This document shows, in pieces, positions 1 to 64,000 of a stretch of DNA of 64,000 nucleotides; positions within the stretch are counted from its first letter, which is position 1; each line of letters opens with the position of its first letter. The translations under genes and the position numbers were made by a program. The notes beneath the pieces are model-generated. The model made no database searches, was not told the DNA's origin, and saw nothing but the letters and a program-made list of their open reading frames with translations. The DNA comes from Reichenbachiella ulvae (GTDB lineage: Bacteria; Bacteroidota; Bacteroidia; Cytophagales; Cyclobacteriaceae). The stretch spans positions 4,728,501-4,792,500 of the forward strand of contig NZ_JAOYOD010000001.1 of NCBI RefSeq assembly GCF_025833875.1, written 5' to 3'.

Positions 1-2044
1 TGTCGGAGACGCACTTCGTCTACCCATATGTTAGCAGGGAGTTCTATCGGGTTGGTATTTAGGATGAACTCTAAGGATTTGCTATTGGCTTGATGACCGA
101 ATAGTTGAGTTACTCCCTCAATGAGCGACTGTAAGTCGGTTCTTTCAGGTGTTAAGTCCAGTTTGCCAGCTTCTATTTTAGAAAAGTCCAGAATATCGTT
201 GATTACGTCTAGTAAACACTGGCCCGATTTCTGAATCAGGTTCATGTGTTCCCTTTGGACAGTTGTCAATTCAGACTTCAATAGAATATCACTAAACCCA
301 ATAACTCCATTGAGTGGTGTTCTGATTTCATGGCTCATGTTGGCAATGAATTCTGATTTGGCCTTGCTAGCAGCAATGGCTGCCGATTTGGTTTCTTCGA
401 GTTCTCTTTTGGCTCGAACCTCCTCTGTTATGTCCTGAATTACACCCGCAAGTTTGACCACCTCACCATTGACAAAAATAGGTTTGCCTGACACTCGAAC
501 CCATCTTTGATTTTTTTTCGCCGTGATGAATTTGCAGTCTACTTTAAACTTTTTCTTGTCCTGGATAGATTCCGTTATAGCACTGATAATAGTTTCTTGA
601 TAATCGGGGTGATAGAAGCTAATCCCTTCTACTTTATTGTGATCAAAGTCTTGTGGTACTTCGTAGATATTGTATACCTCATCTGTCCAAATGGTTTTTC
701 CAGTTTTTACATCCAATTGCCAGCCGCCTAGATTGCAAAGAGCCTGAGCTTCATTCAAAATCTCAGTAGTTAAGGTTAAATCGTCTACTATATTTTTATT
801 GGCAGTGATGTCTTGTCTAATGGATAGAAAATTTGAAATGTTATTGTCTTGATCCTTTATCGGGCAGATGGCAGTATCTACCCAATAAAATGAGCCGTCT
901 TTGGCCTTGTTTCTGATTTCACCTCTCCATGTATGGCCATTGCTGATGGTTTTCCATAGCTCATGCCAGAATGCACCGTTGTGATAGTTAGAGGAAATGA
1001 TTCGGTGATTTTGGCCGACCAGTTCTTCTCTGGAATATTGAGAGATCTTACAGAATCTTTCATTCACTTCTGTGATGATGCCATATTTATCAGTGATTGA
1101 AACTAGGCTGCTTTGATCCAGAGCCTTATAAAAGGATTCTAGTTTCAGGTTTTGAGCACTTAAATGTGAAGTAGCTTCCCTTATTTTTTCTTCAAGGTTA
1201 CTATTGGCCTGGAAAAGTTTTTTTTCGTTTTCGCCCTTACGTTGGTCTACTTCATTTAGGCTATGGGATATAATTGTGACAAAAGTAATAGCAACAAATA
1301 ACAAGGCTATAGATAAGGAGATCAGTGCAAATTGAGGGTTTAGGTTGTGGCTATAATAAGTATTTAAAATAATGGTAGTAATGACCATATAAATTAATAA
1401 GATAATAGGTAGGCTTTTCTTAGCCAATTTGCTGCCCTGGTTTTTGCCCAATAGGAGACCTGTGATGCCGATCTCTGGATGATTGAGCGAGTAGGCAATT
1501 GATTGGGCCAGTAAGAGGATAGAGGTATACGCTGACATAGTAGCATAAAAAGGACTACGCTGTGATACGCCTATACTTATCATATGGATGAGAATCGAAA
1601 TTAGGGAAAGCGTACTGACAAGGTGGAGGGTCCATTGACTGATGCTTGTTCGATATTTTAACTTGCTAATTAATAAGAGTTGAGAAAAAGCTAATAAAAT
1701 AAAACAAGTTGCTGTCGAAGGGGACATCAGTTGCCATATTGGATTTCCTCCTTGTCCAAAATTAGAAATGCCCAATGGTTGATAGATAGAAATGATGGAC
1801 CAGGAGCCAGAGAGTAAAACCAGACCTTGCGAAATCAATTGGATAGTCCCGTGAAATTTTTCGTTTTGTTTTAAGATTAGGGGTAGACTTAGAACCGCAA
1901 AGGTTAAAGCAGTACTCATTTTCATGCTATCAGAATCTGCTGTGAAGTGGTCGATGTTATAGCCCCATGCATACAGAATAAATGCGGAAAATAGGAATGA
2001 GTACATGCCTATTCTGAATTGAAGTTCAGTGTACTTAATTCCAT
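1..2044 (-). CDS. Membrane PAS-PAS sensor histidine kinase, 3' part cut off by the window edge
   Basis: My reading of the minus strand gives an open frame from ATG at 2044 to the window edge, about 681 residues. The first ~240 residues hold about seven hydrophobic segments (a membrane sensor module), followed by a charged linker. Two PAS folds follow, at ~300-415 and ~430-535; the first contains a VNERFCKISQYSREELVG core. A HisKA dimerisation domain has the H-box SHEIRTPLNGVIGF near residue 567. The ATPase domain, and any receiver domain, lie beyond the edge. In this family the histidine autophosphorylates and passes phosphate to a response regulator; no partner regulator is visible here. An alternative ATG four bases upstream (2048) is in another frame. 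The signal sensed is unknown. Confidence 0.9.
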
Positions 2045-2153
2045 TCATAGTGATTAAAAGTTTAGTTAATTGGTTTTTTTAACGTCGGAGAGGTATTAAA
2101 AATAGTGAATGAAATGCTGAATAATAGGTCTTTATAGCGGTTTTAAGCATAAA

Positions 2154-2190
2154 ATAGGCTATTTAGCCTATGGTTTATAGGCTGTTTTTT
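2154..2190. promoter_or_regulatory. Two mutually exclusive hairpins between tRNA-Glu and the kinase gene
   Basis: Three alternating arms are visible: ATAGGCTA (2154-2161), TAGCCTAT (2164-2171) and ATAGGCT (2177-2183). The middle arm can pair with either neighbour. On the plus strand the second hairpin is followed by six T, like a terminator. On the minus strand the element lies about 110 bases upstream of the kinase start. The arrangement resembles an attenuator or a bidirectional terminator. Function is inferred from structure only. Confidence 0.4.
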
Positions 2191-2282
2191 CTAGTTGAAT
2201 TAGATTGAAGATAAGCTCGTTTCGTGAAAAACCTGACAGGTATTATAAGAGTGATCTGGAGGGATGAAAGGAAATTGGGTAA

Positions 2283-2312
2283 AAAAAAGGAAGCCATTTG
2301 GCTTCCTTTTTT
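2283..2312 (-). terminator. Rho-independent terminator of the downstream tRNA-Glu
   Basis: A 13-bp perfect stem pairs 2283-2295 with 2300-2312 around a 4-base loop, with the U-tract built into the 3' arm on the minus strand. It starts 2 bases after the tRNA 3' end, so it ends the minus-strand tRNA transcript. Confidence 0.8.
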
Positions 2313-2313
2313 G

Positions 2314-2385
2314 TACTCCGTAGGGGAATCGAACCCCTGTTACCAGGATGAAAACCTGGCGTCCTAACCCCTAGACGAACGGAGC
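2314..2385 (-). tRNA. tRNA-Glu (anticodon TTC), copy 2
   Basis: The minus strand folds as a complete 72-nt cloverleaf. The acceptor stem pairs GCTCCGT with ACGGAGT (first pair G-U), the anticodon stem is CCAGG/CCTGG with loop TTTTCAT giving anticodon TTC, the T arm is standard (GTTCGATT loop), and the discriminator base is A. CCA is not encoded. The sequence is identical to the tRNA at 2439-2510. Confidence 0.97.
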
Positions 2386-2404
2386 GTCAGTGAGTCTTAG
2401 AAAA

Positions 2405-2436
2405 AAGAAGTGAACAACCTCAATTGCTCACTTCTT
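2405..2436 (-). terminator. Terminator hairpin between the two tRNA-Glu genes
   Basis: The arms 2405-2417 and 2424-2436 form a 13-bp stem with one G-U pair and a 6-base loop. On the minus strand the 3' arm is followed by a run of U. It begins 2 bases after the upstream tRNA, so each tRNA has its own terminator. Confidence 0.75.
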
Positions 2437-2438
2437 GG

Positions 2439-2510
2439 TACTCCGTAGGGGAATCGAACCCCTGTTACCAGGATGAAAACCTGGCGTCCTAACCCCTAGA
2501 CGAACGGAGC
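2439..2510 (-). tRNA. tRNA-Glu (anticodon TTC), copy 1
   Basis: Identical over all 72 bases to the copy at 2314-2385, with the same cloverleaf and TTC anticodon. It is transcribed on the minus strand upstream of that copy and is followed at once by its own terminator hairpin. Tandem identical copies point to recent duplication or gene conversion. Confidence 0.97.
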
Positions 2511-2627
2511 ATTTTCTAATGGACTGCAAAGATAGATTTCCTTTTTATTTTTCCAAATTCGGCCCCTCACTTTTTTATAAATATTTCACTCTTTTTTCAG
2601 TTGGTCATTGTGCATTAAGTTTAGGCT

Positions 2628-3791
2628 ATGAAATTGATAGAAGTATCAACCCAGGAGGAGGCCGAAGAATTCGTGCATTTTGCCGTTCGATTGTATCGTC
2701 AGGACCGTTTTTGGATTCGACCCTTGGATCAGGACATTGAATGGGTTTTTGATAAGCAGAAGAATAAGACTTTTGGTCATGGCTATTGTACAAGGTGGTT
2801 ACTAAAGCGGGATGGAGAAACAATCGGCAGAATTGCGGCTTTTATCAACGGGAAGACTGCACACAAGAGCAATGACCAGCCTACAGGTGGGATTGGTTTT
2901 TTCGAATGTATAGAAGATCAACAGGTGGCAAACCTCCTTTTTGATACGGCCAAAGAGTGGCTCGAAGATTTGGGTATGGAAGCGATGGATGGCCCGATCA
3001 ATTTTGGAGATAGGGACAAATGGTGGGGCTTGCTTGTGGATGGCTTTCATCTCGAGCCCAACTACCAGTGCAACTATCACAAGCCATATTATCGATTCCT
3101 TTTTGAGAATTATGGCTTTGAAATCTATTTTAAGCAATTCACCTTCATTCGAGAGATTGCCGATCCGGTACATATTAGGATTGAAGAAAAAGCGGAAAAG
3201 GTCAGGGCGCTAGGCGAATACCAATTTCGACATATCCGAAGGTATCGACTTTCTCATTATGCGGAGGAGTTTAGGATCGTTTATAACAAAGCCTGGTCGG
3301 GTCATGACGGGGTTGCCGAGATGAGCAAGGATGAAGCTCTGGCGATCATGAAGCAGCTCAAGCCTGTTTTGGATGAAAAGCTGATTTGGTTTGCTTACTA
3401 CCAAAATGAACCCGTCGCATTTTTTGTAGGGTTGCCAGAGGTGAATCAAATTTTCAAATACATGGATGGCGAGCTCAATCTCATAGGGAAAATTAAGTTC
3501 CTGCTCCATCGATTACTGTCTACTAATAAGAAGGTGCTTGGTCTTGTGTTTGGGGTGGTTCCTGAGCATCAGGGCAAAGGATTGGATGGTGCCTTGATCT
3601 GGGAGGTTGCTAAGTTTCTCCAAAAGAAGTATCAGAAATATGAAACCATAGAAATGAATTGGATTGGAGATTTCAATCGAAAAATGCTTTTGGTATTGAA
3701 GCAGGTTGGGGGAGATATAGGCAAAACTCATCATACCTATCGCTACTTATTTGATAGAAGCAGGCCCTTTTCAAGATTGCCGATTAAGTAA
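2628..3791 (+). CDS. GNAT-like N-acetyltransferase family protein
   Basis: This 387-residue soluble protein begins with a REX-type head (MKLIEVSTQEEAEEFVHFAVRLY) and ends with a GNAT-like fold. Near residue ~305-320 the stretch VFGVVPEHQGKGLDGALIW resembles the acetyl-CoA binding Q/R-x-x-G-x-G/A motif. A central NFGDRDKWWGLLVDGF block is typical of the YghO-like Bacteroidota relatives I recognise. Substrate is unknown. It stands alone on the plus strand downstream of the divergent tRNA genes. The ATG at 2628 gives a natural N-terminus and I see no better start. Confidence 0.7.
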   Translation: MKLIEVSTQEEAEEFVHFAVRLYRQDRFWIRPLDQDIEWVFDKQKNKTFGHGYCTRWLLKRDGETIGRIAAFINGKTAHKSNDQPTGGIGFFECIEDQQVANLLFDTAKEWLEDLGMEAMDGPINFGDRDKWWGLLVDGFHLEPNYQCNYHKPYYRFLFENYGFEIYFKQFTFIREIADPVHIRIEEKAEKVRALGEYQFRHIRRYRLSHYAEEFRIVYNKAWSGHDGVAEMSKDEALAIMKQLKPVLDEKLIWFAYYQNEPVAFFVGLPEVNQIFKYMDGELNLIGKIKFLLHRLLSTNKKVLGLVFGVVPEHQGKGLDGALIWEVAKFLQKKYQKYETIEMNWIGDFNRKMLLVLKQVGGDIGKTHHTYRYLFDRSRPFSRLPIK

Positions 3792-3849
3792 TTCAGAGAA
3801 GTTGTAATATTGTGCCTGATTATTCAACTAACCTATTGATAAACACTGA

Positions 3850-4335
3850 ATGAATTCTGATTTTCAACCTTTTTTAAATGACCATCATAGGATCATCGCC
3901 AAGGTCTGTAGAATCTATACAGATACTGCCGAGGATTTCAATGATTACTATCAAGAGTGCGTCATCCAGCTTTGGCGTTCTTTTGATTCTTTTAGGGGGG
4001 CTTCTAAGTTGTCTACATGGGTCTATAGGGTATGCTTGAATGTTTGTCTGTCCCAGCTTCGAGGTAAGAAGAAGTTGGTTGGTCAGGCAAGAGAGGTTTT
4101 ACCTGAGGTAGTTGAAGAATCAGATAACATAGAGGAAGAACAACTGGAGATGCTATACAAAGCGATCAAGTTGTTGAAGGAATCGGACAGGGCAATTATC
4201 CTATTGTATCTGGAAGATAAGAGCTATAAAGAAATGGCTGAAATCCTGGGTATCACAGTAACTAACGTGGGGGCCAAGGTCAATAGAGTGAAAAATCAGT
4301 TAAAGAAAATAATAGATGAAAGATCTGGATATTAA
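3850..4335 (+). CDS. RNA polymerase sigma factor, ECF / sigma-70 family
   Basis: The 161-residue length fits ECF sigma factors. Region 2 covers about residues 10-75, with DFNDYYQECVIQLWRSF as the core-binding helix and LSTWVYRVCLNVCLS as the -10 recognition part. Region 4 covers ~100-155 and contains LLYLEDKSYKEMAEILGIT, a helix-turn-helix for the -35 element. Its last 20 bases overlap the start of the next gene, so the two are translationally coupled. In such pairs the second gene usually encodes the sigma factor's regulator. The regulon is not visible from this window. Confidence 0.92.
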   Translation: MNSDFQPFLNDHHRIIAKVCRIYTDTAEDFNDYYQECVIQLWRSFDSFRGASKLSTWVYRVCLNVCLSQLRGKKKLVGQAREVLPEVVEESDNIEEEQLEMLYKAIKLLKESDRAIILLYLEDKSYKEMAEILGITVTNVGAKVNRVKNQLKKIIDERSGY

Positions 4336-4912
4336 AGAGATTTGGAAGAGCGGCGATGGGAAGGAGAGGTTTGAGTATTCTGAAGAAGCGATTCAGGCTA
4401 TCATAAAGCAAGGGCCTCAGAATATAGTTTCTAGATTCGTCAAAACTCTCAATTTTGAGAAATGGGCCAACTTGATAGTCCTTAGTGCAGCATCTGTTTT
4501 TTTATTCATTGAGACTTATTGGGTCTTTGGGGTATTTATGTTGATTCTGGACTTTTGTTTTTATTTCTACTATCGAAACCTAATCAAAAAACTGGATCAG
4601 AAATCAATCGGTAATAACGTGGTACAGTATCTTCATGAAGTTCATGGGAATATTTGCCGTTTCATTCGACACTTTAAGATTACCCTATTCGTCATTGCTG
4701 TCGCCTCCTTCGCTTTTGGTTTTTATCAAGGCTATTCTAAATATGAAGGTGTGGAGGATATGATGTCACATGTATCAATCTATAGATGGGTGGCCGCCTT
4801 TTCGGTAATAGCGGTGAGTCTGGTGGTGGCTTATTTTGTCTTCTATTATATGTATGGTAAAAAAGCCAAGCAGATCAAGGAAATGATCGAATCGCTTGAT
4901 GAAATGGGATAA
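4316..4912 (+). CDS. Membrane protein coupled to the ECF sigma factor (possible anti-sigma factor)
   Basis: This 198-residue protein starts with ~45 charged cytoplasmic residues (MKDLDIKEIWKSGDGKERFEYSEEAIQAI). About four membrane segments follow, near residues 55-75, 77-93, 122-142 and 153-180, and then a short charged tail. The start overlaps the sigma gene by 20 bases. The layout, an N-terminal cytoplasmic part with membrane anchors, fits an anti-sigma factor, but I do not see a zinc-binding HxxxCxxC motif, so the role is inferred from position alone. Confidence 0.7.
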   Translation: MKDLDIKEIWKSGDGKERFEYSEEAIQAIIKQGPQNIVSRFVKTLNFEKWANLIVLSAASVFLFIETYWVFGVFMLILDFCFYFYYRNLIKKLDQKSIGNNVVQYLHEVHGNICRFIRHFKITLFVIAVASFAFGFYQGYSKYEGVEDMMSHVSIYRWVAAFSVIAVSLVVAYFVFYYMYGKKAKQIKEMIESLDEMG

Positions 4913-4919
4913 ATAGAAA

Positions 4920-4941
4920 GAGCTGTCGATATAGACAGCTC
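4920..4941. terminator. Shared hairpin between convergent genes
   Basis: A perfect 8-bp stem pairs GAGCTGTC (4920-4927) with GACAGCTC (4934-4941) around a 6-base loop. It sits between the 3' ends of the plus-strand membrane protein and minus-strand ytxJ. There is no strong U-run, so it is either a weak bidirectional terminator or a 3'-end protecting hairpin. Confidence 0.55.
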
Positions 4942-4951
4942 CAGTATATTA

Positions 4952-5305
4952 TTATGCCATGGTAAGGTTGTTCACCACCTTATGCAATTCTTGGTAGCTG
5001 ATCCCCATATGCGAGGTGTCATAAATGGCCTTCCCTTCGTGCACTACTATTATCTGAGGAGATTGATGTTCCACTCCTAATTGATGAGCAATAGCTCCAG
5101 AAAGGTCTCTGTACTGAATCAAGTCTAAGTAGACCGGAGTTACTTCTTTCATCTCCTCTTCGTTCCAGGAACGTTCCAGACGATTGAGCGCCATACTGCT
5201 AATGCTACAACGCGTACTGTGTTTGAAAAGTACGACAGGTTGATCCTTAGATTTTTCCATCAAGGCTTCTAGTTGGTTGCTGGATGTGAGTGATTCCCAA
5301 TTCAT
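4952..5305 (-). CDS. ytxJ: Bacillithiol-system redox protein YtxJ
   Basis: This 117-residue thioredoxin-fold protein has the family signature FKHSTRCSISSMALNRL, with Cys33 as the single reactive cysteine (monothiol bacilliredoxin-like). Known members belong to the bacillithiol redox system of Firmicutes and Bacteroidota and probably reduce S-bacillithiolated proteins. The start lies 2 bases after the stop codon of the long repeat protein, so the two genes form one transcript. There is no signal peptide, so it acts in the cytoplasm, unlike its exported operon partner. Confidence 0.88.
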   Translation of the reverse strand: MNWESLTSSNQLEALMEKSKDQPVVLFKHSTRCSISSMALNRLERSWNEEEMKEVTPVYLDLIQYRDLSGAIAHQLGVEHQSPQIIVVHEGKAIYDTSHMGISYQELHKVVNNLTMA

Positions 5306-5307
5306 AA

Positions 5308-7113
5308 TTAATTATTCCAAATTTCTTTTTCGTGTCTATCGAATTTAATCTTTCCGCCTTTTTCTTTAACAGCCTTGGGTTGAGATTGGTTCCCATACAT
5401 TCTCACCCACATTACGCTAGCCTTGCGTTTCGTGTTGCGAATGGTCCTGCTATCGTCATCTTTGGCAGATAGATAGCGGGCACTAGGATGCATGTCACTT
5501 CCTTTTCTTTGTTTTCTGATTTTACCAGTGTAGGTAGCCATTTGATAGTTTGGCGACTCCATTACTTTCCCTTTAGAATGCTTGCTGTAGCTTTTTATGT
5601 TCTTATTGTGATTGCTTACATCATGAGATTCACCATAGGATCTTTCTACTTTAGGACCTTCAAAATCAGGCTCGTGTTGCTTTTTGTATTTGGCTCGATC
5701 AATCATCACATTGACAGAGGTCAGGAATCCCCCACGTTTGTTGTTGGCTGTTGCTTTAGCATAATCAGGTGGGATAGAAAAACGAGGATTGATTCTGACT
5801 CTACCCACGTCCCCTGGCAAGTCTTTGGTTCGTCGTGTACGAACTCTCTTGTTGCCGAAATCACCGGCTATGTCTTTGGTGAATCTAGGGTTGACTTTGA
5901 CTCCATGACCCGCTTGGCCACCAGTTTCTCTTGAGAATCTAGGGTTGACTTTAGTTTTTTTGTATGTGCCAGCATGTGCCTGAGTGAATCTAGGATTAAC
6001 TGAAACTTTTTGTCCTGCTCTACCAGCATTTCTGTCTTCAGAAAACCTTGGTTTTACTTTAGGGTCTCTATCGAATAGGCCACTGCTGCGCTGGGTAAAT
6101 CTTGGTTCGACTTTACGTGCCTTGCCGTAGTTACCGGCATGGTCCTGAGTAAATCTAGGGTTGACAGCCACAGAATGTCCTGCTCTCCCTGCATTTTTAT
6201 CTTCTGAGAAGCGAGGCTTGATTTTAGGTTCGCGATTGAAAATTCCTCCTCTGTTGCTTTGAGTGAACCTTGGATTCACTTTGTCCTTTCTGCGATTGCT
6301 CTCTGTGTCTCCTTGAGAAAATCTTGGTTGCACATTCCACTTCTTTCCATAATTGCCAGCTATATCTTGCGTGAACCTTGGGGTAGTTTTGTTTTTTCTA
6401 CCTGATTTTTCTGTGTCTCCTCTGGAAAATCTTGGTTGTACATTCCATTTTTTACCATAGTTGCCAGCACTCTGCTGTGTGAATCTCGGGTTGATTTTGG
6501 TTTTGCGTCCTGATTTTTCTGTGTCGCCTTGTGAGAATCTAGGTGTGACGTTCCATTTTTTGCCATAGTTGCCCGCATGCTGTTGAGTAAAGCGAGGGTT
6601 GATTTTTTGAGCTTTTCCGGATCGACCAGGTTCTTTTTGACTAAATCTTGGATTTACCTTGTAGGCTTTTCCACTTCTTCCCGGATCTTTTTGAGTGAAC
6701 CTTGGATTGACTTTATAGGCTTTTCCTGATCGGCCTGGTTCATTCTGACTAAACCTCGGGTTGACTTTTTTTACCCCATCGAATTTGCCGGCTACTTCTC
6801 TTGAATAACGAGGTTGCACAGAATATTTGCTTTTGGATCGACTTGGCTGGCTGTACCTTGGGTTGACCTTTCTGGTTTTACCGCCTCCAGCTACAGATTC
6901 TGAGTATCTGGGCTTTCCAGCACGGGTTACATCAGGTTTTCCTTGAGCCTTAGATTTTTTGACGTTCTTTTTGAAGAATAAAAAACCATCTCTTTTTTTC
7001 TTGGCAGTCTTGAGTTTGTTGCGATCTTCTAGCAACTGGGCACTACTCTCCTGTGCTGAAAGAAGAATCAACAGCAGTCCAAAGGCCACAAGAAGAAAGC
7101 TTTTTTTATTCAT
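5308..7113 (-). CDS. Secreted, highly basic 18-residue-repeat protein (unknown family)
   Basis: The protein has 601 residues. A signal peptide at ~1-26 (MNKKSFLLVAFGLLLILLSA, cleavage after SSAQ) is followed by a Lys/Arg-rich stretch. Residues ~66-450 hold about 21 copies of an 18-residue repeat with the core [NQTK]-P-R-[FY]-[ST]-[QRE], for example NPRFTQKDPGRSGKAYKV. In the middle two repeat flavours alternate (AGNYGKKWNV and GDTEKSGRK types), giving a 36-residue higher-order unit. The ~150-residue tail is non-repetitive, also basic, with few hydrophobic stretches. No cysteine pattern or enzyme motif is visible. I do not recognise the family. It is co-transcribed with ytxJ. A structural, surface-coating or polyanion-binding role is possible but not shown. 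Confidence 0.85.
   Translation of the reverse strand: MNKKSFLLVAFGLLLILLSAQESSAQLLEDRNKLKTAKKKRDGFLFFKKNVKKSKAQGKPDVTRAGKPRYSESVAGGGKTRKVNPRYSQPSRSKSKYSVQPRYSREVAGKFDGVKKVNPRFSQNEPGRSGKAYKVNPRFTQKDPGRSGKAYKVNPRFSQKEPGRSGKAQKINPRFTQQHAGNYGKKWNVTPRFSQGDTEKSGRKTKINPRFTQQSAGNYGKKWNVQPRFSRGDTEKSGRKNKTTPRFTQDIAGNYGKKWNVQPRFSQGDTESNRRKDKVNPRFTQSNRGGIFNREPKIKPRFSEDKNAGRAGHSVAVNPRFTQDHAGNYGKARKVEPRFTQRSSGLFDRDPKVKPRFSEDRNAGRAGQKVSVNPRFTQAHAGTYKKTKVNPRFSRETGGQAGHGVKVNPRFTKDIAGDFGNKRVRTRRTKDLPGDVGRVRINPRFSIPPDYAKATANNKRGGFLTSVNVMIDRAKYKKQHEPDFEGPKVERSYGESHDVSNHNKNIKSYSKHSKGKVMESPNYQMATYTGKIRKQRKGSDMHPSARYLSAKDDDSRTIRNTKRKASVMWVRMYGNQSQPKAVKEKGGKIKFDRHEKEIWNN
5772..6918 (-). repeat. Array of 54-bp coding repeats (PRF/PRY units)
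   Basis: About twenty-one 54-bp units encode the [FY]-[ST] repeats of the secreted basic protein. Neighbouring units in the middle differ mainly at synonymous positions, while terminal units are degenerate. One unit near the 3' end (RTRRTKD) has lost the PRF core. Confidence 0.85.
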
Positions 7114-7228
7114 TTATTCTAATACACCCATAACACAACGGAAAGTTAGCAAATATATTTAAGCCGTGGTTTGAAATGGTACGATAGAAGAGCTTTTGTA
7201 AAAGCCAAGGCAGTAGCCATTGAACAGG

Positions 7229-9208
7229 TTAGTAGGCCAAGATTTCTTCCAGCTTCTCCACGAATCGCTTTTTGGGTAAGTATTCGGCCTCCAGAGGTCC
7301 TGCAAAAGGAACTGGAGTATCCATACTCGCAACACGCATCACTGGTGCATCCAAATAGTGGAAACAATGCTCACTGATCCAGGCGGATATTTCAGCACCA
7401 ATACCGCCAGTCATGTTGTCTTCGTGCAGAATCAGGACTTTGCCCGTTCTTTTGACTGTAGATTCGACTATGTTTTTGTCCCAGGGCTGAAGGCTGCGTA
7501 GATCGACTACTTCTACATCCAAATCCTCTCGATCACTCAATACTTCGATGACCCATTCCACGCCCATACCATAGGTGATGATGCTGAGATCTTCTCCTCG
7601 TGATACGTAGCGGCCTTTGCCCATTTCAACAGTATAGTAATCTACGGGTACATTTTGATGTTTGGATCTATATAGCGCCTTGTGTTCAAAGAACAATACA
7701 GGGTTAGGGTCTTCGATGGCCGCATTGAGCAAACCTTTGGCATCATATGGAGTCGAAGGATAAACGATTTTTAGTCCAGGGACATGAAAGAACCAGGCCT
7801 CATTGGACTGTGAGTGGTAAGGGCCTGCACCTACACCAGCCCCGGTAGGGAGGCGAACTACCACGTCTGCATTTTGTCCCCAACGGTAGTGGCTTTTGGC
7901 GAGGTTGTTTACGATTTGGTTGAATCCACAGCTGACGAAATCTGCGAACTGCATTTCGACGACCGATTTCATGCCTTGAATCGAAAGGCCAAGTGCCGCT
8001 CCCAAAATGGCAGACTCACATATGGGCGTATTTCGGATGCGCTCCTTGCCAAACAATTCTACAAAACCTTCGGTGACCTTGAAAACTCCACCATATTCAG
8101 CAATATCCTGTCCCATTACGATCAATTCCGGATATTTTTCCAGGCTTTGCTTCAACCCTTCTGAGATTGCATCCACAAATCTTAAGGTGCTTTTCCTTCT
8201 GGATTTAGGGATGGTGATTCTTTGTTTGTGAGCTTGAAAGAGATCATTGATTTCAGTTTCTGGATTGGCGCTGATGCTGCTTTCTTCATTGGCACGATCT
8301 AGCTCAGTCCTGATTTGTTCATTGATCTCTGATTTGATATTTTCGATCGTAGATGGATCCAATACCTTAGATTCAATCAGATAAGATTCGAAATTTTGGA
8401 CAGGATCCTTTTTCGTCCATTGTTCAACGATTCCTTCTGGATAATACTTCGTTCCGCTGGCCTCTTCATGACCTCTGATTCGAAAGGTCATGCATTCTAT
8501 TAGAATAGGCTGGGAATGTTCGGCGATCTTCTTTTTGGCCTGTTCTATTCCATGATACACATCTAATAGGTTGTTGCCGTCCACCTGCATGGTTTCAATG
8601 CCATATCCAGGGCCTTTTAGTGTGAAGCTTTCCATCCGAAATTGCTCATGGCTAGGAGTGGAAAGCCCCCAGCAGTTGTTCTCTACCAGAAAGATGACAG
8701 GCAGTTGCCAAACTGAAGCCACATTGAGTGCTTCATGAAAATCTCCTTCGCTAGCTCCTCCATCACCGGTAACGACCAGAGTGCTTTTCTTTTTGTCTCT
8801 TAGCTGATCAGCAAGAGCAATCCCATCTGCGACTCCTAATTGGGCACCCAGGTGGGAGATCATACCCACTATTTTATGCTCTTGAGTCCCAAAGTGAAAT
8901 GAACGGTCGCGACCTTTGGTAAATCCACTGGCTTTGCCTTGAAACTGTGCGAAAAGTCTATGTAGTGGAATTCCTCGAGTCGTAAACATTCCGAGATTGC
9001 GATGCATGGGGAGGATGTATTCGTCGCTATCCATGGCTAAAGTAGCTCCAACAGAAATTGCTTCTTGACCATAGCCTGAAAACCATTTGCTGATTTTGCC
9101 TTGACGGAGCAGAATGAGCATTTTGTCTTCTATAAGCCGTGGTAGGAGTAGGGCTTTGTAGAAAGCAATAAGTTGCTCTTGATTTAGGTCTTTACTATCA
9201 AATTTCAT
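7229..9208 (-). CDS. 2-oxoacid (branched-chain/pyruvate type) dehydrogenase E1, fused alpha and beta subunits
   Basis: The 659-residue length matches the Bacteroidota fusion of E1 alpha (~1-320) and E1 beta (~335-659). The thiamine diphosphate motif is GDGGASEGDFHEALNVAS ending in ENN. The beta half has GQDIAEYGGVFKVTEGF and the C-terminal transketolase domain (VEVVDLRSLQPWD, HEDNMTGGIGAEI). It decarboxylates 2-oxoacids and transfers the acyl group to the lipoyl group of E2. No E2 or E3 gene is in the window, so those are encoded elsewhere. A -7-like TAGATTTG lies on the minus strand at 9240-9247, about 30 bases upstream of the start. Substrate preference cannot be read from the sequence. Confidence 0.93.
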   Translation of the reverse strand: MKFDSKDLNQEQLIAFYKALLLPRLIEDKMLILLRQGKISKWFSGYGQEAISVGATLAMDSDEYILPMHRNLGMFTTRGIPLHRLFAQFQGKASGFTKGRDRSFHFGTQEHKIVGMISHLGAQLGVADGIALADQLRDKKKSTLVVTGDGGASEGDFHEALNVASVWQLPVIFLVENNCWGLSTPSHEQFRMESFTLKGPGYGIETMQVDGNNLLDVYHGIEQAKKKIAEHSQPILIECMTFRIRGHEEASGTKYYPEGIVEQWTKKDPVQNFESYLIESKVLDPSTIENIKSEINEQIRTELDRANEESSISANPETEINDLFQAHKQRITIPKSRRKSTLRFVDAISEGLKQSLEKYPELIVMGQDIAEYGGVFKVTEGFVELFGKERIRNTPICESAILGAALGLSIQGMKSVVEMQFADFVSCGFNQIVNNLAKSHYRWGQNADVVVRLPTGAGVGAGPYHSQSNEAWFFHVPGLKIVYPSTPYDAKGLLNAAIEDPNPVLFFEHKALYRSKHQNVPVDYYTVEMGKGRYVSRGEDLSIITYGMGVEWVIEVLSDREDLDVEVVDLRSLQPWDKNIVESTVKRTGKVLILHEDNMTGGIGAEISAWISEHCFHYLDAPVMRVASMDTPVPFAGPLEAEYLPKKRFVEKLEEILAY

Positions 9209-9364
9209 CAGGCAGTGGATTGTCGGATTACCTTCGCAGCAAATCTATATAGGATATTTTGAATGGTAGGAATGGCGTCACTCTAATGTATAAATCAGAA
9301 GCATTAATCCGATGCGTAAGATTATCTGAAAACTCCTCCTATTTTTGCGACATATCTAATACTT

Positions 9365-10606
9365 ATGGAATATCAGCGATTTGATTTAGAGAATGGATTG
9401 AAAGTGATTGTGCACGAGGATCACTCGACTCGTACAGCTGTGCTAAATCTGATGTATGACGTGGGGTCTCGGGATGAAAGTCCTGAGAAGACAGGTTTCG
9501 CGCATCTTTTCGAACATTTGATGTTTGGAGGTTCGGAGAATGTATCCAATTTCGATGATCCATTGCAAAAGGTAGGAGGAAATAATAATGCCTTTACCAG
9601 TCCTGATATGACCAATTATTACATGACGGTACCTTCCAATAATCTGGAAACGGCCTTTTGGTTGGAGTCGGATCGTATGCATGCCTTGTCTTTTGATCCT
9701 GTGGTGCTCGAGGTGCAGAGAAAAGTAGTGATAGAGGAATTTAATCAACGTTATCTCAACCAGCCCTATGGAGATGCCTGGCTTCAATTAAGACCCTTGG
9801 CTTACAAATCTCATCCCTACCGCTGGGCTACTATCGGGAAAGAAATTTCGCATATAGAAGAAGCTACCATGGATGATGTGAAATCCTTTTTCTATCAGCA
9901 CTATGTTCCCAACAATGCTGTTTTGGTCGTGGCAGGAGATGTGACGGTTGATCAAGTGAAGCACCTGGCTGAAAAGTGGTTTGGCCCTATCCCTGCCGGG
10001 AATCCAAACGCTAGAAATCTGCCTGTAGAACCAGAGCAAACTGAAAAGAGAAGCCTTCATGTGGAAGGTGATGTGCCTCTGGATGTCTTTTATCGTGTCT
10101 ATCCTATGGATGGTAGATTAGGGCAAAACTACCAGGTTCAGGATCTGTTGAGTGATGTTTTGGGGAGAGGAAAGTCATCCAGACTTTATCAAACTCTGGT
10201 GAAGGAAAAGCAATTGTTGAGTTCGGTTTCTGCCCATATTTCTGGATCTACAGATCCAGGTTTGATTGTGATCAATGGAAAGTTGAAAGAAGGAGTGAGC
10301 TTTGAAGAAGTGGATCTACTAGTGAATCAGGAAATCAATAACCTTATCACTAATGGTCTGCAGGTAGGGGAGTTAGACAGAGTCAAAGTGCATGCAGAGT
10401 CTTCTCATTTGTTTTCGGAAGTAGAATTGCTCAATCGTGCTATTAATCTGGCTTACTACACCTTGCTGGGCGATACGAGCTTGATAGACCGAGAGGTAGA
10501 GGCCATTCATGCGGTGACAGAGGAGCAATTGATCGATCAGGCAAAAAAAAGGTTGAGCCCCGAAAAGAGCTCAACCCTATATTATCATGCTAAGCGTGAG
10601 GCTTAA
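9365..10606 (+). CDS. M16 family zinc metallopeptidase
   Basis: The 413-residue protein has the inverted zinc motif HLFEH at residues 47-51 (H47, E50 catalytic, H51), followed by the KVVIEEFNQR block that supplies the third ligand. This is the small active-subunit type of insulinase/processing peptidase. No signal peptide is evident, so it acts in the cytoplasm or through a partner. A TATTTTTG -7-like element lies about 25 bases before the start. The gene is divergent from the E1 gene. Its stop codon lies inside the palindrome GCTTAAGC, which also carries the stop of the opposite gene (4-base overlap). Confidence 0.92.
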   Translation: MEYQRFDLENGLKVIVHEDHSTRTAVLNLMYDVGSRDESPEKTGFAHLFEHLMFGGSENVSNFDDPLQKVGGNNNAFTSPDMTNYYMTVPSNNLETAFWLESDRMHALSFDPVVLEVQRKVVIEEFNQRYLNQPYGDAWLQLRPLAYKSHPYRWATIGKEISHIEEATMDDVKSFFYQHYVPNNAVLVVAGDVTVDQVKHLAEKWFGPIPAGNPNARNLPVEPEQTEKRSLHVEGDVPLDVFYRVYPMDGRLGQNYQVQDLLSDVLGRGKSSRLYQTLVKEKQLLSSVSAHISGSTDPGLIVINGKLKEGVSFEEVDLLVNQEINNLITNGLQVGELDRVKVHAESSHLFSEVELLNRAINLAYYTLLGDTSLIDREVEAIHAVTEEQLIDQAKKRLSPEKSSTLYYHAKREA

Positions 10607-11235
10607 GCTTCTTTCCATTTGATCGTACAGCCTATGGCCTTAGTCGACTTTGTGGCTACTTCCTTACCTGCTAAAAGTTGATTGACGGCATCTGCCACGT
10701 AAAAAGTATCCGCTGAATTAGCGTCTTGAGGGTTGTTGTCTATGGCTCCAATATAAGACACCGTTAGATCCTTTCCATCTTTTTTCAAAACGTAAACATG
10801 TGGAGTTTTGGTAGCGCCGTAGGCTTTTGCTATCTCCTGGCTTTCGTCATAGAGATAAGGGAACGAATAATTCTTTTCTTTTGCTTGCTGTGCCATCGCT
10901 TCAAATGAGTCGCCAGGTTGTTTGGTTACATCATTAGAGTTGATCGCCAATACTGGATAGCCTTTGTCGGCAAATTGTTTGTTCAATTCGTCGATGCGGC
11001 TTTCGTATAGTTTGGCATATGGGCAAGTGTTGCAAGTAAAAACGACTATAAAGCCTTTTGCTTTTTTATAGTCTTCTGTCGATACCATTTTGCCATCTAC
11101 ATTTTTTAGCTCAAAGCCAATGGCCTTGTCTCCAACTTCATAACCTTCGCCCTTGGTGCCACCAAAGGCAGTGCCTATTAGTACGAGTAATAATAATCCT
11201 GTTTCAATTGCGAGTATGCTCAAATATTTTTTCAT
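10603..11235 (-). CDS. Exported thioredoxin-family (redoxin/AhpC-TSA-like) protein
   Basis: This 210-residue protein begins with a hydrophobic signal or anchor at ~4-25. A redoxin domain starts with YEVGDKAIGFELKNVDGK and carries a CNTCPYAK CxxC active site near residues 73-76. The TPHVYVLKKDG cis-proline region is also present. This subfamily (resembling resA-like and peroxiredoxin-like proteins) acts in the periplasm on thiols or peroxides. It follows the TlpA-like gene after 12 bases, so the two form one operon, probably for periplasmic redox control. Confidence 0.85.
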   Translation of the reverse strand: MKKYLSILAIETGLLLLVLIGTAFGGTKGEGYEVGDKAIGFELKNVDGKMVSTEDYKKAKGFIVVFTCNTCPYAKLYESRIDELNKQFADKGYPVLAINSNDVTKQPGDSFEAMAQQAKEKNYSFPYLYDESQEIAKAYGATKTPHVYVLKKDGKDLTVSYIGAIDNNPQDANSADTFYVADAVNQLLAGKEVATKSTKAIGCTIKWKEA

Positions 11236-11247
11236 GGGACTGTGGTT

Positions 11248-11739
11248 TTATTTTGTGAAATCAAGGTAAGCTTTTTCCAACTCACCTTCTTTAAACTCTT
11301 TTTCGAGAAATAATTTCTTTTCATTACGTGCGCTCAGCATCATAGTTGCAGGGATGGCCCCAGACCAGCTAGGATCGATCTTGTCTATAAAGGAATTGTA
11401 GTCTGTTTCGTCCAGTAAGTACAGTTTTGATTTGAGACCTTTCTTCTCTACGAATTTCTTCACCTTCCCCTCTAGATTGCTAGCGAAATCCATGCTCACG
11501 AGAATGACCTCTAGATTTTCATTTTTGTACTTTTCTAATAAAGCTTCGAACTGAGGAAGTTCCTTAACGCAGGGTCCGCACCAGGTAGCCCAAAAATTGA
11601 TGACTCTGTTATTGTCCGTTTTTGCATTTAGGATACTTTCCAGTTTTTCATACTTTATCACTTCTATATTCTGAGCTTGCGAAGTTGAAATGACCAAACT
11701 CAATACTACAATTGAAGCTAAGTAAGTGACTGTCTTCAT
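11248..11739 (-). CDS. TlpA/ResA-like periplasmic thiol-disulfide oxidoreductase
   Basis: The protein has 163 residues. The signal peptide is ~1-22 (MKTVTYLASIVVLSLVISTS, AQ). A thioredoxin fold carries the classical WCGPC active site near residues 54-58, preceded by INFWAT. The helix after the active site and the Pro of AIPATMML complete the fold. It is first in a two-gene minus-strand operon with the redoxin. Members of this family reduce periplasmic disulfides, for example in cytochrome c maturation; no haem-lyase neighbour is present here. Confidence 0.9.
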   Translation of the reverse strand: MKTVTYLASIVVLSLVISTSQAQNIEVIKYEKLESILNAKTDNNRVINFWATWCGPCVKELPQFEALLEKYKNENLEVILVSMDFASNLEGKVKKFVEKKGLKSKLYLLDETDYNSFIDKIDPSWSGAIPATMMLSARNEKKLFLEKEFKEGELEKAYLDFTK

Positions 11740-12031
11740 ATTAACGGTTTGTTTATAAATGATAACTCTAAATATAATGTCTTTAGGTTGAATTTAATAA
11801 GATGTTGTGGCAGGTGGTAATAGTGTACTGAGGCAGTTTTTATACTGAAAGTACAATTCGTGTAATTATTTAATTTTATCCACAATTTGAGTAGTTATCC
11901 ACATAGGCGTGAAAATCAGCGATAATTTATTTTAATCGGGTTTGTTTTGTGGGTTTTAAATAACTGTCTGTGGATAAATTAAAATGCGTTGTTGTGAAAA
12001 TTTGTACAGGTCTTGGAAAAGTCTAATTTGT
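11740..12031. other. AT-rich intergenic region with three perfect DnaA boxes (candidate oriC)
   Basis: No gene is visible in this 292-bp gap. It holds TTATCCACA at 11876-11884 and 11895-11903 on the plus strand and its exact complement TGTGGATAA at 11969-11977. The surroundings are very AT-rich (TTTAATTTTA, GATAATTTATTTTAAT, TAAATTAAAAT). Three perfect consensus DnaA boxes within 102 bp are far more than chance predicts. rpmH-rnpA, often near bacterial origins, starts 4 kb to the right. It could be oriC, a DnaA-titrating site, or a DnaA-regulated promoter of the operon starting at 11739. Confidence 0.6.
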
Positions 12032-13813
12032 TTATTCTTTGTCTGTTGAGATCAGTCTGTTTCTATAGGCATTAAAAATGCGTGATTTGGACAGGAATCC
12101 CAGATATTTACCGTTTTCTATCACGGGTAAATTCCAGGCTTGCGTGACTTCAAATTTATTCATCACTTCTTCCATAGAATCTTTTGGGTCCACTTCGGCA
12201 GGAGGGAGTTGCATAACCTGCTTTACGATGATTTGAGAACGTTTTTCCGGATCAAACATTTTTTCTCGGATGTCATCCAGAGTCACAATGCCTTCCAAAC
12301 CGCCTTCATAATTCAAAACGGGGAAAATGTTCCGTTTGGATATTTTTACGAGATCGATCAAATCGTCTAACGATGCATCATACTTGATCGAGAGTAAATC
12401 AGACTCTATCAATTTGCGCATTTTCATCTGGCTAAGGACCTGTCTGTCCTTGTCATGCTGGATCAAATCCCCTTTCTCTATCAGTGGCTTGGTGTATAGA
12501 GAGTAAGGCTCAAAATAATTGATGGTAGTAAAAGAAATGGCTGAAACCAGCATCAGTGGTACGAAAAGTTCGTAACCTCCTGTGATCTCTGCAATCAGAA
12601 ATATGGCTGTCAAAGGTGCGTGTAACACTCCGCTCATTACTCCGCACATACCGACCAGGGTGAAGTGGCTGGTGTCGATCTGGACAGGCAGAATGTAATT
12701 GATCGTACGAGCGAAAAGATAGCCGCCAATACCTCCCATGAAAAGAGAAGGAGCAAAAATACCTCCGCTACCCCCAGCTCCAATTGTCAAAGCAGAGGCC
12801 ACAGGTTTGATTACCAGAATGGCAAAAAGCAGCACGATAACTAGCAACGTCTGATCTGTTTCGCCATAGATCATGCTTTCATCAAAAATAACTGCGTCAT
12901 TTCCGTTGAGCAGATTCAAGATTACATTGTAACCCTCACCATAGATGGGAGGGAAGGCCAAAATGATAATGGCCAGCCCAACTCCGCCAAGCAGGGCTCG
13001 ATTCATGTCGTTTTTAATTTTTTCTATACTGTTCTCGACCAGGTAGGTGAGTCGAGTAAAGTGCACCGAGATGATACCGCAAGCGATACCAAGTAAGATG
13101 TAATAATGAATATGTTCAGGTTTGAATGCTTCGTGCAGCTTAAATGAAAATAGAAGTTCTCTACCCAAAAGTGTATAGGAAACCATCGATCCGACCACAG
13201 AAGAAATGAGGATTGGAATGAATTTGTTGATGGTAACATCAGTTAGGATCACCTCTATGGCGAAGATTACACCTGCAATAGGAGAGTTGAAGATCGCTGA
13301 GATAGCGCCCGATGCTCCACAAGCTATCAGTAGAGTTCGTTTCTTGTAGTTCATGTGGGTCAAGCGACCCAGGTTAGACCCTATGGCAGAACCCGTGACT
13401 ACAATAGGTGCCTCTAGCCCGACAGATCCTCCAAAGCCTACTGTGATGGCTGAGGTGACCATTCGTGTGTAGGTCAGGGTTCTTTTGACTACACTAGATC
13501 TTTTGGAAATGTAGTATAGGATTTTGGTGATCCCATGTCCGCCAATATGTGTGCTTTTGAAAATGTACTTAGAAATCAGTACTGTCAGGATAATACCGAT
13601 GACCGGATAGATCATGTAGAGAAAGCTGAGGCCACTGTTTTCTTGGTAGTCACTCAATAGATGCTGAATCAGATGTACGGCACTTTTGAGTGTAACTGCG
13701 GCAAAACCAGATACAAGGCCGACGATTCCACTCATGATTAGAATGAAGTTGTTGTTGCTGATGTGTTTTAGCCGCCATACCAAAAACTTTACCAGCAAGT
13801 CTTTTAAATTCAT
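12032..13813 (-). CDS. CLC-family chloride channel/transporter with C-terminal CBS domains
   Basis: This 593-residue membrane protein has the CLC fold over residues ~15-430. GLEAP corresponds to the GxEGP selectivity segment and keeps the gating glutamate, and GAGGSGGIFAPSLFMGG is the downstream anion-site motif. Two CBS domains occupy ~455-590 (FPVLNYEGGLEGIVTLDDI, WNLPVIENGKYLGFLS) and may bind adenine nucleotides to regulate gating. The family moves Cl- either passively or in exchange for H+; the retained gating Glu is compatible with exchange. It lies 97 bases downstream of the M61 peptidase gene on the same strand and could be co-transcribed. Confidence 0.93.
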   Translation of the reverse strand: MNLKDLLVKFLVWRLKHISNNNFILIMSGIVGLVSGFAAVTLKSAVHLIQHLLSDYQENSGLSFLYMIYPVIGIILTVLISKYIFKSTHIGGHGITKILYYISKRSSVVKRTLTYTRMVTSAITVGFGGSVGLEAPIVVTGSAIGSNLGRLTHMNYKKRTLLIACGASGAISAIFNSPIAGVIFAIEVILTDVTINKFIPILISSVVGSMVSYTLLGRELLFSFKLHEAFKPEHIHYYILLGIACGIISVHFTRLTYLVENSIEKIKNDMNRALLGGVGLAIIILAFPPIYGEGYNVILNLLNGNDAVIFDESMIYGETDQTLLVIVLLFAILVIKPVASALTIGAGGSGGIFAPSLFMGGIGGYLFARTINYILPVQIDTSHFTLVGMCGVMSGVLHAPLTAIFLIAEITGGYELFVPLMLVSAISFTTINYFEPYSLYTKPLIEKGDLIQHDKDRQVLSQMKMRKLIESDLLSIKYDASLDDLIDLVKISKRNIFPVLNYEGGLEGIVTLDDIREKMFDPEKRSQIIVKQVMQLPPAEVDPKDSMEEVMNKFEVTQAWNLPVIENGKYLGFLSKSRIFNAYRNRLISTDKE

Positions 13814-13910
13814 TTTGACCTATTTCTATTGTGATACATGATGCTTCGGGAGGGGAATCTGTCGCAAAGCTAAAGCCTAGAATCTTAGCTCAAAAGATAA
13901 TGGGGATTAA

Positions 13911-15596
13911 TTAAGCGCCCAGCCAGTCTTTTTTGGCTTTTTGTTGTTCAACAGTCGGCGACTTTTTATTCTCGATAACAGGGGTTGACCAGTAGGTATC
14001 TTCGCCAATGTTTACTTTTGCTATGGCTTTTCTTCCGGCTCTTTCAACAAGTAGAGTTATTTCTTTGGTTTCAAAGTCTAATTTTTCGCTCCATTCTTTC
14101 CCGTTGATCTCCAGTATTTTATCTCCCGCGATCAGTTGTTGGTAGGCTGGGCTCTCTGGTGCTATTTCTAAGATGGTTGCTCCTTCTAATAGGAGCCCTG
14201 TTGCAGAGCTAAGATTAGAACTGTGATTTTTGAAGGTCAGCAGGCAGCCGACCTGGTCAAAAGCTGATTCTAACAGGGGTTGTAGATCTTCTGTAGTTTC
14301 ATAGAGTCTCTTGGCCAACTCCAGGGTTGATTTACCCCCTATCTCATCAAATAGGCGATAAATGTCTTCTTTGGTATACCCTCCCTCGTCATAACGATGC
14401 CTTTCGTACATCTTGATCATGAGGTCCAAGAGAGAATGCTTGAATTGAGTTGTTTTTCTGATATGAATATCCAGAATCAAGGAGGCAAGTGCACCTTTTA
14501 CATAGATCGAAACTTCTTTGCTAGGTGGATTCTTTTTATAGCCATTTACCCATAGGTTTCTGGAGGATTGGATGAGTGAACTTTCGTGCCTTCCTGGATT
14601 CATAAAGTGTCTTTGGAGCAAAATATTGACTTCTTTGAAATAGGCGGCCTCATCATATACCCCGGATCGTTTCAGAAACCAGTCGCCATAATAGGTAGTG
14701 AACCCTTCTGCTGCGAATCCTGTTTCGAAGATTGTCTCTTTAGAGAAATCATAAGGAGACATCTCCTTAGGTCTGATTCTACAGACATTCCAAGCATGGA
14801 ATAGCTCGTGAGACGCAACACCCAGGAGGTTCTCGCGATAAGTTTCTTTGTCTTCTTCAGTGTTTGGCCCCAGAACCAGAACTGTAGAGTTTTGGTGTTC
14901 CACACCATGATAATGTTTATAGGGTAGAGATTGGATTAAAAATCGATAATCCTTCGTTGGACTTTCGCCCATCAACTCGATTTGCTCTTCGGTAAACCTT
15001 CTGAACTCTTTGATGATTGATTTTTCGTCCAACGGACAGTCACCCATGATATCGATATGAAATTGACTTTCGCCCACATAGTAGTTCATGGTATTGAGTC
15101 GATTGCTAGCGATTAAAGGAGAATCAGCCAATTCGTAAAAGTCTTTGCTCTGTAGTGTGAACTCATGTCCCAGAGCACAGGCAATCATATAGTCGATAGG
15201 AAGGTCTAATTGTATGTCATGCGGTTTGCTCAGAGAATATTGAGTATAAAAAACGCAGTTGACAAAGTTGATGTAGACCTGCATGTCATCTACGAAACTG
15301 TTGCCTGCATCCATCTTGTTGGCCAGGTAGTCGTAGCTTAGCGTCAGCTGTTGTTTCTTAGGGTTATCTGCGCTCCAAACATTGGGAGAGGTTTTGACCC
15401 AGCTGATTTCTTTTTCTTTTTCGTCGGTGATTTGGAATCGAAAGATATGATCGGCATAGGGGGCCAATTCGTATCTGCCAGGTCGCCAGGCGGGTAGCTC
15501 AAAGTCTACTTTTCCCTTTTGACATTCAGAAAATGTAATAGCTATTTTTAGAAACTGGCTAGTAGGAGTCGGGACCGAAAAATGACAAGAAACCAT
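13911..15596 (-). CDS. M61 family (glycyl aminopeptidase-like) metallopeptidase with PDZ domain
   Basis: The 561-residue protein has an N-terminal beta domain (VSCHFSVPTPTSQFLKIAITF, PAWRPGRYELAPYADHI). The catalytic domain carries HELFHAWN (HExxH) near residue 265 and GFAAEGFTTYYGDWF, which supplies the third ligand Glu. A C-terminal PDZ-like segment follows (ILEIAPESPAYQQLIAGDKILEINGKEW). No signal peptide is seen, so it is probably cytosolic, unlike the exported M61 protein at 54622-56460. A TATATTTG -7-like element is on the minus strand at 15617-15624. The gene is divergent from rpmH. Confidence 0.9.
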   Translation of the reverse strand: MVSCHFSVPTPTSQFLKIAITFSECQKGKVDFELPAWRPGRYELAPYADHIFRFQITDEKEKEISWVKTSPNVWSADNPKKQQLTLSYDYLANKMDAGNSFVDDMQVYINFVNCVFYTQYSLSKPHDIQLDLPIDYMIACALGHEFTLQSKDFYELADSPLIASNRLNTMNYYVGESQFHIDIMGDCPLDEKSIIKEFRRFTEEQIELMGESPTKDYRFLIQSLPYKHYHGVEHQNSTVLVLGPNTEEDKETYRENLLGVASHELFHAWNVCRIRPKEMSPYDFSKETIFETGFAAEGFTTYYGDWFLKRSGVYDEAAYFKEVNILLQRHFMNPGRHESSLIQSSRNLWVNGYKKNPPSKEVSIYVKGALASLILDIHIRKTTQFKHSLLDLMIKMYERHRYDEGGYTKEDIYRLFDEIGGKSTLELAKRLYETTEDLQPLLESAFDQVGCLLTFKNHSSNLSSATGLLLEGATILEIAPESPAYQQLIAGDKILEINGKEWSEKLDFETKEITLLVERAGRKAIAKVNIGEDTYWSTPVIENKKSPTVEQQKAKKDWLGA

Positions 15597-15927
15597 ATTT
15601 GATGTTTGTGTTTGTACAAATATAGTAGTGCCCAGTCAGTCCTACTTCCAAAGATTTGTATTGTTTTAGCCATGTTTGTCAATTAATCTGGAATATTTTG
15701 GGCTAGCTTTGAGCTTATTTTCCTGAATATTTGATTTAGTGCTTCATTTTAAGAGACTTGGCTTGAGAAAGAGTGGGTTTAGGTTTGTAATTCTATAAAA
15801 GCTACTTATTTTTGCACTCCGTTTTTCGAAAAGGCCGTCTGAGCGGTTCTGGGAGATTAAAAAAAGATTACAAACAGAAGGGACAGAATAAATATCTGAT
15901 CCGGTTTAAAGATAAAAAGAGAATAAG
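15597..15927. other. Divergent promoter region between M61 peptidase and rpmH
   Basis: No coding sequence is apparent. On the left is the M61 -7-like element (minus). On the right is the rpmH promoter (15784-15814) and a leader of about 105 bases up to the rpmH start. The leader contains an A-rich stretch (GATTAAAAAAAGATTACA) but no clear hairpin. Confidence 0.6.
15784..15814 (+). promoter_or_regulatory. Bacteroidota-type sigma-A promoter of rpmH
   Basis: TTTG at 15784-15787, a spacer of exactly 19 bases, then TATTTTTG at 15807-15814. This matches the Bacteroidota consensus (TTTG-N19-TAnnTTTG) without mismatch. The predicted start of transcription is near 15821. It drives the rpmH-rnpA-ctpA run. 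Confidence 0.8.
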
Positions 15928-16086
15928 ATGAAAAGAACATTTCAACCTTCGCAGAGAAAAAGAAAAAATAAGCACGGATTCAGATCTAGAATGGAGAGTG
16001 CTAACGGTAGATCTGTGATTGCTAGAAGAAGAGCAAAAGGCAGAAAAAAATTGACCGTTTCTGACGAAAGAAGTCACAAGAAGTAA
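15928..16086 (+). CDS. rpmH: Large ribosomal subunit protein bL34
   Basis: The gene encodes 52 residues beginning [20 protein letters not shown] and containing the family core [22 protein letters not shown]. The universal start MKRTFQPS fixes the ATG at 15928. It is a component of the 50S subunit. It directly precedes rnpA, the widespread gene order, and is read from the strong promoter at 15784-15814. Confidence 0.98.
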
Positions 16087-16119
16087 GATTTGCTTACTTT
16101 TATTCCTTCTACATCTGAT

Positions 16120-16521
16120 ATGAAGGAAGGAAAAGATACGGATAAGAAATTTGGTTTTTCTAAAGCAGAAAGACTCAATAGCAAAAAGGAAATAGATGCT
16201 CTTTTTCAAAAAGGAGCATCTTTTTATTTTTATCCCTTTCTGATCAAATACTCCCCTTCTGAAAACTCTGAGGCTCAATGCCATCAGGCCCTGATATCTG
16301 TGTCTAAGCGAAATTTCAAAAGAGCAGTAGACAGAAATCGGGTCAAGCGACTGGTGAGGGAGTCTTATCGCCTCAACAAAGCAATACTGGACGACACTGG
16401 GCAGTATTATTCGATTGCTTATATTTACACTGCTAAAGAAATACACAAATTTGCTTTTGTGCAGAAAAAACTAATTGGCGCCTTGAAGCGTTTATTAGCT
16501 CAAATCGAAAAACAGGCGTAA
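16120..16521 (+). CDS. rnpA: Ribonuclease P protein component
   Basis: The protein is 133 residues from the ATG at 16120. A TTG at 16090 in the same frame would add ten residues that lack family character. FSKAERLNSKKEIDALFQKG opens the fold, and the RNA-binding RNR signature is present as SVSKRNFKRAVDRNRVKRLVRE. It binds the RNase P RNA and assists 5' maturation of tRNAs. The RNA subunit gene is not in the window. The stop codon is immediately followed by the ATG of the S41 peptidase. Confidence 0.96.
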   Translation: MKEGKDTDKKFGFSKAERLNSKKEIDALFQKGASFYFYPFLIKYSPSENSEAQCHQALISVSKRNFKRAVDRNRVKRLVRESYRLNKAILDDTGQYYSIAYIYTAKEIHKFAFVQKKLIGALKRLLAQIEKQA

Positions 16522-18165
16522 ATGAAACGAATCATCATCATAGTACTGGGTGTGCTGACTCTGGGAGGGATGTTCTCTTTTACCTTCTATGACGACAATT
16601 ATTTCGAGATATCTCGAAACCTGAACATATTCGCTACACTCTATAGGGAGCTCAATACCCACTATGTAGATGACTTGCCCAACGAAGAGATAGTTACTAC
16701 TGGTATAGATGCCATGCTCAAGTCGTTGGATCCCTACACTGATTACATACCCGAGAGCGAGCTTGAGAGCTATCGAACCACTACCACTGGAGAGTATGGA
16801 GGGATAGGTGCTGTAGTAGGAAAAAGAAATGGAGTGAGCACCGTTTTGATGCCCTATGTTGGTTTTCCAGCTTACAATGCCGGATTGAGAATTGGTGATG
16901 AGATCACCCATATCGATGGGCAGCTACTCAAAGATCTAAGCTCTGACGAAATCAGCAATTTGCTGAAGGGACAACCTGGTACTGAGTTGAGCCTCATCGT
17001 CGATCGCTATGGAGAACCTCAACCCTTAGTGATTACTTTGGTGCGTGATAAAATTGTGATAAGCAATGTGCCCTATTATGGGATGCTCAATGAAGACATA
17101 GGTTATATCCTCTTAAGTGATTTTACTACGCATGCTAGTGAAGAGACTAAGAAGGCGCTAGTGGATTTGAAATCTCAGGGTGCAAGTAAAATCGTATTGG
17201 ATCTCAGGGACAATCCAGGCGGCCTGCTGGATGAAGCGATCAAAGTAGCCAATGTTTTCATCCCCAAAGGAAAAGAAGTGGTGAAAACCAAAGGAAAGAA
17301 AGAGTCCTGGAATAAGAGCTATGAGGCACCTAACCCGAGTACAGACGAAGAAATCCCCCTAGTGGTATTGACGAGTAGTGGGACGGCTTCTGCTGCAGAG
17401 ATCGTTTCAGGAGTTATACAGGACTATGATAGAGGAGTTTTAGTCGGGAAAAGAACCTATGGTAAAGGCCTCGTGCAGGCGACTCGACCTCTACCTTACA
17501 ATGCCCAGTTGAAAATCACTACAGCCAAATATTATATTCCAAGTGGTAGATGTATTCAGGCCATCGACTATTCTCTAAGAAATGAAGACGGAAGTGTAGG
17601 TAAAATTCCTGATTCATTGAAAGTGGCTTTCAAAACCACGAATGGTCGTACAGTCTATGATGGCGGAGGTATCAATCCGGACGTTCCGGTAGATGAGAAG
17701 AAGTTCTCTCATTTGCTCTATAATATTGTGAATAACAACTTCATGTTTGAATACGCTACGATGTATCGTGCCAAACACCCCGAAATCAAAGGGGCAAGGG
17801 AATTTAGCTTGACTGATGAAGAGTATAAGGAGTTTGTGACTTGGCTAGAGGCGAAGGATTTGAGTTTTTCATCACAAATCGATGAGGCAATCAATCAATT
17901 GGTAGAGTTGTCCAAGGAAGAAAAATATTATGAGGGGTTAGAGGCTTCTATCTCTGAATTGAAAAATAAGGTTTCGACCATTAAGAAAAACTATTTAGTC
18001 GATTATAAGGATGAGGTAAGAAACATGCTGGAAGAAGAAATTGTCAGCCGTTATTACTTTCATCAGGGATTGATAGAAGCGGCGTTGGATCATGATCCAA
18101 TCATTTTGGAAGCCGAAGCAGTTCTAAACAATCCCAAACGATACAATCAAATTTTGTCCAATTAA
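16522..18165 (+). CDS. S41 family C-terminal processing peptidase (CtpA-like)
   Basis: The 547-residue protein has an N-terminal signal or membrane anchor at ~3-22, a PDZ domain (~85-165, with YVGFPAYNAGLRIGDEITHIDG) and the S41 catalytic domain. In SSGTASAAEIV the Ser at ~290, with Lys at ~315 in GKRTYGKGLVQ, gives the 25-residue Ser-Lys spacing of tail-specific proteases. A ~130-residue helical C-terminal extension follows, as is usual in Bacteroidota. It acts in the periplasm on misfolded or C-terminally tagged proteins. It starts directly after the rnpA stop with no gap, so it is in the rpmH operon. Confidence 0.95.
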   Translation: MKRIIIIVLGVLTLGGMFSFTFYDDNYFEISRNLNIFATLYRELNTHYVDDLPNEEIVTTGIDAMLKSLDPYTDYIPESELESYRTTTTGEYGGIGAVVGKRNGVSTVLMPYVGFPAYNAGLRIGDEITHIDGQLLKDLSSDEISNLLKGQPGTELSLIVDRYGEPQPLVITLVRDKIVISNVPYYGMLNEDIGYILLSDFTTHASEETKKALVDLKSQGASKIVLDLRDNPGGLLDEAIKVANVFIPKGKEVVKTKGKKESWNKSYEAPNPSTDEEIPLVVLTSSGTASAAEIVSGVIQDYDRGVLVGKRTYGKGLVQATRPLPYNAQLKITTAKYYIPSGRCIQAIDYSLRNEDGSVGKIPDSLKVAFKTTNGRTVYDGGGINPDVPVDEKKFSHLLYNIVNNNFMFEYATMYRAKHPEIKGAREFSLTDEEYKEFVTWLEAKDLSFSSQIDEAINQLVELSKEEKYYEGLEASISELKNKVSTIKKNYLVDYKDEVRNMLEEEIVSRYYFHQGLIEAALDHDPIILEAEAVLNNPKRYNQILSN

Positions 18166-18179
18166 AATCGGATAGAAAA

Positions 18180-18857
18180 TTGTCCACAATATTAAGTTTA
18201 GATACCTCAACCAAAAGTGGCTCAGTTGCTTTGGTGCAAGAGGGCCAGTTGGTAGGTGCGCAGCACTACAATATCGATAAGTCGCATTCATCCTTGCTAC
18301 ATGTGATGATCGATCAATTGATGAGCAATGCAGGAGTAGAACTCAGCGCATTGGATGCGATAGCTATTTCGGAAGGACCGGGTTCTTATACTGGTCTGAG
18401 AATCGGCGTGTCGGCTGCCAAGGGTTTGTGCTATTCATTGGATAAGCCATTGATCGCTATCAATACCTTAGAAGCCATGGCATATCAGGTTCATAAGTAC
18501 GCACCAAAAACAGAGGTTTATTGTCCGATGATAGACGCTCGACGAATGGAGGTCTATGCGATGTTGTTAGATTCGGACTTTCAAGTGATAGAAGAAACGA
18601 GCCCGGTGATCATAGATGAAGGTAGCTATAAAGAGTTACTAGATCAGAATCAGGTGATGTTTTTTGGTGATGGATCTGCCAAGTGCAAGGAGGTGCTGGC
18701 ACATGAAAATGCGACCTTTGTGGATCATGTACATCCTTCTGCGATAGATGTCGGGCTATTGGCATCTCGAAAGTTTGAACAACAGGCATTTGAAAACGTA
18801 GTGTCATTTGAGCCGTTTTATTTAAAGGAGTTTAGGTTAGCAACTGCGAAAAAATAA
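18180..18857 (+). CDS. tsaB: tRNA threonylcarbamoyladenosine biosynthesis protein TsaB
   Basis: The 225-residue protein starts with ILSLDTSTKSGSVALVQEG, the actin-like fold of the TsaB family, and has the GPGSYTGLRIGVSAAKGLCYS block. TsaB forms a complex with TsaD and TsaE that makes t6A37 on ANN-decoding tRNAs. TsaD and TsaE genes are not in the window. The start must be TTG at 18180: no ATG or GTG lies closer to the conserved N-terminus and upstream sequence is the ctpA 3' end. The gap to ctpA is 14 bases. Confidence 0.94.
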   Translation: MSTILSLDTSTKSGSVALVQEGQLVGAQHYNIDKSHSSLLHVMIDQLMSNAGVELSALDAIAISEGPGSYTGLRIGVSAAKGLCYSLDKPLIAINTLEAMAYQVHKYAPKTEVYCPMIDARRMEVYAMLLDSDFQVIEETSPVIIDEGSYKELLDQNQVMFFGDGSAKCKEVLAHENATFVDHVHPSAIDVGLLASRKFEQQAFENVVSFEPFYLKEFRLATAKK

Positions 18858-18874
18858 ATCTGGACTTTAAACGG

Positions 18875-18888
18875 TCCGAGTTATCGGA
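18875..18888 (+). promoter_or_regulatory. Inverted repeat upstream of DUF2480, shared with scpA promoter
   Basis: TCCGAGTTATCGGA has perfect 5-base arms around GTTA. Two bases after it comes GAAGTTTG, a one-mismatch -7 element. The scpA promoter carries TCCGAGTAATCGGT in the equivalent place. It is a candidate binding site of an unknown regulator. Confidence 0.5.
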
Positions 18889-18938
18889 TCGAAGTTTGAT
18901 TAAAGGAAAAAGGTTCTAGAAAAAATTCAGAGAAGTCG

Positions 18939-19457
18939 ATGGAAGGAGAAATTGTAAATAAAGTTGCCCAGAGTTCTTTAGTGGAGTTTAATCTTGAGAA
19001 GTATTATGATCAATCTTCCCGAGTACAACTGGATATCAAGGATCAACTTTTCAATGGTCTGGTGCTGAGAGAAAAAGACTTTAGGGCATATATCAAGGAT
19101 CAGGATTGGTCAAAATACGAAGGGAAGAATGTAGCTGTTTATTGCAGCGAAGATGCCATCGTGCCGACTTGGGCTTATATGTTGTTGACCACTGTACTGG
19201 AGCCATATGCCAGGACTGTCGTTTTTGGAGATTTAACTCATTTGGAGAATCACCTTTTTCAAGAGGCCTTGAGGAGAGTAGACTTGAATGAATATCAAGA
19301 TGCGAAAGTCATCATCAAGGGATGTGGGCATTTTCCAGTGCCTGAATACGCTTTCGTTGAGATTACGAGATTGTTGAGACCGGTAGTCAGTAGTTTGATG
19401 TATGGAGAAGCCTGTAGTGCTGTGCCCTTGTACAAAAGACCCAAGGTGAAATCTTAA
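18939..19457 (+). CDS. DUF2480 family protein
   Basis: This 172-residue protein matches the Bacteroidota family DUF2480, recognisable by VEFNLEKYYDQSSRVQLDIKD and FRAYIKDQDWSKYEGKNVAVYCSED in pieces, and by a conserved GCGHFPVPEYAFVEI near the C-terminus. Function is unknown. No signal peptide or membrane segment is present. It stands between tsaB and scpA, with a separate promoter-like region in front (inverted repeat at 18875-18888). Confidence 0.85.
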   Translation: MEGEIVNKVAQSSLVEFNLEKYYDQSSRVQLDIKDQLFNGLVLREKDFRAYIKDQDWSKYEGKNVAVYCSEDAIVPTWAYMLLTTVLEPYARTVVFGDLTHLENHLFQEALRRVDLNEYQDAKVIIKGCGHFPVPEYAFVEITRLLRPVVSSLMYGEACSAVPLYKRPKVKS

Positions 19458-19477
19458 CCAAGAAAAAATTTTCTCTC

Positions 19478-19508
19478 TTTTACTATCCGAGTAATCGGTA
19501 TACCTTTG
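19478..19508 (+). promoter_or_regulatory. scpA promoter with embedded inverted repeat
   Basis: TTTT at 19478-19481, a 19-base spacer, then TACCTTTG at 19501-19508. The spacer contains TCCGAGTAATCGGT (19486-19499), nearly the same inverted repeat as upstream of DUF2480. Transcription should begin near 19515, just before the TTG start at 19530, which supports that start. Confidence 0.65.
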
Positions 19509-19529
19509 AGAACCTAAGATCGAGTCGAT

Positions 19530-20279
19530 TTGAAATTCGAAGTTAAACTACCACTCTTTGAGGGTCCTTTTGACCTTTTGCTCTTTTTCATCGAAAGAGA
19601 TGAGTTGGATATATATGACATTCCGATTTCCCAAATCACCAACGACTTTTTGGATTATGTGCATCAGCTTGAGCAGATGAATATCGAAGTAGCCAGTGAG
19701 TTTATTCTGGTTGCGGCTACTCTGATGCGCATAAAGGCGAAAATGCTTCTGCCCAGACCGGTATTGGATGAAGAAGGCAATGAAATCGACCCAAGGGAAG
19801 AACTGGTTCGACATCTGCTGGAGTACAAACGATACAAGTCGGTGATCTCTGAGCTGATGCAGATGGAGTCTGACCGAATGGATCGAGAACGTCGAGGCAA
19901 TATTGCCAAGGAGATTCGCAAACTGGCAGAGTCTACAGATGTGGAGGCTGAAATGCAGAACCTGGATTTATTCAAAATCCTGAAGGTTTATGAGAAAGTA
20001 ATGAGCCGCTATGAGCGAGAAAAAAACAAGGTTGTTCATAAAGTAGTCCAATACCCATATACCATCTCTAATCAAAAAACTTACATCCTCGAGAATCTTC
20101 GTGTTTCTGGCAGGATGGCCTTCACCGATATTATCAAAGAGAAACCAGATAAGGTTTATATTATTTTTAACTTTTTGGCCATACTTGAGATGCTGCAGCT
20201 TCAGCAGATCAAGATCCATCTGGGAGAGGGTTTCAATAATTTTTGGATTGAAAGACCGGAGGAAGTAGCAGTAGATTAA
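19530..20279 (+). CDS. scpA: Segregation and condensation protein A
   Basis: The 249-residue kleisin subunit of the SMC-ScpAB condensin carries the family N-terminus VKLPLFEGPFDLLLFFIERDE and the ITNDFLDYVHQLEQMNIEVASEFILVAATLM region in order. The C-terminal winged helix is at ~190-245 (VSGRMAFTDIIKEKPDKVYII). The start is a TTG at 19530, fixed by family alignment and by the promoter just upstream. The stop overlaps the next ATG by one base (TAATG). Confidence 0.95.
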   Translation: MKFEVKLPLFEGPFDLLLFFIERDELDIYDIPISQITNDFLDYVHQLEQMNIEVASEFILVAATLMRIKAKMLLPRPVLDEEGNEIDPREELVRHLLEYKRYKSVISELMQMESDRMDRERRGNIAKEIRKLAESTDVEAEMQNLDLFKILKVYEKVMSRYEREKNKVVHKVVQYPYTISNQKTYILENLRVSGRMAFTDIIKEKPDKVYIIFNFLAILEMLQLQQIKIHLGEGFNNFWIERPEEVAVD

Positions 20280-21343
20280 TGGACATCAATAAGAAGAAGG
20301 TATTTCAGGTTCTCGATCCTAACAAGATCTGGATGCCTATCGTATTAGGCCTTGCCATTGTTTTTTATCTTTTTTATTCAGACCCAAACATCACAGCAGA
20401 TACGCTGCATTTGATTTTTGATGCGAAGTTGTCTTCTGTATTGGTGGCTTTTTTCGTCCTTTTTGCGAGGGATGCGGGCTATGTCTATCGTGTCAAAACA
20501 ATTTCGGACGGGGAGCTCAATTGGAGCCGGAGTATCATCATTATTATCTTGTGGGAATTTTCTTCTGCAGTTACTCCATCTGTAGTGGGGGGTACGGCAG
20601 TGGTGGTCTTTGTCTTCATGGCTGAGGGGATCAACGTGGGTAAGTCTTTGGCCTATGTGATGCTGACGGCTATATTGGACAACTTATTCTTTGTGATCGC
20701 AGCACCATTGGTTATGCTGCTCACGCAGGGGCTGATATTTCCGGATGTGAAAGCCATGGATTTGGAGATTGGCACCAGTCTTCAGTTCTTGTTTTTCCTG
20801 AGTTATGGTCTCATTGCAACATACACACTGGTGATGGCCTATGCGCTATTTGCCAAGCCTCGAGCTTTCAAGTGGTTCCTATTGAAAGTAACCAAGATCA
20901 AATACCTCAATCGCTGGAGAGATAAGGCAAACCAATATGGAGATGAAATCATTTTAGCCTCTAATAGCATCAAGGGCAAGGCCGTTTCTTATTGGGTGAA
21001 AATCTGTACTGCCACGGTGTTTATTTGGAGTGCGCGATATTTGATGCTCAATAGTCTGGTAGAGGCTTATCATGATTTGTCGATAGCCGATCATATGGTG
21101 GTTTTTTCCAGACAGATCATCATGTGGATCGTCATGCTGATTTCACCTACCCCTGGTAGCTCTGGGACCGCTGAGTACTTTTTTAATCAATTCTTTTTCG
21201 AATACCTGGGTGATTATACCTTCGTATCTGCCATCTTCTGGCGACTGATGTCTTACTATCCTTACCTGATATTAGGAGCGATCTTCTTGCCTAGATGGAT
21301 TAGGAATTGCTTGCTTCACAGTAAACAAAAAAAGCTGGACTAA
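20279..21343 (+). CDS. Flippase-like / lysylphosphatidylglycerol synthase TM-region family membrane protein
   Basis: The 354-residue protein has about eight membrane segments. The family block SSAVTPSVVGGTAVVVFVFM and the C-terminal SPTPGSSGTAEYFF are diagnostic of the YbhN/AglD-like family. Members are believed to move or flip lipid-linked compounds, though the substrate is rarely known. Its ATG overlaps the scpA stop by one base, so the two are co-translated. The end of the gene lies inside the terminator at 21331-21360. Confidence 0.85.
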   Translation: MDINKKKVFQVLDPNKIWMPIVLGLAIVFYLFYSDPNITADTLHLIFDAKLSSVLVAFFVLFARDAGYVYRVKTISDGELNWSRSIIIIILWEFSSAVTPSVVGGTAVVVFVFMAEGINVGKSLAYVMLTAILDNLFFVIAAPLVMLLTQGLIFPDVKAMDLEIGTSLQFLFFLSYGLIATYTLVMAYALFAKPRAFKWFLLKVTKIKYLNRWRDKANQYGDEIILASNSIKGKAVSYWVKICTATVFIWSARYLMLNSLVEAYHDLSIADHMVVFSRQIIMWIVMLISPTPGSSGTAEYFFNQFFFEYLGDYTFVSAIFWRLMSYYPYLILGAIFLPRWIRNCLLHSKQKKLD

Positions 21344-21360
21344 GAGATTAGACCAGCTTT
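21331..21360. terminator. Bidirectional terminator between scpA operon and ndk
   Basis: AAAGCTGG (21331-21338) pairs with CCAGCTTT (21353-21360), and the inner CTAA/TTAG arms extend the stem around a GAGA loop with one A-A mismatch. A-runs precede it and T-rich sequence follows (GTTTTTTATC), so it can work in both directions. The flippase stop codon is in the loop side of the stem. Confidence 0.75.
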
Positions 21361-21383
21361 CGCAGTTTTTTATCAACCGATGT

Positions 21384-21803
21384 TTAGATTTTTTCTAGCT
21401 CTGAAAAGAAAAATGAGCCTTCGATGGCTGCATTTTCGTCAGAGTCCGAACCGTGTACTGCATTTGCTTCCAATGATTTTGCATAAAGCTTACGGATTGT
21501 ACCTTCTGCAGCTTCTGCAGGGTTAGTTGCACCGATTAGCTCGCGAAAATCCTTCACTGCATTGTCTTTTTCTAAAATAGCAGCGATGATCGGGCCTTTT
21601 GACATATAGGCGCATAGTTCGCCATAGAATGGACGCTCGCTATGTACGGCGTAGAATTGTCCTGCTTCTTCGGTTGTTAATTTTACGGTCTTCAATGCTT
21701 TGATCTTAAACCCTGCCTCTTCTATCATTTTTAGGATCGCTCCTGAATGACCGTCTGCGAAGGCATCCGGTTTGATCATTGTAAATGTTTTGTTGTTTGC
21801 CAT
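21384..21803 (-). CDS. ndk: Nucleoside diphosphate kinase
   Basis: The protein is 139 residues from [14 protein letters not shown]. It has the active-site His in [12 protein letters not shown] and the C-terminal EIxxFF pattern ([10 protein letters not shown]). It exchanges gamma phosphates between nucleoside di- and triphosphates. A longer open frame starts at 21836, but the promoter -7 element overlaps that ATG, so the family start at 21803 is right. Single gene, ended by the shared terminator. Confidence 0.97.
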
Positions 21804-21833
21804 TATGCTATTAAAAAGTGTTTTTTCGAGCCG

Positions 21834-21864
21834 CAAAACTACGTCTAATGTCGCTGATATAAAA
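21834..21864 (-). promoter_or_regulatory. ndk promoter
   Basis: On the minus strand, TTTT (21864-21861), a 19-base spacer and TAGTTTTG (21841-21834). The expected transcription start is near 21827, about 24 bases before the ATG at 21803. Confidence 0.6.
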
Positions 21865-21912
21865 GTCTGGCAATGAGTGAGTCCTTAGTGCCCTTCTATA
21901 TGTGACTCATGC

Positions 21913-21943
21913 TTTGGTTTTCACATTATTTTTGTCAATTTTG
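21913..21943 (+). promoter_or_regulatory. Probable nrnA-FKBP operon promoter
   Basis: TTTG at 21913-21916, a 19-base spacer and CAATTTTG at 21936-21943 (one mismatch to TAnnTTTG). Transcription would begin about 14 bases before the nrnA ATG. A TATTTTTG at 21927-21934 is an alternative -7 but lacks a -33 partner. Confidence 0.5.
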
Positions 21944-21963
21944 CACACTCTTTATCAAGATAA

Positions 21964-22977
21964 ATGCAGAATCTAGCAGCCCTTAAGGAAAAGTTAAGCC
22001 TCCCTAAAAGAATTGTAATCACTACCCATATACAGCCAGATGCGGATGCATTGGGTTCGTCTTTGGCGTTAGCGGGTTACTTGCTGAAACTTGGACACCA
22101 GGTGCGAGTGATTACCCCTACTGATTATCCTGAATTCCTGAACTGGATGGATGGAAATGAGGATGTGTTGGTTTTCGAGGAGGACAAGGACAAAGCGAAC
22201 TATTTGGTAGAAAATGCCGACTTGGTTTTTTGTCTCGATTTTTCGAGTCTGAGTCGGATTGGTGAATTGGGAGAGTTGGTGAGAAAGTCAGAGGCCGAGA
22301 AGGTGCTGGTCGATCATCATTTGAATCCCGAGACTTTTGCCAAATACGTGTTGTGGAGCACAGAGGCTGCAGCTACAGCTGAGTTGATTTTCGATTTGAT
22401 CGATATGCTAGGCGATACGGAGAAATTGACCAAAGGTATGGCTGAGGCTTTGTATGCCGGCCTAGTTACCGATACAGGCAATTTTAAGCTGCCAGCAACC
22501 ACACCTCATGTGCACAATATAGTGGCGCAATTGATGGAGTTGGGTGCAGATGTTTCGAAAGTGAGTCACAACATTTATGATAGCAATTCCTTGGATAGGA
22601 TAAAACTTTTAGGTTTTGCGCTATCCGAAAGGTTAGAAGTCATTGAAGGTTCTTCGGTAGCTTTTTTCTATCTGACAGAGGAAGATAAAAAGCGTTTCAA
22701 CTATCAGAAGGGAGACTCAGAAGGTCTAGTCAATTATGGTCTGGGGATCAAAGGAGTAAATGTTTCTGCCATTTTTATAGAGGAGGGAGACAAGGTTAAA
22801 ATTTCATTTCGTTCGTTTGGAGATATTCCGATCAACGAACTGTCAAGAAAGTATTTCAACGGTGGAGGACATAAAAATTCTGCAGGCGGTAGTTCCGCAG
22901 ATGATCTACAAACCACAATTAATAAATTTAAAGAATTGGTTCAAGGCCAAACAAAAGAACTTAATTATGAAGCTTAA
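21964..22977 (+). CDS. nrnA: DHH-family bifunctional oligoribonuclease / PAP phosphatase NrnA
   Basis: The 337-residue protein carries THIQPDADALGSSLAL (motif I, metal-binding), DLVFCLDFSSLSR (motif II), the DHH motif in VDHHLNPE and GLVTDTGNF (motif IV). The C-terminal DHHA1 domain has the glycine-rich NGGGHKNSAGGS. NrnA degrades short RNAs and 3'-phosphoadenosine 5'-phosphate in the cytoplasm. It is first of a run with three FKBP lipoprotein genes and rdgB. Its last 11 bases overlap the first FKBP start. Confidence 0.94.
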   Translation: MQNLAALKEKLSLPKRIVITTHIQPDADALGSSLALAGYLLKLGHQVRVITPTDYPEFLNWMDGNEDVLVFEEDKDKANYLVENADLVFCLDFSSLSRIGELGELVRKSEAEKVLVDHHLNPETFAKYVLWSTEAAATAELIFDLIDMLGDTEKLTKGMAEALYAGLVTDTGNFKLPATTPHVHNIVAQLMELGADVSKVSHNIYDSNSLDRIKLLGFALSERLEVIEGSSVAFFYLTEEDKKRFNYQKGDSEGLVNYGLGIKGVNVSAIFIEEGDKVKISFRSFGDIPINELSRKYFNGGGHKNSAGGSSADDLQTTINKFKELVQGQTKELNYEA

Positions 22978-23866
22978 TAAATTATTGATGTTATCTGCAG
23001 TTGCGGTGGCAACTATCGTTTCTTCTTGTTCTCAGAAGGACACTGCTACAACCAAATCAGGTGTTGTAGTGTCATATGAAAAGCGTGGAGAAGAAGTTTT
23101 GAAAGACAGTAGCATCTTGTTGATCAATATGAAATATATCACTGCTACTGATTCAACTTTATTTGATTCAGAAGAAAGAGGTGGGCCGATCACCATACCT
23201 TATAACGTAGCACAGTGGGATACCACTAAAGTATTTTACGAAGTATTGGGAACGATCAACGTAGGTGATAGCGTGGCTTTCCAAATCAGCGCCAATGAAT
23301 TGTTTCAGAATACATTCGGTCAGCCAGTTCCTCCTTCGATTCCAGCAGAGTCGATGATTCAGTTCAATTTGGGACTGGAGGATCAAATGACTATGGAAGA
23401 GTTCCAGGACTACAGAGTAGCAAGAATGGAGAAGGAGCAACAAAAAATGATGGAAGAGCAAAAGGAATTAACAGCTGAACAAGGTGTAGCGATTGATTCT
23501 GCTCTTGCAGCCAATAACTTAGAAGCCATCACGACTGAATCAGGTTTGAGATACGTGATCACTGAAGAAGGCGATGGTGCTATGCCGGAGAAAGGTAATG
23601 TAGTGGTTGTACACTACAATGGTACACTGCTAGATGGAACGAAATTTGATTCTTCTTACGACAGAGATCAGCCATTTGAGTTTCCATTAGGTCAGGGTCG
23701 TGTGATCCCAGGATGGGACGAAGGAATTGCACTTTTGAAAGTAGGAACTAAGGCAACTCTGTATGTTCCAAGTGCATTAGCATATGGACCTAGAGGGGCT
23801 GGAGCCGTGATCAAGCCTAACTCTATCTTGAAGTTTGATGTAGAGTTATTAGACATTAAAAAATAA
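22967..23866 (+). CDS. FKBP-type peptidyl-prolyl isomerase lipoprotein 1
   Basis: The protein has 299 residues. The SpII signal (MKLNKLLMLSAVAVATIVSSC) places the lipidated Cys at residue 21. A degenerate FKBP-like half (~40-150) and a helical linker with MEKEQQKMMEEQKE precede a canonical FKBP domain (~185-298) that has VVVHYNGTLLDGTKFDSSYD, GWDEGIALLKVG and LAYGPRGAG. The start at 22967 is chosen because a longer frame back to 22817 would bury the lipoprotein signal inside nrnA. It folds envelope proteins by cis-trans isomerisation of proline bonds. Confidence 0.92.
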   Translation: MKLNKLLMLSAVAVATIVSSCSQKDTATTKSGVVVSYEKRGEEVLKDSSILLINMKYITATDSTLFDSEERGGPITIPYNVAQWDTTKVFYEVLGTINVGDSVAFQISANELFQNTFGQPVPPSIPAESMIQFNLGLEDQMTMEEFQDYRVARMEKEQQKMMEEQKELTAEQGVAIDSALAANNLEAITTESGLRYVITEEGDGAMPEKGNVVVVHYNGTLLDGTKFDSSYDRDQPFEFPLGQGRVIPGWDEGIALLKVGTKATLYVPSALAYGPRGAGAVIKPNSILKFDVELLDIKK

Positions 23867-23868
23867 AA

Positions 23869-24717
23869 ATGAAGACGAACCTTTTTCTTGTTGGACTACT
23901 AACCTTATCTGTCCTTTTTACTTCTTGTTCAGAAGATGATGGTCAGCTGCCGCCACGTGGTACGCTAGAAGAGTATATTGCTGCTAATGATGTCAGTGAT
24001 TATACTATGACAGATTCTGGGATGTATTTCAAAGTGGCTCAAGAAGGAGAAGGTTCGTCTATTTCTACTATTGACGTGGTGAATTTTTATACACAGATAT
24101 TTACTATGGATGGTAATCTGGTGTATGATGGATTTAAAGCGGATGAATTGTGGAAAACCTCGACGGATGAAGATGCCGTCTATGTGCCAGCTATGATAGA
24201 TGCATTGCTCATGTCTTCATTGCAGGATAGTGTAGTACTATTGGCTCCTAGTGAATTGGCTTATGGAGAGTATGGTGCAGGATCTACTATCAGACCTAAT
24301 GAAGATTTGATGATCATTATGAAACCAGTATCGGTGGATATGTCTATAGAAGACTATGTCATAGAAAATGAAATTGTCAATTTGGCTTATTCGAATACTG
24401 GTTTGTTTTATAGTATAGATGATGATCCGGGTGAAGGTGCCACACCGGAAACTGGTCAGAGTGTTACGCTAAATTATGTAGGTAAAACATTGGATGGTGT
24501 GGAGTTTGATAAATCTGGCACTACTCCACTTACCTTTATTATAGGAGAAGGTCGTGTGATTGAAGGTTTTGATGAAGGGGTGGCTTTCTTTAAAAAAGGT
24601 CAAACCGGCACCTTGTACATTCCTTATTGGTTGGCATATGGTAATGTACCAGTAAGTGATAAAGTGGGCGCCTACGAAAATTTAATATTTGAAATAGAAG
24701 TACTAGATATACGCTAA
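23869..24717 (+). CDS. FKBP-type peptidyl-prolyl isomerase lipoprotein 2 (double FKBP)
   Basis: The protein has 282 residues. The lipoprotein signal ends at LFTSC (Cys ~20). The N-terminal half (~45-160) is a diverged FKBP that keeps LAYGEYGAGSTIRPNEDL. The C-terminal half (~165-282) is a standard FKBP with GKTLDGVEFDKSG, GFDEGVAFFKKG and LAYGNVPVSDK. It starts two bases after the first FKBP gene stop. The diverged half may be a substrate-binding domain without isomerase activity. Confidence 0.9.
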   Translation: MKTNLFLVGLLTLSVLFTSCSEDDGQLPPRGTLEEYIAANDVSDYTMTDSGMYFKVAQEGEGSSISTIDVVNFYTQIFTMDGNLVYDGFKADELWKTSTDEDAVYVPAMIDALLMSSLQDSVVLLAPSELAYGEYGAGSTIRPNEDLMIIMKPVSVDMSIEDYVIENEIVNLAYSNTGLFYSIDDDPGEGATPETGQSVTLNYVGKTLDGVEFDKSGTTPLTFIIGEGRVIEGFDEGVAFFKKGQTGTLYIPYWLAYGNVPVSDKVGAYENLIFEIEVLDIR

Positions 24718-24719
24718 GA

Positions 24720-25526
24720 GTGATGATGAAAAGTAGAGATTACTTGTTTTTTGGGGTGCTGGCGATCATAATAACTATTGCTTCTTGTAGCAACCCAGTA
24801 CGAGATGAGGAAGAGGCTATACAGAAGGCCTATGACGACTCGGTGGCTCAGGCAGGAGTGGATGAGACTATCATTGATGATTTTTGGTTCGAAAATGGAT
24901 ATGAAAAACTTGAACTTCAAGCGAAAGATACAGCAACAGGCCTGCGATATGGTGTTTTGGACTATGTAGAAGGAGCGAAAGAAGCGGATATCAACGACAT
25001 TGTTTCGATTCATTATATAGGGAAGTTTGTTGATGGTGAAGTTTTTGACACTTCCTTGGATACGTTGGCCGTTAGCTTAGATTCTATAGCATGGGTTGAA
25101 AGATGGAAAAATTATAGTCTGGCTGAGAATGATTTTGATCAGGATATTCTGTATGTAGGAGAAGTTCAAAACGATGATGGAGTACTAGTGCCTGCGGATA
25201 CTTTAGATGTTGATGGGTTTAACACGAAGGAAAAGTTGTCTAGTCTAAATATTTCATCAGATCCTTTGGATAGAGCATTTTACTCCGCCTCAAGAGATTA
25301 CTCTCCTATCACATATAACCATACTTTTAATGGCACGGGTATATCTACTAACTTTGTAAAGGGGTTTAGGCTAGGGCTACATGAATTAACATTCGACTTG
25401 TCAAAAGGCTCTACAGGAGTAATGATATTTCCCTCTGCTGTTGGTTATGGTGCAAATGGAGCCGGTTCTATACCTCCAAATACAGTCATCTCCTTTGAAA
25501 TTATCATGGCGAACATTCGTCCCTAA
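24720..25526 (+). CDS. FKBP-like lipoprotein 3 with a large insertion
   Basis: The protein has 268 residues. The signal is MMMKSRDYLFFGVLAIIITI followed by ASC, with lipidated Cys ~23. The FKBP domain is split: the opening DIVSIHYIGKFVDGEVFDTS (~99-118) and the closing FVKGFRLGLHELTFDLSKGS with VGYGANGAGSIPPN (~215-265) are separated by about 95 residues of unrelated sequence. The domain is therefore unusual for the family. It follows FKBP 2 after two bases. Gliding-motility FKBPs (GldI) of related bacteria are also lipoproteins, but I cannot show that it is one of them. Confidence 0.85.
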   Translation: MMMKSRDYLFFGVLAIIITIASCSNPVRDEEEAIQKAYDDSVAQAGVDETIIDDFWFENGYEKLELQAKDTATGLRYGVLDYVEGAKEADINDIVSIHYIGKFVDGEVFDTSLDTLAVSLDSIAWVERWKNYSLAENDFDQDILYVGEVQNDDGVLVPADTLDVDGFNTKEKLSSLNISSDPLDRAFYSASRDYSPITYNHTFNGTGISTNFVKGFRLGLHELTFDLSKGSTGVMIFPSAVGYGANGAGSIPPNTVISFEIIMANIRP

Positions 25527-25529
25527 GTG

Positions 25530-26105
25530 ATGAGAATTTGCTTTGCTACGCATAATGAGAATAAACTTCGAGAGGTTCGACAGATCCTGGGGAGTGGTTT
25601 CGAAATCGTAGGTCTTAACGAAATTGGATGCCATGAGGAGATTCCTGAAACAGGAGCTACATTAGAAGAGAATTCGGCGATCAAAGCGGAGTTCGTGGCG
25701 GAAAATTATCAGATCAATTGCTTTGCAGATGATACTGGGCTGGAGGTCGATACGCTGAATGGCGAGCCTGGTGTGTATAGCGCCCGCTATGCTGGAGAGG
25801 CCAAGGATAATATCGCGAACATGAGTCTCCTATTGAAAAAATTGGAGGGAAAGGAAGATCGTTCGGCACAGTTCAAAACAGTGATAACCCTAATTTTGGA
25901 TGGAGAGAAGTTTCAGTTTGAGGGAATGGTGAAAGGCGTAATCACAGAAGATCTTAAAGGAACGGAAGGCTTTGGCTATGATCCGATCTTTCAACCTGAG
26001 GGGTACGAAGGGACATTTGCTGAGATGACTGCAGAGCAGAAAAATCAAATCTCACACAGAGGACGTGCCGTCCAGGCTCTCGTTGACTTTTTGCAGTCTC
26101 GTTAA
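25530..26105 (+). CDS. rdgB: Non-canonical purine NTP pyrophosphatase (RdgB/HAM1)
   Basis: The protein is 191 residues from [20 protein letters not shown]. It has [25 protein letters not shown] in parts, and the SHRGRAVQ C-terminal motif. It hydrolyses ITP, dITP and XTP to monophosphates, keeping these bases out of nucleic acids. A GTG lies three bases upstream (25527), but the ATG gives the standard N-terminus. It starts 3 bases after the third FKBP stop and ends with a 4-base convergent overlap with guaD. Confidence 0.95.
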
Positions 26106-26575
26106 TATTTGGTTTTATCAAGTTTACTAGCCCAAGCCTCAAATACAGAACCAGCTGATTTTCGCATTTGATTTTCTGTATGAATCTTTCTTTTTCTGGG
26201 AGTTAGTTCAATTTCATCGTAAATAAATTGGTCGTCAAAACCAGCTTTAGCGGCATCCTGCTTGGTGCTCGCATAGTAGATGGCTTTAGGCCTGGCCCAA
26301 TAGATCGCACCCAGGCACATAGGACAAGGCTCACAAGTCGTATAGATGTCACAGTCCATCAATTGAAAATCCTGAATGTTTTGACAGGCATCTCGGATGG
26401 CATTCACCTCTGCATGGGCAGTCGGATCATAACTCGAAGTGACCGTATTATGCCCTTTTCCAATAACCTTCCCATCCTTTACGACTAGTGCAGCGAAAGG
26501 GCCACCATTTTTCTCATTTACTGACTGAATGGCCAATGCAATGGCCTCCTGCATAAACTTCGCTTCGAATCCCAT
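26102..26575 (-). CDS. guaD: Nucleoside/guanine deaminase (CDA superfamily)
   Basis: The 157-residue protein carries [11 protein letters not shown] (zinc His and catalytic Glu) and [16 protein letters not shown] (two zinc Cys). The following [10 protein letters not shown] is the signature of the guanine deaminase subfamily rather than the tRNA adenosine deaminase. It converts guanine to xanthine. The gene is convergent with rdgB, with a 4-base overlap. No signal peptide. Confidence 0.88.
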
Positions 26576-26591
26576 GGAGTAAAGATAAGAG

Positions 26592-27332
26592 CTAGTTTCT
26601 TAAGGCGCATTGCTCATTTTGCAAAACTCTTATACGATAGGCCATCATAGCCGTTTTGCCCAATCGATAGGTCAGTTTGTGATTGACACAACCACCGATG
26701 ATTGCTCCAATCCCAGGAATAAGCTGGAAAACTTTGGAGATATCCAGATTGTCTCGGTATTCCAGCTGGAACTTTTTCCAATCAAAATCATGAATATTGG
26801 AAGGGAGCTCTTCAGAGCTTTGCTCCCAATTTTCTATCAATTTTAAGAGTCTGGGCCTTCTTGATGGACTGGCGAATGAAAGTTGAAAAACATGTAAGAT
26901 GAAGAGTCGTTCTTTATAATCTTGCGTGTCAAAACCGTAATGTCCTGCTATTTCAAATAGCATTTTCATCTTGATGCTCATCCATAGTGGGAAATCTGCG
27001 ATGCTACTAAATATTCCGCCTAAGCCAGTGAAGGCACCTTGGGCAGCTGCAGAAGAGGCATAAAACCAGATGGTTTCTCTGATGATGTCTTCTGCATTGT
27101 GAATGGCTAATGTAGTAGCAGGTTTCGAAGTGGTGTATTCTACACCACTTAGTACCCCTCTTGTGATTTGTTTGACTGTGTTTGTGATCAATTCATGCAC
27201 CCGGTGAGGTGTCATTTTATTGATCTTGCGTTGTAACCTTTTGATCCCGCTGTAAGAAATTGGTTGGGGTGTCTGTATAGACACCTTCCATTCCTCTACT
27301 TCGGAATTAATCTTCTCCTTATAAATCCTCAC
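26592..27332 (-). CDS. EcsC family protein, copy A
   Basis: The 246-residue protein has EcsC-family blocks FTGLGGIFSSIADFPLWMSIKMKMLFEIA and LIPGIGAIIGGCVNHKLTYRLGKTAM. The family name derives from EcsC of Bacillus, but its function is not settled. The mid region around residues 110-135 is moderately hydrophobic. It is clearly a paralogue of the gene at 27992-28744 and lies only one cupin gene away. It is followed by guaD on the same strand with a 16-base gap. Confidence 0.8.
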   Translation of the reverse strand: MRIYKEKINSEVEEWKVSIQTPQPISYSGIKRLQRKINKMTPHRVHELITNTVKQITRGVLSGVEYTTSKPATTLAIHNAEDIIRETIWFYASSAAAQGAFTGLGGIFSSIADFPLWMSIKMKMLFEIAGHYGFDTQDYKERLFILHVFQLSFASPSRRPRLLKLIENWEQSSEELPSNIHDFDWKKFQLEYRDNLDISKVFQLIPGIGAIIGGCVNHKLTYRLGKTAMMAYRIRVLQNEQCALRN

Positions 27333-27510
27333 CCCTCTATTCTTCTCTCTGCTGCTGATTGTACCCGTTTAGGACAGGATGGTAAGTTTGCCTTGTTGAA
27401 GAAAATCAATCTACTGTTCATTAATTTCTTCAACACAAAGAAAAGATACATTTACATCAATTGTAATGCGTTATACCACGTAAATTGTTAGGGAAATTGC
27501 GTAAAAAGCC

Positions 27511-28008
27511 TCAAATACGAGTGAATTCGGTGATTAATTCTGCATGCAGAGTAAATTTCTCTGTTAGTTCCTGTCTTTTTGCAAGCTCGAAATCAGCAAA
27601 TTCAAATCCGGGAGAAACAGTACAGCCTACCAATGCATAACCTTCTGAACCGACAGTTTTGGCGGCAAACCAGGAGCCTGCTGGTACCACGTATTGTGGA
27701 AGCATTCCCTGTTCTATTTCATTGCCTATGATGATTTTTTCATGAGTCCCATCAGGATGAATCATATGTAGTTCGATAGGGTCGCCCTGATAAAAATGCC
27801 AGGCCTCATCCTGATTGATTCTATGAAATGCAGAGAAACTATCACCAGTCAGTAAAAAGTAGATACAAGTAGAATGATTCCTTTCGCCGTAAAAAGGGGC
27901 TCCCAAATCTACTGTTCCTGTACTTCTATAGGTCTCTCTAAAGTAACCACCTTCGGGGTGAGGAGCCAATTCGAGTTTTTCAATTAGTGCCTTAATCTTC
28001 TCCGTCAT
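27511..28008 (-). CDS. Cupin-domain protein, DUF985 family
   Basis: The 165-residue protein has the DUF985 pattern: ELAPHPEGGYFRETYRS, FLLTGDSFSAFHRINQDEAWHFYQGDP and a closing VGCTVSPGFEFADFELA. It is a single double-stranded beta-helix related to the yeast YML079w fold. No enzyme activity is established. Its ATG overlaps the end of the upstream EcsC gene by 17 bases, so they are co-translated. Confidence 0.88.
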   Translation of the reverse strand: MTEKIKALIEKLELAPHPEGGYFRETYRSTGTVDLGAPFYGERNHSTCIYFLLTGDSFSAFHRINQDEAWHFYQGDPIELHMIHPDGTHEKIIIGNEIEQGMLPQYVVPAGSWFAAKTVGSEGYALVGCTVSPGFEFADFELAKRQELTEKFTLHAELITEFTRI

Positions 28009-28744
28009 GTTTATCCAGTTTGGGAGTCTGTAGGATCAGTCGCATGCGATATGCGTTCATAGCCGTTTTGCCTAATCGATTAGTCAGTTTGTGATTGACA
28101 TAAGCACCTACCACTGCGCCTATACCTGGGATCAGTTGAAGCAGTTTTGCTACGTCCAGGTGGTCACGATATTCTTGCTGAAAAGTATACCAGTCAAATT
28201 CATTGATGTCTTTGGGTAATTCGTGTTGGTGCTGTTCCCAATTAGATACCAAATGAAAGAGCTCGATCCGTCTGCGTTGACTTGAAAAAGCCAGTTGGAA
28301 AACGTAAAGAAGATAGACACGCTCTTTATAATCGCTGGTGTCGAACCCATAATTGTTGGCGATTTCAAAAAGCATTTTCATCTTGATGCTGAGCCAAATG
28401 GGGAAATCTGCCATGCCACTCAATATTCCACCAAAACCGGTAATAGCACCTTCGGCAGTAGCCGAGGAGGTGTAAAAATTGATTCGCTCTTTGATGTGAT
28501 CTTCTGCTTCGTAGAGGTTGACAGGTCCGCGTACCCGAGTAGTGGTAAAGTCTGCTCCAAATAGTACAGCTCGGGTCAATTCTTTGATCGCTCTGGTGAT
28601 AATGTCATGAACCTTCTGAGGAATGATCTTGTTGAATCGGTGTTGCAGGCTTTTGATTTTGTCCGAGGCTCCTACAGGTGATCGCTGCATGCTGCTTTGC
28701 CATTCACTGAGTTCTTTTGTGATTTTCTCTTCATAGGGATTCAT
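27992..28744 (-). CDS. EcsC family protein, copy B
   Basis: The 250-residue paralogue of 26592-27332 shares GFGGILSGMADFPIWLSIKMKMLFEIA, WYTFQQEYRDHLDVAKLLQL and PGIGAVVGAYVNHKLTNRLGKTAM with it. The two have the same length and layout along the full sequence. It is first in a minus-strand run: EcsC-B, DUF985 cupin, EcsC-A. Duplication followed by insertion of the cupin gene between the copies, or duplication of the pair with loss of one cupin, would explain the order. Confidence 0.8.
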   Translation of the reverse strand: MNPYEEKITKELSEWQSSMQRSPVGASDKIKSLQHRFNKIIPQKVHDIITRAIKELTRAVLFGADFTTTRVRGPVNLYEAEDHIKERINFYTSSATAEGAITGFGGILSGMADFPIWLSIKMKMLFEIANNYGFDTSDYKERVYLLYVFQLAFSSQRRRIELFHLVSNWEQHQHELPKDINEFDWYTFQQEYRDHLDVAKLLQLIPGIGAVVGAYVNHKLTNRLGKTAMNAYRMRLILQTPKLDKHDGED

Positions 28745-28817
28745 AAAAGAAAGTTAGCAGATTTGAAGGCAAGACAACTCTTGTGAGAGGTGTTTTTGTC
28801 AGAATTTCGACATAAAA

Positions 28818-28848
28818 AAAAGCGACTTTCTGGAGGATAGTCGCTTTT
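28818..28848 (-). terminator. Terminator of lysS
   Basis: AAAAGCGACT (28818-28827) pairs perfectly with AGTCGCTTTT (28839-28848), an 10-bp stem. On the minus strand the 3' arm continues into a run of seven or more U. Confidence 0.85.
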
Positions 28849-28866
28849 ATAAGAAATATTAAAATA

Positions 28867-30609
28867 TTATTCTGCCGCTTTCGCGATCCAACCCTGCACT
28901 TCTTCTAGTGATGGGTTTTTCACTTCTTTCAGCTTCATTTTTTTCTTGTTGCCGCAAACGTCCTGGTGCAACTTGCCGTCTTTGGCATCTGCAAATTGCT
29001 TTTTGGTCACCATTCCGATTTTTTGCAAGATCTGAATCAAATCAGGTGCTACCCCTAACTCCTCGTATTGTGCATCCGTCAATGGAACGACTTTTTTCTC
29101 TGGTTTCATCTGAGGGAAGAAAAGTACATCCTGGATTGAATTGGAGTTGGTCATCATCATGGATAGGCGGTCGATACCGACACCCAGACCAGCAGTAGGA
29201 GGCATGCCATACTCCAGTGCTCTCAAGAAGTCCTCGTCCAGTACCATCGCTTCATCATCACCGCGCTTACCTAGCTCTAATTGCTCTTCGAAACGCTTGC
29301 GCTGATCGATAGGGTCGTTCAGCTCAGAGAATGAGTTACAGATTTCTTTACCATTGGCGATCGCTTCGAAACGTTCTACTAATCCTGGTTTATTCTTATG
29401 CTTCTTAGCCAATGGAGACATCTCAACTGGATAGTCTGTGATGAAGGTCGGTTGGATCAGCTGACCTTCGCATTTCTCACCAAAGATCTCATCGATCAAC
29501 TTACCTTTACCCATGGTTTCGTCTACAGGGACATCCAGTTTCTTGGCAGTTTCTCTCAGCTGAGCTTCGTCCATCTCAGAAATATCGATTCCTGTGAAGT
29601 GCTCGATGGCTTCAAACATCGTGTAGCGTTTCCATGGCCTTTGGAAATTGATGATGTTTTCACCTACCTGAACTTCAGTCGTACCATGTAGGTCCATGGC
29701 TACTTTCTCCACCATGGCTTCAGTCAGGTTCATCATCCACTCATAATCTTTGTAGGCTACATAGAGCTCTACCTGCGTAAATTCTGGATTATGAAAACGA
29801 GACATTCCTTCGTTTCTGAAATCTTTGGAGAATTCGAAAACCCCATCATATCCACCTACGATCAGACGCTTCAGATATAGCTCGTTGGCGATACGCAAAT
29901 AAAGCGTCATGTCCAGGGTGTTGTGATGGGTCTTGAACGGACGTGCAGCCGCACCACCATATAAAGGCTGAAGAATAGGAGTTTCTACTTCCAGATATCC
30001 TCTATCAGCCAGAAAGTTTCTCATGGAGTTAACCAATTGTGTTCTTTTGACGAATGTTTCACGAACTTCAGGGTTCACGATCAAATCGACATAACGCTGT
30101 CTGTATCTTAGTTCAGGATCCTTGAATGCATCGTAGGTCTTTGTGTTTCCATCCTCATCTTTGGCCTCCTTTACAATCGGAAGAGGCTTCAAGGATTTAG
30201 ACAATAGCTTGAGATCCGTCACATGTATAGAAATTTCTCCTACTTCAGTAGTAAATACATATCCTTTGATACCGATGATGTCACCGATGTCCATCATCTT
30301 CTTAAACACGGTGTTGTAGTGACTCTTGTCCTCACCAGGGCAAAGGTCATCTCTGCGCAAGTAGATTTGGATTCGGCCCGATGCATCCTGCAGCTCAGCA
30401 AAAGAGGCTGATCCCATGATACGACGACTCATCAGTCGGCCTGCGATAGAAATATTCTTGTAATCCGTCTTTCGCTTCTCATAGTTTTCATGAATGTCCT
30501 TAGTGGTCACATTCACTTCGAAGGTGTCGGATGGATAAGGGTCAATCCCGGCTTCTATTAATTTTTCACGGGTTTGACGTCTGAGTATTTCCTGTTCGCT
30601 TAAAATCAT
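28867..30609 (-). CDS. lysS: Lysyl-tRNA synthetase, class II
   Basis: The 580-residue class II enzyme has an N-terminal OB-fold anticodon-binding domain (~55-150, [22 protein letters not shown]). Motif 2 is [20 protein letters not shown] and motif 3 is [15 protein letters not shown]. It charges tRNA-Lys. It is about 75 residues longer than the usual bacterial enzyme: the tail after PQMKPEKK (ending in [17 protein letters not shown]) is typical of the Bacteroidota. It ends at the terminator at 28818-28848. Confidence 0.97.
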
Positions 30610-30728
30610 TGTGTTTATTCAAAAAATTGAGCGGCAAAATTAATTTATTCGGGCAATACTGTGCAGAGATTAAGGAATAAATCAGGATGAGAGACAGATA
30701 AGGAAAAATATTTCTTTTAAAATATTAA

Positions 30729-30751
30729 GGTTTATAAAATAAACTAGTTTA
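30729..30751 (+). promoter_or_regulatory. Operator-like site before the membrane protein gene
   Basis: GGTTTATAAAATAAA is followed by CTAGTTTA. It contains the perfect palindrome TAAACTAGTTTA. Twenty-two of 23 bases recur at 31633-31655 before the DUF1579 gene. It ends 10 bases before the ATG. It is likely bound by the winged-helix protein encoded between the two sites. Confidence 0.6.
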
Positions 30752-30761
30752 TATTAGTCCT

Positions 30762-31331
30762 ATGGAAAAGCAAATGACACATGAAGAAAGCCTGAAAATC
30801 ATCACAGAGATGATTCAGCAGGCGAAGAGCAGCTATTCCAGAGGAGGGAGTTTTTACTTCTTACTTTGGGGCTGGGTGTATCTGGGGGCCAGTATTGGCT
30901 TTTATGTTTCGATGAAATGGTCCTTGATGGAGCATCCAGAATTGATTTGGTTGCTAACTGTACCTGCAGTGATATGGACGATAGTTCGTAGCGTGAGATC
31001 CGCTAAAAATAGCTCGTCGACCTCCCACCTTCAAAGTTTGCACCATCAGCTTTGGATAGCAATTGGTGTTGGGATTGGTATATCCTTGTTTTTTATGCCG
31101 CAGCTCGGTTTTTATCACAATGCGGTGATCTTGACTTTGTCAGGGATAGGTACTTATATGACTAGTCGAATTATGAAATACAACCCATTGATGATCGGGG
31201 CTTTTATTCTTTGGGTCGCTGCGGTTGTCAGTTTTATTGTCCCTATGACGGAGCAATATTTGGTGGCAGGTATTGGTATATTCGCGGGATATTTGATTCC
31301 TGGTTATCTATTAAAGAAAGAAGAAAAATGA
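30762..31331 (+). CDS. Small membrane protein coupled to a winged-helix regulator
   Basis: The 189-residue protein has a polar N-terminus (MEKQMTHEESLKIITEMIQQ) and five or six membrane segments, near residues 24-42, 52-66, 87-105, 112-130, 134-155 and 160-180. I do not recognise a functional family by motif. Its last four bases overlap the ATG of the regulator gene (ATGA), giving translational coupling. With the operator-like site in front and a second such site before DUF1579, it forms one regulated module. It may be a sensor or transporter, but that is a guess. Confidence 0.75.
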   Translation: MEKQMTHEESLKIITEMIQQAKSSYSRGGSFYFLLWGWVYLGASIGFYVSMKWSLMEHPELIWLLTVPAVIWTIVRSVRSAKNSSSTSHLQSLHHQLWIAIGVGIGISLFFMPQLGFYHNAVILTLSGIGTYMTSRIMKYNPLMIGAFILWVAAVVSFIVPMTEQYLVAGIGIFAGYLIPGYLLKKEEK

Positions 31332-31615
31332 AGGCATTTACTCCACTCGATCCCTTGCTACATTCCCAGCTTCGACTGGCAGTGATTAGCTTGCTGATGA
31401 GTCTGGAATCTGCAGAATTCACCTATATCAAGGAGAAAACAGAAGCCACGGCGGGTAATTTGAGTGTGCAGTTGGATAAGTTGTCTAAGGCAGGTTACAT
31501 CGAAGTGACCAAGAGTTTTAAAGGTAAGAAACCTTTGACTACTTGTAAAATCACACCCAAAGGTCTTGAAGCTTTTGAACAATACGTCAAAGCTTTGAAG
31601 GAGTACATCGATTAA
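31328..31615 (+). CDS. Winged-helix transcriptional regulator
   Basis: The 95-residue protein starts MKAFTPLDPLLHSQLRLAVIS. The winged helix covers ~10-90: TYIKEKTEATAGNLSVQLDK with helix-turn-helix, then a wing at KSFKGKKPLTTCKITPKG. It is a small, stand-alone DNA-binding domain of the MarR/ArsR-like superfamily (HTH_34-type). The ATG at 31328 is chosen because it is the overlap start (ATGA) and the conserved N-terminus; a longer frame back to 31211 lies within the previous gene. Natural target: the two near-identical sites at 30729 and 31633. Confidence 0.88.
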   Translation: MKAFTPLDPLLHSQLRLAVISLLMSLESAEFTYIKEKTEATAGNLSVQLDKLSKAGYIEVTKSFKGKKPLTTCKITPKGLEAFEQYVKALKEYID

Positions 31616-31632
31616 TATTTTTTTGAATTTAT

Positions 31633-31655
31633 GGTTTATAAAATAAAGTAGTTTA
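31633..31655 (+). promoter_or_regulatory. Second operator-like site, before the DUF1579 gene
   Basis: GGTTTATAAAATAAA then GTAGTTTA, one base different from the site at 30729-30751 (G for C in the palindrome). It ends 3 bases before the ATG, so binding here would also affect translation start. Confidence 0.6.
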
Positions 31656-31658
31656 AAA

Positions 31659-32186
31659 ATGAAAAATCTAATCAAAACAATGGTATTCATGGCAGTAGCT
31701 GCCTTTTCTACCGAAATTTATGCACAGCCTGACTTTTCGGCTGAAGTCAAATCTAAAATGCAGTCTCTCGCTTTTATGGTGGGAGAATGGGAAGGCAGCG
31801 GCTGGGCGATGACGCCCAATGGTAAAGAGAGTACGGAAGTAAAGGAGTCGATCTCCTATGCGCTTGGCGGTACCATTTTGCAAGTCAATGGAATTGGGAC
31901 AAAAGAAGATAAGGTAGTACATGAGGCCTTTGGGGTGATCACTTTCAATCCATTCACCAAGGGCTATGGCATGGATGCCTATGTGGCCAAAGGAATGAAA
32001 ACGTCCGCTACCGTTGAGATTCTGGATGAGGGAAAAATCAAATGGTATTTCAAGGCTGGGCCGAATATGACGATCCGTTATCAACTGACAGTAGAAGAGG
32101 GCGTGTGGAAGGAAACAGGAGAACGCAGCATGGATGGAGAAAACTGGCAGCAATTCTTTGAAATGACCCTAGAAAAAAAGAGTTAA
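31659..32186 (+). CDS. DUF1579 family exported protein
   Basis: The protein has 175 residues. A signal peptide (MKNLIKTMVFMAVAAFSTEI, YAQ) is followed by a lipocalin-like beta domain with FMVGEWEGSGWAMTPNG and the FGVITFNPFTKGYGMDAYV stretch typical of DUF1579. Function is unknown. It lies 43 bases after the winged-helix gene with its own operator-like site just before the ATG. A strong terminator follows, so the regulated module ends here. Confidence 0.85.
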   Translation: MKNLIKTMVFMAVAAFSTEIYAQPDFSAEVKSKMQSLAFMVGEWEGSGWAMTPNGKESTEVKESISYALGGTILQVNGIGTKEDKVVHEAFGVITFNPFTKGYGMDAYVAKGMKTSATVEILDEGKIKWYFKAGPNMTIRYQLTVEEGVWKETGERSMDGENWQQFFEMTLEKKS

Positions 32187-32202
32187 CCCTTATGTAAAAG
32201 TC

Positions 32203-32240
32203 TAGACTCTAGTTTCTGGAAAACTAGAGTCTATTTTTTT
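32203..32240 (+). terminator. Strong terminator after DUF1579
   Basis: TAGACTCTAGTTT (32203-32215) pairs perfectly with AAACTAGAGTCTA (32221-32233), a 13-bp stem with a 5-base loop, followed by eight T. Confidence 0.9.
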
Positions 32241-32254
32241 TATATCTTCACTTT

Positions 32255-32782
32255 ATGAAGAAATACATTGCCCTACTGCGTGGAATAAATGTGAGCGGTC
32301 AGAAGAAAATAAAGATGGCTGAACTCAAAGAAACCCTGGCTAGTGCTGGGCTACAAAATGTGCAGACCTATATCCAAAGTGGCAATGTGATATTTGAGAG
32401 TGAGGAGAGCAGCGAGGAGGCGGCGAACAGAATCGAGGGAGCGATATACAAGGCCTACAATTTTGATGTTCCTACTCTGGTATTTGAGCAAAATTATCTC
32501 CAAAATGTGATTGATCAGAATCCATTTCTCTCCAAAGTGGATGACCCGAAGAAACTTTATGCCATTTTTCTTTATGATGACCTGACTCAGGAAGGTCTGG
32601 ATCGATTGGCTTCAGCAGAACTAGGAGGCGATGAGTATGCGATAGTAGACGGTGTAGTCTATACCTGCTATCACAATGGCATGGGCAAAGCGAAGATGGA
32701 TATCAATTTTATCGAGAAAAAATTGATGGTAAGAGCTACCAGTCGCAATTGGCGAACGGTGAATTTATTGTCTCAACATTAA
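32255..32782 (+). CDS. DUF1697 family protein
   Basis: The 175-residue cytoplasmic protein has the family start KKYIALLRGINVSGQKKIKM and the following TYIQSGNVIFES. The end (GMGKAKMDINFIEKKLMVRATSRNWRTVN) is also typical. The family is widespread with no known activity. It starts 15 bases after the terminator and stands alone. Confidence 0.92.
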   Translation: MKKYIALLRGINVSGQKKIKMAELKETLASAGLQNVQTYIQSGNVIFESEESSEEAANRIEGAIYKAYNFDVPTLVFEQNYLQNVIDQNPFLSKVDDPKKLYAIFLYDDLTQEGLDRLASAELGGDEYAIVDGVVYTCYHNGMGKAKMDINFIEKKLMVRATSRNWRTVNLLSQH

Positions 32783-32851
32783 ATGGACATTAGTTTACTT
32801 ATATTGAACCAATGATGATAAGATCCGTCCAAGTTTAGAAATTTCATTCCT

Positions 32852-33721
32852 ATGGCAAACAACAAACTCCTAGTCAACGAACGCCAGGCAGATATTGGCA
32901 ATTTTATGGTAGGGCGCTTACTACCTTTTCGCGAAAAGCGACAGGTGGGGCCTTTTACTTTTATCGATCATATGGGACCCACAGTGATCGAAAATCAACA
33001 ATACATGGATGTAGATCAGCATCCACATATTGGTCTCAGTACGTTGACTTACCTTTTCGAAGGGGAAGTTCACCATCGAGACAGCATAGGTAGTGATCAG
33101 GTGATTCGACCAGGAGATGTGGGATTCATGACCGCCGGGAGTGGAGTGACTCATACGGAGCGAACACCAACGAGTCTTCGTACGGGACACCCCTTTACCA
33201 TGCATGGCTACCAGATCTGGGTGGCATTGCCTAAAGACATGGAAGAAATGGAGCCGCGCTTTGATTTTTATTCTTCCGAAGAGATACCGACCTGGCAGAC
33301 CGATGGCGTGACATTCCGTTTGGCTGCTGGCAATGCTTTTGGGAAGTCTGCTCCTCTTCAGGGTTTTTCCCCGCTTTTTATGTTAGATATTTTGGTAGAA
33401 AAAGATACTACATTGGATCTGCGCGGACAACTGAAGGGAGAAGTGGCTTTTGTGATCGTAAAAGGGGAGATCTCAGATGGCGACCAGAAGGCAGGAACCG
33501 GTCAGATGCTGATCAGCAGGACCAACGAGGCCTGCGAAATATGCATGCAGGCGGGAACTCAACTGATGCTATTCGGTGGAGAGCCTCTGCCAGAGGAGCG
33601 TTTCCTCATGTGGAATTTTGTTTCGCATAGCAAAGACCGACTGAATCAGGCCAAAGAAGACTGGAAGAATAAGAGTTTTCCTAAGGTTCCGGGAGATAAT
33701 ACTTATATTCCCTTTCCTTGA
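32852..33721 (+). CDS. Pirin family protein
   Basis: The 289-residue bicupin has the pirin signature: VGPFTFIDHMGP, then DQHPHIGLSTLTYLFEGEV and HRDSIGSDQ, carrying the three His and a Glu of the metal site. The C-terminal cupin (GEPLPEERFLMWNFVSHSK) is also present. Bacterial pirins are iron proteins that act as quercetinases or as regulators; which applies here is unknown. It is followed after 22 bases by the sulfurtransferase. Confidence 0.92.
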   Translation: MANNKLLVNERQADIGNFMVGRLLPFREKRQVGPFTFIDHMGPTVIENQQYMDVDQHPHIGLSTLTYLFEGEVHHRDSIGSDQVIRPGDVGFMTAGSGVTHTERTPTSLRTGHPFTMHGYQIWVALPKDMEEMEPRFDFYSSEEIPTWQTDGVTFRLAAGNAFGKSAPLQGFSPLFMLDILVEKDTTLDLRGQLKGEVAFVIVKGEISDGDQKAGTGQMLISRTNEACEICMQAGTQLMLFGGEPLPEERFLMWNFVSHSKDRLNQAKEDWKNKSFPKVPGDNTYIPFP

Positions 33722-33743
33722 CAATCATTAAACTATCTAAGAC

Positions 33744-34583
33744 ATGAGGCCAATCATTGACGCAGCTGAACTGAAAGAAATTATAGACGAGTATGGTTTG
33801 ATATTAATAGATGCCAGCGGTGGGCCAAATGCTCATGCTGATTATACAAGTCAGCATCTCGCAGGTGCACAGTGGGTGGATTTAGAAACTCAGCTGGCGG
33901 AGATTGAAGAAGATGTGTCGCTAGGCGGTAGACACCCTTTGCCTAGCCTGAAACGATTTTCGGTGCTTTTGGGTGAATTGGGGATTACTCCTGAGAGCCA
34001 TGTCGTGATTTATGATCATATGAATGGTGCCAATGCGGCTTCTCGTTTTTGGTGGATGCTACGGTCCGTGGGACACGAAAAGGTTCAGGTGCTCAATGGA
34101 GGCTTCAAGGCAGCCCAGGCTCTTGGTTTGCCCATAGATGCTGAGGGTGTCGAAATAAGAAAAGCTGTAGCCTACCCACTTGAAACCTGGCTGCTACCCA
34201 TGGTCGATATCACAGAGGTAGAAGAGATATCACAGCAAGAAGATCACAGGTTGATAGATGTACGTTCGGCAGAGCGGTATCGTGGAGAGACCGAACCCAT
34301 CGATTTGGTTGCAGGTCATATACCAGGAGCGATCAATATCCCGCTGACTGAAAACCTAGATGCAAATGGTTTGTTTTTAAGTCCTGAGGCACTGAAGACA
34401 AAATACTCCAAGGCACTAGAAGGTATTGATGCCGACAAGGTTATTATTCATTGTGGTTCTGGTGTTACGGCCTGTCATACCATTCTAGCCATGGACTATG
34501 CGGGGATGGCAATTCCCAACCTCTATGTAGGTTCCTGGAGCGAATGGAGCCGAAATGAGAAGGAGATGGTCTTGAAAGATTGA
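33744..34583 (+). CDS. Sulfurtransferase with two rhodanese domains
   Basis: The 279-residue protein has an N-terminal non-catalytic rhodanese domain (~1-130; LIDASGGPNAHADYTSQHLAGAQWVD). The catalytic C-terminal domain (~155-279) includes HLIDVRSAERYRGETEP-like RLIDVRSAERYRGE and the active-site loop CGSGVTA with Cys ~237. CGSGVT(A) resembles the 3-mercaptopyruvate sulfurtransferase loop more than the CRKGVT loop of thiosulfate rhodanese. It transfers sulfane sulfur to cyanide or thiols in the cytoplasm. Confidence 0.9.
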   Translation: MRPIIDAAELKEIIDEYGLILIDASGGPNAHADYTSQHLAGAQWVDLETQLAEIEEDVSLGGRHPLPSLKRFSVLLGELGITPESHVVIYDHMNGANAASRFWWMLRSVGHEKVQVLNGGFKAAQALGLPIDAEGVEIRKAVAYPLETWLLPMVDITEVEEISQQEDHRLIDVRSAERYRGETEPIDLVAGHIPGAINIPLTENLDANGLFLSPEALKTKYSKALEGIDADKVIIHCGSGVTACHTILAMDYAGMAIPNLYVGSWSEWSRNEKEMVLKD

Positions 34584-34633
34584 GTCTCCGTTTTACCCTT
34601 TTTACTACTTTCTAAATCTTTTTTAATATAAAA

Positions 34634-34679
34634 ACTGCAATTGCGAATAATATGTATTTATATTTACTGCAATTACGAA
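34634..34679 (+). promoter_or_regulatory. Direct repeat upstream of padR
   Basis: ACTGCAATTGCGAA (34634-34647) and ACTGCAATTACGAA (34666-34679) differ at one base and start 32 bases apart, three turns of the helix. ATAT follows both within two bases. They precede the padR ATG by 10 bases and are likely the autoregulatory site. Confidence 0.55.
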
Positions 34680-34689
34680 AGATATAGAT

Positions 34690-35028
34690 ATGAAAAAGAC
34701 AAAATTGGGGGAGTTTGAGGAACTGGTTTTGCTCACTGTGGCGGTGCTGAAGGAGGAGGCTTATGGTGTAGAGATCAAGAGAGAGCTCGAATCCCGACTA
34801 GAGGAGACCTTAAGTGTCGGATCGATCCAGTCTGCTTTGAAGAGGATGGAGGAGAAAGGATTTTTGACCTCCGAATTTGGAGAGGCTACCAAACAACGTG
34901 GGGGTAAGCGAAAAAGAATTTATACTGCTTCGACCCAAGGCATGCAGGTGTTGCAAGAAATGAAAGACATTCGATCTAGTCTTTGGGATTCTATCAAGCA
35001 ACCTCAAGTATCCTTCGCTAATATATGA
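34690..35028 (+). CDS. PadR family transcriptional regulator
   Basis: The 112-residue PadR winged helix starts KTKLGEFEELVLLTVAVLK. LSVGSIQSALKRMEEKGFL is the recognition helix, and the wing is QRGGKRKRIYTAS. PadR regulators in Bacteroidota commonly sit in front of permeases with a MacB-like core, as here: its stop overlaps the ATG of the permease (ATGA). It probably represses its own operon through the direct repeats upstream. Confidence 0.93.
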   Translation: MKKTKLGEFEELVLLTVAVLKEEAYGVEIKRELESRLEETLSVGSIQSALKRMEEKGFLTSEFGEATKQRGGKRKRIYTASTQGMQVLQEMKDIRSSLWDSIKQPQVSFANI

Positions 35029-37652
35029 GTTCGGAGGAATTCAAATTACCCAAATGGTCCTTCAAGCTGATTCGTTTTCTTCTCAAACCTGAATACCAGG
35101 AAGAGATAGAAGGGGATTTGGAGGAACTCTATTCAGAACTTCTGGAGCAACACGCTGTTGCCAAAGCCAAACGACTGCTCTGGAAGGAAACTATTCAACT
35201 GATGCGTCCCAGCCTAATCAGAAACATGGGAGGCAATTATCGACTCAACTACTACGGCATGTTCAAAAATTATCTCATTGTAGTCTGGAGAAATCTCTTC
35301 AAGCAACCCGGCTTTTCTACCATCAATATTTTGAGCCTGACGCTAGGCATGGCAGCATGTATGCTGATTTACCTTTTTGTTCAAAATGAAAACTCTTTTG
35401 ATTCCATCCATCAAAAGAAAGACCGGATCTATCGACTCTGCGAATTACAAACCTGGCCTGGAATCAAACCTCAAAAGGTACCCATCACCTGGCCGAAGAT
35501 GGGGTTTGCGCTACCGGAGTATTTTCCAGAGGTGGAGAATTATGCCAGGTTTCAGGGTCTCCGAGAGCTGTTGTGGGAGACAGAGGATAAAAAGCTAATC
35601 GTAGAAAAGGCGGGTGCGGTTGATAGTACCTTTTTTGAAGTCTTTGATTTTCCAGTGCTCAAGGGGGAGTCCAGGGATATACTGGTAGAACCCAATACGG
35701 TACTACTATCCGAAGAGTTGGCCAGGCGATATTTTGGTACAGATGAGGTGCTAGGCAAAACGCTAAAGCAGGGAGAGGACATTTACCAAATCAAAGGGGT
35801 GTTTGCCAATGTTCCTGAACAATCGCATTTGCAGTTTGATCTGCTGCTTTCTTTATCAACATTTCGAAAGGATAATCCGGATTTTAATCAATCTACGGGA
35901 TCTAATTTTATGATCACCTATGTGCTGCTCAATCCAGAAGCAGATGTAGAGGCTATGGAAGCCAAGTTCCCAGCCTATCTCGAATACTTATCCGAAGATG
36001 ATAATGTCAATGAAATGTACAGCCTTTTTATGCAATCGCTGGAGGATGTGCATTTGGCCTCCACGGATATTGAGCATGATTATCATAATTACAACAAGTT
36101 CAACGGAAGGTATATCGATGTGTTTATCCTGACTGGTATCTTTATTATGATCATAGCCTGCGTCAACTTTATGAACCTGACGATTGCCCGAGCGAATACC
36201 AGATTCAAAGAAGTAGGGATTAGAAAGACGATCGGTGCTACAAGGCTGCAGTTGGTGATCCAATTTGTATTAGAATCGCTGCTCTTGGCCCTCGGCGCAT
36301 TTATGATCGCCCTTATGCTAGTGAGTTTGGTTCTTCCTTCATTGAATCAGGTGATAGAAAGAAACCTACAGATACAAACATTCTGGAACCTTCAACAAGT
36401 CTTTATGTTGCTTGCTGGTGTATTGCTATTGGGTGTACTGACAGGACTCTATCCAGCACTGAAGATGTCTGCCTATCGGATTGCCTCTATCATCAGAGGA
36501 GGAGGCAGTGAAAGAAAGAAAAGTTTCCTTCGTAGCTCACTTATCGTAGTTCAGTTTAGTCTGTCCATGGGGATGATTATTTGTACCCTGGTCGTTGTGC
36601 AGCAGCTTTTCTTCATCAATTCCAAAGATGTCGGTTTTGACAGAGAGCATATCATGCTGATCAAAATGAACGATGAAGTCAATGACAAGTATGCCGTATT
36701 AAAGGAGGAGCTGAAGCAGCTATCCAATGTGCAGGGGGTGACTGCATCTGGACAGCGTCTGGGCAATAACATTCATCAGTGGGGCACAAAGTTTAGAAAA
36801 GATACGGCGATCGTTAATCTGGCGCCATCCAATCTGCAGGTGGACTATGACTTTTTAGAGGTCTACGGTATCGAGATGGTTGAAGGAAGGAATTTTTCCA
36901 GAGAATATGCCAATGACAATGGTTTGGCATTCATCATCAATCAATCGTTGGCTAGAGAAATGGGAGAAGATAGCCCGGTGGGTAAGTCTATGGGGCTATC
37001 CTGGTACCCTGACGATTCGCTGGGTACAGTGATCGGAGTGACAGAGAATTTCAATTTTAATACGCTGCATCACAAAGTGAATGCACTGGCACTGGTGGTT
37101 TATGAGGATTGGAATTTTAGGGAGATGACCGTAAAACTGGCCTCTGGAGATGTAAATGAGGCTGTTCAGGATATAGACAGAGTTTGGAAGGAGCATGTGG
37201 CTGATTTCCCTTTGAGCTTTCAGTTTCTCGATCAGCATTTCGAAGAGGTGTATAAGTCCGAGAGACAGATGGGATTTGTGGTTACCTGGGTTGCGGTGCT
37301 TTCTGTTTTGATCAGTTGCTTGGGCTTGTTTGGCCTGGCTTCCCTATCAATAGAGCGTCGTATCAAAGAGATCGGAGTAAGAAAAGTGATGGGTGCTACT
37401 ACCAGTCAACTGCTCATGTTACTGTCTAAGAATTTCGCTGGATTGATCCTCCTCGCATTTGTCATCGCAGTGCCCTTGTCCTATACCTATTTGGATGGCT
37501 GGCTATCAGATTTTGCATTTAGGATCGACATCAGTCCATTGGTATTTGTGCTAGGCGGTGGCATGGCCTTGGCGATCGCTATGGGCACGATTAGCTTTCA
37601 CACGATCCGAGCGGCTCGCACCAATCCGGCCCAAGTACTTAGGGATGAATAA
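35025..37652 (+). CDS. MacB/FtsX-type ABC transporter permease with N-terminal prefix domain
   Basis: The protein has 875 residues. The prefix domain covers ~1-75 (LLKPEYQEEIEGDLEELY, permease prefix domain 2). Then comes the first TM (~100-120) with the MacB periplasmic core (~125-330) and a FtsX block (~365-490, with VGIRKTIGATRLQLVIQFVLES). A second periplasmic core (~530-740) precedes the C-terminal FtsX block (~765-870, IGVRKVMGATTSQLLMLLS). Such permeases export or act as mechanotransmission machines powered by a separate ATPase; no ATPase gene is next to it here. Coupled to PadR by a 4-base overlap. Confidence 0.93.
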   Translation: MSSEEFKLPKWSFKLIRFLLKPEYQEEIEGDLEELYSELLEQHAVAKAKRLLWKETIQLMRPSLIRNMGGNYRLNYYGMFKNYLIVVWRNLFKQPGFSTINILSLTLGMAACMLIYLFVQNENSFDSIHQKKDRIYRLCELQTWPGIKPQKVPITWPKMGFALPEYFPEVENYARFQGLRELLWETEDKKLIVEKAGAVDSTFFEVFDFPVLKGESRDILVEPNTVLLSEELARRYFGTDEVLGKTLKQGEDIYQIKGVFANVPEQSHLQFDLLLSLSTFRKDNPDFNQSTGSNFMITYVLLNPEADVEAMEAKFPAYLEYLSEDDNVNEMYSLFMQSLEDVHLASTDIEHDYHNYNKFNGRYIDVFILTGIFIMIIACVNFMNLTIARANTRFKEVGIRKTIGATRLQLVIQFVLESLLLALGAFMIALMLVSLVLPSLNQVIERNLQIQTFWNLQQVFMLLAGVLLLGVLTGLYPALKMSAYRIASIIRGGGSERKKSFLRSSLIVVQFSLSMGMIICTLVVVQQLFFINSKDVGFDREHIMLIKMNDEVNDKYAVLKEELKQLSNVQGVTASGQRLGNNIHQWGTKFRKDTAIVNLAPSNLQVDYDFLEVYGIEMVEGRNFSREYANDNGLAFIINQSLAREMGEDSPVGKSMGLSWYPDDSLGTVIGVTENFNFNTLHHKVNALALVVYEDWNFREMTVKLASGDVNEAVQDIDRVWKEHVADFPLSFQFLDQHFEEVYKSERQMGFVVTWVAVLSVLISCLGLFGLASLSIERRIKEIGVRKVMGATTSQLLMLLSKNFAGLILLAFVIAVPLSYTYLDGWLSDFAFRIDISPLVFVLGGGMALAIAMGTISFHTIRAARTNPAQVLRDE

Positions 37653-37658
37653 TTGGCG

Positions 37659-37769
37659 TTAAAAACTCATCAACTCTTTAAACTTCGGCGTCTGCCTGCG
37701 TGATACCTCTACGATGGAGCCATCGCGCAGATGGATGCGGATGCTGCCACTGAACCAGGGCTCTACTTT
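37659..37769 (-). pseudogene. Fragment of a LytTR response-regulator gene (last 36 codons)
   Basis: From the TAA at 37659-37661 the minus strand encodes KVEPWFSGSIRIHLRD(G)SIVEVSRRQT and the rest of the C-terminus, with no start codon. It is a 107/110-base match (three mismatches) to 40899-41008, the 3' end of the complete LytTR gene. Two of the mismatches change an amino acid (D to G, L to P). Similarity stops sharply at 37769, so it is a truncated copy. Confidence 0.9.
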
Positions 37770-37930
37770 ACAAGTGACTTTGCTTATCGTGTAAATATTG
37801 GATTGTCAATAGCTTCCTTATTTTTGTTAAATTGTGTCATAACGGATATCATTGTGTGTAGTGCTATTTGATATTTACTTGTGGTAAATAATAGCATTCA
37901 AAAATTATTATTTCTATTTAACCAGCCAAT

Positions 37931-40840
37931 ATGAAAGGTTTACTATCTGAAGGAATTCCCTCCGCGTTAAATGTATTATCAATTCAGTTTAAATTTTTTG
38001 CTCGCTTGAGCAAATACCTCCGTCTCTTACTAGCGCTCATGCTCCTTACTAGCTACAGCACACAGGCTCAGGATCGTCCCTTCATCACCACCTGGGAGAC
38101 CACAGAGTCAAATGAAAGCATCACCATCCCTACCGCACGATCAGGCTACAGCTACACCGTAGACTGGGGTGATGGTAGTACAGATGAAACTGTCTATACG
38201 AGAGGTGCTACACACAGCTACGAGGATGCAGGCATCTATACAGTCTCCATCACAGGAGACTTCCCAAGAATCTACTTCAACGATAGGGGAAGTAACAAAT
38301 ACAAAATACTAACTATCGAGCAATGGGGGGATATAGAGTGGAGGAGTATGGAAAGTGCTTTTTCAGGTTGTAATAAACTAACTCTATCACCAGACCTTTC
38401 TGACACACCTGACTTAAGTAGAGTCAATAGTATGAAATACATGTTTCATAGAACTAGTTCATTAATAAATGGCAATCTGAATGAATGGGATGTGAGCAAT
38501 GTAACCAATATGGACCACACTTTTGCCTACTCTGCCTTCAATGACGATCTAAGTGATTGGGATGTGAGTAAAGTAACAGATATGAGATATATGTTTTGGC
38601 ATTCATCATTCAATCAAGATCTATCAACATGGGATGTAGGTAATGTGACTGTGATGACCGCAATGTTTTGGGGAACTCCATTCAATGGGGACATATCTAA
38701 TTGGGACGTCAGTAATGTGACTTACATGGGCGGAATGTTTTTGGGGACTTCATTCAATGGGGACATATCTAATTGGGACGTCAGTAATGTGACTTACATG
38801 GACTTAATGTTTGAGAAGGCTCAATTCAATGGAGACATATCTAATTGGGATGTAAGTAATGTAGCCTCCATGAGCCATATGTTTCATGATACCGATTTTA
38901 ATGGAGACATTTCATCTTGGGATGTAAGTAGTGTGATTAACATGACTGGAATGTTTAAGCAAAACAATTTTTTTAATCAAAATATATCAGACTGGGATGT
39001 GAGTAGTGTAACCCACACCGCTCAAATGTTCGAGGAAGCCAAGTCTTTTAACCAAGATCTCGCTAACTGGGACATTAGTCAATTGGAAGAAATGGATAAC
39101 ATGTTTGATTTTTCAGGCATGTCTAACAATCAATATGATAGATTGCTTGAAGGCTGGAGCACACTAGATAATGGAGAAACCCAAATTCCAGAAGGCTTAA
39201 CATTAGGAGCTAGTGAAATAGCATACTGCAATGGAGGGGAAGCAAGAGAGCAATTGATCAATGACTATGGTTGGACAATAAATGATGCTGGTCAGGAATG
39301 TACTTCATTTATCACTACGTGGAAAACCACTACCACAGACGAAACGATTACTTTACCAACTACTGGCACAGGATACAGCTACACCGTCGATTGGGGAGAT
39401 GGGTCTTCGGACGAAACGATTTATGCCGCTGGTGCTAGTCACAGCTACACCGATGCAGGCACCTATACTGTAACTATTAGTGGGGATTTTCCAAGAATAC
39501 ACTTCAACAATGCTGGTGACAAAGACAAGATCCAATCCGTAGAGCAATGGGGCACTGGACTTTGGAGCAGTATGGAAGGTGCATTTTATGGTTGTAGCAA
39601 TTTAATCATCAATGCAAGTGATGCGCCTAACTATAAAGAAGTCAAAAGCCTATCTAATGCCTTCAAAGAGGCTAGTAAGTTCAATGCTACTGTCCATCTA
39701 TGGGATGTGTCAAATGTAACAGATATGTCGGGCACGTTTGAAAATGCCAGCACTTTCAATCAAAGCCTAGGGCAATGGGACATCAGTCAAGTCACAGACA
39801 TGAAGAATCTATTCTCTGGAACAGCAATTACAGATACCAACTATGACGCTACATTGATTGGATGGCAAAGCCTGGATAAGGGTGAATCTAAAATCCCAAG
39901 TGACATTCAACTAGATGCCAGCGGATTGAATTATTGTGCCGGATTGGATGCCAGGGCACTTTTGGTTAGTGAACAAAACTGGAGTATCGTGGGCGACAAC
40001 TTCGATTTGAGTTGTCGCTTGGAGAATTTGCGTGGAAAGTCAGGAAATGAAAACGAAGAAATGTCTTATTTGGTAGACCGACTCAAGGAAGGCTATGAAA
40101 ACACGACCTTACACTACCAAATAGATGCTGCGTCGTTAGATGTAGGTATGTTGCTAGATGAAAACACAGGAAGATTAACTTGGACACCAACTGAAGAAGA
40201 TAACGGCACATATGAAGTAACAATTACACTCTCATATGAAGACGAGGAGTTATCTCAGGTTATAACCATCACCGTAAACGAAATCAACCAAGCACCTGAG
40301 CTTGCACTGACCAACCAAAGCGTCCATGCACTGCAGACACTCAACTACACTATCCCCGCCACAGACGCAGATCTCCCAGCCAATACCTTGACATACACAT
40401 TGGATCAGGCCTCATTGGACTTGGGCATGACGCTGGATGCCAGCACAGGAGCCTTCAGTTGGACACCGGTGGATGGTCAGCAAGGAGAGTACAGCGTCAC
40501 CGTCACTGTCAGTGATGGTACAGCGGAAGTATCTGCTGAGTTTGTGGTCACCGTAGACGATGTATTGGCAGTGGCCAGCCCATGGGCGGAAGAAGTAAGC
40601 CTCTACCCTAGCCCGGCAAATGAGCAATTCAACCTGACCCTGAGCAATGACTATCAGGGACCAATAACACTACGTATCATCAACCTTTCTGCCAGAGTGG
40701 TGATGGAGTATTCTTTCGAGAAACGATCCGAAGCTTTTCAGCAAATTGTGTCTGTTGACCAGTTACCTGCAGGCACCTATATTCTAAAGCTCAGTACAGG
40801 AAACGAAGTAGTGCTGACGCAGAAGGTTTTGAAGAATTGA
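37931..40840 (+). CDS. Large surface protein: two PKD-like/DUF285 blocks, cadherin-like domains, T9SS sorting tail
   Basis: The 969-residue exported protein has an N-terminal signal (long, ending LALMLLTSYSTQAQ). A PKD-like domain (~50-130, YSYTVDWGDGSTDE) is followed by about nine 24-residue DUF285 repeats (~180-390, NWDVSNVTYMGGMF type). A second PKD-like domain (~460-545) is followed by two more repeats. Two cadherin/Ig-like modules (~695-885, with LTYTLDQASLDLGMTLDAST) end in a C-terminal T9SS type A sorting domain (LYPSPANEQFNLTLS, AGTYILKLSTG). It is attached to or released from the cell surface by the type IX system and resembles BspA-like adhesins. It is flanked by two copies of the lytTR 3' end. 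Confidence 0.9.
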   Translation: MKGLLSEGIPSALNVLSIQFKFFARLSKYLRLLLALMLLTSYSTQAQDRPFITTWETTESNESITIPTARSGYSYTVDWGDGSTDETVYTRGATHSYEDAGIYTVSITGDFPRIYFNDRGSNKYKILTIEQWGDIEWRSMESAFSGCNKLTLSPDLSDTPDLSRVNSMKYMFHRTSSLINGNLNEWDVSNVTNMDHTFAYSAFNDDLSDWDVSKVTDMRYMFWHSSFNQDLSTWDVGNVTVMTAMFWGTPFNGDISNWDVSNVTYMGGMFLGTSFNGDISNWDVSNVTYMDLMFEKAQFNGDISNWDVSNVASMSHMFHDTDFNGDISSWDVSSVINMTGMFKQNNFFNQNISDWDVSSVTHTAQMFEEAKSFNQDLANWDISQLEEMDNMFDFSGMSNNQYDRLLEGWSTLDNGETQIPEGLTLGASEIAYCNGGEAREQLINDYGWTINDAGQECTSFITTWKTTTTDETITLPTTGTGYSYTVDWGDGSSDETIYAAGASHSYTDAGTYTVTISGDFPRIHFNNAGDKDKIQSVEQWGTGLWSSMEGAFYGCSNLIINASDAPNYKEVKSLSNAFKEASKFNATVHLWDVSNVTDMSGTFENASTFNQSLGQWDISQVTDMKNLFSGTAITDTNYDATLIGWQSLDKGESKIPSDIQLDASGLNYCAGLDARALLVSEQNWSIVGDNFDLSCRLENLRGKSGNENEEMSYLVDRLKEGYENTTLHYQIDAASLDVGMLLDENTGRLTWTPTEEDNGTYEVTITLSYEDEELSQVITITVNEINQAPELALTNQSVHALQTLNYTIPATDADLPANTLTYTLDQASLDLGMTLDASTGAFSWTPVDGQQGEYSVTVTVSDGTAEVSAEFVVTVDDVLAVASPWAEEVSLYPSPANEQFNLTLSNDYQGPITLRIINLSARVVMEYSFEKRSEAFQQIVSVDQLPAGTYILKLSTGNEVVLTQKVLKN
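38680..38801 (+). repeat. Near-perfect 72-bp internal repeat in the DUF285 array
   Basis: The 50 bases 38680-38729 recur exactly at 38752-38801, an offset of 72 bases (24 codons, one DUF285 unit). Identity at synonymous sites shows a recent unequal-recombination or gene-conversion event. Confidence 0.85.
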
Positions 40841-40897
40841 GCAATGATTCTAATATTTGTTCGTGGTTAGAATTATCTCTATCAAATAGGTTAAGGA

Positions 40898-41611
40898 CTA
40901 AAAACTCATCAACTCTTTAAACTTCAGCGTCTGCCTGCGTGATACCTCTACGATGGAGTCATCGCGCAGATGGATGCGGATGCTGCCACTGAACCAGGGT
41001 TCTACTTTGTCGATCCATTTGAGATTGATGATCTGCTGGCGATTGGCGCGGAAGAAAACCTGTGGATCGAGTCGCTTCTCCATGTAGTTGAGCGTACGCG
41101 GAATCATAGGAGTTTGGTCTTCGAAATAGATCTTGGTGTAGTTGTCATAGATCTCAAAGATGCGGATGTTTTTTAGCTCCACGAACCAGCAGTGTTCCCC
41201 ATCTTTCACGAATACCTGACTGCTTTCCGTCAGTCGTTCTTTTTCCGGGGCTAGCTTTCCAGCCAGACGATCGCGTACCTTGTTGAGTGCGCGCGCCAGG
41301 CGTTCGGCCTTAACTGGTTTTTGCAGGTAGTCGAGTGCATTGAAGTCGAAGGCTTTCATCGCGTACTCGTTGTAGGCCGTGACGAAAATGACCTCCGGCA
41401 CTTCGTCCAATTCTTCGAGTAGCGCAAACCCATCTTTGCCCGGCATCTGGATGTCGAGAAAGATCAGGTCTGGGCGATGTTCCTCGATCAAGGTTTTGGC
41501 TTCATCAACGTTGGCTGCCTCGGCCACCACATCAATGTCAGCGATTCCTTTCAGCAAGTAGCCCAGTTCCTGTCTGGCTAGTTTCGTATCATCAACTAAT
41601 ATCGCTTTCAT
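40898..41611 (-). CDS. LytTR-type response regulator
   Basis: The 237-residue protein has a receiver domain (~1-120, MKAILVDDTKLARQEL; phospho-accepting Asp in LIFLDIQMPG ~ residue 54; Thr in VTAYNEY and Lys in LQKPVK). A LytTR DNA-binding domain follows (~140-237, with MIPRTLNYMEKRLDPQVFFRANRQ). It pairs with the sensor kinase whose gene overlaps it by 20 bases. Its last 110 bases are duplicated at 37660-37769 on the far side of the surface-protein gene. Confidence 0.95.
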   Translation of the reverse strand: MKAILVDDTKLARQELGYLLKGIADIDVVAEAANVDEAKTLIEEHRPDLIFLDIQMPGKDGFALLEELDEVPEVIFVTAYNEYAMKAFDFNALDYLQKPVKAERLARALNKVRDRLAGKLAPEKERLTESSQVFVKDGEHCWFVELKNIRIFEIYDNYTKIYFEDQTPMIPRTLNYMEKRLDPQVFFRANRQQIINLKWIDKVEPWFSGSIRIHLRDDSIVEVSRRQTLKFKELMSF

Positions 41612-42656
41612 ATTTCGCCGGTAGTATTAAAGTCGCCACCACTTGCTCTTCCTTTTGTGCTAAAGTAAAAGAAGGGGCCGCATTGAACAACCATTGGATA
41701 CGGCTAGTAGCATTTTTTATTCCGATGCCCGTTCCGTTGGAGGATGGTTTGATTTGCCCCGTGTTCGCTATGCGTATTTCCAGATCTTCATCGCTTTTGG
41801 TCACTTCGATGGTTATTTCACCCCCTTCCTTCAATTGGGAGATCCCGTGTTTTACGGCATTTTCTGCCAAAGTCTGTATGACCATAGGAGGGATGATACA
41901 GTTGAGCGTATTTTCATCCGCCTTGACCTGGTAGTTTAGACGTCCGTCATACTGGATGCTTTCCAGGTCCAGGTAGTTTTTCAGAATGTCGATCTCTTCT
42001 GCGATCGTTACTTTTTCTCTCTTGCTAAACTCGATGGAATAGCGCAGGATGTCTGAAAGGTTGGTGACCATGTCTCGGGCTTTCATTTGATCCTGTAGAA
42101 TGAGTGCTCGGATGTTGTTGAGCGAGTTGAAAAGAAAGTGTGGGTTGATCTGAGCCTTCAGCGCAATCAATTCTGCATCCTTCAGGGCGGTTTGGGTTGT
42201 CAGTTTTTCGATTTTGTTTTTACGGGCGCTTTCTATGGATTTGAATCCGACATACAGAATACTCCACATGAATAGCATAAAAGATAAATTAAATACATAG
42301 ATAGGGACATTGCTCCATTCGAAAGCATGGAAATTGTCGAACCAATCGAAGATCAAATAGAGCAATATATGAACATTCAGGTTGCTGAGGATAGAGCCCA
42401 GGATACTGGCCATCAGAAGTCTTAAAATCAATGCGCCTATTCCCAAATCCAGCCATTGTTTCTTTTTGATAGTCCAGCGAATGCCATGAGAGGCAAAAAG
42501 GGTAGAAGTACCGATGATGAATTGCGCCACAATCATTTGCGGGCTCATAGCGTCAGGCTTGTTGAATTTTACACTAAGGATAAGTATGGCAATATAAATG
42601 CCCCATCCGAGCAGTTGGCAAAACCAGTAGAGGAGTGTTTTAGATGAATCTTTCAT
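41592..42656 (-). CDS. LytS-type sensor histidine kinase
   Basis: The 354-residue protein has four membrane helices (~12-29, ~40-58, ~76-105, ~117-138). A short coiled linker leads to a His_kinase domain with LKAQINPHFLFNSLNNIRAL, phospho-acceptor His ~ residue 176. A HATPase domain (VIQTLAENAVKHGI, NTGQIKPSSNGTGIGIKNA) completes it. The signal is unknown. It is co-translated with its response regulator (20-base overlap). Confidence 0.94.
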   Translation of the reverse strand: MKDSSKTLLYWFCQLLGWGIYIAILILSVKFNKPDAMSPQMIVAQFIIGTSTLFASHGIRWTIKKKQWLDLGIGALILRLLMASILGSILSNLNVHILLYLIFDWFDNFHAFEWSNVPIYVFNLSFMLFMWSILYVGFKSIESARKNKIEKLTTQTALKDAELIALKAQINPHFLFNSLNNIRALILQDQMKARDMVTNLSDILRYSIEFSKREKVTIAEEIDILKNYLDLESIQYDGRLNYQVKADENTLNCIIPPMVIQTLAENAVKHGISQLKEGGEITIEVTKSDEDLEIRIANTGQIKPSSNGTGIGIKNATSRIQWLFNAAPSFTLAQKEEQVVATLILPAKYESDIS

Positions 42657-42682
42657 GGATAGTCGAATTTAGTTGTTTTGGT

Positions 42683-43612
42683 TTAGAAAATATCGCTTAA
42701 AAAAGCCTCCGTCTGTTGCATAAAAAACTCAGGATCATCCCACATGATGAAGTGCTTGCCTTTGTCTGAAAGTTCGATCTTTACCTCTTCGAGCAGTGCA
42801 AACTGTGATTCGAAATTCTTCATTGTCATTTCTTTGGTCACGCCGTACTGCTTGTAGGCTATGTAAGCGCCTAGCACTAAAACAGGCGTTTTCACCTGAC
42901 TCATTTCGTCGCGAAGGTCTGTGGTGTAGAGTTCGTACATGGCCTGATTGACGGTGGCGCGATCGCTGGCCAGTCCCCATTGCATGGCCGTTTCGATGTC
43001 TTCCTCAGCAGTGATCATAGTTTGGAGCGTGCTGCGCTGCTGCTGGACGAACTGCTCCTCGCTCATTTGCGCTTGTGCAGCGATGATGGCCTTGGAGGCT
43101 TCTTTCATAGATTCTTCGGTGGCATAGGGGTTCGTGACTGCTGCGAGGAAAGGTAGACCGTCTACTATAATCGCACGATCAAATAGTGCAGGTTCCTTGC
43201 TCAGCATATCCAGGGCTAGAAACCCACCGAGACTATGGCCGATGATAGAAGGGTGATCGAGTCCTTGTGCGTAGGTGATGATCTCAGTGCTCATTTTAGG
43301 GCAGAATCCTTCAGACACATCGATGGCTTCCTTTCCAGCAAAGCCAGGAAGGGTAATTACATGGCAGGTATAGCTGTTGCTCAACTTGGCGGCTGTTTCG
43401 TCCCAAACCGCTCCATCGCAAGTAAGTCCCGGGATGAAAATGAGATCAGGGCCCTGCCCAGTTACTTCAACTTCGAAAGATAGAGAGTTGGCGCTTTGCC
43501 CATTGGAGCTGACAGAGATGGCTGTAAGTAGACCGATAAGGATGGCGATCCAGGGTGTCAGCGGGTTTTGGTTGCAGATTAGTTTTCGCATGGTGTTTAG
43601 TGTTTTGTTCAT
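42683..43612 (-). CDS. Exported alpha/beta hydrolase
   Basis: The 309-residue protein has a signal peptide (hydrophobic stretch ~20-37, WIAILIGLLTAISVSSNGQ). The alpha/beta hydrolase fold shows LIFIPGLTCDGAVW (oxyanion region) and the nucleophile elbow GHSLGG with Ser ~ residue 127. The C-terminal catalytic His is in GKHFIMWDDP. The substrate is unknown. It is upstream of the lytS gene on the same strand with a 26-base gap, so the three genes form one operon. Confidence 0.88.
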   Translation of the reverse strand: MNKTLNTMRKLICNQNPLTPWIAILIGLLTAISVSSNGQSANSLSFEVEVTGQGPDLIFIPGLTCDGAVWDETAAKLSNSYTCHVITLPGFAGKEAIDVSEGFCPKMSTEIITYAQGLDHPSIIGHSLGGFLALDMLSKEPALFDRAIIVDGLPFLAAVTNPYATEESMKEASKAIIAAQAQMSEEQFVQQQRSTLQTMITAEEDIETAMQWGLASDRATVNQAMYELYTTDLRDEMSQVKTPVLVLGAYIAYKQYGVTKEMTMKNFESQFALLEEVKIELSDKGKHFIMWDDPEFFMQQTEAFLSDIF

Positions 43613-43748
43613 GAGTCAAAAGTAGGTGTGGGCTGTACCGATTCACAGCATCTTGTAGGGAGCGGTCGAGGAGACCGGTGAGTGGGGGAGGGTTTCGACA
43701 AGTGCCTAGGCTTGTCTATTATTGTGATGTAGCTTAGTTAATATTTGC

Positions 43749-44927
43749 ATGCCTATTAGAGCCAACCTCATTATTGTACTTTTCTGTTTACCACTTAGCG
43801 TTTTTTGCCAAGTGATTTCCAGTGACTCAATTCAAGATGAAACTCTTGTGGATTCATTGAAGCAGAATCAGTGGACTGCTGAAAGTTGTGAAAGGGAACT
43901 CTTGAACGCTGTTAAAAACAAAGATTACAATTTAGCTCAAAAATTGTTAGAGGCAGATTGTGATCCAAATGGTCAAGAGAGACCTGAAAATATCTCCCGT
44001 GATTGCCCTCTTACTTGGGCTGTATCTCAAAATGATACTTCAATGATTCAGCTCTTGTTACATTTTGGAGCTGATCCCAATTATAAAAGGGGAGATTCAT
44101 GGTTGAGTCCATTTCATTTTGCGGCGGGACAAGAAACGGAAGCTTTTTCCTTGTTACTGGCTGCAGGGGGAGATGTGAACACTGTCAGTAAGCATAGATA
44201 TACTCCCATATATAAGGCAATACTTAAGGGGCGGTTAGAAAATGTAAAACTTTTGATTGAAGCTGGAGCTCCATTAGAGCCTGATTCCTTAAACTTCAAC
44301 TATGGCCCACTACATATAGCCGCAATTTATGGACAGAATGAAATCATCAAATACCTTTTAGAAAAAGGGGTAAATCCCAATGCACTCTATTATGAGGAGC
44401 CTGGTGGTGATTGTTATGTTTGTTTTATGAATGTTTCGCCCATCGAAATGGCCGCAGGAAGTCCTGATCTGAATGATGAAGAAAGATTAAGTACTGTACG
44501 TCTTTTGTGTGAGAATGGAGCGGCAATTAACGAAACAGAAGAGAATGATTATGATCCTTTGCACTTTGCTGTTTTAACGGAAAGTGAGAAAACTATAGAA
44601 TACCTATTAGAAAAGGGTGCCGATATAGGCCTATCATTGATAGAAGCTGCTCGTCAACCCAATGTGAATACGATGAGGATTTTGATAGAGGCTGGTGCCG
44701 ATGTGAATCTCTCTCATCCTAGATCAGGATCTCCAATAAACAATGCGCTCTTTTATACTTTAGATGGCCCAATGCCTGAAGAAGATATGATGAAGCGGTT
44801 GCCAGCCGTTGAGTTGTTATTAGATGCCGGTGCTAAAGTGGATCAAAGTACAATTGATGCGGTGTATAAGATGCAGTGGGATGAGGTGATATGTTTATTC
44901 GAAGATTATTGTTTGATTGATGATTAA
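43749..44927 (+). CDS. Ankyrin-repeat protein, exported
   Basis: The protein has 392 residues. A signal peptide (MPIRANLIIVLFCLPLSVFC) precedes a short linker and about eight ankyrin repeats from residue ~55 to the end (NGQERPENISRDCPLTWAVS, GADPNYKRGDSWLSPFHFAAG, YTPIYKAILKGRLENVKLLIEAG and so on). Repeat proteins of this type bind other proteins in the periplasm or at the surface. Partner unknown. It converges on the SH3-like gene with a 4-base gap. Confidence 0.9.
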   Translation: MPIRANLIIVLFCLPLSVFCQVISSDSIQDETLVDSLKQNQWTAESCERELLNAVKNKDYNLAQKLLEADCDPNGQERPENISRDCPLTWAVSQNDTSMIQLLLHFGADPNYKRGDSWLSPFHFAAGQETEAFSLLLAAGGDVNTVSKHRYTPIYKAILKGRLENVKLLIEAGAPLEPDSLNFNYGPLHIAAIYGQNEIIKYLLEKGVNPNALYYEEPGGDCYVCFMNVSPIEMAAGSPDLNDEERLSTVRLLCENGAAINETEENDYDPLHFAVLTESEKTIEYLLEKGADIGLSLIEAARQPNVNTMRILIEAGADVNLSHPRSGSPINNALFYTLDGPMPEEDMMKRLPAVELLLDAGAKVDQSTIDAVYKMQWDEVICLFEDYCLIDD

Positions 44928-44931
44928 GTCA

Positions 44932-45909
44932 CTAGTCGCATCCCCAAAAAGTCATGGCGACTCTTTTTAATTGCTTACTAACATTTGAATCACTCATTAG
45001 CAAAGTGTAATGCCCACCTTCCATTCTATAGACAACAAATATTAAGTCAAGTTCATTATCAGAATTTAGATCGCCATACCATACTAGTTCCGCCAAAGAG
45101 TTTTTTCCCTGATAAATAATTGGAGATAAGTTTTGATGAGAGGATTGGTCGTAGTTCAATTCTGAGCATCGGAGTTGATAATTTTCAATATCCAAACAAT
45201 GAGTATATTCTTCACAAACAATACTATTTACTGTGCCAATGGCATTTAATGTTTTATGGCTTATTATTCCCTTCTCTTTTTGGAGAAATATTCGTCTTGT
45301 CTGCCCTGGATAAAGCCTGCCGCAGCCCATACAGGTTTCGGATTGAGGATTGATTTTACCAAGCGATTGATTTGTTTGTAATGGTGTTTTAGAGGCAATA
45401 AGAAAAACTGATTCTTGTGGGAGATTAGTATGCATGGGAATTCCCTCGCTTTGACTATCACGTTCCATATTGATCTCAACTGATTTCAGTATGTACTGCT
45501 CACCTTCCTCATATATTCCATACCAATTAAGCGTAGGATCAAAGTCGGTTCGACCACATCCATCATGTTCTAAGGATAAGCGATAATCAGGATCATCACC
45601 AGCGAATACTTCTGATTTAGCTAAATAAGGATCAAAAACATATCCTTCCATTTGTTTGTATCTGGCTTTAACCCAACTTCCCCAGACACCATCAATTGTT
45701 GCTTCTTTGGCGTTGATGGTACATATAGCCACAGGTTCCCAAAATGGTATTACCGCTATTTTCTTTCCTTCCAGGCTGGGTTGGTCTCTTAGATTAATTC
45801 CGTTGGATGAACTTACGAATCCAATAGTTTGCCAATCGCAGCTATCAAAGCAATAAGTGAAATGCTGGGTAATAAACAACAGGATTAACAATGCCAGGGC
45901 TTTTTTCAT
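44932..45909 (-). CDS. Exported SH3-like (SH3b) domain protein of unknown role
   Basis: The 325-residue protein has a signal peptide at ~1-20 (MKKALALLILLFITQHFTYC). Residues ~28-105 look like a bacterial SH3 domain (SNGINLRDQPSLEGKKIAVI, GYVFDPYLAK). A C-terminal region (~285-325) DLNSDNELDLIFVVYRMEGG resembles a calcium-binding FG-GAP-like or dockerin-type loop. A CMGCGR motif occurs near ~195. No enzyme motif is seen. It probably binds peptidoglycan or a surface partner. Confidence 0.75.
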   Translation of the reverse strand: MKKALALLILLFITQHFTYCFDSCDWQTIGFVSSSNGINLRDQPSLEGKKIAVIPFWEPVAICTINAKEATIDGVWGSWVKARYKQMEGYVFDPYLAKSEVFAGDDPDYRLSLEHDGCGRTDFDPTLNWYGIYEEGEQYILKSVEINMERDSQSEGIPMHTNLPQESVFLIASKTPLQTNQSLGKINPQSETCMGCGRLYPGQTRRIFLQKEKGIISHKTLNAIGTVNSIVCEEYTHCLDIENYQLRCSELNYDQSSHQNLSPIIYQGKNSLAELVWYGDLNSDNELDLIFVVYRMEGGHYTLLMSDSNVSKQLKRVAMTFWGCD

Positions 45910-46130
45910 GGTTGATGTGTTAAGCTAAGGCGAATATAGAGAAAGAAGTTGTATTTGAAGAGTAGTGATGGATTGTAAGCCGCCTCACTGATCCTACCAG
46001 CTCTACGAAAAATACAAAGCCAAATAGCATGAGTAATCAGGTTACTCCAAGTAACCTGATTACTTCTTAGCGAGCAGATCACATAGATAGAGAAGTGCCC
46101 CAGCAATCATTGTGAGCCCATTTACTAAAG
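45910..46130. other. Left part of the long non-coding gap before the repeat array
   Basis: No gene is supported. A short inverted repeat GGTTACTCCAAGTAACC occurs at about 46039-46055 and would form a 7-bp hairpin. The rest is featureless. It runs into the 41-bp repeat array. Confidence 0.5.
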
Positions 46131-46335
46131 TTGCAAGCCCCGCGCAGATTGCAGGGAGCTATTATAAGCTGTTGCAAGTCTCGTGCAATCTGCAGGGAGA
46201 CATTATAGCTTGTTGCAAGTCTCCTGCAATTTGCAGCAAGCTTGCAACTCTCTGAAATCTGCCCCTGCAATTTGCAGGGTCCTTGCAACTCTGTGTAATC
46301 ACTCGCTGCAATTTGTGGCGGCCTTGCAACTGTCT
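46131..46335. repeat. Intergenic 41-bp tandem repeat array with palindromic cores
   Basis: Five units each start TTGCAA: 46131-46171, 46172-46212, 46213-46241 (29 bases, shortened), 46242-46282 and 46283-46323, then a partial sixth. Four are exactly 41 bases. Each carries a TGCAATTTGCAG-type near-palindrome (for example CCCTGCAATTTGCAGGG). Frames here open on both strands but their translations are just repeats. The array is likely an extragenic hairpin repeat; function unknown. Confidence 0.8.
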
Positions 46336-46572
46336 AAAAATTCTTTCGGCTGTTTGCTCGGGATTGGCAACAGCTTGCAAAGGCATCTGGGAGTACTAGC
46401 AGCACTTTTTAGTCCTTTTTATTCAATATGACTATCCCAAGTTTCAATTATACTTTTAAGCGAGGGGGTGAAAGTGTTCTTATTACATTTTCAAATCAGA
46501 CCGTCATTCACTAATATTAAAGTGCAGCATATTAATTTATTCGAATATGTATAACCAATAAACACAATAAAC

Positions 46573-46911
46573 ATGAGTACAGCAACCGTACGAGTAAAGT
46601 ATGATGGCAGCACTTTGTCCCTGAGCAACGACGGCTCTACATGGTCAAGTGACTGTAGCTTTTTGACTAACGTTTCCCCTAATGGCAAGATTGAGTGGGT
46701 GACTGAAACCAATGGGCTGACTATTACCAACATTGAGATCACTGTCAACAATGACAAGATCTTAAAGAAATCTCCCTACGAACAAGATGGCGTATGGTAT
46801 GCCAAAATCAAAGACAAAGATTCTGGTCGAGCAACCTATGTCATTCAATATTCGGTGAATGGAGTAGAACAGCCGGAGTTTGATCCAGAAATGATCATAA
46901 AGAGAACCTAA
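46573..46911 (+). CDS. Small protein of unknown family coupled to a TPR histidine kinase
   Basis: This 112-residue protein has no signal peptide, no Cys-rich motif and no known domain that I recognise. It has a beta-rich, mostly soluble composition (STATVRVKYDGSTLSLSNDG, GVWYAKIKDKDSGRATYVIQ), reminiscent of a small beta-sandwich. Its stop is three bases before the kinase ATG, so they are co-transcribed and probably functionally linked, perhaps as a ligand or regulator of the kinase. This is inference. Confidence 0.7.
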   Translation: MSTATVRVKYDGSTLSLSNDGSTWSSDCSFLTNVSPNGKIEWVTETNGLTITNIEITVNNDKILKKSPYEQDGVWYAKIKDKDSGRATYVIQYSVNGVEQPEFDPEMIIKRT

Positions 46912-46914
46912 AAG

Positions 46915-48822
46915 ATGAGGCCATTAGGACTTAAAATATTTTTTTTCTTAGCCTGCATGATTGCAGGCTTTTTTTCCTTATACGGACAACAACAACAAAT
47001 CGCTGATAGCTTAATTGAACATTTAAACCATAATCAAGTCTCCGATTCAGCAAAATGTCAATTATATCTTGAAATTGCCTTCCATGGTGGCCTAGAACAA
47101 AAAACTATTTATGCAAAAAAGGCTTTAAACCTAGCAGAAAAAATAGATTACCCAATAGGACAAGCACATAGCCTATCCTACCTCGGAGTAGTTGATAAAA
47201 GACAAGGAAACTTAGAAAATGCAATTGACTATTACCTAAAGGCAGAAAAGATATATAGACAAAACCAATATTACTCAGGGCTTGCCGCCACTTTATCAGA
47301 CCTAGGTAGTCTTTACAGAGTTCAAAAGAATTTTGAAGTAGCCAGAAGCTATTATAACCAAGGTTGCAAAATACTAAGACAACACGCTGATTCCCTATCC
47401 TTGGCAGCTTCTTTATTGAACATGGGAGAGCTGTATCGCGACTTCCAAGTGTTTGACTCTGCGCTAATTCTTTTTTCAGAATCATCAGAAATTTTTAACA
47501 TTTCCAACTACCCTATTGGTACTGCCTACAACCTCGGCAACATAGGCCTGGTCTATGCCGAACAAGGCAAATACCAACTGGCCGAAGAAAACATAAACGA
47601 GGCGATTGCCATCTTAGAAGAAATGGGGGATCGCTACCCTATAGCAGTATATGAAACTTCTCTGGCTGAGATTTATGTCAAACGTGGCAATATTAAGCAG
47701 GCGCTAGCGTATGCCCATCATGCCCTGCAGATCGGCGAAGAAGAGGGCTTGAAAGAACAAATTCGAGACGCCAGCCTTCAACTATCTAAGCTATACAAGA
47801 CCCAAAACAACTACCAAAAGGCCTACGACTACCAAAACCAATACCTAAGCTACCGAGACAGCATCAACAATGAAGAAACCATCAGAAAAATGGCCGACCT
47901 GCGTACCGAGTATGAGGTTGGGCAAAAACAAGCAGAAGTAGACCTAAAGGCTGCCGAAGTTAACCTGCTGGAAGAAGAAGCTAAAGTCAATCGTTTCATC
48001 AAGATAGGGGGTAGCGTATTTATCTTGTTTTTGCTGATTCTGTCTGTAGTGTTCTACAAACTCTATAAAATCAAGGAGCAAGCCGAAGAGGCCATCCGAG
48101 ACAAGCGTCAGGCGCTGGAAGAGATGAATGCCACCAAGGACAAGTTCTTCTCCCTTATTTCCCATGACCTTCGAGGACCGATCAGCAATTTTAGCGGAGT
48201 GGCTCAGCTGATCCAGACCCATATCCGCAACAATAACACAGAGGAAATTCAGCGTGTCGGGATGGTGCTGGAGGATTCGTCTCACGAAATATCCTCTCTA
48301 CTCGACAACCTGCTCGACTGGTCCATGAACCAGCAAGGGCATGTCTCCTACAAACCAGAAGAAATCAGCGTAGAAGAGATCTGCAACCCTGCCCTTCGTG
48401 TGATGTGCAACTCGGCAGAGGCCAAAGGCATCCAGATGACAGAGGAGATCTATAGCGAACTCATGCTCCGTGCCGACCTCAACAGCTGTTCTACCATCAT
48501 CCGAAACATCATCAGCAACTCCCTCAAATTCACTCCTGAGAAGGGTAGCATCACGCTAAGTGTCACTCAGGTAGATAACTATGCTAAGATTACCATTCAG
48601 GATACAGGTATTGGTATTCCACAAGAGAAGATAGAGACTCTATTTACCTTCCAGGGAGATCGCAAGCGCTGGGGCACCAAAGGGGAAAAAGGCGTAGGAC
48701 TTGGCCTCAATCTCGTCAAGGAATTCGTCGATCTCAACCAGGGCAAAATAGAAGTAGAAAGCGAGGAAGGGAAAGGATCTTCTTTCCATGTTTATTTGCC
48801 TTTGTTCGAAGAAGTACAATAA
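46915..48822 (+). CDS. TPR-domain sensor histidine kinase
   Basis: The protein has 635 residues. An N-terminal signal or anchor (~5-24) is followed by about six to seven TPR units (~30-320, GQAHSLSYLGVVDKRQGNLE, YPIGTAYNLGNIGLVYAEQG). A coiled-coil stretch leads to a membrane helix (~361-382, GGSVFILFLLILSVVFYKLY). HisKA follows (FSLISHDLRGPISNF, His ~ residue 418), then HATPase (NIISNSLKFTPEKG, DTGIGIPQEK, GVGLGLNLVKEF). No response regulator is adjacent. The 5' half is clearly more AT-rich than the kinase half. Confidence 0.93.
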   Translation: MRPLGLKIFFFLACMIAGFFSLYGQQQQIADSLIEHLNHNQVSDSAKCQLYLEIAFHGGLEQKTIYAKKALNLAEKIDYPIGQAHSLSYLGVVDKRQGNLENAIDYYLKAEKIYRQNQYYSGLAATLSDLGSLYRVQKNFEVARSYYNQGCKILRQHADSLSLAASLLNMGELYRDFQVFDSALILFSESSEIFNISNYPIGTAYNLGNIGLVYAEQGKYQLAEENINEAIAILEEMGDRYPIAVYETSLAEIYVKRGNIKQALAYAHHALQIGEEEGLKEQIRDASLQLSKLYKTQNNYQKAYDYQNQYLSYRDSINNEETIRKMADLRTEYEVGQKQAEVDLKAAEVNLLEEEAKVNRFIKIGGSVFILFLLILSVVFYKLYKIKEQAEEAIRDKRQALEEMNATKDKFFSLISHDLRGPISNFSGVAQLIQTHIRNNNTEEIQRVGMVLEDSSHEISSLLDNLLDWSMNQQGHVSYKPEEISVEEICNPALRVMCNSAEAKGIQMTEEIYSELMLRADLNSCSTIIRNIISNSLKFTPEKGSITLSVTQVDNYAKITIQDTGIGIPQEKIETLFTFQGDRKRWGTKGEKGVGLGLNLVKEFVDLNQGKIEVESEEGKGSSFHVYLPLFEEVQ

Positions 48823-49010
48823 ACGTTTTGGTTGCTGGCAATAAGCAAATGGTCAATTGCCAAGAGCGGTAAGTATTTCATCATTATGTGTTTCAAATTT
48901 GAAAAGATTGAACCATCAAGAGGGATATGCAATAGAATCTCTTGACTGTCTGATCAATTTTGAACTAGGATTGGAAATCTTGGCCATATTTTTGCTTCAA
49001 TCGACCTATT

Positions 49011-49703
49011 ATGACCAGACTAATCTTACTCTCACTACTAGCTATCTGCCTCAGTTGCAGTTCGTCCAATCAGGTCGAAGACCTCTATGGTCTCTGGCAA
49101 TTGAAATATGTGAAAATTGATAAGGAACCTCGAGATTTCACACCGCATTATTTGCTCATCGATTCTACAGGTGTTTTCAAGGTAGCCAAATCTAGCGGAG
49201 ACATCAGCGGATTCTATTATGTGAAGGATCAGCAGTTGAAGCTCGTAGGCAAAGACAACGGCTGGTTCAATACCCAGTGGCATTGGATGGAAACCAATGA
49301 TCGACTCTACCTAAAGGCGAAAGTCAACTATAAACACTATCTAAGTAAAGTAAGACCTCTCGAACGAGAACTGAATTCTGCGCTCGTCTTTCATCGAGTA
49401 GAGCGAGTGGAGGACAATCATGAATTTGAAAAGGATATTTTGGGAGATTGGCAGCTCTACAAAATTCAGAAAGAAGGACATACCGAGCAGGTCGAGCACA
49501 TGCAGCTCAGCTTCAGCGACCAGGGCCAATATGCCATCTACAAAGATAGCCTCCTGCTCGAATCCGGAGAGGTCGGTATCTATTCGCGCTACCGCAGTCT
49601 GTTTTTCAGCCAAGGAGAATCCCTCTGGCAAGCCTACGGCAAAGGCGATGAAATGCGCCTCTTCAACGAAGAAGACGACATCAGGTACTGGTTGAGGAGG
49701 TAG
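49011..49703 (+). CDS. Lipoprotein with two lipocalin-like domains
   Basis: The 230-residue protein has a lipobox LSCS after MTRLILLSLLAIC (lipidated Cys ~16). Two domains of about 100 residues follow. The first opens with DLYGLWQLKYVKIDKEP and the second with DILGDWQLYKIQKEG. The GxWxL pattern suggests lipocalin-like beta barrels in a tandem duplication. It is probably an outer-membrane or periplasmic lipoprotein. The ATG at 49011 is the one that gives a proper lipoprotein signal. Confidence 0.75.
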   Translation: MTRLILLSLLAICLSCSSSNQVEDLYGLWQLKYVKIDKEPRDFTPHYLLIDSTGVFKVAKSSGDISGFYYVKDQQLKLVGKDNGWFNTQWHWMETNDRLYLKAKVNYKHYLSKVRPLERELNSALVFHRVERVEDNHEFEKDILGDWQLYKIQKEGHTEQVEHMQLSFSDQGQYAIYKDSLLLESGEVGIYSRYRSLFFSQGESLWQAYGKGDEMRLFNEEDDIRYWLRR

Positions 49704-50006
49704 TGTACAAGAGTTGGTTTCAGAGCTACCAATTTACCTTTCCTGCCCAATTTGGGCGATAGACTCAGTGTGACCGGAAATCCATGAGGAATCTAGCAGC
49801 TAGGTTCCTTGTCATGGTGAGCCCTGTCGAACCATAAACAAGCAGAGCTGAACCTTCAGTATAGCTGTATTGTTGATCTGTGTTACTTTTTTAGATCCCT
49901 CCTAAGGTCAAGAAACACAAGTAATAAAAACACCTCATTGGTACTTTTGAGACCAGTCTGCGACTGGCAGGAATCTATTAGAGAAATGCAGGACTGACGC
50001 TTCTGC
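49704..50006. other. Non-coding gap with REP-like and hairpin sequences
   Basis: No gene is supported. Near 49814-49839 is GTCATGGTGAGCCCTGTCGAACCAT, which I recognise as the style of REP-like extragenic repeat common in this phylum; only parts of it are quoted elsewhere. Near 49951-49966 the arms CCAGTC/GACTGG form a 6-bp hairpin around TGC. No promoter of consensus type is obvious. Confidence 0.35.
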
Positions 50007-51677
50007 TCAGCTCCACTTCACCAACACCACCTCTGCATTGATCTTGTGCTGATCGAAGTGCTCTAGCCAGAAGAGTTGCTTTTCGGCGAGGTGATCAGTG
50101 GGGGATTTTACTTCGTAGAAATGGTATTCCTTTTCGTTCCAGACGAAGAGGTCGGGGAAGCCAGAAGATCGCGTCCTCGGATCCAGAGCAATGGTCAGTA
50201 GGGTTTGCTTAACCTGCTTTGGGCTCAGGAATTCTACCAGCTTGATGGCTGCCTCCAGATTCATTCTCTCCCAGTTGACGAACATGCTGGCCACTCCCTG
50301 ATTGGCTTCATAATAGCGCTGCATCCGATCGATGATTTGCTTCTTGGTGCGAAGACCCTCTAGTCGCTGGTGTATGGCCTCTTTGCGATTGAGGTAGAAG
50401 TCTTTGCTAAAGGCATCCTTAGGGTCACGCTGTAGCGGTTGGTAGATCTGGTTGTATTCCGGGTCGAAGATTTCCTCCCAAAAGATCAGTCCGAAGATGC
50501 TGCGCCAGATGCTGTTTTCGGAGTGAACACCCTGATAGCCCAGCTCCTCGAAGTAGGCCAGTGCGCCCTGTTCCACCCGGTACTGATAATCTTGCGAAAC
50601 TTCGATTTCCATGCCCTGTTTTTGTCTGCGGGTGGTGGATTTCAGCTTTTCGTTGTTGCGGTTGATCACGTCTTGCGCGATGTAGTATTCTTTGTTGTCG
50701 TTGGGTGCTTCGAGGATGCGTTCCGCCAGCGCCATGGCTGATTCGAAATCTTTTTGCTTGTTGTAGATGCGGATCTGTCGCTCCCGCATGGGTGAGGCCT
50801 CCGTGTGTTGATAGATGCGCAGTGCCTCTTCGAAGTGCTTTTGTTTCTCTAGGTGGTAGCCTACCCTGTGGATCAGTTTATCCGCCCTTGGTTTGGCGCG
50901 ATCCATCTGCAGGAAGTAGTTGATCTCCAAAGCATCGAACCATCGCAGGATCAATTCCGGACTGCCACTTTCTTCTAGTACTGCGAAATCACGCGCATGA
51001 TTGGATAGTGTCATTACAGCTTCTGCTTCCTCTCGAGTATCGAAGGACTGCCCCAGTTTTGATTCGTCTATCTCTATGAATTTGGCATGGCCGATGTCTC
51101 GGATCACAAAGTCCGACATGTCGCCATGGTTGTGCCCAAAAAAGAAAAGCTTGATCATGGCCAGCTCTTCTTCTTTGGCTTGTGTCAGGATCGTCTCTTC
51201 CTCGTAGAACTGGACTCGGATTTCTGGAGAGGGGATATTTTCTACTATCTGTAGCACCAGTTCTGACTTGGGCAGTTTGTGGTCGAGCGTCTCCTTATGC
51301 GCTTTGGTTTTTTTGACAATCTCGGGCTTGTTGTAGATGTTGACCAGTGCGTACTCTTCCTCTATTTCAAGCTTGGGGATTTGCTCACAAAACCCCGTGC
51401 TTAGCAATTCTTCATGGGCTCGATGTATATCAGGTATTTCTGCGTACTGCAGTTTTACCATCCGAAAAAAGCGCCCCTTTCGATTGCTCAGACGAACATA
51501 AAGACACTGGGCATCTTCGGATAGGGAATGAAAGTCATCGATGAAATTGAACTCAGGTTCACGCAGCAGGGCTTCATATTTTTGCCGGACAAAATCCAGC
51601 ACATATTTGAAGTTGTCCAGGTAATATTTTTCAGGTAATATGATTTTTTCTTCAGTGCCCATGCCGTTCGTGTACAA
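50007..51677 (-). CDS. Bacterial FAN1-type nuclease (VRR-NUC domain)
   Basis: The 556-residue protein matches bacterial FAN1 in length and layout. The N-terminal FAN1 segment is FNFIDDFHSLSEDAQCLYVRLSNR, followed by helical TPR-like repeats in the middle. The C-terminal VRR-NUC nuclease has PDLFVWNEKEYHFYEVKSPTDH, holding the PD-(D/E)xK catalytic residues, with the preceding SSGFPD. FAN1 cuts branched and cross-linked DNA in repair. The start may be the ATG at 51677 or the one at 51662 (MGTEEKIIL); the former is listed. It is alone on the minus strand, ending in a non-coding gap. Confidence 0.85.
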   Translation of the reverse strand: MYTNGMGTEEKIILPEKYYLDNFKYVLDFVRQKYEALLREPEFNFIDDFHSLSEDAQCLYVRLSNRKGRFFRMVKLQYAEIPDIHRAHEELLSTGFCEQIPKLEIEEEYALVNIYNKPEIVKKTKAHKETLDHKLPKSELVLQIVENIPSPEIRVQFYEEETILTQAKEEELAMIKLFFFGHNHGDMSDFVIRDIGHAKFIEIDESKLGQSFDTREEAEAVMTLSNHARDFAVLEESGSPELILRWFDALEINYFLQMDRAKPRADKLIHRVGYHLEKQKHFEEALRIYQHTEASPMRERQIRIYNKQKDFESAMALAERILEAPNDNKEYYIAQDVINRNNEKLKSTTRRQKQGMEIEVSQDYQYRVEQGALAYFEELGYQGVHSENSIWRSIFGLIFWEEIFDPEYNQIYQPLQRDPKDAFSKDFYLNRKEAIHQRLEGLRTKKQIIDRMQRYYEANQGVASMFVNWERMNLEAAIKLVEFLSPKQVKQTLLTIALDPRTRSSGFPDLFVWNEKEYHFYEVKSPTDHLAEKQLFWLEHFDQHKINAEVVLVKWS

Positions 51678-51752
51678 AACTAAGCGCTAATGAGATTTAC
51701 GCTTGCCATAGTAGGGATTAAAAGCTAAATTAAGTTACCAAATTGCCAAACT

Positions 51753-52943
51753 GTGCTCAACTACTACGACATATTGGGAGTGTCTTCTTCGGCGACTCAG
51801 GAGGAGATCAAGGCGGCTTACAAAGCCAAGGCCAAAGAATACCATCCGGATAGGAATTTTGGTGATCCGCACAAGGAGGAGGTGTTCAAGCAGGTCAATG
51901 AAGCCTACAGCACTTTGAGCAACAGCTATACGCGTTCCAAGTACGACATGCTCTTGCGCTACGGCCATTCACAGAGCAGCGCATACGGCACTACCTACGA
52001 GCGCCCTCGTCCCAGACCACATCAGGCTTATCGCAGACAGCCTGTTTCTGTTACCTCCAAGGAAAATCTGAAAGCCACGGGTTATGCTTTTCTGTTTGCC
52101 TTCATCATCGCGGTGATCATCAAGACGAGTATTTTCATCTATCAGGAGTATCGGGAAGCTGAGATGGAGGAGCTGCTGACTCAGCGTCGAGCGATTTTTC
52201 ATCAGATTCAGAGCAAGAAGCAGTCTGGTGAGTTGGTAGAGAGCCTGGAATTATTGGCTGACATGGGGAGCTTTTATTCTGCAGAGCGGGACATGAGCTA
52301 CTACAAGGAAAACCTGCTTACAGAGATCAAAGACAAAGGGGATGAATACCTGGAGGCAGGGGAATATGCCAAAGCATTGGACATGTATGATGCGCTGAAG
52401 GAATATGCCTATGGTCACTCCAGAGCCTACATGAAGAAGCTGGCCTTTACCTACAAAGGCATGGGTCGTATCAAAGATGCCATTGACATCTATCGCACGC
52501 TGCATCTCTATGGCTATGAGTCTATGGATTTTTACTATGAGATGGGGCAGCTCTATGAGGAGGGAGTCAATGATCATGTGCAGGCGCTCAAGTATTACAA
52601 AATATGTGCTGAAAAGGCGGCGGCTAGCTATGAAATCACCATAGGTCGGGCTTATCCCATCATCATCAATGCGGCCTTGATTCCCGAACAGCACTATCAT
52701 ATCTACATGAAAGTGGCTCAGATGCATCTGGTCACAGGAGAATATGACAAGGCCATCGAGGCGGTTGAGTGGTCACAGGAGATCTGGCCAGACAGCACAT
52801 ACCAATACCATATCAGGGCCCTGGCCTTGCAGCAGCTGGGGAAAAACGCAGAAAGCAAAGCGGTAATCAAAACAGCAAAAGCCCATGATCCTGATTTTGA
52901 GTTGGAATCAATGGAAGAGATTGTTTTGATGTCTTCCAAATAA
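51753..52943 (+). CDS. DnaJ-domain membrane protein with TPR repeats
   Basis: The 396-residue protein begins with a J domain (~1-68) holding YHPDRNFGDPHKEEVFKQVN, with the HPD motif. A linker leads to one membrane helix (~110-130, YAFLFAFIIAVIIKTSIFIY). TPR-like helices occupy ~150-390 (YAKALDMYDALKEYAYGHSR, YDKAIEAVEWSQEIWPDSTY). It would recruit DnaK to the membrane and hold clients by the TPRs. The start is GTG at 51753 (MLNYYDILGV), since no ATG is upstream of the J domain in this frame. An M1 peptidase gene follows. Confidence 0.88.
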   Translation: MLNYYDILGVSSSATQEEIKAAYKAKAKEYHPDRNFGDPHKEEVFKQVNEAYSTLSNSYTRSKYDMLLRYGHSQSSAYGTTYERPRPRPHQAYRRQPVSVTSKENLKATGYAFLFAFIIAVIIKTSIFIYQEYREAEMEELLTQRRAIFHQIQSKKQSGELVESLELLADMGSFYSAERDMSYYKENLLTEIKDKGDEYLEAGEYAKALDMYDALKEYAYGHSRAYMKKLAFTYKGMGRIKDAIDIYRTLHLYGYESMDFYYEMGQLYEEGVNDHVQALKYYKICAEKAAASYEITIGRAYPIIINAALIPEQHYHIYMKVAQMHLVTGEYDKAIEAVEWSQEIWPDSTYQYHIRALALQQLGKNAESKAVIKTAKAHDPDFELESMEEIVLMSSK

Positions 52944-52954
52944 TCTTATTTTTG
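52925..52954 (+). promoter_or_regulatory. Promoter of the M1 peptidase gene
   Basis: TTTG at 52925-52928, an 18-base spacer and TATTTTTG at 52947-52954. The -33 element lies inside the end of the DnaJ gene. The expected transcription start is near 52961, 16 bases before the ATG at 52977. Confidence 0.65.
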
Positions 52955-52976
52955 AAATATCTATAATCAAGCCTCA

Positions 52977-54521
52977 ATGACAAACCAACGATACCAGCTG
53001 CTACTTTTTCTTGTCCTTTCTTGTTTTACTGCTCTGGCTCAACAGTCGCCAGATATTCTTCATTATCGTTTTGATGTCACTCTCACCGATGCTTCAGACC
53101 GCATTCAGATGATTGAGCAGGTTCAGTTTAGACCGCAGTGGGCTGATAGTCTTCGCTTAGATCTTGATGAGAGTATGACAGTCGCTTCGTTAAGTCTGGA
53201 TGGCGAGGAGCTTCCTTTCGTCCATGAAAATGATCAGGTAGTGATTCCCTTGCCTGAGAGCAACGAGGCGATGGAGTTGGGATTGACTTACTCGGGTGAG
53301 CCGCAGGATGGTCTGATTATCTCTAGAAACGAATATGGTCGCAGAACCTTTTTTTCAGATCACTGGCCTAACCGGGCGCATTACTGGCTAGCAGTGGTGG
53401 ATCACCCAACTGAAAAAGCCAGCTGTGAATTTGTAGTGACGGCTCCTTCCCAATATAGTGTAGTGAGTAATGGACTACTGCAATCCGAAGAATCTCTGGA
53501 CGGAAATGCGAAGAAAACCCATTGGAAAATGAAGCATCCCATCCCTACCAAAGTGATGGCAATGGGTGTGGCCGATTTTGAGGTCAATGAGCTGGATAGC
53601 CTGTCCAAAACATGGCTGTACCGATATGGTGGACGAGATTATAAAACGGATTTTCTTGAGGCCAATAAGGTCAGGCAGTTTTTGATTGATCAGATAGCGC
53701 CATATCCATTTGATAAGCTGGATCATGTGGAGTCGACTACCAAATATGGCGGGATGGAAAATGCAGGTTGCATTTTTTATAGAGAATCGAGTGTAAATGA
53801 TAAAGGAGAAATCGTCGGTTTGATTGCCCATGAAGTGGCCCACCAATGGTTTGGCAACAGTGCTTCTGAGGCTGGCTGGGAGCATATTTGGCTCAGCGAA
53901 GGCTTTGCAACCTACTATGAGTATTTGACGATCAAGGCGTTTTATGGACTGGACAGTATGCGTGCTTTAGCGGATGAGATAGAGCTAAAAATCATGGACT
54001 ATGAGGACAGCCATCCTAACCAAGCTGTATTGAATCAAAACTATGAGCAATTAGATGATATCCTGAATGCGCTTAGCTATGACAAGGCGGGCTGGATGTT
54101 GCGCATGCTGCATCACTATGTAGGTGAGGATCTGTTCAATCAAATTGTGAAGACCTACTACGAGAAATACAAATACAGCAATGCTACCACAGATGATTTT
54201 ATTGCAGTTGCCGAACAGGTCTCAGGCCAGGATTTGAAGTTCTTTTTTCATCAATGGTTGGTCGTACCCGGACGTCCGCATGTAGTGTGTAGTTATAAGT
54301 TCAAACGTGGGGTGCTAGAACTGGATTTCGAACAAAAATCCTCGCACATATATACGCTGAAGATCGATGTGCCTGTCATGCTTAGCCATAACAAAATGGA
54401 AATTCGCTCGGTCCTACTCAACGAGCGCCAGCAAAGTTTTAAAATTAAAGATGTCCTTATAGAGGGCAAACCAAATTTAGATCCGCTCAATCTGATCTAT
54501 GGTTTTATAGAAATTAAGTAG
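52977..54521 (+). CDS. M1 family zinc aminopeptidase, exported
   Basis: The protein has 514 residues. A signal peptide (MTNQRYQLLLFLVLSCFTAL) comes first. The exopeptidase motif is present as GGMENAGCIFY (GAMEN-type), and the zinc site as HEVAHQWF with the downstream Glu in WLSEGFATYYE. It removes N-terminal residues from peptides in the periplasm. It is shorter than most M1 enzymes because it lacks the long C-terminal helical domain. It has its own promoter and is followed 100 bases later by the M61 gene. Confidence 0.94.
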   Translation: MTNQRYQLLLFLVLSCFTALAQQSPDILHYRFDVTLTDASDRIQMIEQVQFRPQWADSLRLDLDESMTVASLSLDGEELPFVHENDQVVIPLPESNEAMELGLTYSGEPQDGLIISRNEYGRRTFFSDHWPNRAHYWLAVVDHPTEKASCEFVVTAPSQYSVVSNGLLQSEESLDGNAKKTHWKMKHPIPTKVMAMGVADFEVNELDSLSKTWLYRYGGRDYKTDFLEANKVRQFLIDQIAPYPFDKLDHVESTTKYGGMENAGCIFYRESSVNDKGEIVGLIAHEVAHQWFGNSASEAGWEHIWLSEGFATYYEYLTIKAFYGLDSMRALADEIELKIMDYEDSHPNQAVLNQNYEQLDDILNALSYDKAGWMLRMLHHYVGEDLFNQIVKTYYEKYKYSNATTDDFIAVAEQVSGQDLKFFFHQWLVVPGRPHVVCSYKFKRGVLELDFEQKSSHIYTLKIDVPVMLSHNKMEIRSVLLNERQQSFKIKDVLIEGKPNLDPLNLIYGFIEIK

Positions 54522-54621
54522 AGCAAATATACCTTTAGAGGATTTGAACCAACCATTTATCACATATCCGTTTTATCCTATCTATTCACGCAGTAGATTG
54601 AACCTTTATTAATCAAAGACA

Positions 54622-56460
54622 ATGAAGAAGAAAGTACTAACTCTATTGGCCCTAGCCTTGACAACCACAAGTCTGATGGCCCAAGATCAGAAATATAAAG
54701 TAACGATCGACCTAAACAATGTAGTAGAAGACCGTGTCATGGTGACATGTGAACTGCCTGCTATTCCCAAAGACACCATAGAGTATCACATACCTAAAAT
54801 CGTTCCTGGAACTTATTCTATTTATGATTTTGGACGCTTTGCGTTGGATTTCAAAGCGATGAATGCCGATGGTGATACCTTGACTACCACCAATATTACA
54901 GACAATAGAATAGCCATTTACGGATCGAAGGATCTAGCCAGCATTAGCTATTGGGTAGACGATACCTATGATACAGACAAGTCCAATTTTATTTTCGAAC
55001 CTGCTGGAACAAGCATCGAGGACGATACCTGCTATGTGATCAACACCTTCGCCATGGTTGGATATTTGGAAGGAATGAAGGACCTGCCTTACGAAGTGAC
55101 GATTTCTAAACCTGCAGCTCTATTTGGAGCTACTGCCTTAAGTAAAGAAATCATCAATGATAGCACCGATGTTTACACGACTGGCAATTATTTTGATTTG
55201 GCTGATGGTCCTATCATGTATAGTGTGCCAGATACTGCCACTTTCGAGGTAGGTGGAGCTAAGATTTTGATATCTGTTTACTCTCCTAATAATGTCCTAG
55301 AGTCTTCTTTTGTCAAGGAACAGATCGTGCCGACCCTAGAGGCGCAAAAAGAATATATGGGTGGCGAGCTACCGGTTGATAATTATGCTTTTTTGGTTTA
55401 CCTCTTCAATGGCATGTCTGGTTCTGGTGGATTCGGAGCGCTGGAGCATTCTTATTCTTCTATGTATTCTTTGCCGGAGCTTGATCCTATGCGATTGGCA
55501 CAGATCATTCGTGATGTTGCCGCTCATGAGTTTTTTCATATTGTGACTCCTTTGAATATCCACTCTGAAGAGATCGGAGAGTTTGATTTTATCAATCCTA
55601 AGATGTCTAAACACCTTTGGTTGTATGAGGGTATGACTGAATATGCTGCCGGTCTGGCACAGGTGAAATACGGAGAGATGAGTATGGACGATTATCTCAA
55701 TGTGATTTTCGGAAAGATCAAATCATCCAGAAGCAACTATCAGGATGATCTGCCTTTTACAGAGCTTAGCAAGAAATGCCTGGACGAGACGAAAGACCAA
55801 TATGGCAATGTCTACCAAAAAGGTGCCTTGATCGGGATGGCCTTGGATATCCGTCTGAGAGAACTGTCCGGTGGAGAGTATGGCGTGGAACAGATGATGA
55901 TCGACTTGTCTAAAAAATATGGTAAAGAACAATCTTTCAAAGACGATGAGCTATTCGATCAAATCACAGAGATGACTTATCCGGAGATAGGAGAGTTCTT
56001 TGACCAGTATGTAGCAGGAGGTACGCCGATTCCGTATGGAGACTTTTTGGGCAAAGCAGGGATTGATTTTGACAGTGGAGAATCAACTAAAGAGTTGAGC
56101 TTAGGTCAAATTGGTTTTGCTGTGCATGATACCCTACTCATGATTCAATCCGTTTCTAAAGCCAATGCATTTGGTAGAGAAATGGGCTATCAGCAAGGGG
56201 ATATTTTTCTGGAGTTTGATGGAGAGGATATAGACATTTCAAACTATCAAGAGCTATTTGCTGCCTACAAGGAGAATCATGAGGTAGGAGACAAAATAAA
56301 GATTATTGTCCTTCGCGAAAATGAGGATGGTGAATTGAAAAAGGTGAAATTAAAAGCCAGAGCAATAGAAGTAGAGGTGACTAAGGATAGTAAAATCTCT
56401 CTTAATCCAGATGCTACGGAAGAACAGCTGGCATTGAGAAAAGCCTGGTTGAATAAGTAG
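54622..56460 (+). CDS. Exported M61 family metallopeptidase with PDZ domain
   Basis: The protein has 612 residues. A signal peptide (MKKKVLTLLALALTTTSLMA) precedes an N-terminal beta domain (VPGTYSIYDFGRFALDFKAM). The catalytic HEFFH is in AAHEFFHIVTPLNIHSEE (~ residue 298), with the third ligand Glu in LWLYEGMTEYAA. A C-terminal PDZ-like region runs ~500-590 (SVSKANAFGREMGYQQGDIF). It is a paralogue of the apparently cytosolic M61 protein at 13911-15596, but this one is exported. A good terminator follows. Confidence 0.93.
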   Translation: MKKKVLTLLALALTTTSLMAQDQKYKVTIDLNNVVEDRVMVTCELPAIPKDTIEYHIPKIVPGTYSIYDFGRFALDFKAMNADGDTLTTTNITDNRIAIYGSKDLASISYWVDDTYDTDKSNFIFEPAGTSIEDDTCYVINTFAMVGYLEGMKDLPYEVTISKPAALFGATALSKEIINDSTDVYTTGNYFDLADGPIMYSVPDTATFEVGGAKILISVYSPNNVLESSFVKEQIVPTLEAQKEYMGGELPVDNYAFLVYLFNGMSGSGGFGALEHSYSSMYSLPELDPMRLAQIIRDVAAHEFFHIVTPLNIHSEEIGEFDFINPKMSKHLWLYEGMTEYAAGLAQVKYGEMSMDDYLNVIFGKIKSSRSNYQDDLPFTELSKKCLDETKDQYGNVYQKGALIGMALDIRLRELSGGEYGVEQMMIDLSKKYGKEQSFKDDELFDQITEMTYPEIGEFFDQYVAGGTPIPYGDFLGKAGIDFDSGESTKELSLGQIGFAVHDTLLMIQSVSKANAFGREMGYQQGDIFLEFDGEDIDISNYQELFAAYKENHEVGDKIKIIVLRENEDGELKKVKLKARAIEVEVTKDSKISLNPDATEEQLALRKAWLNK

Positions 56461-56482
56461 TAACTAGGAAAAATAATGAAAG

Positions 56483-56517
56483 AAGCCGATGGGTCGAAGG
56501 ACTTATCGGCTTTTTTT
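56483..56517 (+). terminator. Terminator after the M61 gene
   Basis: AAGCCGAT (56483-56490) pairs with ATCGGCTT (56505-56512). Five more inner pairs (two G-U) extend it to 13 bp with a GAAG tetraloop. Seven T follow the G-C part. Confidence 0.85.
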
Positions 56518-56632
56518 ATGTTCCAATTGCATCGAGTTGAAAAATTGAAATTTATGAGAAACCCGTTAGGATTTTAGTTGTAGTTGTAGTGTTTTTTATA
56601 CAGATTAACCAAACGAATAACCACCCCTACGT

Positions 56633-57979
56633 ATGGCGAAAAAAGGCAGTAAAAAGAAGATTTTTGTATTAGACACCTCAGTTATTCTTTTCTCTCATGA
56701 CGCAATCATGAATTTTGCTGAGCACGACGTAGGAATCCCAATTACTGTACTGGAAGAGCTGGACAATTTCAAAAAAGGAAATGATACGCTGAATTTTGAG
56801 GCGCGCGAATTCACCAGATTGCTTGATACACTGGCAGAGGGGCATATGCTTCAGGATTGGATTCCGCTCAATGGTAAAACCAAGGGTAAGTTGAAGGTAT
56901 TGATGTATTCTGATACCAAAACGGACTTTGATGCAGAGCGGATTTTTGGTGAGAAAAAGAATGATCATAAGATCATCAACGCAGCACTGAAACTGCAGAA
57001 GGAAGAGCCAAACAAAAAGGTGATTCTGGTCTCTAAGGACATCAATCTAAGGCTCAAAGCCAAGTCTTTGGATTTGTCAGCCGAAGATTACGAAACAGGT
57101 AAGATCAAGAACGTCGAGTCTATGTCCTCTATGGGCAAGACCGAACTGAATCGGGTGGCGGCTACTACCATCGATGAGCTTTATAAAAAAGGATTTGTAG
57201 ACGCTAAGAAGGCCTTGGGCAAATTGGAGCCCATCAAGAATTGCTATTACATACTGAAGAGCAGTAAGAATTCAGCTCTTTCCTTTTACGATCCTGTGAC
57301 CTCTAGTGTGGGGCACGTAGAAAAGCGATCTGTATATGGAATCAAACCAAAAAATGCAGAGCAGGCATTTGCCATCCATGCGATGATGAATCCAGAAGTG
57401 AAGCTGGTGGCTATCACTGGAATCGCTGGTACAGGTAAGACGCTGATGGCCTTGGCATCAGCGCTACAACAGCGTAGGGACTTTAAACAGATCTATATTG
57501 CACGTCCTATTGTCCCACTGAGCAACAAGGATATTGGCTACCTACCAGGCAACATCAAATCCAAACTGAATCCTTACATGGAGCCACTTTGGGATAACCT
57601 AAAGTACATCCAGAATCAATGGAAGGAAACAGAAAAAGAACATAAGCAATTGACTGAAATGGTCAATCAGGAGAAAGTATTGATCACCCCGCTGGCATAT
57701 ATCCGCGGACGTAGTTTATCTAACATTTACTTTATCGTGGACGAGGCGCAGAATTTGACGCCTCACGAGGTAAAAACCATAATCACCCGAGCGGGAGAGA
57801 ACTGTAAGATTGTGTTTACCGGCGATGTGAATCAGATCGATACGCCCTACCTGGACTCGCAGAGTAATGGTTTGTCGTATTTGGTAGACCGTCTACAGGG
57901 ACAGTCTTTGTTTGCGCATGTGACCCTAGAGAAGGGCGAACGCTCCGAGTTGGCTAATTTGGCGAATGAGCTATTGTAA
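56633..57979 (+). CDS. PIN-domain plus PhoH ATPase protein
   Basis: The 448-residue protein has an N-terminal PIN-like nuclease domain (~8-140, IFVLDTSVILFSHDAIMNFA; acidic residues typical of PIN). A linker leads to the PhoH ATPase (~245-448): GIAGTGKTLMALAS (Walker A), FIVDEAQNLTPHEVKTII (Walker B) and GDVNQIDTPYLDS. PIN-PhoH proteins are RNA-processing or RNA-helicase enzymes; the physiological role is debated. Single gene with an untypical short leader. Confidence 0.92.
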   Translation: MAKKGSKKKIFVLDTSVILFSHDAIMNFAEHDVGIPITVLEELDNFKKGNDTLNFEAREFTRLLDTLAEGHMLQDWIPLNGKTKGKLKVLMYSDTKTDFDAERIFGEKKNDHKIINAALKLQKEEPNKKVILVSKDINLRLKAKSLDLSAEDYETGKIKNVESMSSMGKTELNRVAATTIDELYKKGFVDAKKALGKLEPIKNCYYILKSSKNSALSFYDPVTSSVGHVEKRSVYGIKPKNAEQAFAIHAMMNPEVKLVAITGIAGTGKTLMALASALQQRRDFKQIYIARPIVPLSNKDIGYLPGNIKSKLNPYMEPLWDNLKYIQNQWKETEKEHKQLTEMVNQEKVLITPLAYIRGRSLSNIYFIVDEAQNLTPHEVKTIITRAGENCKIVFTGDVNQIDTPYLDSQSNGLSYLVDRLQGQSLFAHVTLEKGERSELANLANELL

Positions 57980-58184
57980 AGCTGGTCGTGTAAGAATAGC
58001 TATTCGCTTTGCACTGTAGGTTGGTCGTCTGAGTGGTTTCGGTCGTGTTGTCCCCTCTTTGAGGTAAGACAAATCCATTGTCACTTAAGTTTTGTTGGAC
58101 TTCTGAATCAAGCAGATGCGAAGGCAAAAATGCCAACTGCAGCGTCAGAACCACCAATATGAAGGCAGCGAATAATTTTTTCAT
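57954..58184 (-). CDS. Small exported protein, 76 residues
   Basis: The protein has a convincing signal peptide (MKKLFAAFILVVLTLQLAFL followed by PSHLL) and then a short polar, Thr/Asn-rich tail with one Cys. No family is recognised. Its 3' end overlaps the phoH gene by 26 bases in the opposite direction. The ATG at 58184 is preceded by A-rich sequence. It might be a spurious frame, but the signal peptide argues for a real gene. Confidence 0.5.
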   Translation of the reverse strand: MKKLFAAFILVVLTLQLAFLPSHLLDSEVQQNLSDNGFVLPQRGDNTTETTQTTNLQCKANSYSYTTSFTIAHSPN

Positions 58185-58261
58185 GAGTGATAACTTTTAG
58201 ATGTCTAACTATTAGATACAAGTCACCCTGAAAAAGTTGCACGAAGGGTTAAATTTTTTTC

Positions 58262-59206
58262 TTAGCTCCCTTTTTCTATATCGAATCGAATGCTTTGACC
58301 GACGGGTAGGGCTTCTTTTGAGTAGATCAAAAGTTTAGATTCTGCAATTCCTGAATTCACGGATAGGTGATAGTGCATACCCATGAACAAGCATTGGCTG
58401 ATTTTGCCTTCGTGAGTTCCCGAATCGGACAAAACAAAATGCTCAGGTCGAACCCCTTCTACGCTTCCATTGGTTTGGATATAATTGATTGGGCCCAAAA
58501 ATTGAGCAGCATACGAGGATTTTGGGTTTTCGTAAAGCTCTTTTGGTGAGTCGATTTGGCTGATTTCTCCATTCTCAAGAATCATCACGCGATCAGCGAT
58601 GGCCATGGCATCTACAGGATCGTGACTTACCAATATGACCGTCACCTCTGCTTTTTTTAAGATATCCACGATTTCACCCCGTATTTCAGTCTTCATATTG
58701 ACGTCCAGATTGCTAAAAGGCTCGTCCATCAATAGTAGAAAGGGTTCGTCTGCCAGAGCCATGGCGATGGCTACACGCTGCTGCTGGCCTCCCGATAGCT
58801 CATGAGGAAATGATTTGGCTTTCTCAGTGAGCTTACAGAGTTCAAGTAGTTCTTGGATTCTGGCTTCACGGTCCTCGTCTGGATAGTAGGAGATCACCGA
58901 GGAGATGTTGTCCTTTACCGTTCTGAACCTCTCGAGTTTGAAATGTTGGGAAACGAAATTGATGAAATCATATCCTGGCACCAGGTTTTTGGCTGGGCCG
59001 GTGATCTCTTCATTGTCTACCATAATGGTGCCCTCGTCTGCATCTTCCAGCCCGCCGATCATCCGTAGCAGGGTGCTTTTGCCTGATCCGCTTTGACCTA
59101 AAATGCAGATAACCTCACCTTCGGGTATATCAAATGAAATGTTTTTGATAACCGCATTGTTGTCGAATGATTTGGAAATATTTTGGACCTGGACGAGACT
59201 GCTCAT
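58262..59206 (-). CDS. ABC transporter ATP-binding protein (orphan, TOBE-domain type)
   Basis: The protein is 314 residues from MSSLVQVQNISKSF. It has Walker A (GQSGSGKSTLLR), the signature (LSGGQQQRVAIAMALA), Walker B (FLLLMDEPFSNLD) and the His loop (LVSHDPVDAM). A C-terminal TOBE-like region follows (~240-314, GVRPEHFVLSD). The TOBE end places it with the spermidine/putrescine, iron and sugar importer ATPases. No permease or binding protein is in the neighbourhood, so its partners are encoded elsewhere. A second ATG at 59212 would add two residues. Confidence 0.88.
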   Translation of the reverse strand: MSSLVQVQNISKSFDNNAVIKNISFDIPEGEVICILGQSGSGKSTLLRMIGGLEDADEGTIMVDNEEITGPAKNLVPGYDFINFVSQHFKLERFRTVKDNISSVISYYPDEDREARIQELLELCKLTEKAKSFPHELSGGQQQRVAIAMALADEPFLLLMDEPFSNLDVNMKTEIRGEIVDILKKAEVTVILVSHDPVDAMAIADRVMILENGEISQIDSPKELYENPKSSYAAQFLGPINYIQTNGSVEGVRPEHFVLSDSGTHEGKISQCLFMGMHYHLSVNSGIAESKLLIYSKEALPVGQSIRFDIEKGS

Positions 59207-59297
59207 AAACAAGGCGAAATTAGTCCTAAATTTCTACTCAGTCCGAAGGATTGCTTTAATTTGAGCCGAACTTGTCAAATCAGTAGTCATATTGAAT

Positions 59298-59804
59298 ATG
59301 AGAATTGCCTTAACATTCCTTTTGGTATTGAGTGGGTCAGCATTGATGGCTCAAAAGAAATTGGTCTTTCAAAACGATCAGTTGGGAGAGACCATCGAAG
59401 TGAAAGAAGGGGATTACCTCAAACTGAGATACAAGGGGTATCTGGATCAGGAGGCGGAAGTAGAAAATTACGTGTCTGAGATTTCTGATATTGCTATTCA
59501 TTACATCCAACCAACTAAAAAGGAAGGGCTAATGGATAATCGAACGATCATGCTTGGTGATATCACTGGTTTTAGACGCATGTCGAAAATGCGACCATTT
59601 TTAGTTCCTCTGACTAGCGTAGGAGTAGGGGTCGGGATATATTATACCATCAGTGCCAACAATTCATTGAACGAAACAGAGCAGCTGCTTTACTCATTGG
59701 GAGCGAGTATTGGCACCAGTTTGTTGATCAACCGGATATTTAAAACGGACATCAAGCTGAAAATGTCCGATGGATGGTATATCCGGGTAGTTTTAGCACA
59801 ATAG
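59298..59804 (+). CDS. Exported small membrane-associated protein, unknown
   Basis: The protein is 168 residues from MRIALTFLLVLSGSALMA, a signal peptide. A polar beta-like region follows (KLVFQNDQLGETIEVKEGDY). Two hydrophobic segments lie near ~100-118 (FLVPLTSVGVGVGIYYTISA) and ~130-148. A TTG at 59292 in the same frame would add two residues. I do not recognise a family. It is probably a periplasmic or membrane protein. Confidence 0.65.
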   Translation: MRIALTFLLVLSGSALMAQKKLVFQNDQLGETIEVKEGDYLKLRYKGYLDQEAEVENYVSEISDIAIHYIQPTKKEGLMDNRTIMLGDITGFRRMSKMRPFLVPLTSVGVGVGIYYTISANNSLNETEQLLYSLGASIGTSLLINRIFKTDIKLKMSDGWYIRVVLAQ

Positions 59805-59884
59805 AGCTAGAATCGAGTCATTGAGCTAATTTTTTGGTCTTAGTATTCGACTTTGCATTTATTGCTTTCAAAAAAAAAGGAACT

Positions 59885-60358
59885 ATGAAAGCAAAACTCA
59901 TCTATATCTTACTAGCCACGGTCCTATTTTCGTGCCAGCCACCTGCTTCATCTCTGAAGTCAAAGAAGGCCACTGTTAACCCTCTGATAGGTACTTGGGA
60001 ACTTCAGAAAGGTACGATCATTAAAGGAGGAGATACGACAGTCACCGATTATACGAAGGGGCAGAGATTGATTAAAATCATCAACGAGTCGCACTTCGCC
60101 TTTTTGCGCCACGACCTGGAACAGGGCAAGGATAGTTCGACAGCTGTTTTTGTGGCTGGTGGAGGTAGCTACCAATTGGAGGGGGATGTCTATACCGAGC
60201 ATTTGCAATTTTTGAACTATCGGGAATGGGAAGGAAATGATTTTGAATTTACCGTCAAGATCGATGGAGATACCTTGATACAAGAGGGGATAGAAAAAAT
60301 TGAGGGCCTGGGAGTGGAGCAATACAATATTGAGCGCTACCTTCGCACTACTGAATAA
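59885..60358 (+). CDS. Lipoprotein with lipocalin-like domain
   Basis: The 157-residue protein begins MKAKLIYILLATVLFSC, with lipidated Cys at 17. The remainder is a single lipocalin-like domain opening with PLIGTWELQKGTIIKGG. A longer frame back to 59834 lacks a good signal. It resembles the two-domain lipoprotein at 49011 in design, but similarity is limited to the GxWxL opening. The gene is followed, 13 bases later, by a GNAT gene. Confidence 0.75.
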   Translation: MKAKLIYILLATVLFSCQPPASSLKSKKATVNPLIGTWELQKGTIIKGGDTTVTDYTKGQRLIKIINESHFAFLRHDLEQGKDSSTAVFVAGGGSYQLEGDVYTEHLQFLNYREWEGNDFEFTVKIDGDTLIQEGIEKIEGLGVEQYNIERYLRTTE

Positions 60359-60371
60359 TTTGAATAAGTAC

Positions 60372-60782
60372 ATGAGGGAGATCAAGGAAGTGCCACTTTC
60401 TGTTGTATGGCAAATGCGCCACGAAATCATGTACCCTGATGAAGCTTTTGAAGTGGTGAAGTTAGATTCTGATCCGAAAGGCATCCATCTGGGTTTGTAT
60501 GATGATGACAAATTGGTTTCTGTGATCTCCCTTTTTTTAGAATCAGGCCGTTTACAGTTTCGAAAATTCTGTACCAAACGTAGAGAGCAAGGCAAGGGAT
60601 ATGGTAGCTATTTGCTCAAGCATGTCTTCGAAACGTTCGCTCCACAATATCAGGCCAAGGCTATTTGGTGCAATGCCCGCACCACGGCAGTAGCCATCTA
60701 TGAAAAATTCGGAATGCAGAAAACGCCACATGCCTATCAGAAATTCGGTTTCGATTTTGTGATCATGGAGAAGGCGCTATGA
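60372..60782 (+). CDS. GNAT family N-acetyltransferase
   Basis: The 136-residue protein is a GNAT fold with the acetyl-CoA motif RREQGKGYGSYLLKHVFE (Q/R-x-x-G-x-G). A beta-strand stretch AIWCNARTTAVAIYEKFGMQ follows, as in the family. The likely start is the ATG at 60372 (MREIKEVPLSVVW), 13 bases after the lipoprotein stop; the longer frame starts inside that gene. Substrate unknown. Confidence 0.88.
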   Translation: MREIKEVPLSVVWQMRHEIMYPDEAFEVVKLDSDPKGIHLGLYDDDKLVSVISLFLESGRLQFRKFCTKRREQGKGYGSYLLKHVFETFAPQYQAKAIWCNARTTAVAIYEKFGMQKTPHAYQKFGFDFVIMEKAL

Positions 60783-60821
60783 GACGAGTTCGATAGCAGC
60801 AGATTCTCGACTTATCCTTTT

Positions 60822-63524
60822 CTAAGCCTTCAGCGCTTCCGTTCTCTTCTTAAATGGAGATTTGAGTATATCAATGATGCCTTTGCCTTGCAACCCTGGC
60901 CCCTGGCTGTCAGCTCGCATGACTTTTTTAAGGAATTGCTCCAATGGGAATACGCACAGTGCTACCCCCACATCTATCCCGAAATCTACGACAGGAGAGC
61001 TCTGAATGCTCAGGTAATTGCCAGCAGCAGATTGTAAAAATTCAATCACCATTACAATGGTGAGGATTGTTAATCCCTCGGTGATGAGGACATTTTTGTA
61101 TTTGGAAAATCTATTGAGGAATATGGATCCGATGACCAAAAGTGTCATCACGAAGATTTGAAGACCGTAAAACCACAAGGTTTGCCAATAGGGAGGATTG
61201 ATGACGAAATGGATGTCATCCGACTCCTGAACATTGCCAAAAGAGTCTCTGGAGCGTACGCTCAAAACATAACTGCCTGGTTGGAGGTAAGGAAAATCAA
61301 CTCTATTGTTGCTTCTCCATTTTGACCATTTGTTGTTAAGACCTTTGAGGCGATATTGATATTCTGCCTTCAATAGCCCGCGGTAGTCAGGCATTGACAT
61401 TTCGAAGTGCAGGCTGTTTTCGTCATGTTCAAAACTCATGTGGTCTTCGATATTTACATCGCCATGGTTGTTAGTAACCTTCCGGAAAAACATTTTGTTC
61501 AATGCTACTAGAGAGTCGGCCACTGCAGGTACATATTGTAGTATCTCTTTCGAATCATTCAGTAGCCAAAGATGATTTCCATATTCGGAGATGTAATTCA
61601 TGTTTGGAAATAGGCGGAACACGTCATGCTTCTTAATGGTTTTGTCCCGGTTGATTCTAAACCAATTCTCTCCGTTGTAGACCCAAATGATCCCATTTCT
61701 TTGCTGAAGATGTTTGACTGGATAGCCTATTTCATTGAGAAGAAGTGTGTCCTCAACTATCCGATTCATCTTGGTATTCAGATAGAAATAGCCCTGATTG
61801 TTGATCAGGTAAAGCTGCTTGTCGATGTAGGATATTTTGGCTTTGTCGACAAAGGGATTTTCGAATTCGTATTGTTTGAAGTCTTTGTTCTTTGAATCCA
61901 GATCATTGAATTCGTAGAGAGAACCTGCGGTTACGAACCAGGTCCGACCGCTGACATCATTCAGTGTGTTTAGTACCGTGTTGCCATGCAGGTCTATCTC
62001 GTCGGCAATTACCCAGATGTCATCAATTAGTTCATAAATTTTAACTTCATCGAAATAGGTGCCTATGATCAGTCGGTCATTTTTGCGCTCTCTTTCTATT
62101 AGCCTAACAGGCTCATGGATCACCAATTCCCCCACTCCTTCATTGATTTCATAGACTCCGTTGGTCCCTGCACCGAGTAGTTTGCCCTTATAAACTACAA
62201 ATTTTGCAATCTTAGAATGTACCCCCTCTACAGGTTTGAAAAGGTATTTAGAATGAATAAACTCCTTTCGGATGCGTTTCTCATATTGCTTTTTGTTGGA
62301 CTTTTGGATGTGTTGTGGGTTGGTGAATTTTTCTTCTTTTTTGATTTTGAAAAGCCCAAATAGTTTTTTCTTTTTCTTTTCAGGTTCCGGTTCTGCTTTT
62401 GGCTTAGGCTTGGAGGCTGTTTTCTTTTCTACATAGTAAACGGTGTTTTTGAATACATCCTCTTTATCCAGGTAATAGATGCCTTCGCTAGTAGCTGCAT
62501 AGAGGGTTCTGTTGTGAAAATACACCTCCGATAAATTACCATGTAGCCCTTGGAAATTTGAGAAACTACGGAATGGTATACTGACTTCCATTCTGCTCAA
62601 TCCATATTCGTGAGCTATCCATAGCCCTTCTTCCTGATCTGCCCCAATAGTGAATATTTGATTGTCGGGTAGACCTTTGCTTTGGTTAATGATCTCTTTT
62701 ATCTCCGAATTTTTGTTGTCATAAAGAATGCAACCATCCTCGAGCGTACTCAAGGCAAAATAGCGATCATTTACCCATTTTCCGTCATTTACGAATGACT
62801 CGTGTTCCTCCAGAAATTCTGAAATTTTACATTCGTAGAACTTGGGTTTTCGATAGATGAATGTGCGATTGTCTGTAGTGCCCGCGATGTATTTGTCTTC
62901 AGTGGGATGTTTGTCGAAAAATAGAAATTTAGCCCCTTCGGGTGGACTCCAATCCAAAAAGGCCAGCGAATCATCTTGATATTGATAGAGGGTGTCGTGG
63001 GTCTGGATCAGGATTTGATCGTAGACTTCAAACATATTGGTGAAGTAGTCCTCAGTGTTTTTCAGATGAAACAAATAGGATTTGTTCTGAAAAGTGTGGT
63101 AGCGAGTGATATTGTTTTCGCTAAGAAAGTAAATAGATGAATCCTTGTACAAAGTCTTGTTATAAAGACCATGGTCATGCTTGTCGGGATTCAATGAGAT
63201 GAACTGCAGTTGATTGTCTTTGTAGTCGATTTTTCCAAAGTCACCGACACAGCCTACGTACAATTTGTCATTGGGATCAAAAGTCACCGACAAGGCACTA
63301 CTGGGAGTGGAGATATAATCCCATTTGAATCCATCATAAAACAATACGCCAGATCGATTCGCAATACAGAGTTGCCCTTTACTGTTGGAGGTAATATCGA
63401 AATTAAGGTTATCGAGACCTTCTATGGTCAAGGAGTGATGAGTGAGGAAAAGGTCACCTTGCTGAGCAGTTGACTTTAGATGAAGACTCAAACAAAGGAA
63501 TAAGCTAATAATCAGGCGGTGCAT
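60822..63524 (-). CDS. Propeller-type sensor protein with Y_Y_Y domain, without a kinase domain
   Basis: The protein has 900 residues. A signal peptide (MHRLIISLFLCLSLHLKSTA) is followed by beta-propeller repeats like those of hybrid two-component sensors (GLDNLNFDITSNSKGQLCIA, GLWIAHEYGLSRMEVSIPFR) over residues ~25-680. A Y_Y_Y (triple tyrosine) domain follows (AEYQYRLKGLNNKWSKWRSN) and then three membrane helices (~790-870). Instead of the expected histidine kinase the chain ends with about 40 charged residues. A Lys/Glu-rich insert (KPKAEPEPEKKKKK) lies near residue 375. It may be a truncated sensor or a signalling partner of another kinase. Confidence 0.85.
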   Translation of the reverse strand: MHRLIISLFLCLSLHLKSTAQQGDLFLTHHSLTIEGLDNLNFDITSNSKGQLCIANRSGVLFYDGFKWDYISTPSSALSVTFDPNDKLYVGCVGDFGKIDYKDNQLQFISLNPDKHDHGLYNKTLYKDSSIYFLSENNITRYHTFQNKSYLFHLKNTEDYFTNMFEVYDQILIQTHDTLYQYQDDSLAFLDWSPPEGAKFLFFDKHPTEDKYIAGTTDNRTFIYRKPKFYECKISEFLEEHESFVNDGKWVNDRYFALSTLEDGCILYDNKNSEIKEIINQSKGLPDNQIFTIGADQEEGLWIAHEYGLSRMEVSIPFRSFSNFQGLHGNLSEVYFHNRTLYAATSEGIYYLDKEDVFKNTVYYVEKKTASKPKPKAEPEPEKKKKKLFGLFKIKKEEKFTNPQHIQKSNKKQYEKRIRKEFIHSKYLFKPVEGVHSKIAKFVVYKGKLLGAGTNGVYEINEGVGELVIHEPVRLIERERKNDRLIIGTYFDEVKIYELIDDIWVIADEIDLHGNTVLNTLNDVSGRTWFVTAGSLYEFNDLDSKNKDFKQYEFENPFVDKAKISYIDKQLYLINNQGYFYLNTKMNRIVEDTLLLNEIGYPVKHLQQRNGIIWVYNGENWFRINRDKTIKKHDVFRLFPNMNYISEYGNHLWLLNDSKEILQYVPAVADSLVALNKMFFRKVTNNHGDVNIEDHMSFEHDENSLHFEMSMPDYRGLLKAEYQYRLKGLNNKWSKWRSNNRVDFPYLQPGSYVLSVRSRDSFGNVQESDDIHFVINPPYWQTLWFYGLQIFVMTLLVIGSIFLNRFSKYKNVLITEGLTILTIVMVIEFLQSAAGNYLSIQSSPVVDFGIDVGVALCVFPLEQFLKKVMRADSQGPGLQGKGIIDILKSPFKKRTEALKA

Positions 63525-63782
63525 AAATTCGGAATCGAAATATTATGGTATTAGATCAACTCGAAAGATAATAAGAACTTAGCAGCACATCTATTTTCAT
63601 ATGGCGAAAAATACTTTTCTTTGTGCGATCAACTACTGTTGCGACATAGATGAGCGCATTTATTTCATAATGGTAAGAGATTCACTCGCTATTGGATACA
63701 TTGAACCTAAGTTTCGCCATTCGAATTGCGCCGAATGACTGATAAAATATTGCTCCGCTAGGAGTAGACATAACTTAAAACT

Positions 63783-64000
63783 ATGATTGCATACAATCCC
63801 AAAAGGTGGCTGGTATTTAATTTCTACAGTCGATTTGTATTTAGAAGGCTACTGCCCATGCTTATTGGTATGGCTGCCTTTACCGTGGTGTTAGAATATT
63901 TTGTACTTGATTTTTTTCAGCTACATTATCCCGGTATCCTAAGTTTTCATTCCATACTGGGGATTTTCCTGGGGTTATTTCTGGTGCTCAGAACTAACAC
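63783..64000 (+). CDS. Bestrophin-family channel, 3' part cut off by window edge
   Basis: My translation from the ATG at 63783 gives 72 residues: a polar start (MIAYNPKRWLVF), a first membrane helix (LPMLIGMAAFTVVLEYFVL), a second hydrophobic segment and LFLVLRTNT at the edge. This matches the N-terminus of bacterial bestrophin (UPF0187) proteins, in which LVFRTNTAYDRWWEGR would follow. The family conducts chloride or other small ions. The rest is outside the window. Confidence 0.8.
   Translation, partial: MIAYNPKRWLVFNFYSRFVFRRLLPMLIGMAAFTVVLEYFVLDFFQLHYPGILSFHSILGIFLGLFLVLRTN

Follow-up and report, generated by a model that had tools for sequence, protein, structure and literature searches.

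A conserved, non-coding element with three DnaA boxes in Reichenbachiella ulvae is probably a DnaA-binding control element outside the replication origin (oriC), of the kind represented by datA of E. coli and the DnaA-box clusters (DBCs) of B. subtilis. This locus of the Cytophagales is best read as one that would sequester or inactivate DnaA in a datA/DBC-like manner, and by analogy with the E. coli and Bacillus elements it probably limits how often copying begins. A DnaA-titration site was a minor alternative in the initial annotation of this DNA; for a conserved element outside oriC it is the proposal that fits best. The window (the whole stretch of DNA that was analysed, 64,000 nt) comprises bases 4728501-4792500 of a 5.50-Mb contig, and the assembly is 98.8% complete.

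The three-box element and its distribution

The tandem pair of the element consists of an outer direct box, TTATCCACA (11876..11884, + strand; an exact match, aligned to the end of the profile R1 described below), and an inner direct box 10 bp from it (11895..11903, +). The inverted box (11969..11977, −) is found 65 bp from the inner direct box; both of these are also exact and are conserved in relatives. The whole element spans 11876..11977 (G000:C1:4740376-4740477, G000 being the genome of the window) and lies on the − strand with respect to the R1 consensus, with the geometry TTATCCACA-N65-TGTGGATAA-N10-TGTGGATAA, which recurs in relatives; the two boxes of its inverted pair start 74 bp from each other. 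It is located in an intergenic gap between two genes (11740..12031), and the AT-richness noted in the initial annotation is seen here as 70.5% AT for the gap vs 57.4% for the whole window. The three exact boxes within 102 bp are present as that annotation had described them, and no other exact TTATCCACA is found on either strand of the 64,000 nt. Its expectation of about one exact box per window by chance agrees with dinucleotide shuffles, which contain 0.82 on average. The box count alone is weak evidence, since three or more boxes are reached in 9/100 shuffles, and it is the clustering of the boxes in 102 bp which is far beyond chance (Poisson estimate for box triples within 102 bp: 7e-7 per window and about 6e-5 per genome).

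Conservation of the boxes in relatives had been suggested as a check, and the same arrangement recurs in both genus and family. In the relatives reached via the TlpA-like neighbour, a box is followed after ~65-72 bp by an inverted box and after a further 10-12 bp by a second inverted box, so that the conserved element measures about 102-110 bp. The spacer between the inverted boxes varies from 65 to 72 bp with an sd of 1.3 (42 rows, in which two elements are counted twice, leaving 40 distinct ones). At the level of the order, the two-box pattern is present in 49/291 genomes, a part of which are oriC-like loci with many boxes, and the reversed control pattern has no match among those listed. 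A search of named genomes with the three-box pattern gives at least 120 loci with at least 122 matches. Among the matches listed, 67 have N67-69/N11 spacing with at most four boxes, and their titles are those of Algoriphagus, Belliella, Echinicola and other Cytophagales or Bacteroidetes; many of the remaining three-box matches listed belong to Bacillaceae, and the rest also include oriC-like loci.

The 67 N67-69/N11 matches listed were reduced to 63 non-redundant N11 elements, from which the sequence-only profile R1 was built. The window's element and six elements of its genus were excluded from the training because they are of the N10 type. R1 has a single match in the window's genome, exactly at the element (E 7.4e-8), and the other genus elements (6/6) score 28.7-38.8 bits. 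Among the family genomes, 104/118 are matched at E<=0.01 and 96 below 1e-5; an uncounted part of these genomes contributed to R1. The 14/118 family genomes with no R1 match include the one-contig genomes G019, G321 and G369; no element is seen in G006. Eight family matches are weak, with E from 8e-5 to 4e-3 (G017, G267, G317, G320, G335, G352, G384 and G388), and these may be hits to oriC, which itself can score in that E range. In the order sample R1 matches 98/291 genomes at E<=0.001, comprising 42/42 of the window's family f1 (G267 weakly), 7/8 of family f5 and mostly weak matches in other families; 57 genomes of this sample have one match each below 1e-6. In the class sample 25/247 genomes are matched at E<=0.01 and just six below 1e-6, all of them f1. 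Based on its sequence, the element is conserved family-wide, with one strong locus per matching genome.

Two further observations concern individual loci. In G001, two more exact boxes are found on the tlpA side (L013:1933-1941 and 2035-2043); one of them is intergenic and the other falls in the early part of the TlpA-like gene. Three MAGs titled Spirosoma fluviale (L146, L195 and L206) contain the element of the window's family, with CLC adjoining it in L195 and L206; their labels may be wrong.

Position relative to the replication origin

Genome-wide, 44 exact DnaA boxes are found, and the only other tight group lies at 4123882-4124174 (three exact). The likely oriC (L040:6804-7175, G000:C1:4123803-4124174) contains these three together with five one-mismatch boxes in 372 bp; it lies in the gap separating a TPR gene from an Ig-like-domain gene and at that gap's edge, and mnmG is about 2.6 kb away. 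GC skew, taken from sampled stretches and not cumulatively, is negative in 17/18 stretches from 1.3 to 4.135 Mb, mixed in six from 4.15 to 4.27 Mb and positive in 14/16 from 4.3 Mb via the contig ends to 1.2 Mb. This pattern of signs therefore places one skew switch at about 4.12-4.30 Mb, bordered by the box cluster, and the opposite one near 1.2 Mb. The element is 616 kb from the cluster at 4.124 Mb, inside one replichore.

These data bear on the candidate replication origin proposed in the initial annotation. Three exact boxes, an AT-rich gap and the proximity of rpmH-rnpA agree with such an origin, or a second one. The latter genes do lie 4 kb to the right, as had been noted (15928-16521, +); rnpA is recognised by Pfam PF00825, and the adjacent ORF, judged by eye, is one that we take to be rpmH. 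However, the sampled skew is positive in 8/8 of the window's 8-kb stretches, to the left of the element as well as to its right, with no change of sign at the element as an oriC would require. The sign change lies instead near the cluster beside mnmG, and within its 372 bp this cluster has eight boxes, counting exact and one-mismatch ones, vs three in the element, which is not the densest one; three or four boxes are usual for the element. The same pattern is repeated in G001 of the same genus (one contig), where a similar box cluster is found at 1324190-1324492, the sampled skew flips between 1.35 and 1.45 Mb, and the copy of the element is 620 kb from the cluster. A skew switch elsewhere and another, richer box cluster are the observations that the annotation had itself named as counting against an origin, and because of both the proposal fails; we reject it as very improbable. 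The likely oriC and the element share DnaA boxes and a central motif, and in the window's family a search for origins that relies solely on exact DnaA boxes can land on the element.

Elsewhere the origin is placed less directly: in most relatives by one neighbouring gene and near-boxes only, while G033 has no clear switch in its sampled skew. In the window's genome dnaA is found at 316.6 kb of the contig, away from both the element and the likely oriC; on a circular contig, this gene (G000:C1:316574-317059, L009) would be separated from the likely oriC by about 1.7 Mb. G116, which belongs to a different family within the order, has 34 DnaA boxes, exact or variant, in ~1.2 kb (L069:654-1817); this is probably an oriC.

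Concerning its distance from oriC, the element is 11.2% of the chromosome away in the window's genome; three further members of the genus have values of 13.9-18.3%, and eight other genera have 1.4-7.4%. It is within 19% in the 14 genomes measured and at 1.4-18.3% in 9/9 family genera measured. The distance test covers 13 family genomes in which a single large contig holds both loci, using the largest value per genus for nine genera. Compared with a uniform spread these nine values give p 1e-5, to be read with the values not being independent and several genome sizes being rounded. G033, of another family, stands outside the test, and G003, G014, G022, G023, G142, G325, G346, G354 and G362 were left out. 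The contigs of G000, G003 and G005 were taken as circular. A fixed distance was rejected, the values ranging from about 13 kb (G022) to 883 kb (G002), as was a fixed orientation: the tandem pair faces oriC in 5/5 genomes of the window's genus and in 9/17 others (8 away). The closeness to oriC may be inherited and not selected.

The central palindrome and the neighbouring genes

Most elements contain, between the inverted boxes, a palindrome near TAANNNNYTGAWWWTCARNNNNTTA, which resembles a doubled IHF/HU site; each half resembles WATCARNNNNTTR, which we take to be the IHF consensus. The DnaA boxes of most relatives flank this predicted bending motif. It is found at one offset in 61/63 training elements, and at least 14/17 of its positions are present in 56/63 of them vs about 2% of shuffled spacers, a comparison that is partly circular because these elements are also where the motif was first recognised by eye. 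With a weight matrix made from the training elements and 500 shuffles per element, 26/30 distinct held-out elements have p<=0.002 at no more than 2 bp from the predicted position; held-out elements are no more than 75% identical to any training element, although some rows come from training-set genera. Here L067-L069 were left out as oriC-like, and L022 was scored in both orientations with the better one counted. In the window's copy the corresponding place (11921..11949, −) is weak (score -0.2, shuffle mean -11.9, p 0.018). Weak palindromes are also seen in its relatives G007 (p 0.074), G003 (p 0.502) and G001 (p 0.040); the palindrome is retained in G002, G004 and G005, which belong to the same genus.

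The motif was also counted in sampled genomic DNA against column-permuted matrices, which it exceeds at score 14, most clearly in G033. Hits of score 14 number 10 vs a mean of 0.7 in G033, 5 vs 1.5 in G000 (control maximum 4), 3 vs 0.5 in G001 and 3 vs 0.6 in G005; at score 10 the count in G001 is not above the controls (6 vs 6.4), and that in G000 (32) falls within a control range whose maximum is 35. The motif is also present, with a score of 14.0 at 4123960, in the likely oriC of the window's genome. To examine oriC flanks, 30 oriC-gene loci were collected (14 + 15, one shared, and L040), of which 26 were used, without L301, L302, L040 and the duplicate of the shared locus. In 16/26 of these putative oriC flanks the best hit of the motif falls at nearly the same place (scores 8.0 to 19.5), and inside the densest box window a score of at least 12 is reached in just 10/26.

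The inverted boxes TTATCCACA and TGTGGATAA are complementary, with a palindrome in the spacer, and could thus be thought of as the stem of an RNA hairpin instead of DnaA sites. Over the 42 rows (preselected, with no more than one box mismatch) the 9-bp stem has 372 pairs kept, 6 broken and 0 compensatory, and no Rfam match is found here at gathering scores; with neither compensatory change nor Rfam match we disfavour the hairpin, whose probability we regard as minimal.

The gap is bordered by a TlpA/ResA-like thioredoxin-fold gene which starts at it (11248..11739, −) and by a CLC chloride channel gene with CBS domains which ends at it (12032..13813, −); both are neighbours and not parts of the element. 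The window's element precedes the TlpA-like gene by 137 bp and follows CLC by 58 bp. Among the 42 rows, from which L067-L069 were left out as oriC-like, 18 have both genes, 12 only CLC, 4 only TlpA and 8 neither within the 3-kb locus; the distance to tlpA is 85-394 bp and that to CLC 57-148 bp (40 distinct elements). Among the 67 N67-69/N11 matches listed, 48 have only CLC, 6 both, 3 only TlpA and 10 neither (some of them near the locus end), and the distance to CLC is often nearly constant within Algoriphagus. CLC is the usual neighbour without being required; which genes adjoin the element, and at what distance, varies more than the spacer does.

DnaA is a known transcription factor, and the position in the window, together with CLC adjoining 54/67 of the N67-69/N11 elements among the matches listed, would suit a DnaA-responsive promoter or roadblock controlling tlpA or CLC. 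Against this, no fixed place is seen relative to one conserved gene start: tlpA is 85-394 bp away, with a neighbour undetected in part of the rows (neither gene in 8/42, only CLC in 12/42), and CLC ends, not starts, at the window's element. Promoter-like matches are at chance level (3 vs a shuffle mean of 2.5) and no terminator-like site is found at the element. With neighbours and distances so variable, control of these genes is disfavoured and appears improbable; the DnaA-controlled promoter for the operon at 10603-11739, suggested in the initial annotation, fits poorly with an element that persists where this operon is not detected next to it.

Comparison with known systems and proposed mechanism

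E. coli datA is described as a non-coding site outside oriC with three essential DnaA boxes, one stimulatory box and a single IHF site, which acts by DnaA-ATP hydrolysis (PMC10950094); it is close to oriC (PMC4585315), and E. coli DnaA boxes are reported to accumulate towards the origin (PMC12371093). The datA stretch of E. coli K-12 contains, in order, an exact box, an IHF consensus and two near-boxes (boxes 2, 3 and 4 in our own naming). Both datA and the element are non-coding and origin-proximal yet outside oriC (the element being 11% of the chromosome away). They differ in that the outer boxes of datA are 162-174 bp apart, start to start, vs 74-81 bp in the element, and the IHF consensus of datA is one-sided, unlike the palindrome of the element; datA adjoins glyVXY. 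No sequence homology is detected, the best score of R1 against E. coli datA and DARS being 8.1 bits (E 0.46). By anatomy the element is like datA and the DBCs, and by sequence it is not a datA homologue.

DARS1 and DARS2 of E. coli are, like the element, non-coding DnaA sites with several boxes, and a DARS-like site recharging ADP-DnaA, or a DnaA-bound anchor for chromosome organisation, is an alternative that we consider unlikely. Three boxes and a bending site would also fit a reactivating or architectural complex, sequence does not tell activation from inactivation, and DARS2 is itself described as regulated by IHF and Fis (PMC4245941). However, the inverted pair of the DARS1 stretch, in our own box assignment, is 14 bp apart vs 74 bp in the element, which lacks such a tight core pair, and the near-boxes of DARS2 are similarly tight. 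R1 has no convincing match in DARS1 or DARS2, and the element is close to oriC, as datA is reported to be (PMC4585315).

In B. subtilis, six DnaA-box clusters outside oriC are described, whose joint loss leads to early initiation (PMC5295017). They share with the element that both are box clusters outside oriC; B. subtilis has six of them, whereas a genome with the element has a single strong match. The account of the clusters drawn on here (PMC5295017) names no nucleoid-protein site, and the element has a candidate one.

For the element as a control element of the datA/DBC kind, we infer from its anatomy and conservation the binding of DnaA and of an HU/IHF-type protein, looping, and an effect on initiation. 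DnaA would occupy each of the three boxes, and an HU/IHF-type protein would, in most relatives, bend the spacer of roughly 68 bp at the central palindrome, and the bend would join the inverted box and the tandem pair in one DnaA complex. As replication would pass the locus shortly after initiation, the presence of two copies would reduce the pool of free or ATP-bound DnaA and restrain re-initiation. The bending site looks degraded in the subclade to which the window belongs, so that sequestration may dominate in it. A more specific model can be offered tentatively: a dedicated single locus of the Cytophagales, in which an HU/IHF-family protein folds the 68-bp spacer and DnaA on the inverted boxes forms an ATP-hydrolysing or sequestering complex, would be datA-like and of separate origin. 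The HU/IHF-family protein would probably be a homodimer reading the symmetric site TAANNNNYTGAWWWTCARNNNNTTA; as oriC would rely on that bending site too, a single protein could move DnaA from firing to shut-off and back.

Concerning the regulators, the window's genome contains two HU/IHF-family genes, the better of which resembles IHF-beta models below their cut-offs (63.1 vs 119.95 bits). One PF00308 protein is present in the genome, and it is DnaA with all three Pfam domains; no Hda is therefore found by this model, which we assume would match Hda. SeqA has no match in this genome. If the specific model is true, a datA-like system has arisen apart from that of E. coli, in bacteria in which SeqA and Hda are not detected. 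Among the papers listed in a literature search, none concerned a DnaA-box cluster outside oriC in Bacteroidota or the means by which Bacteroidota prevent over-initiation. The conserved element of ~102-110 bp is a precise target for deletion, relocation or footprinting, with which an independent rise of datA-like control in another phylum could be tested.

A tandem and inverted three-box arrangement is also seen in Bacillaceae, with N68-70 and N13, at no fewer than 11 loci (at least L095, L103, L105, L111, L113, L132, L134, L149, L155, L168 and L169). No dnaA is found in these 5-8-kb loci with a Cytophagales DnaA as the query, and the central palindrome is not apparent in them by eye; they are possibly the DnaA-box clusters of these bacteria. 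At least five records (L104, L109, L143, L150 and L192) form another class of Bacillaceae type, which has N63 and N12 spacing and similar spacers.
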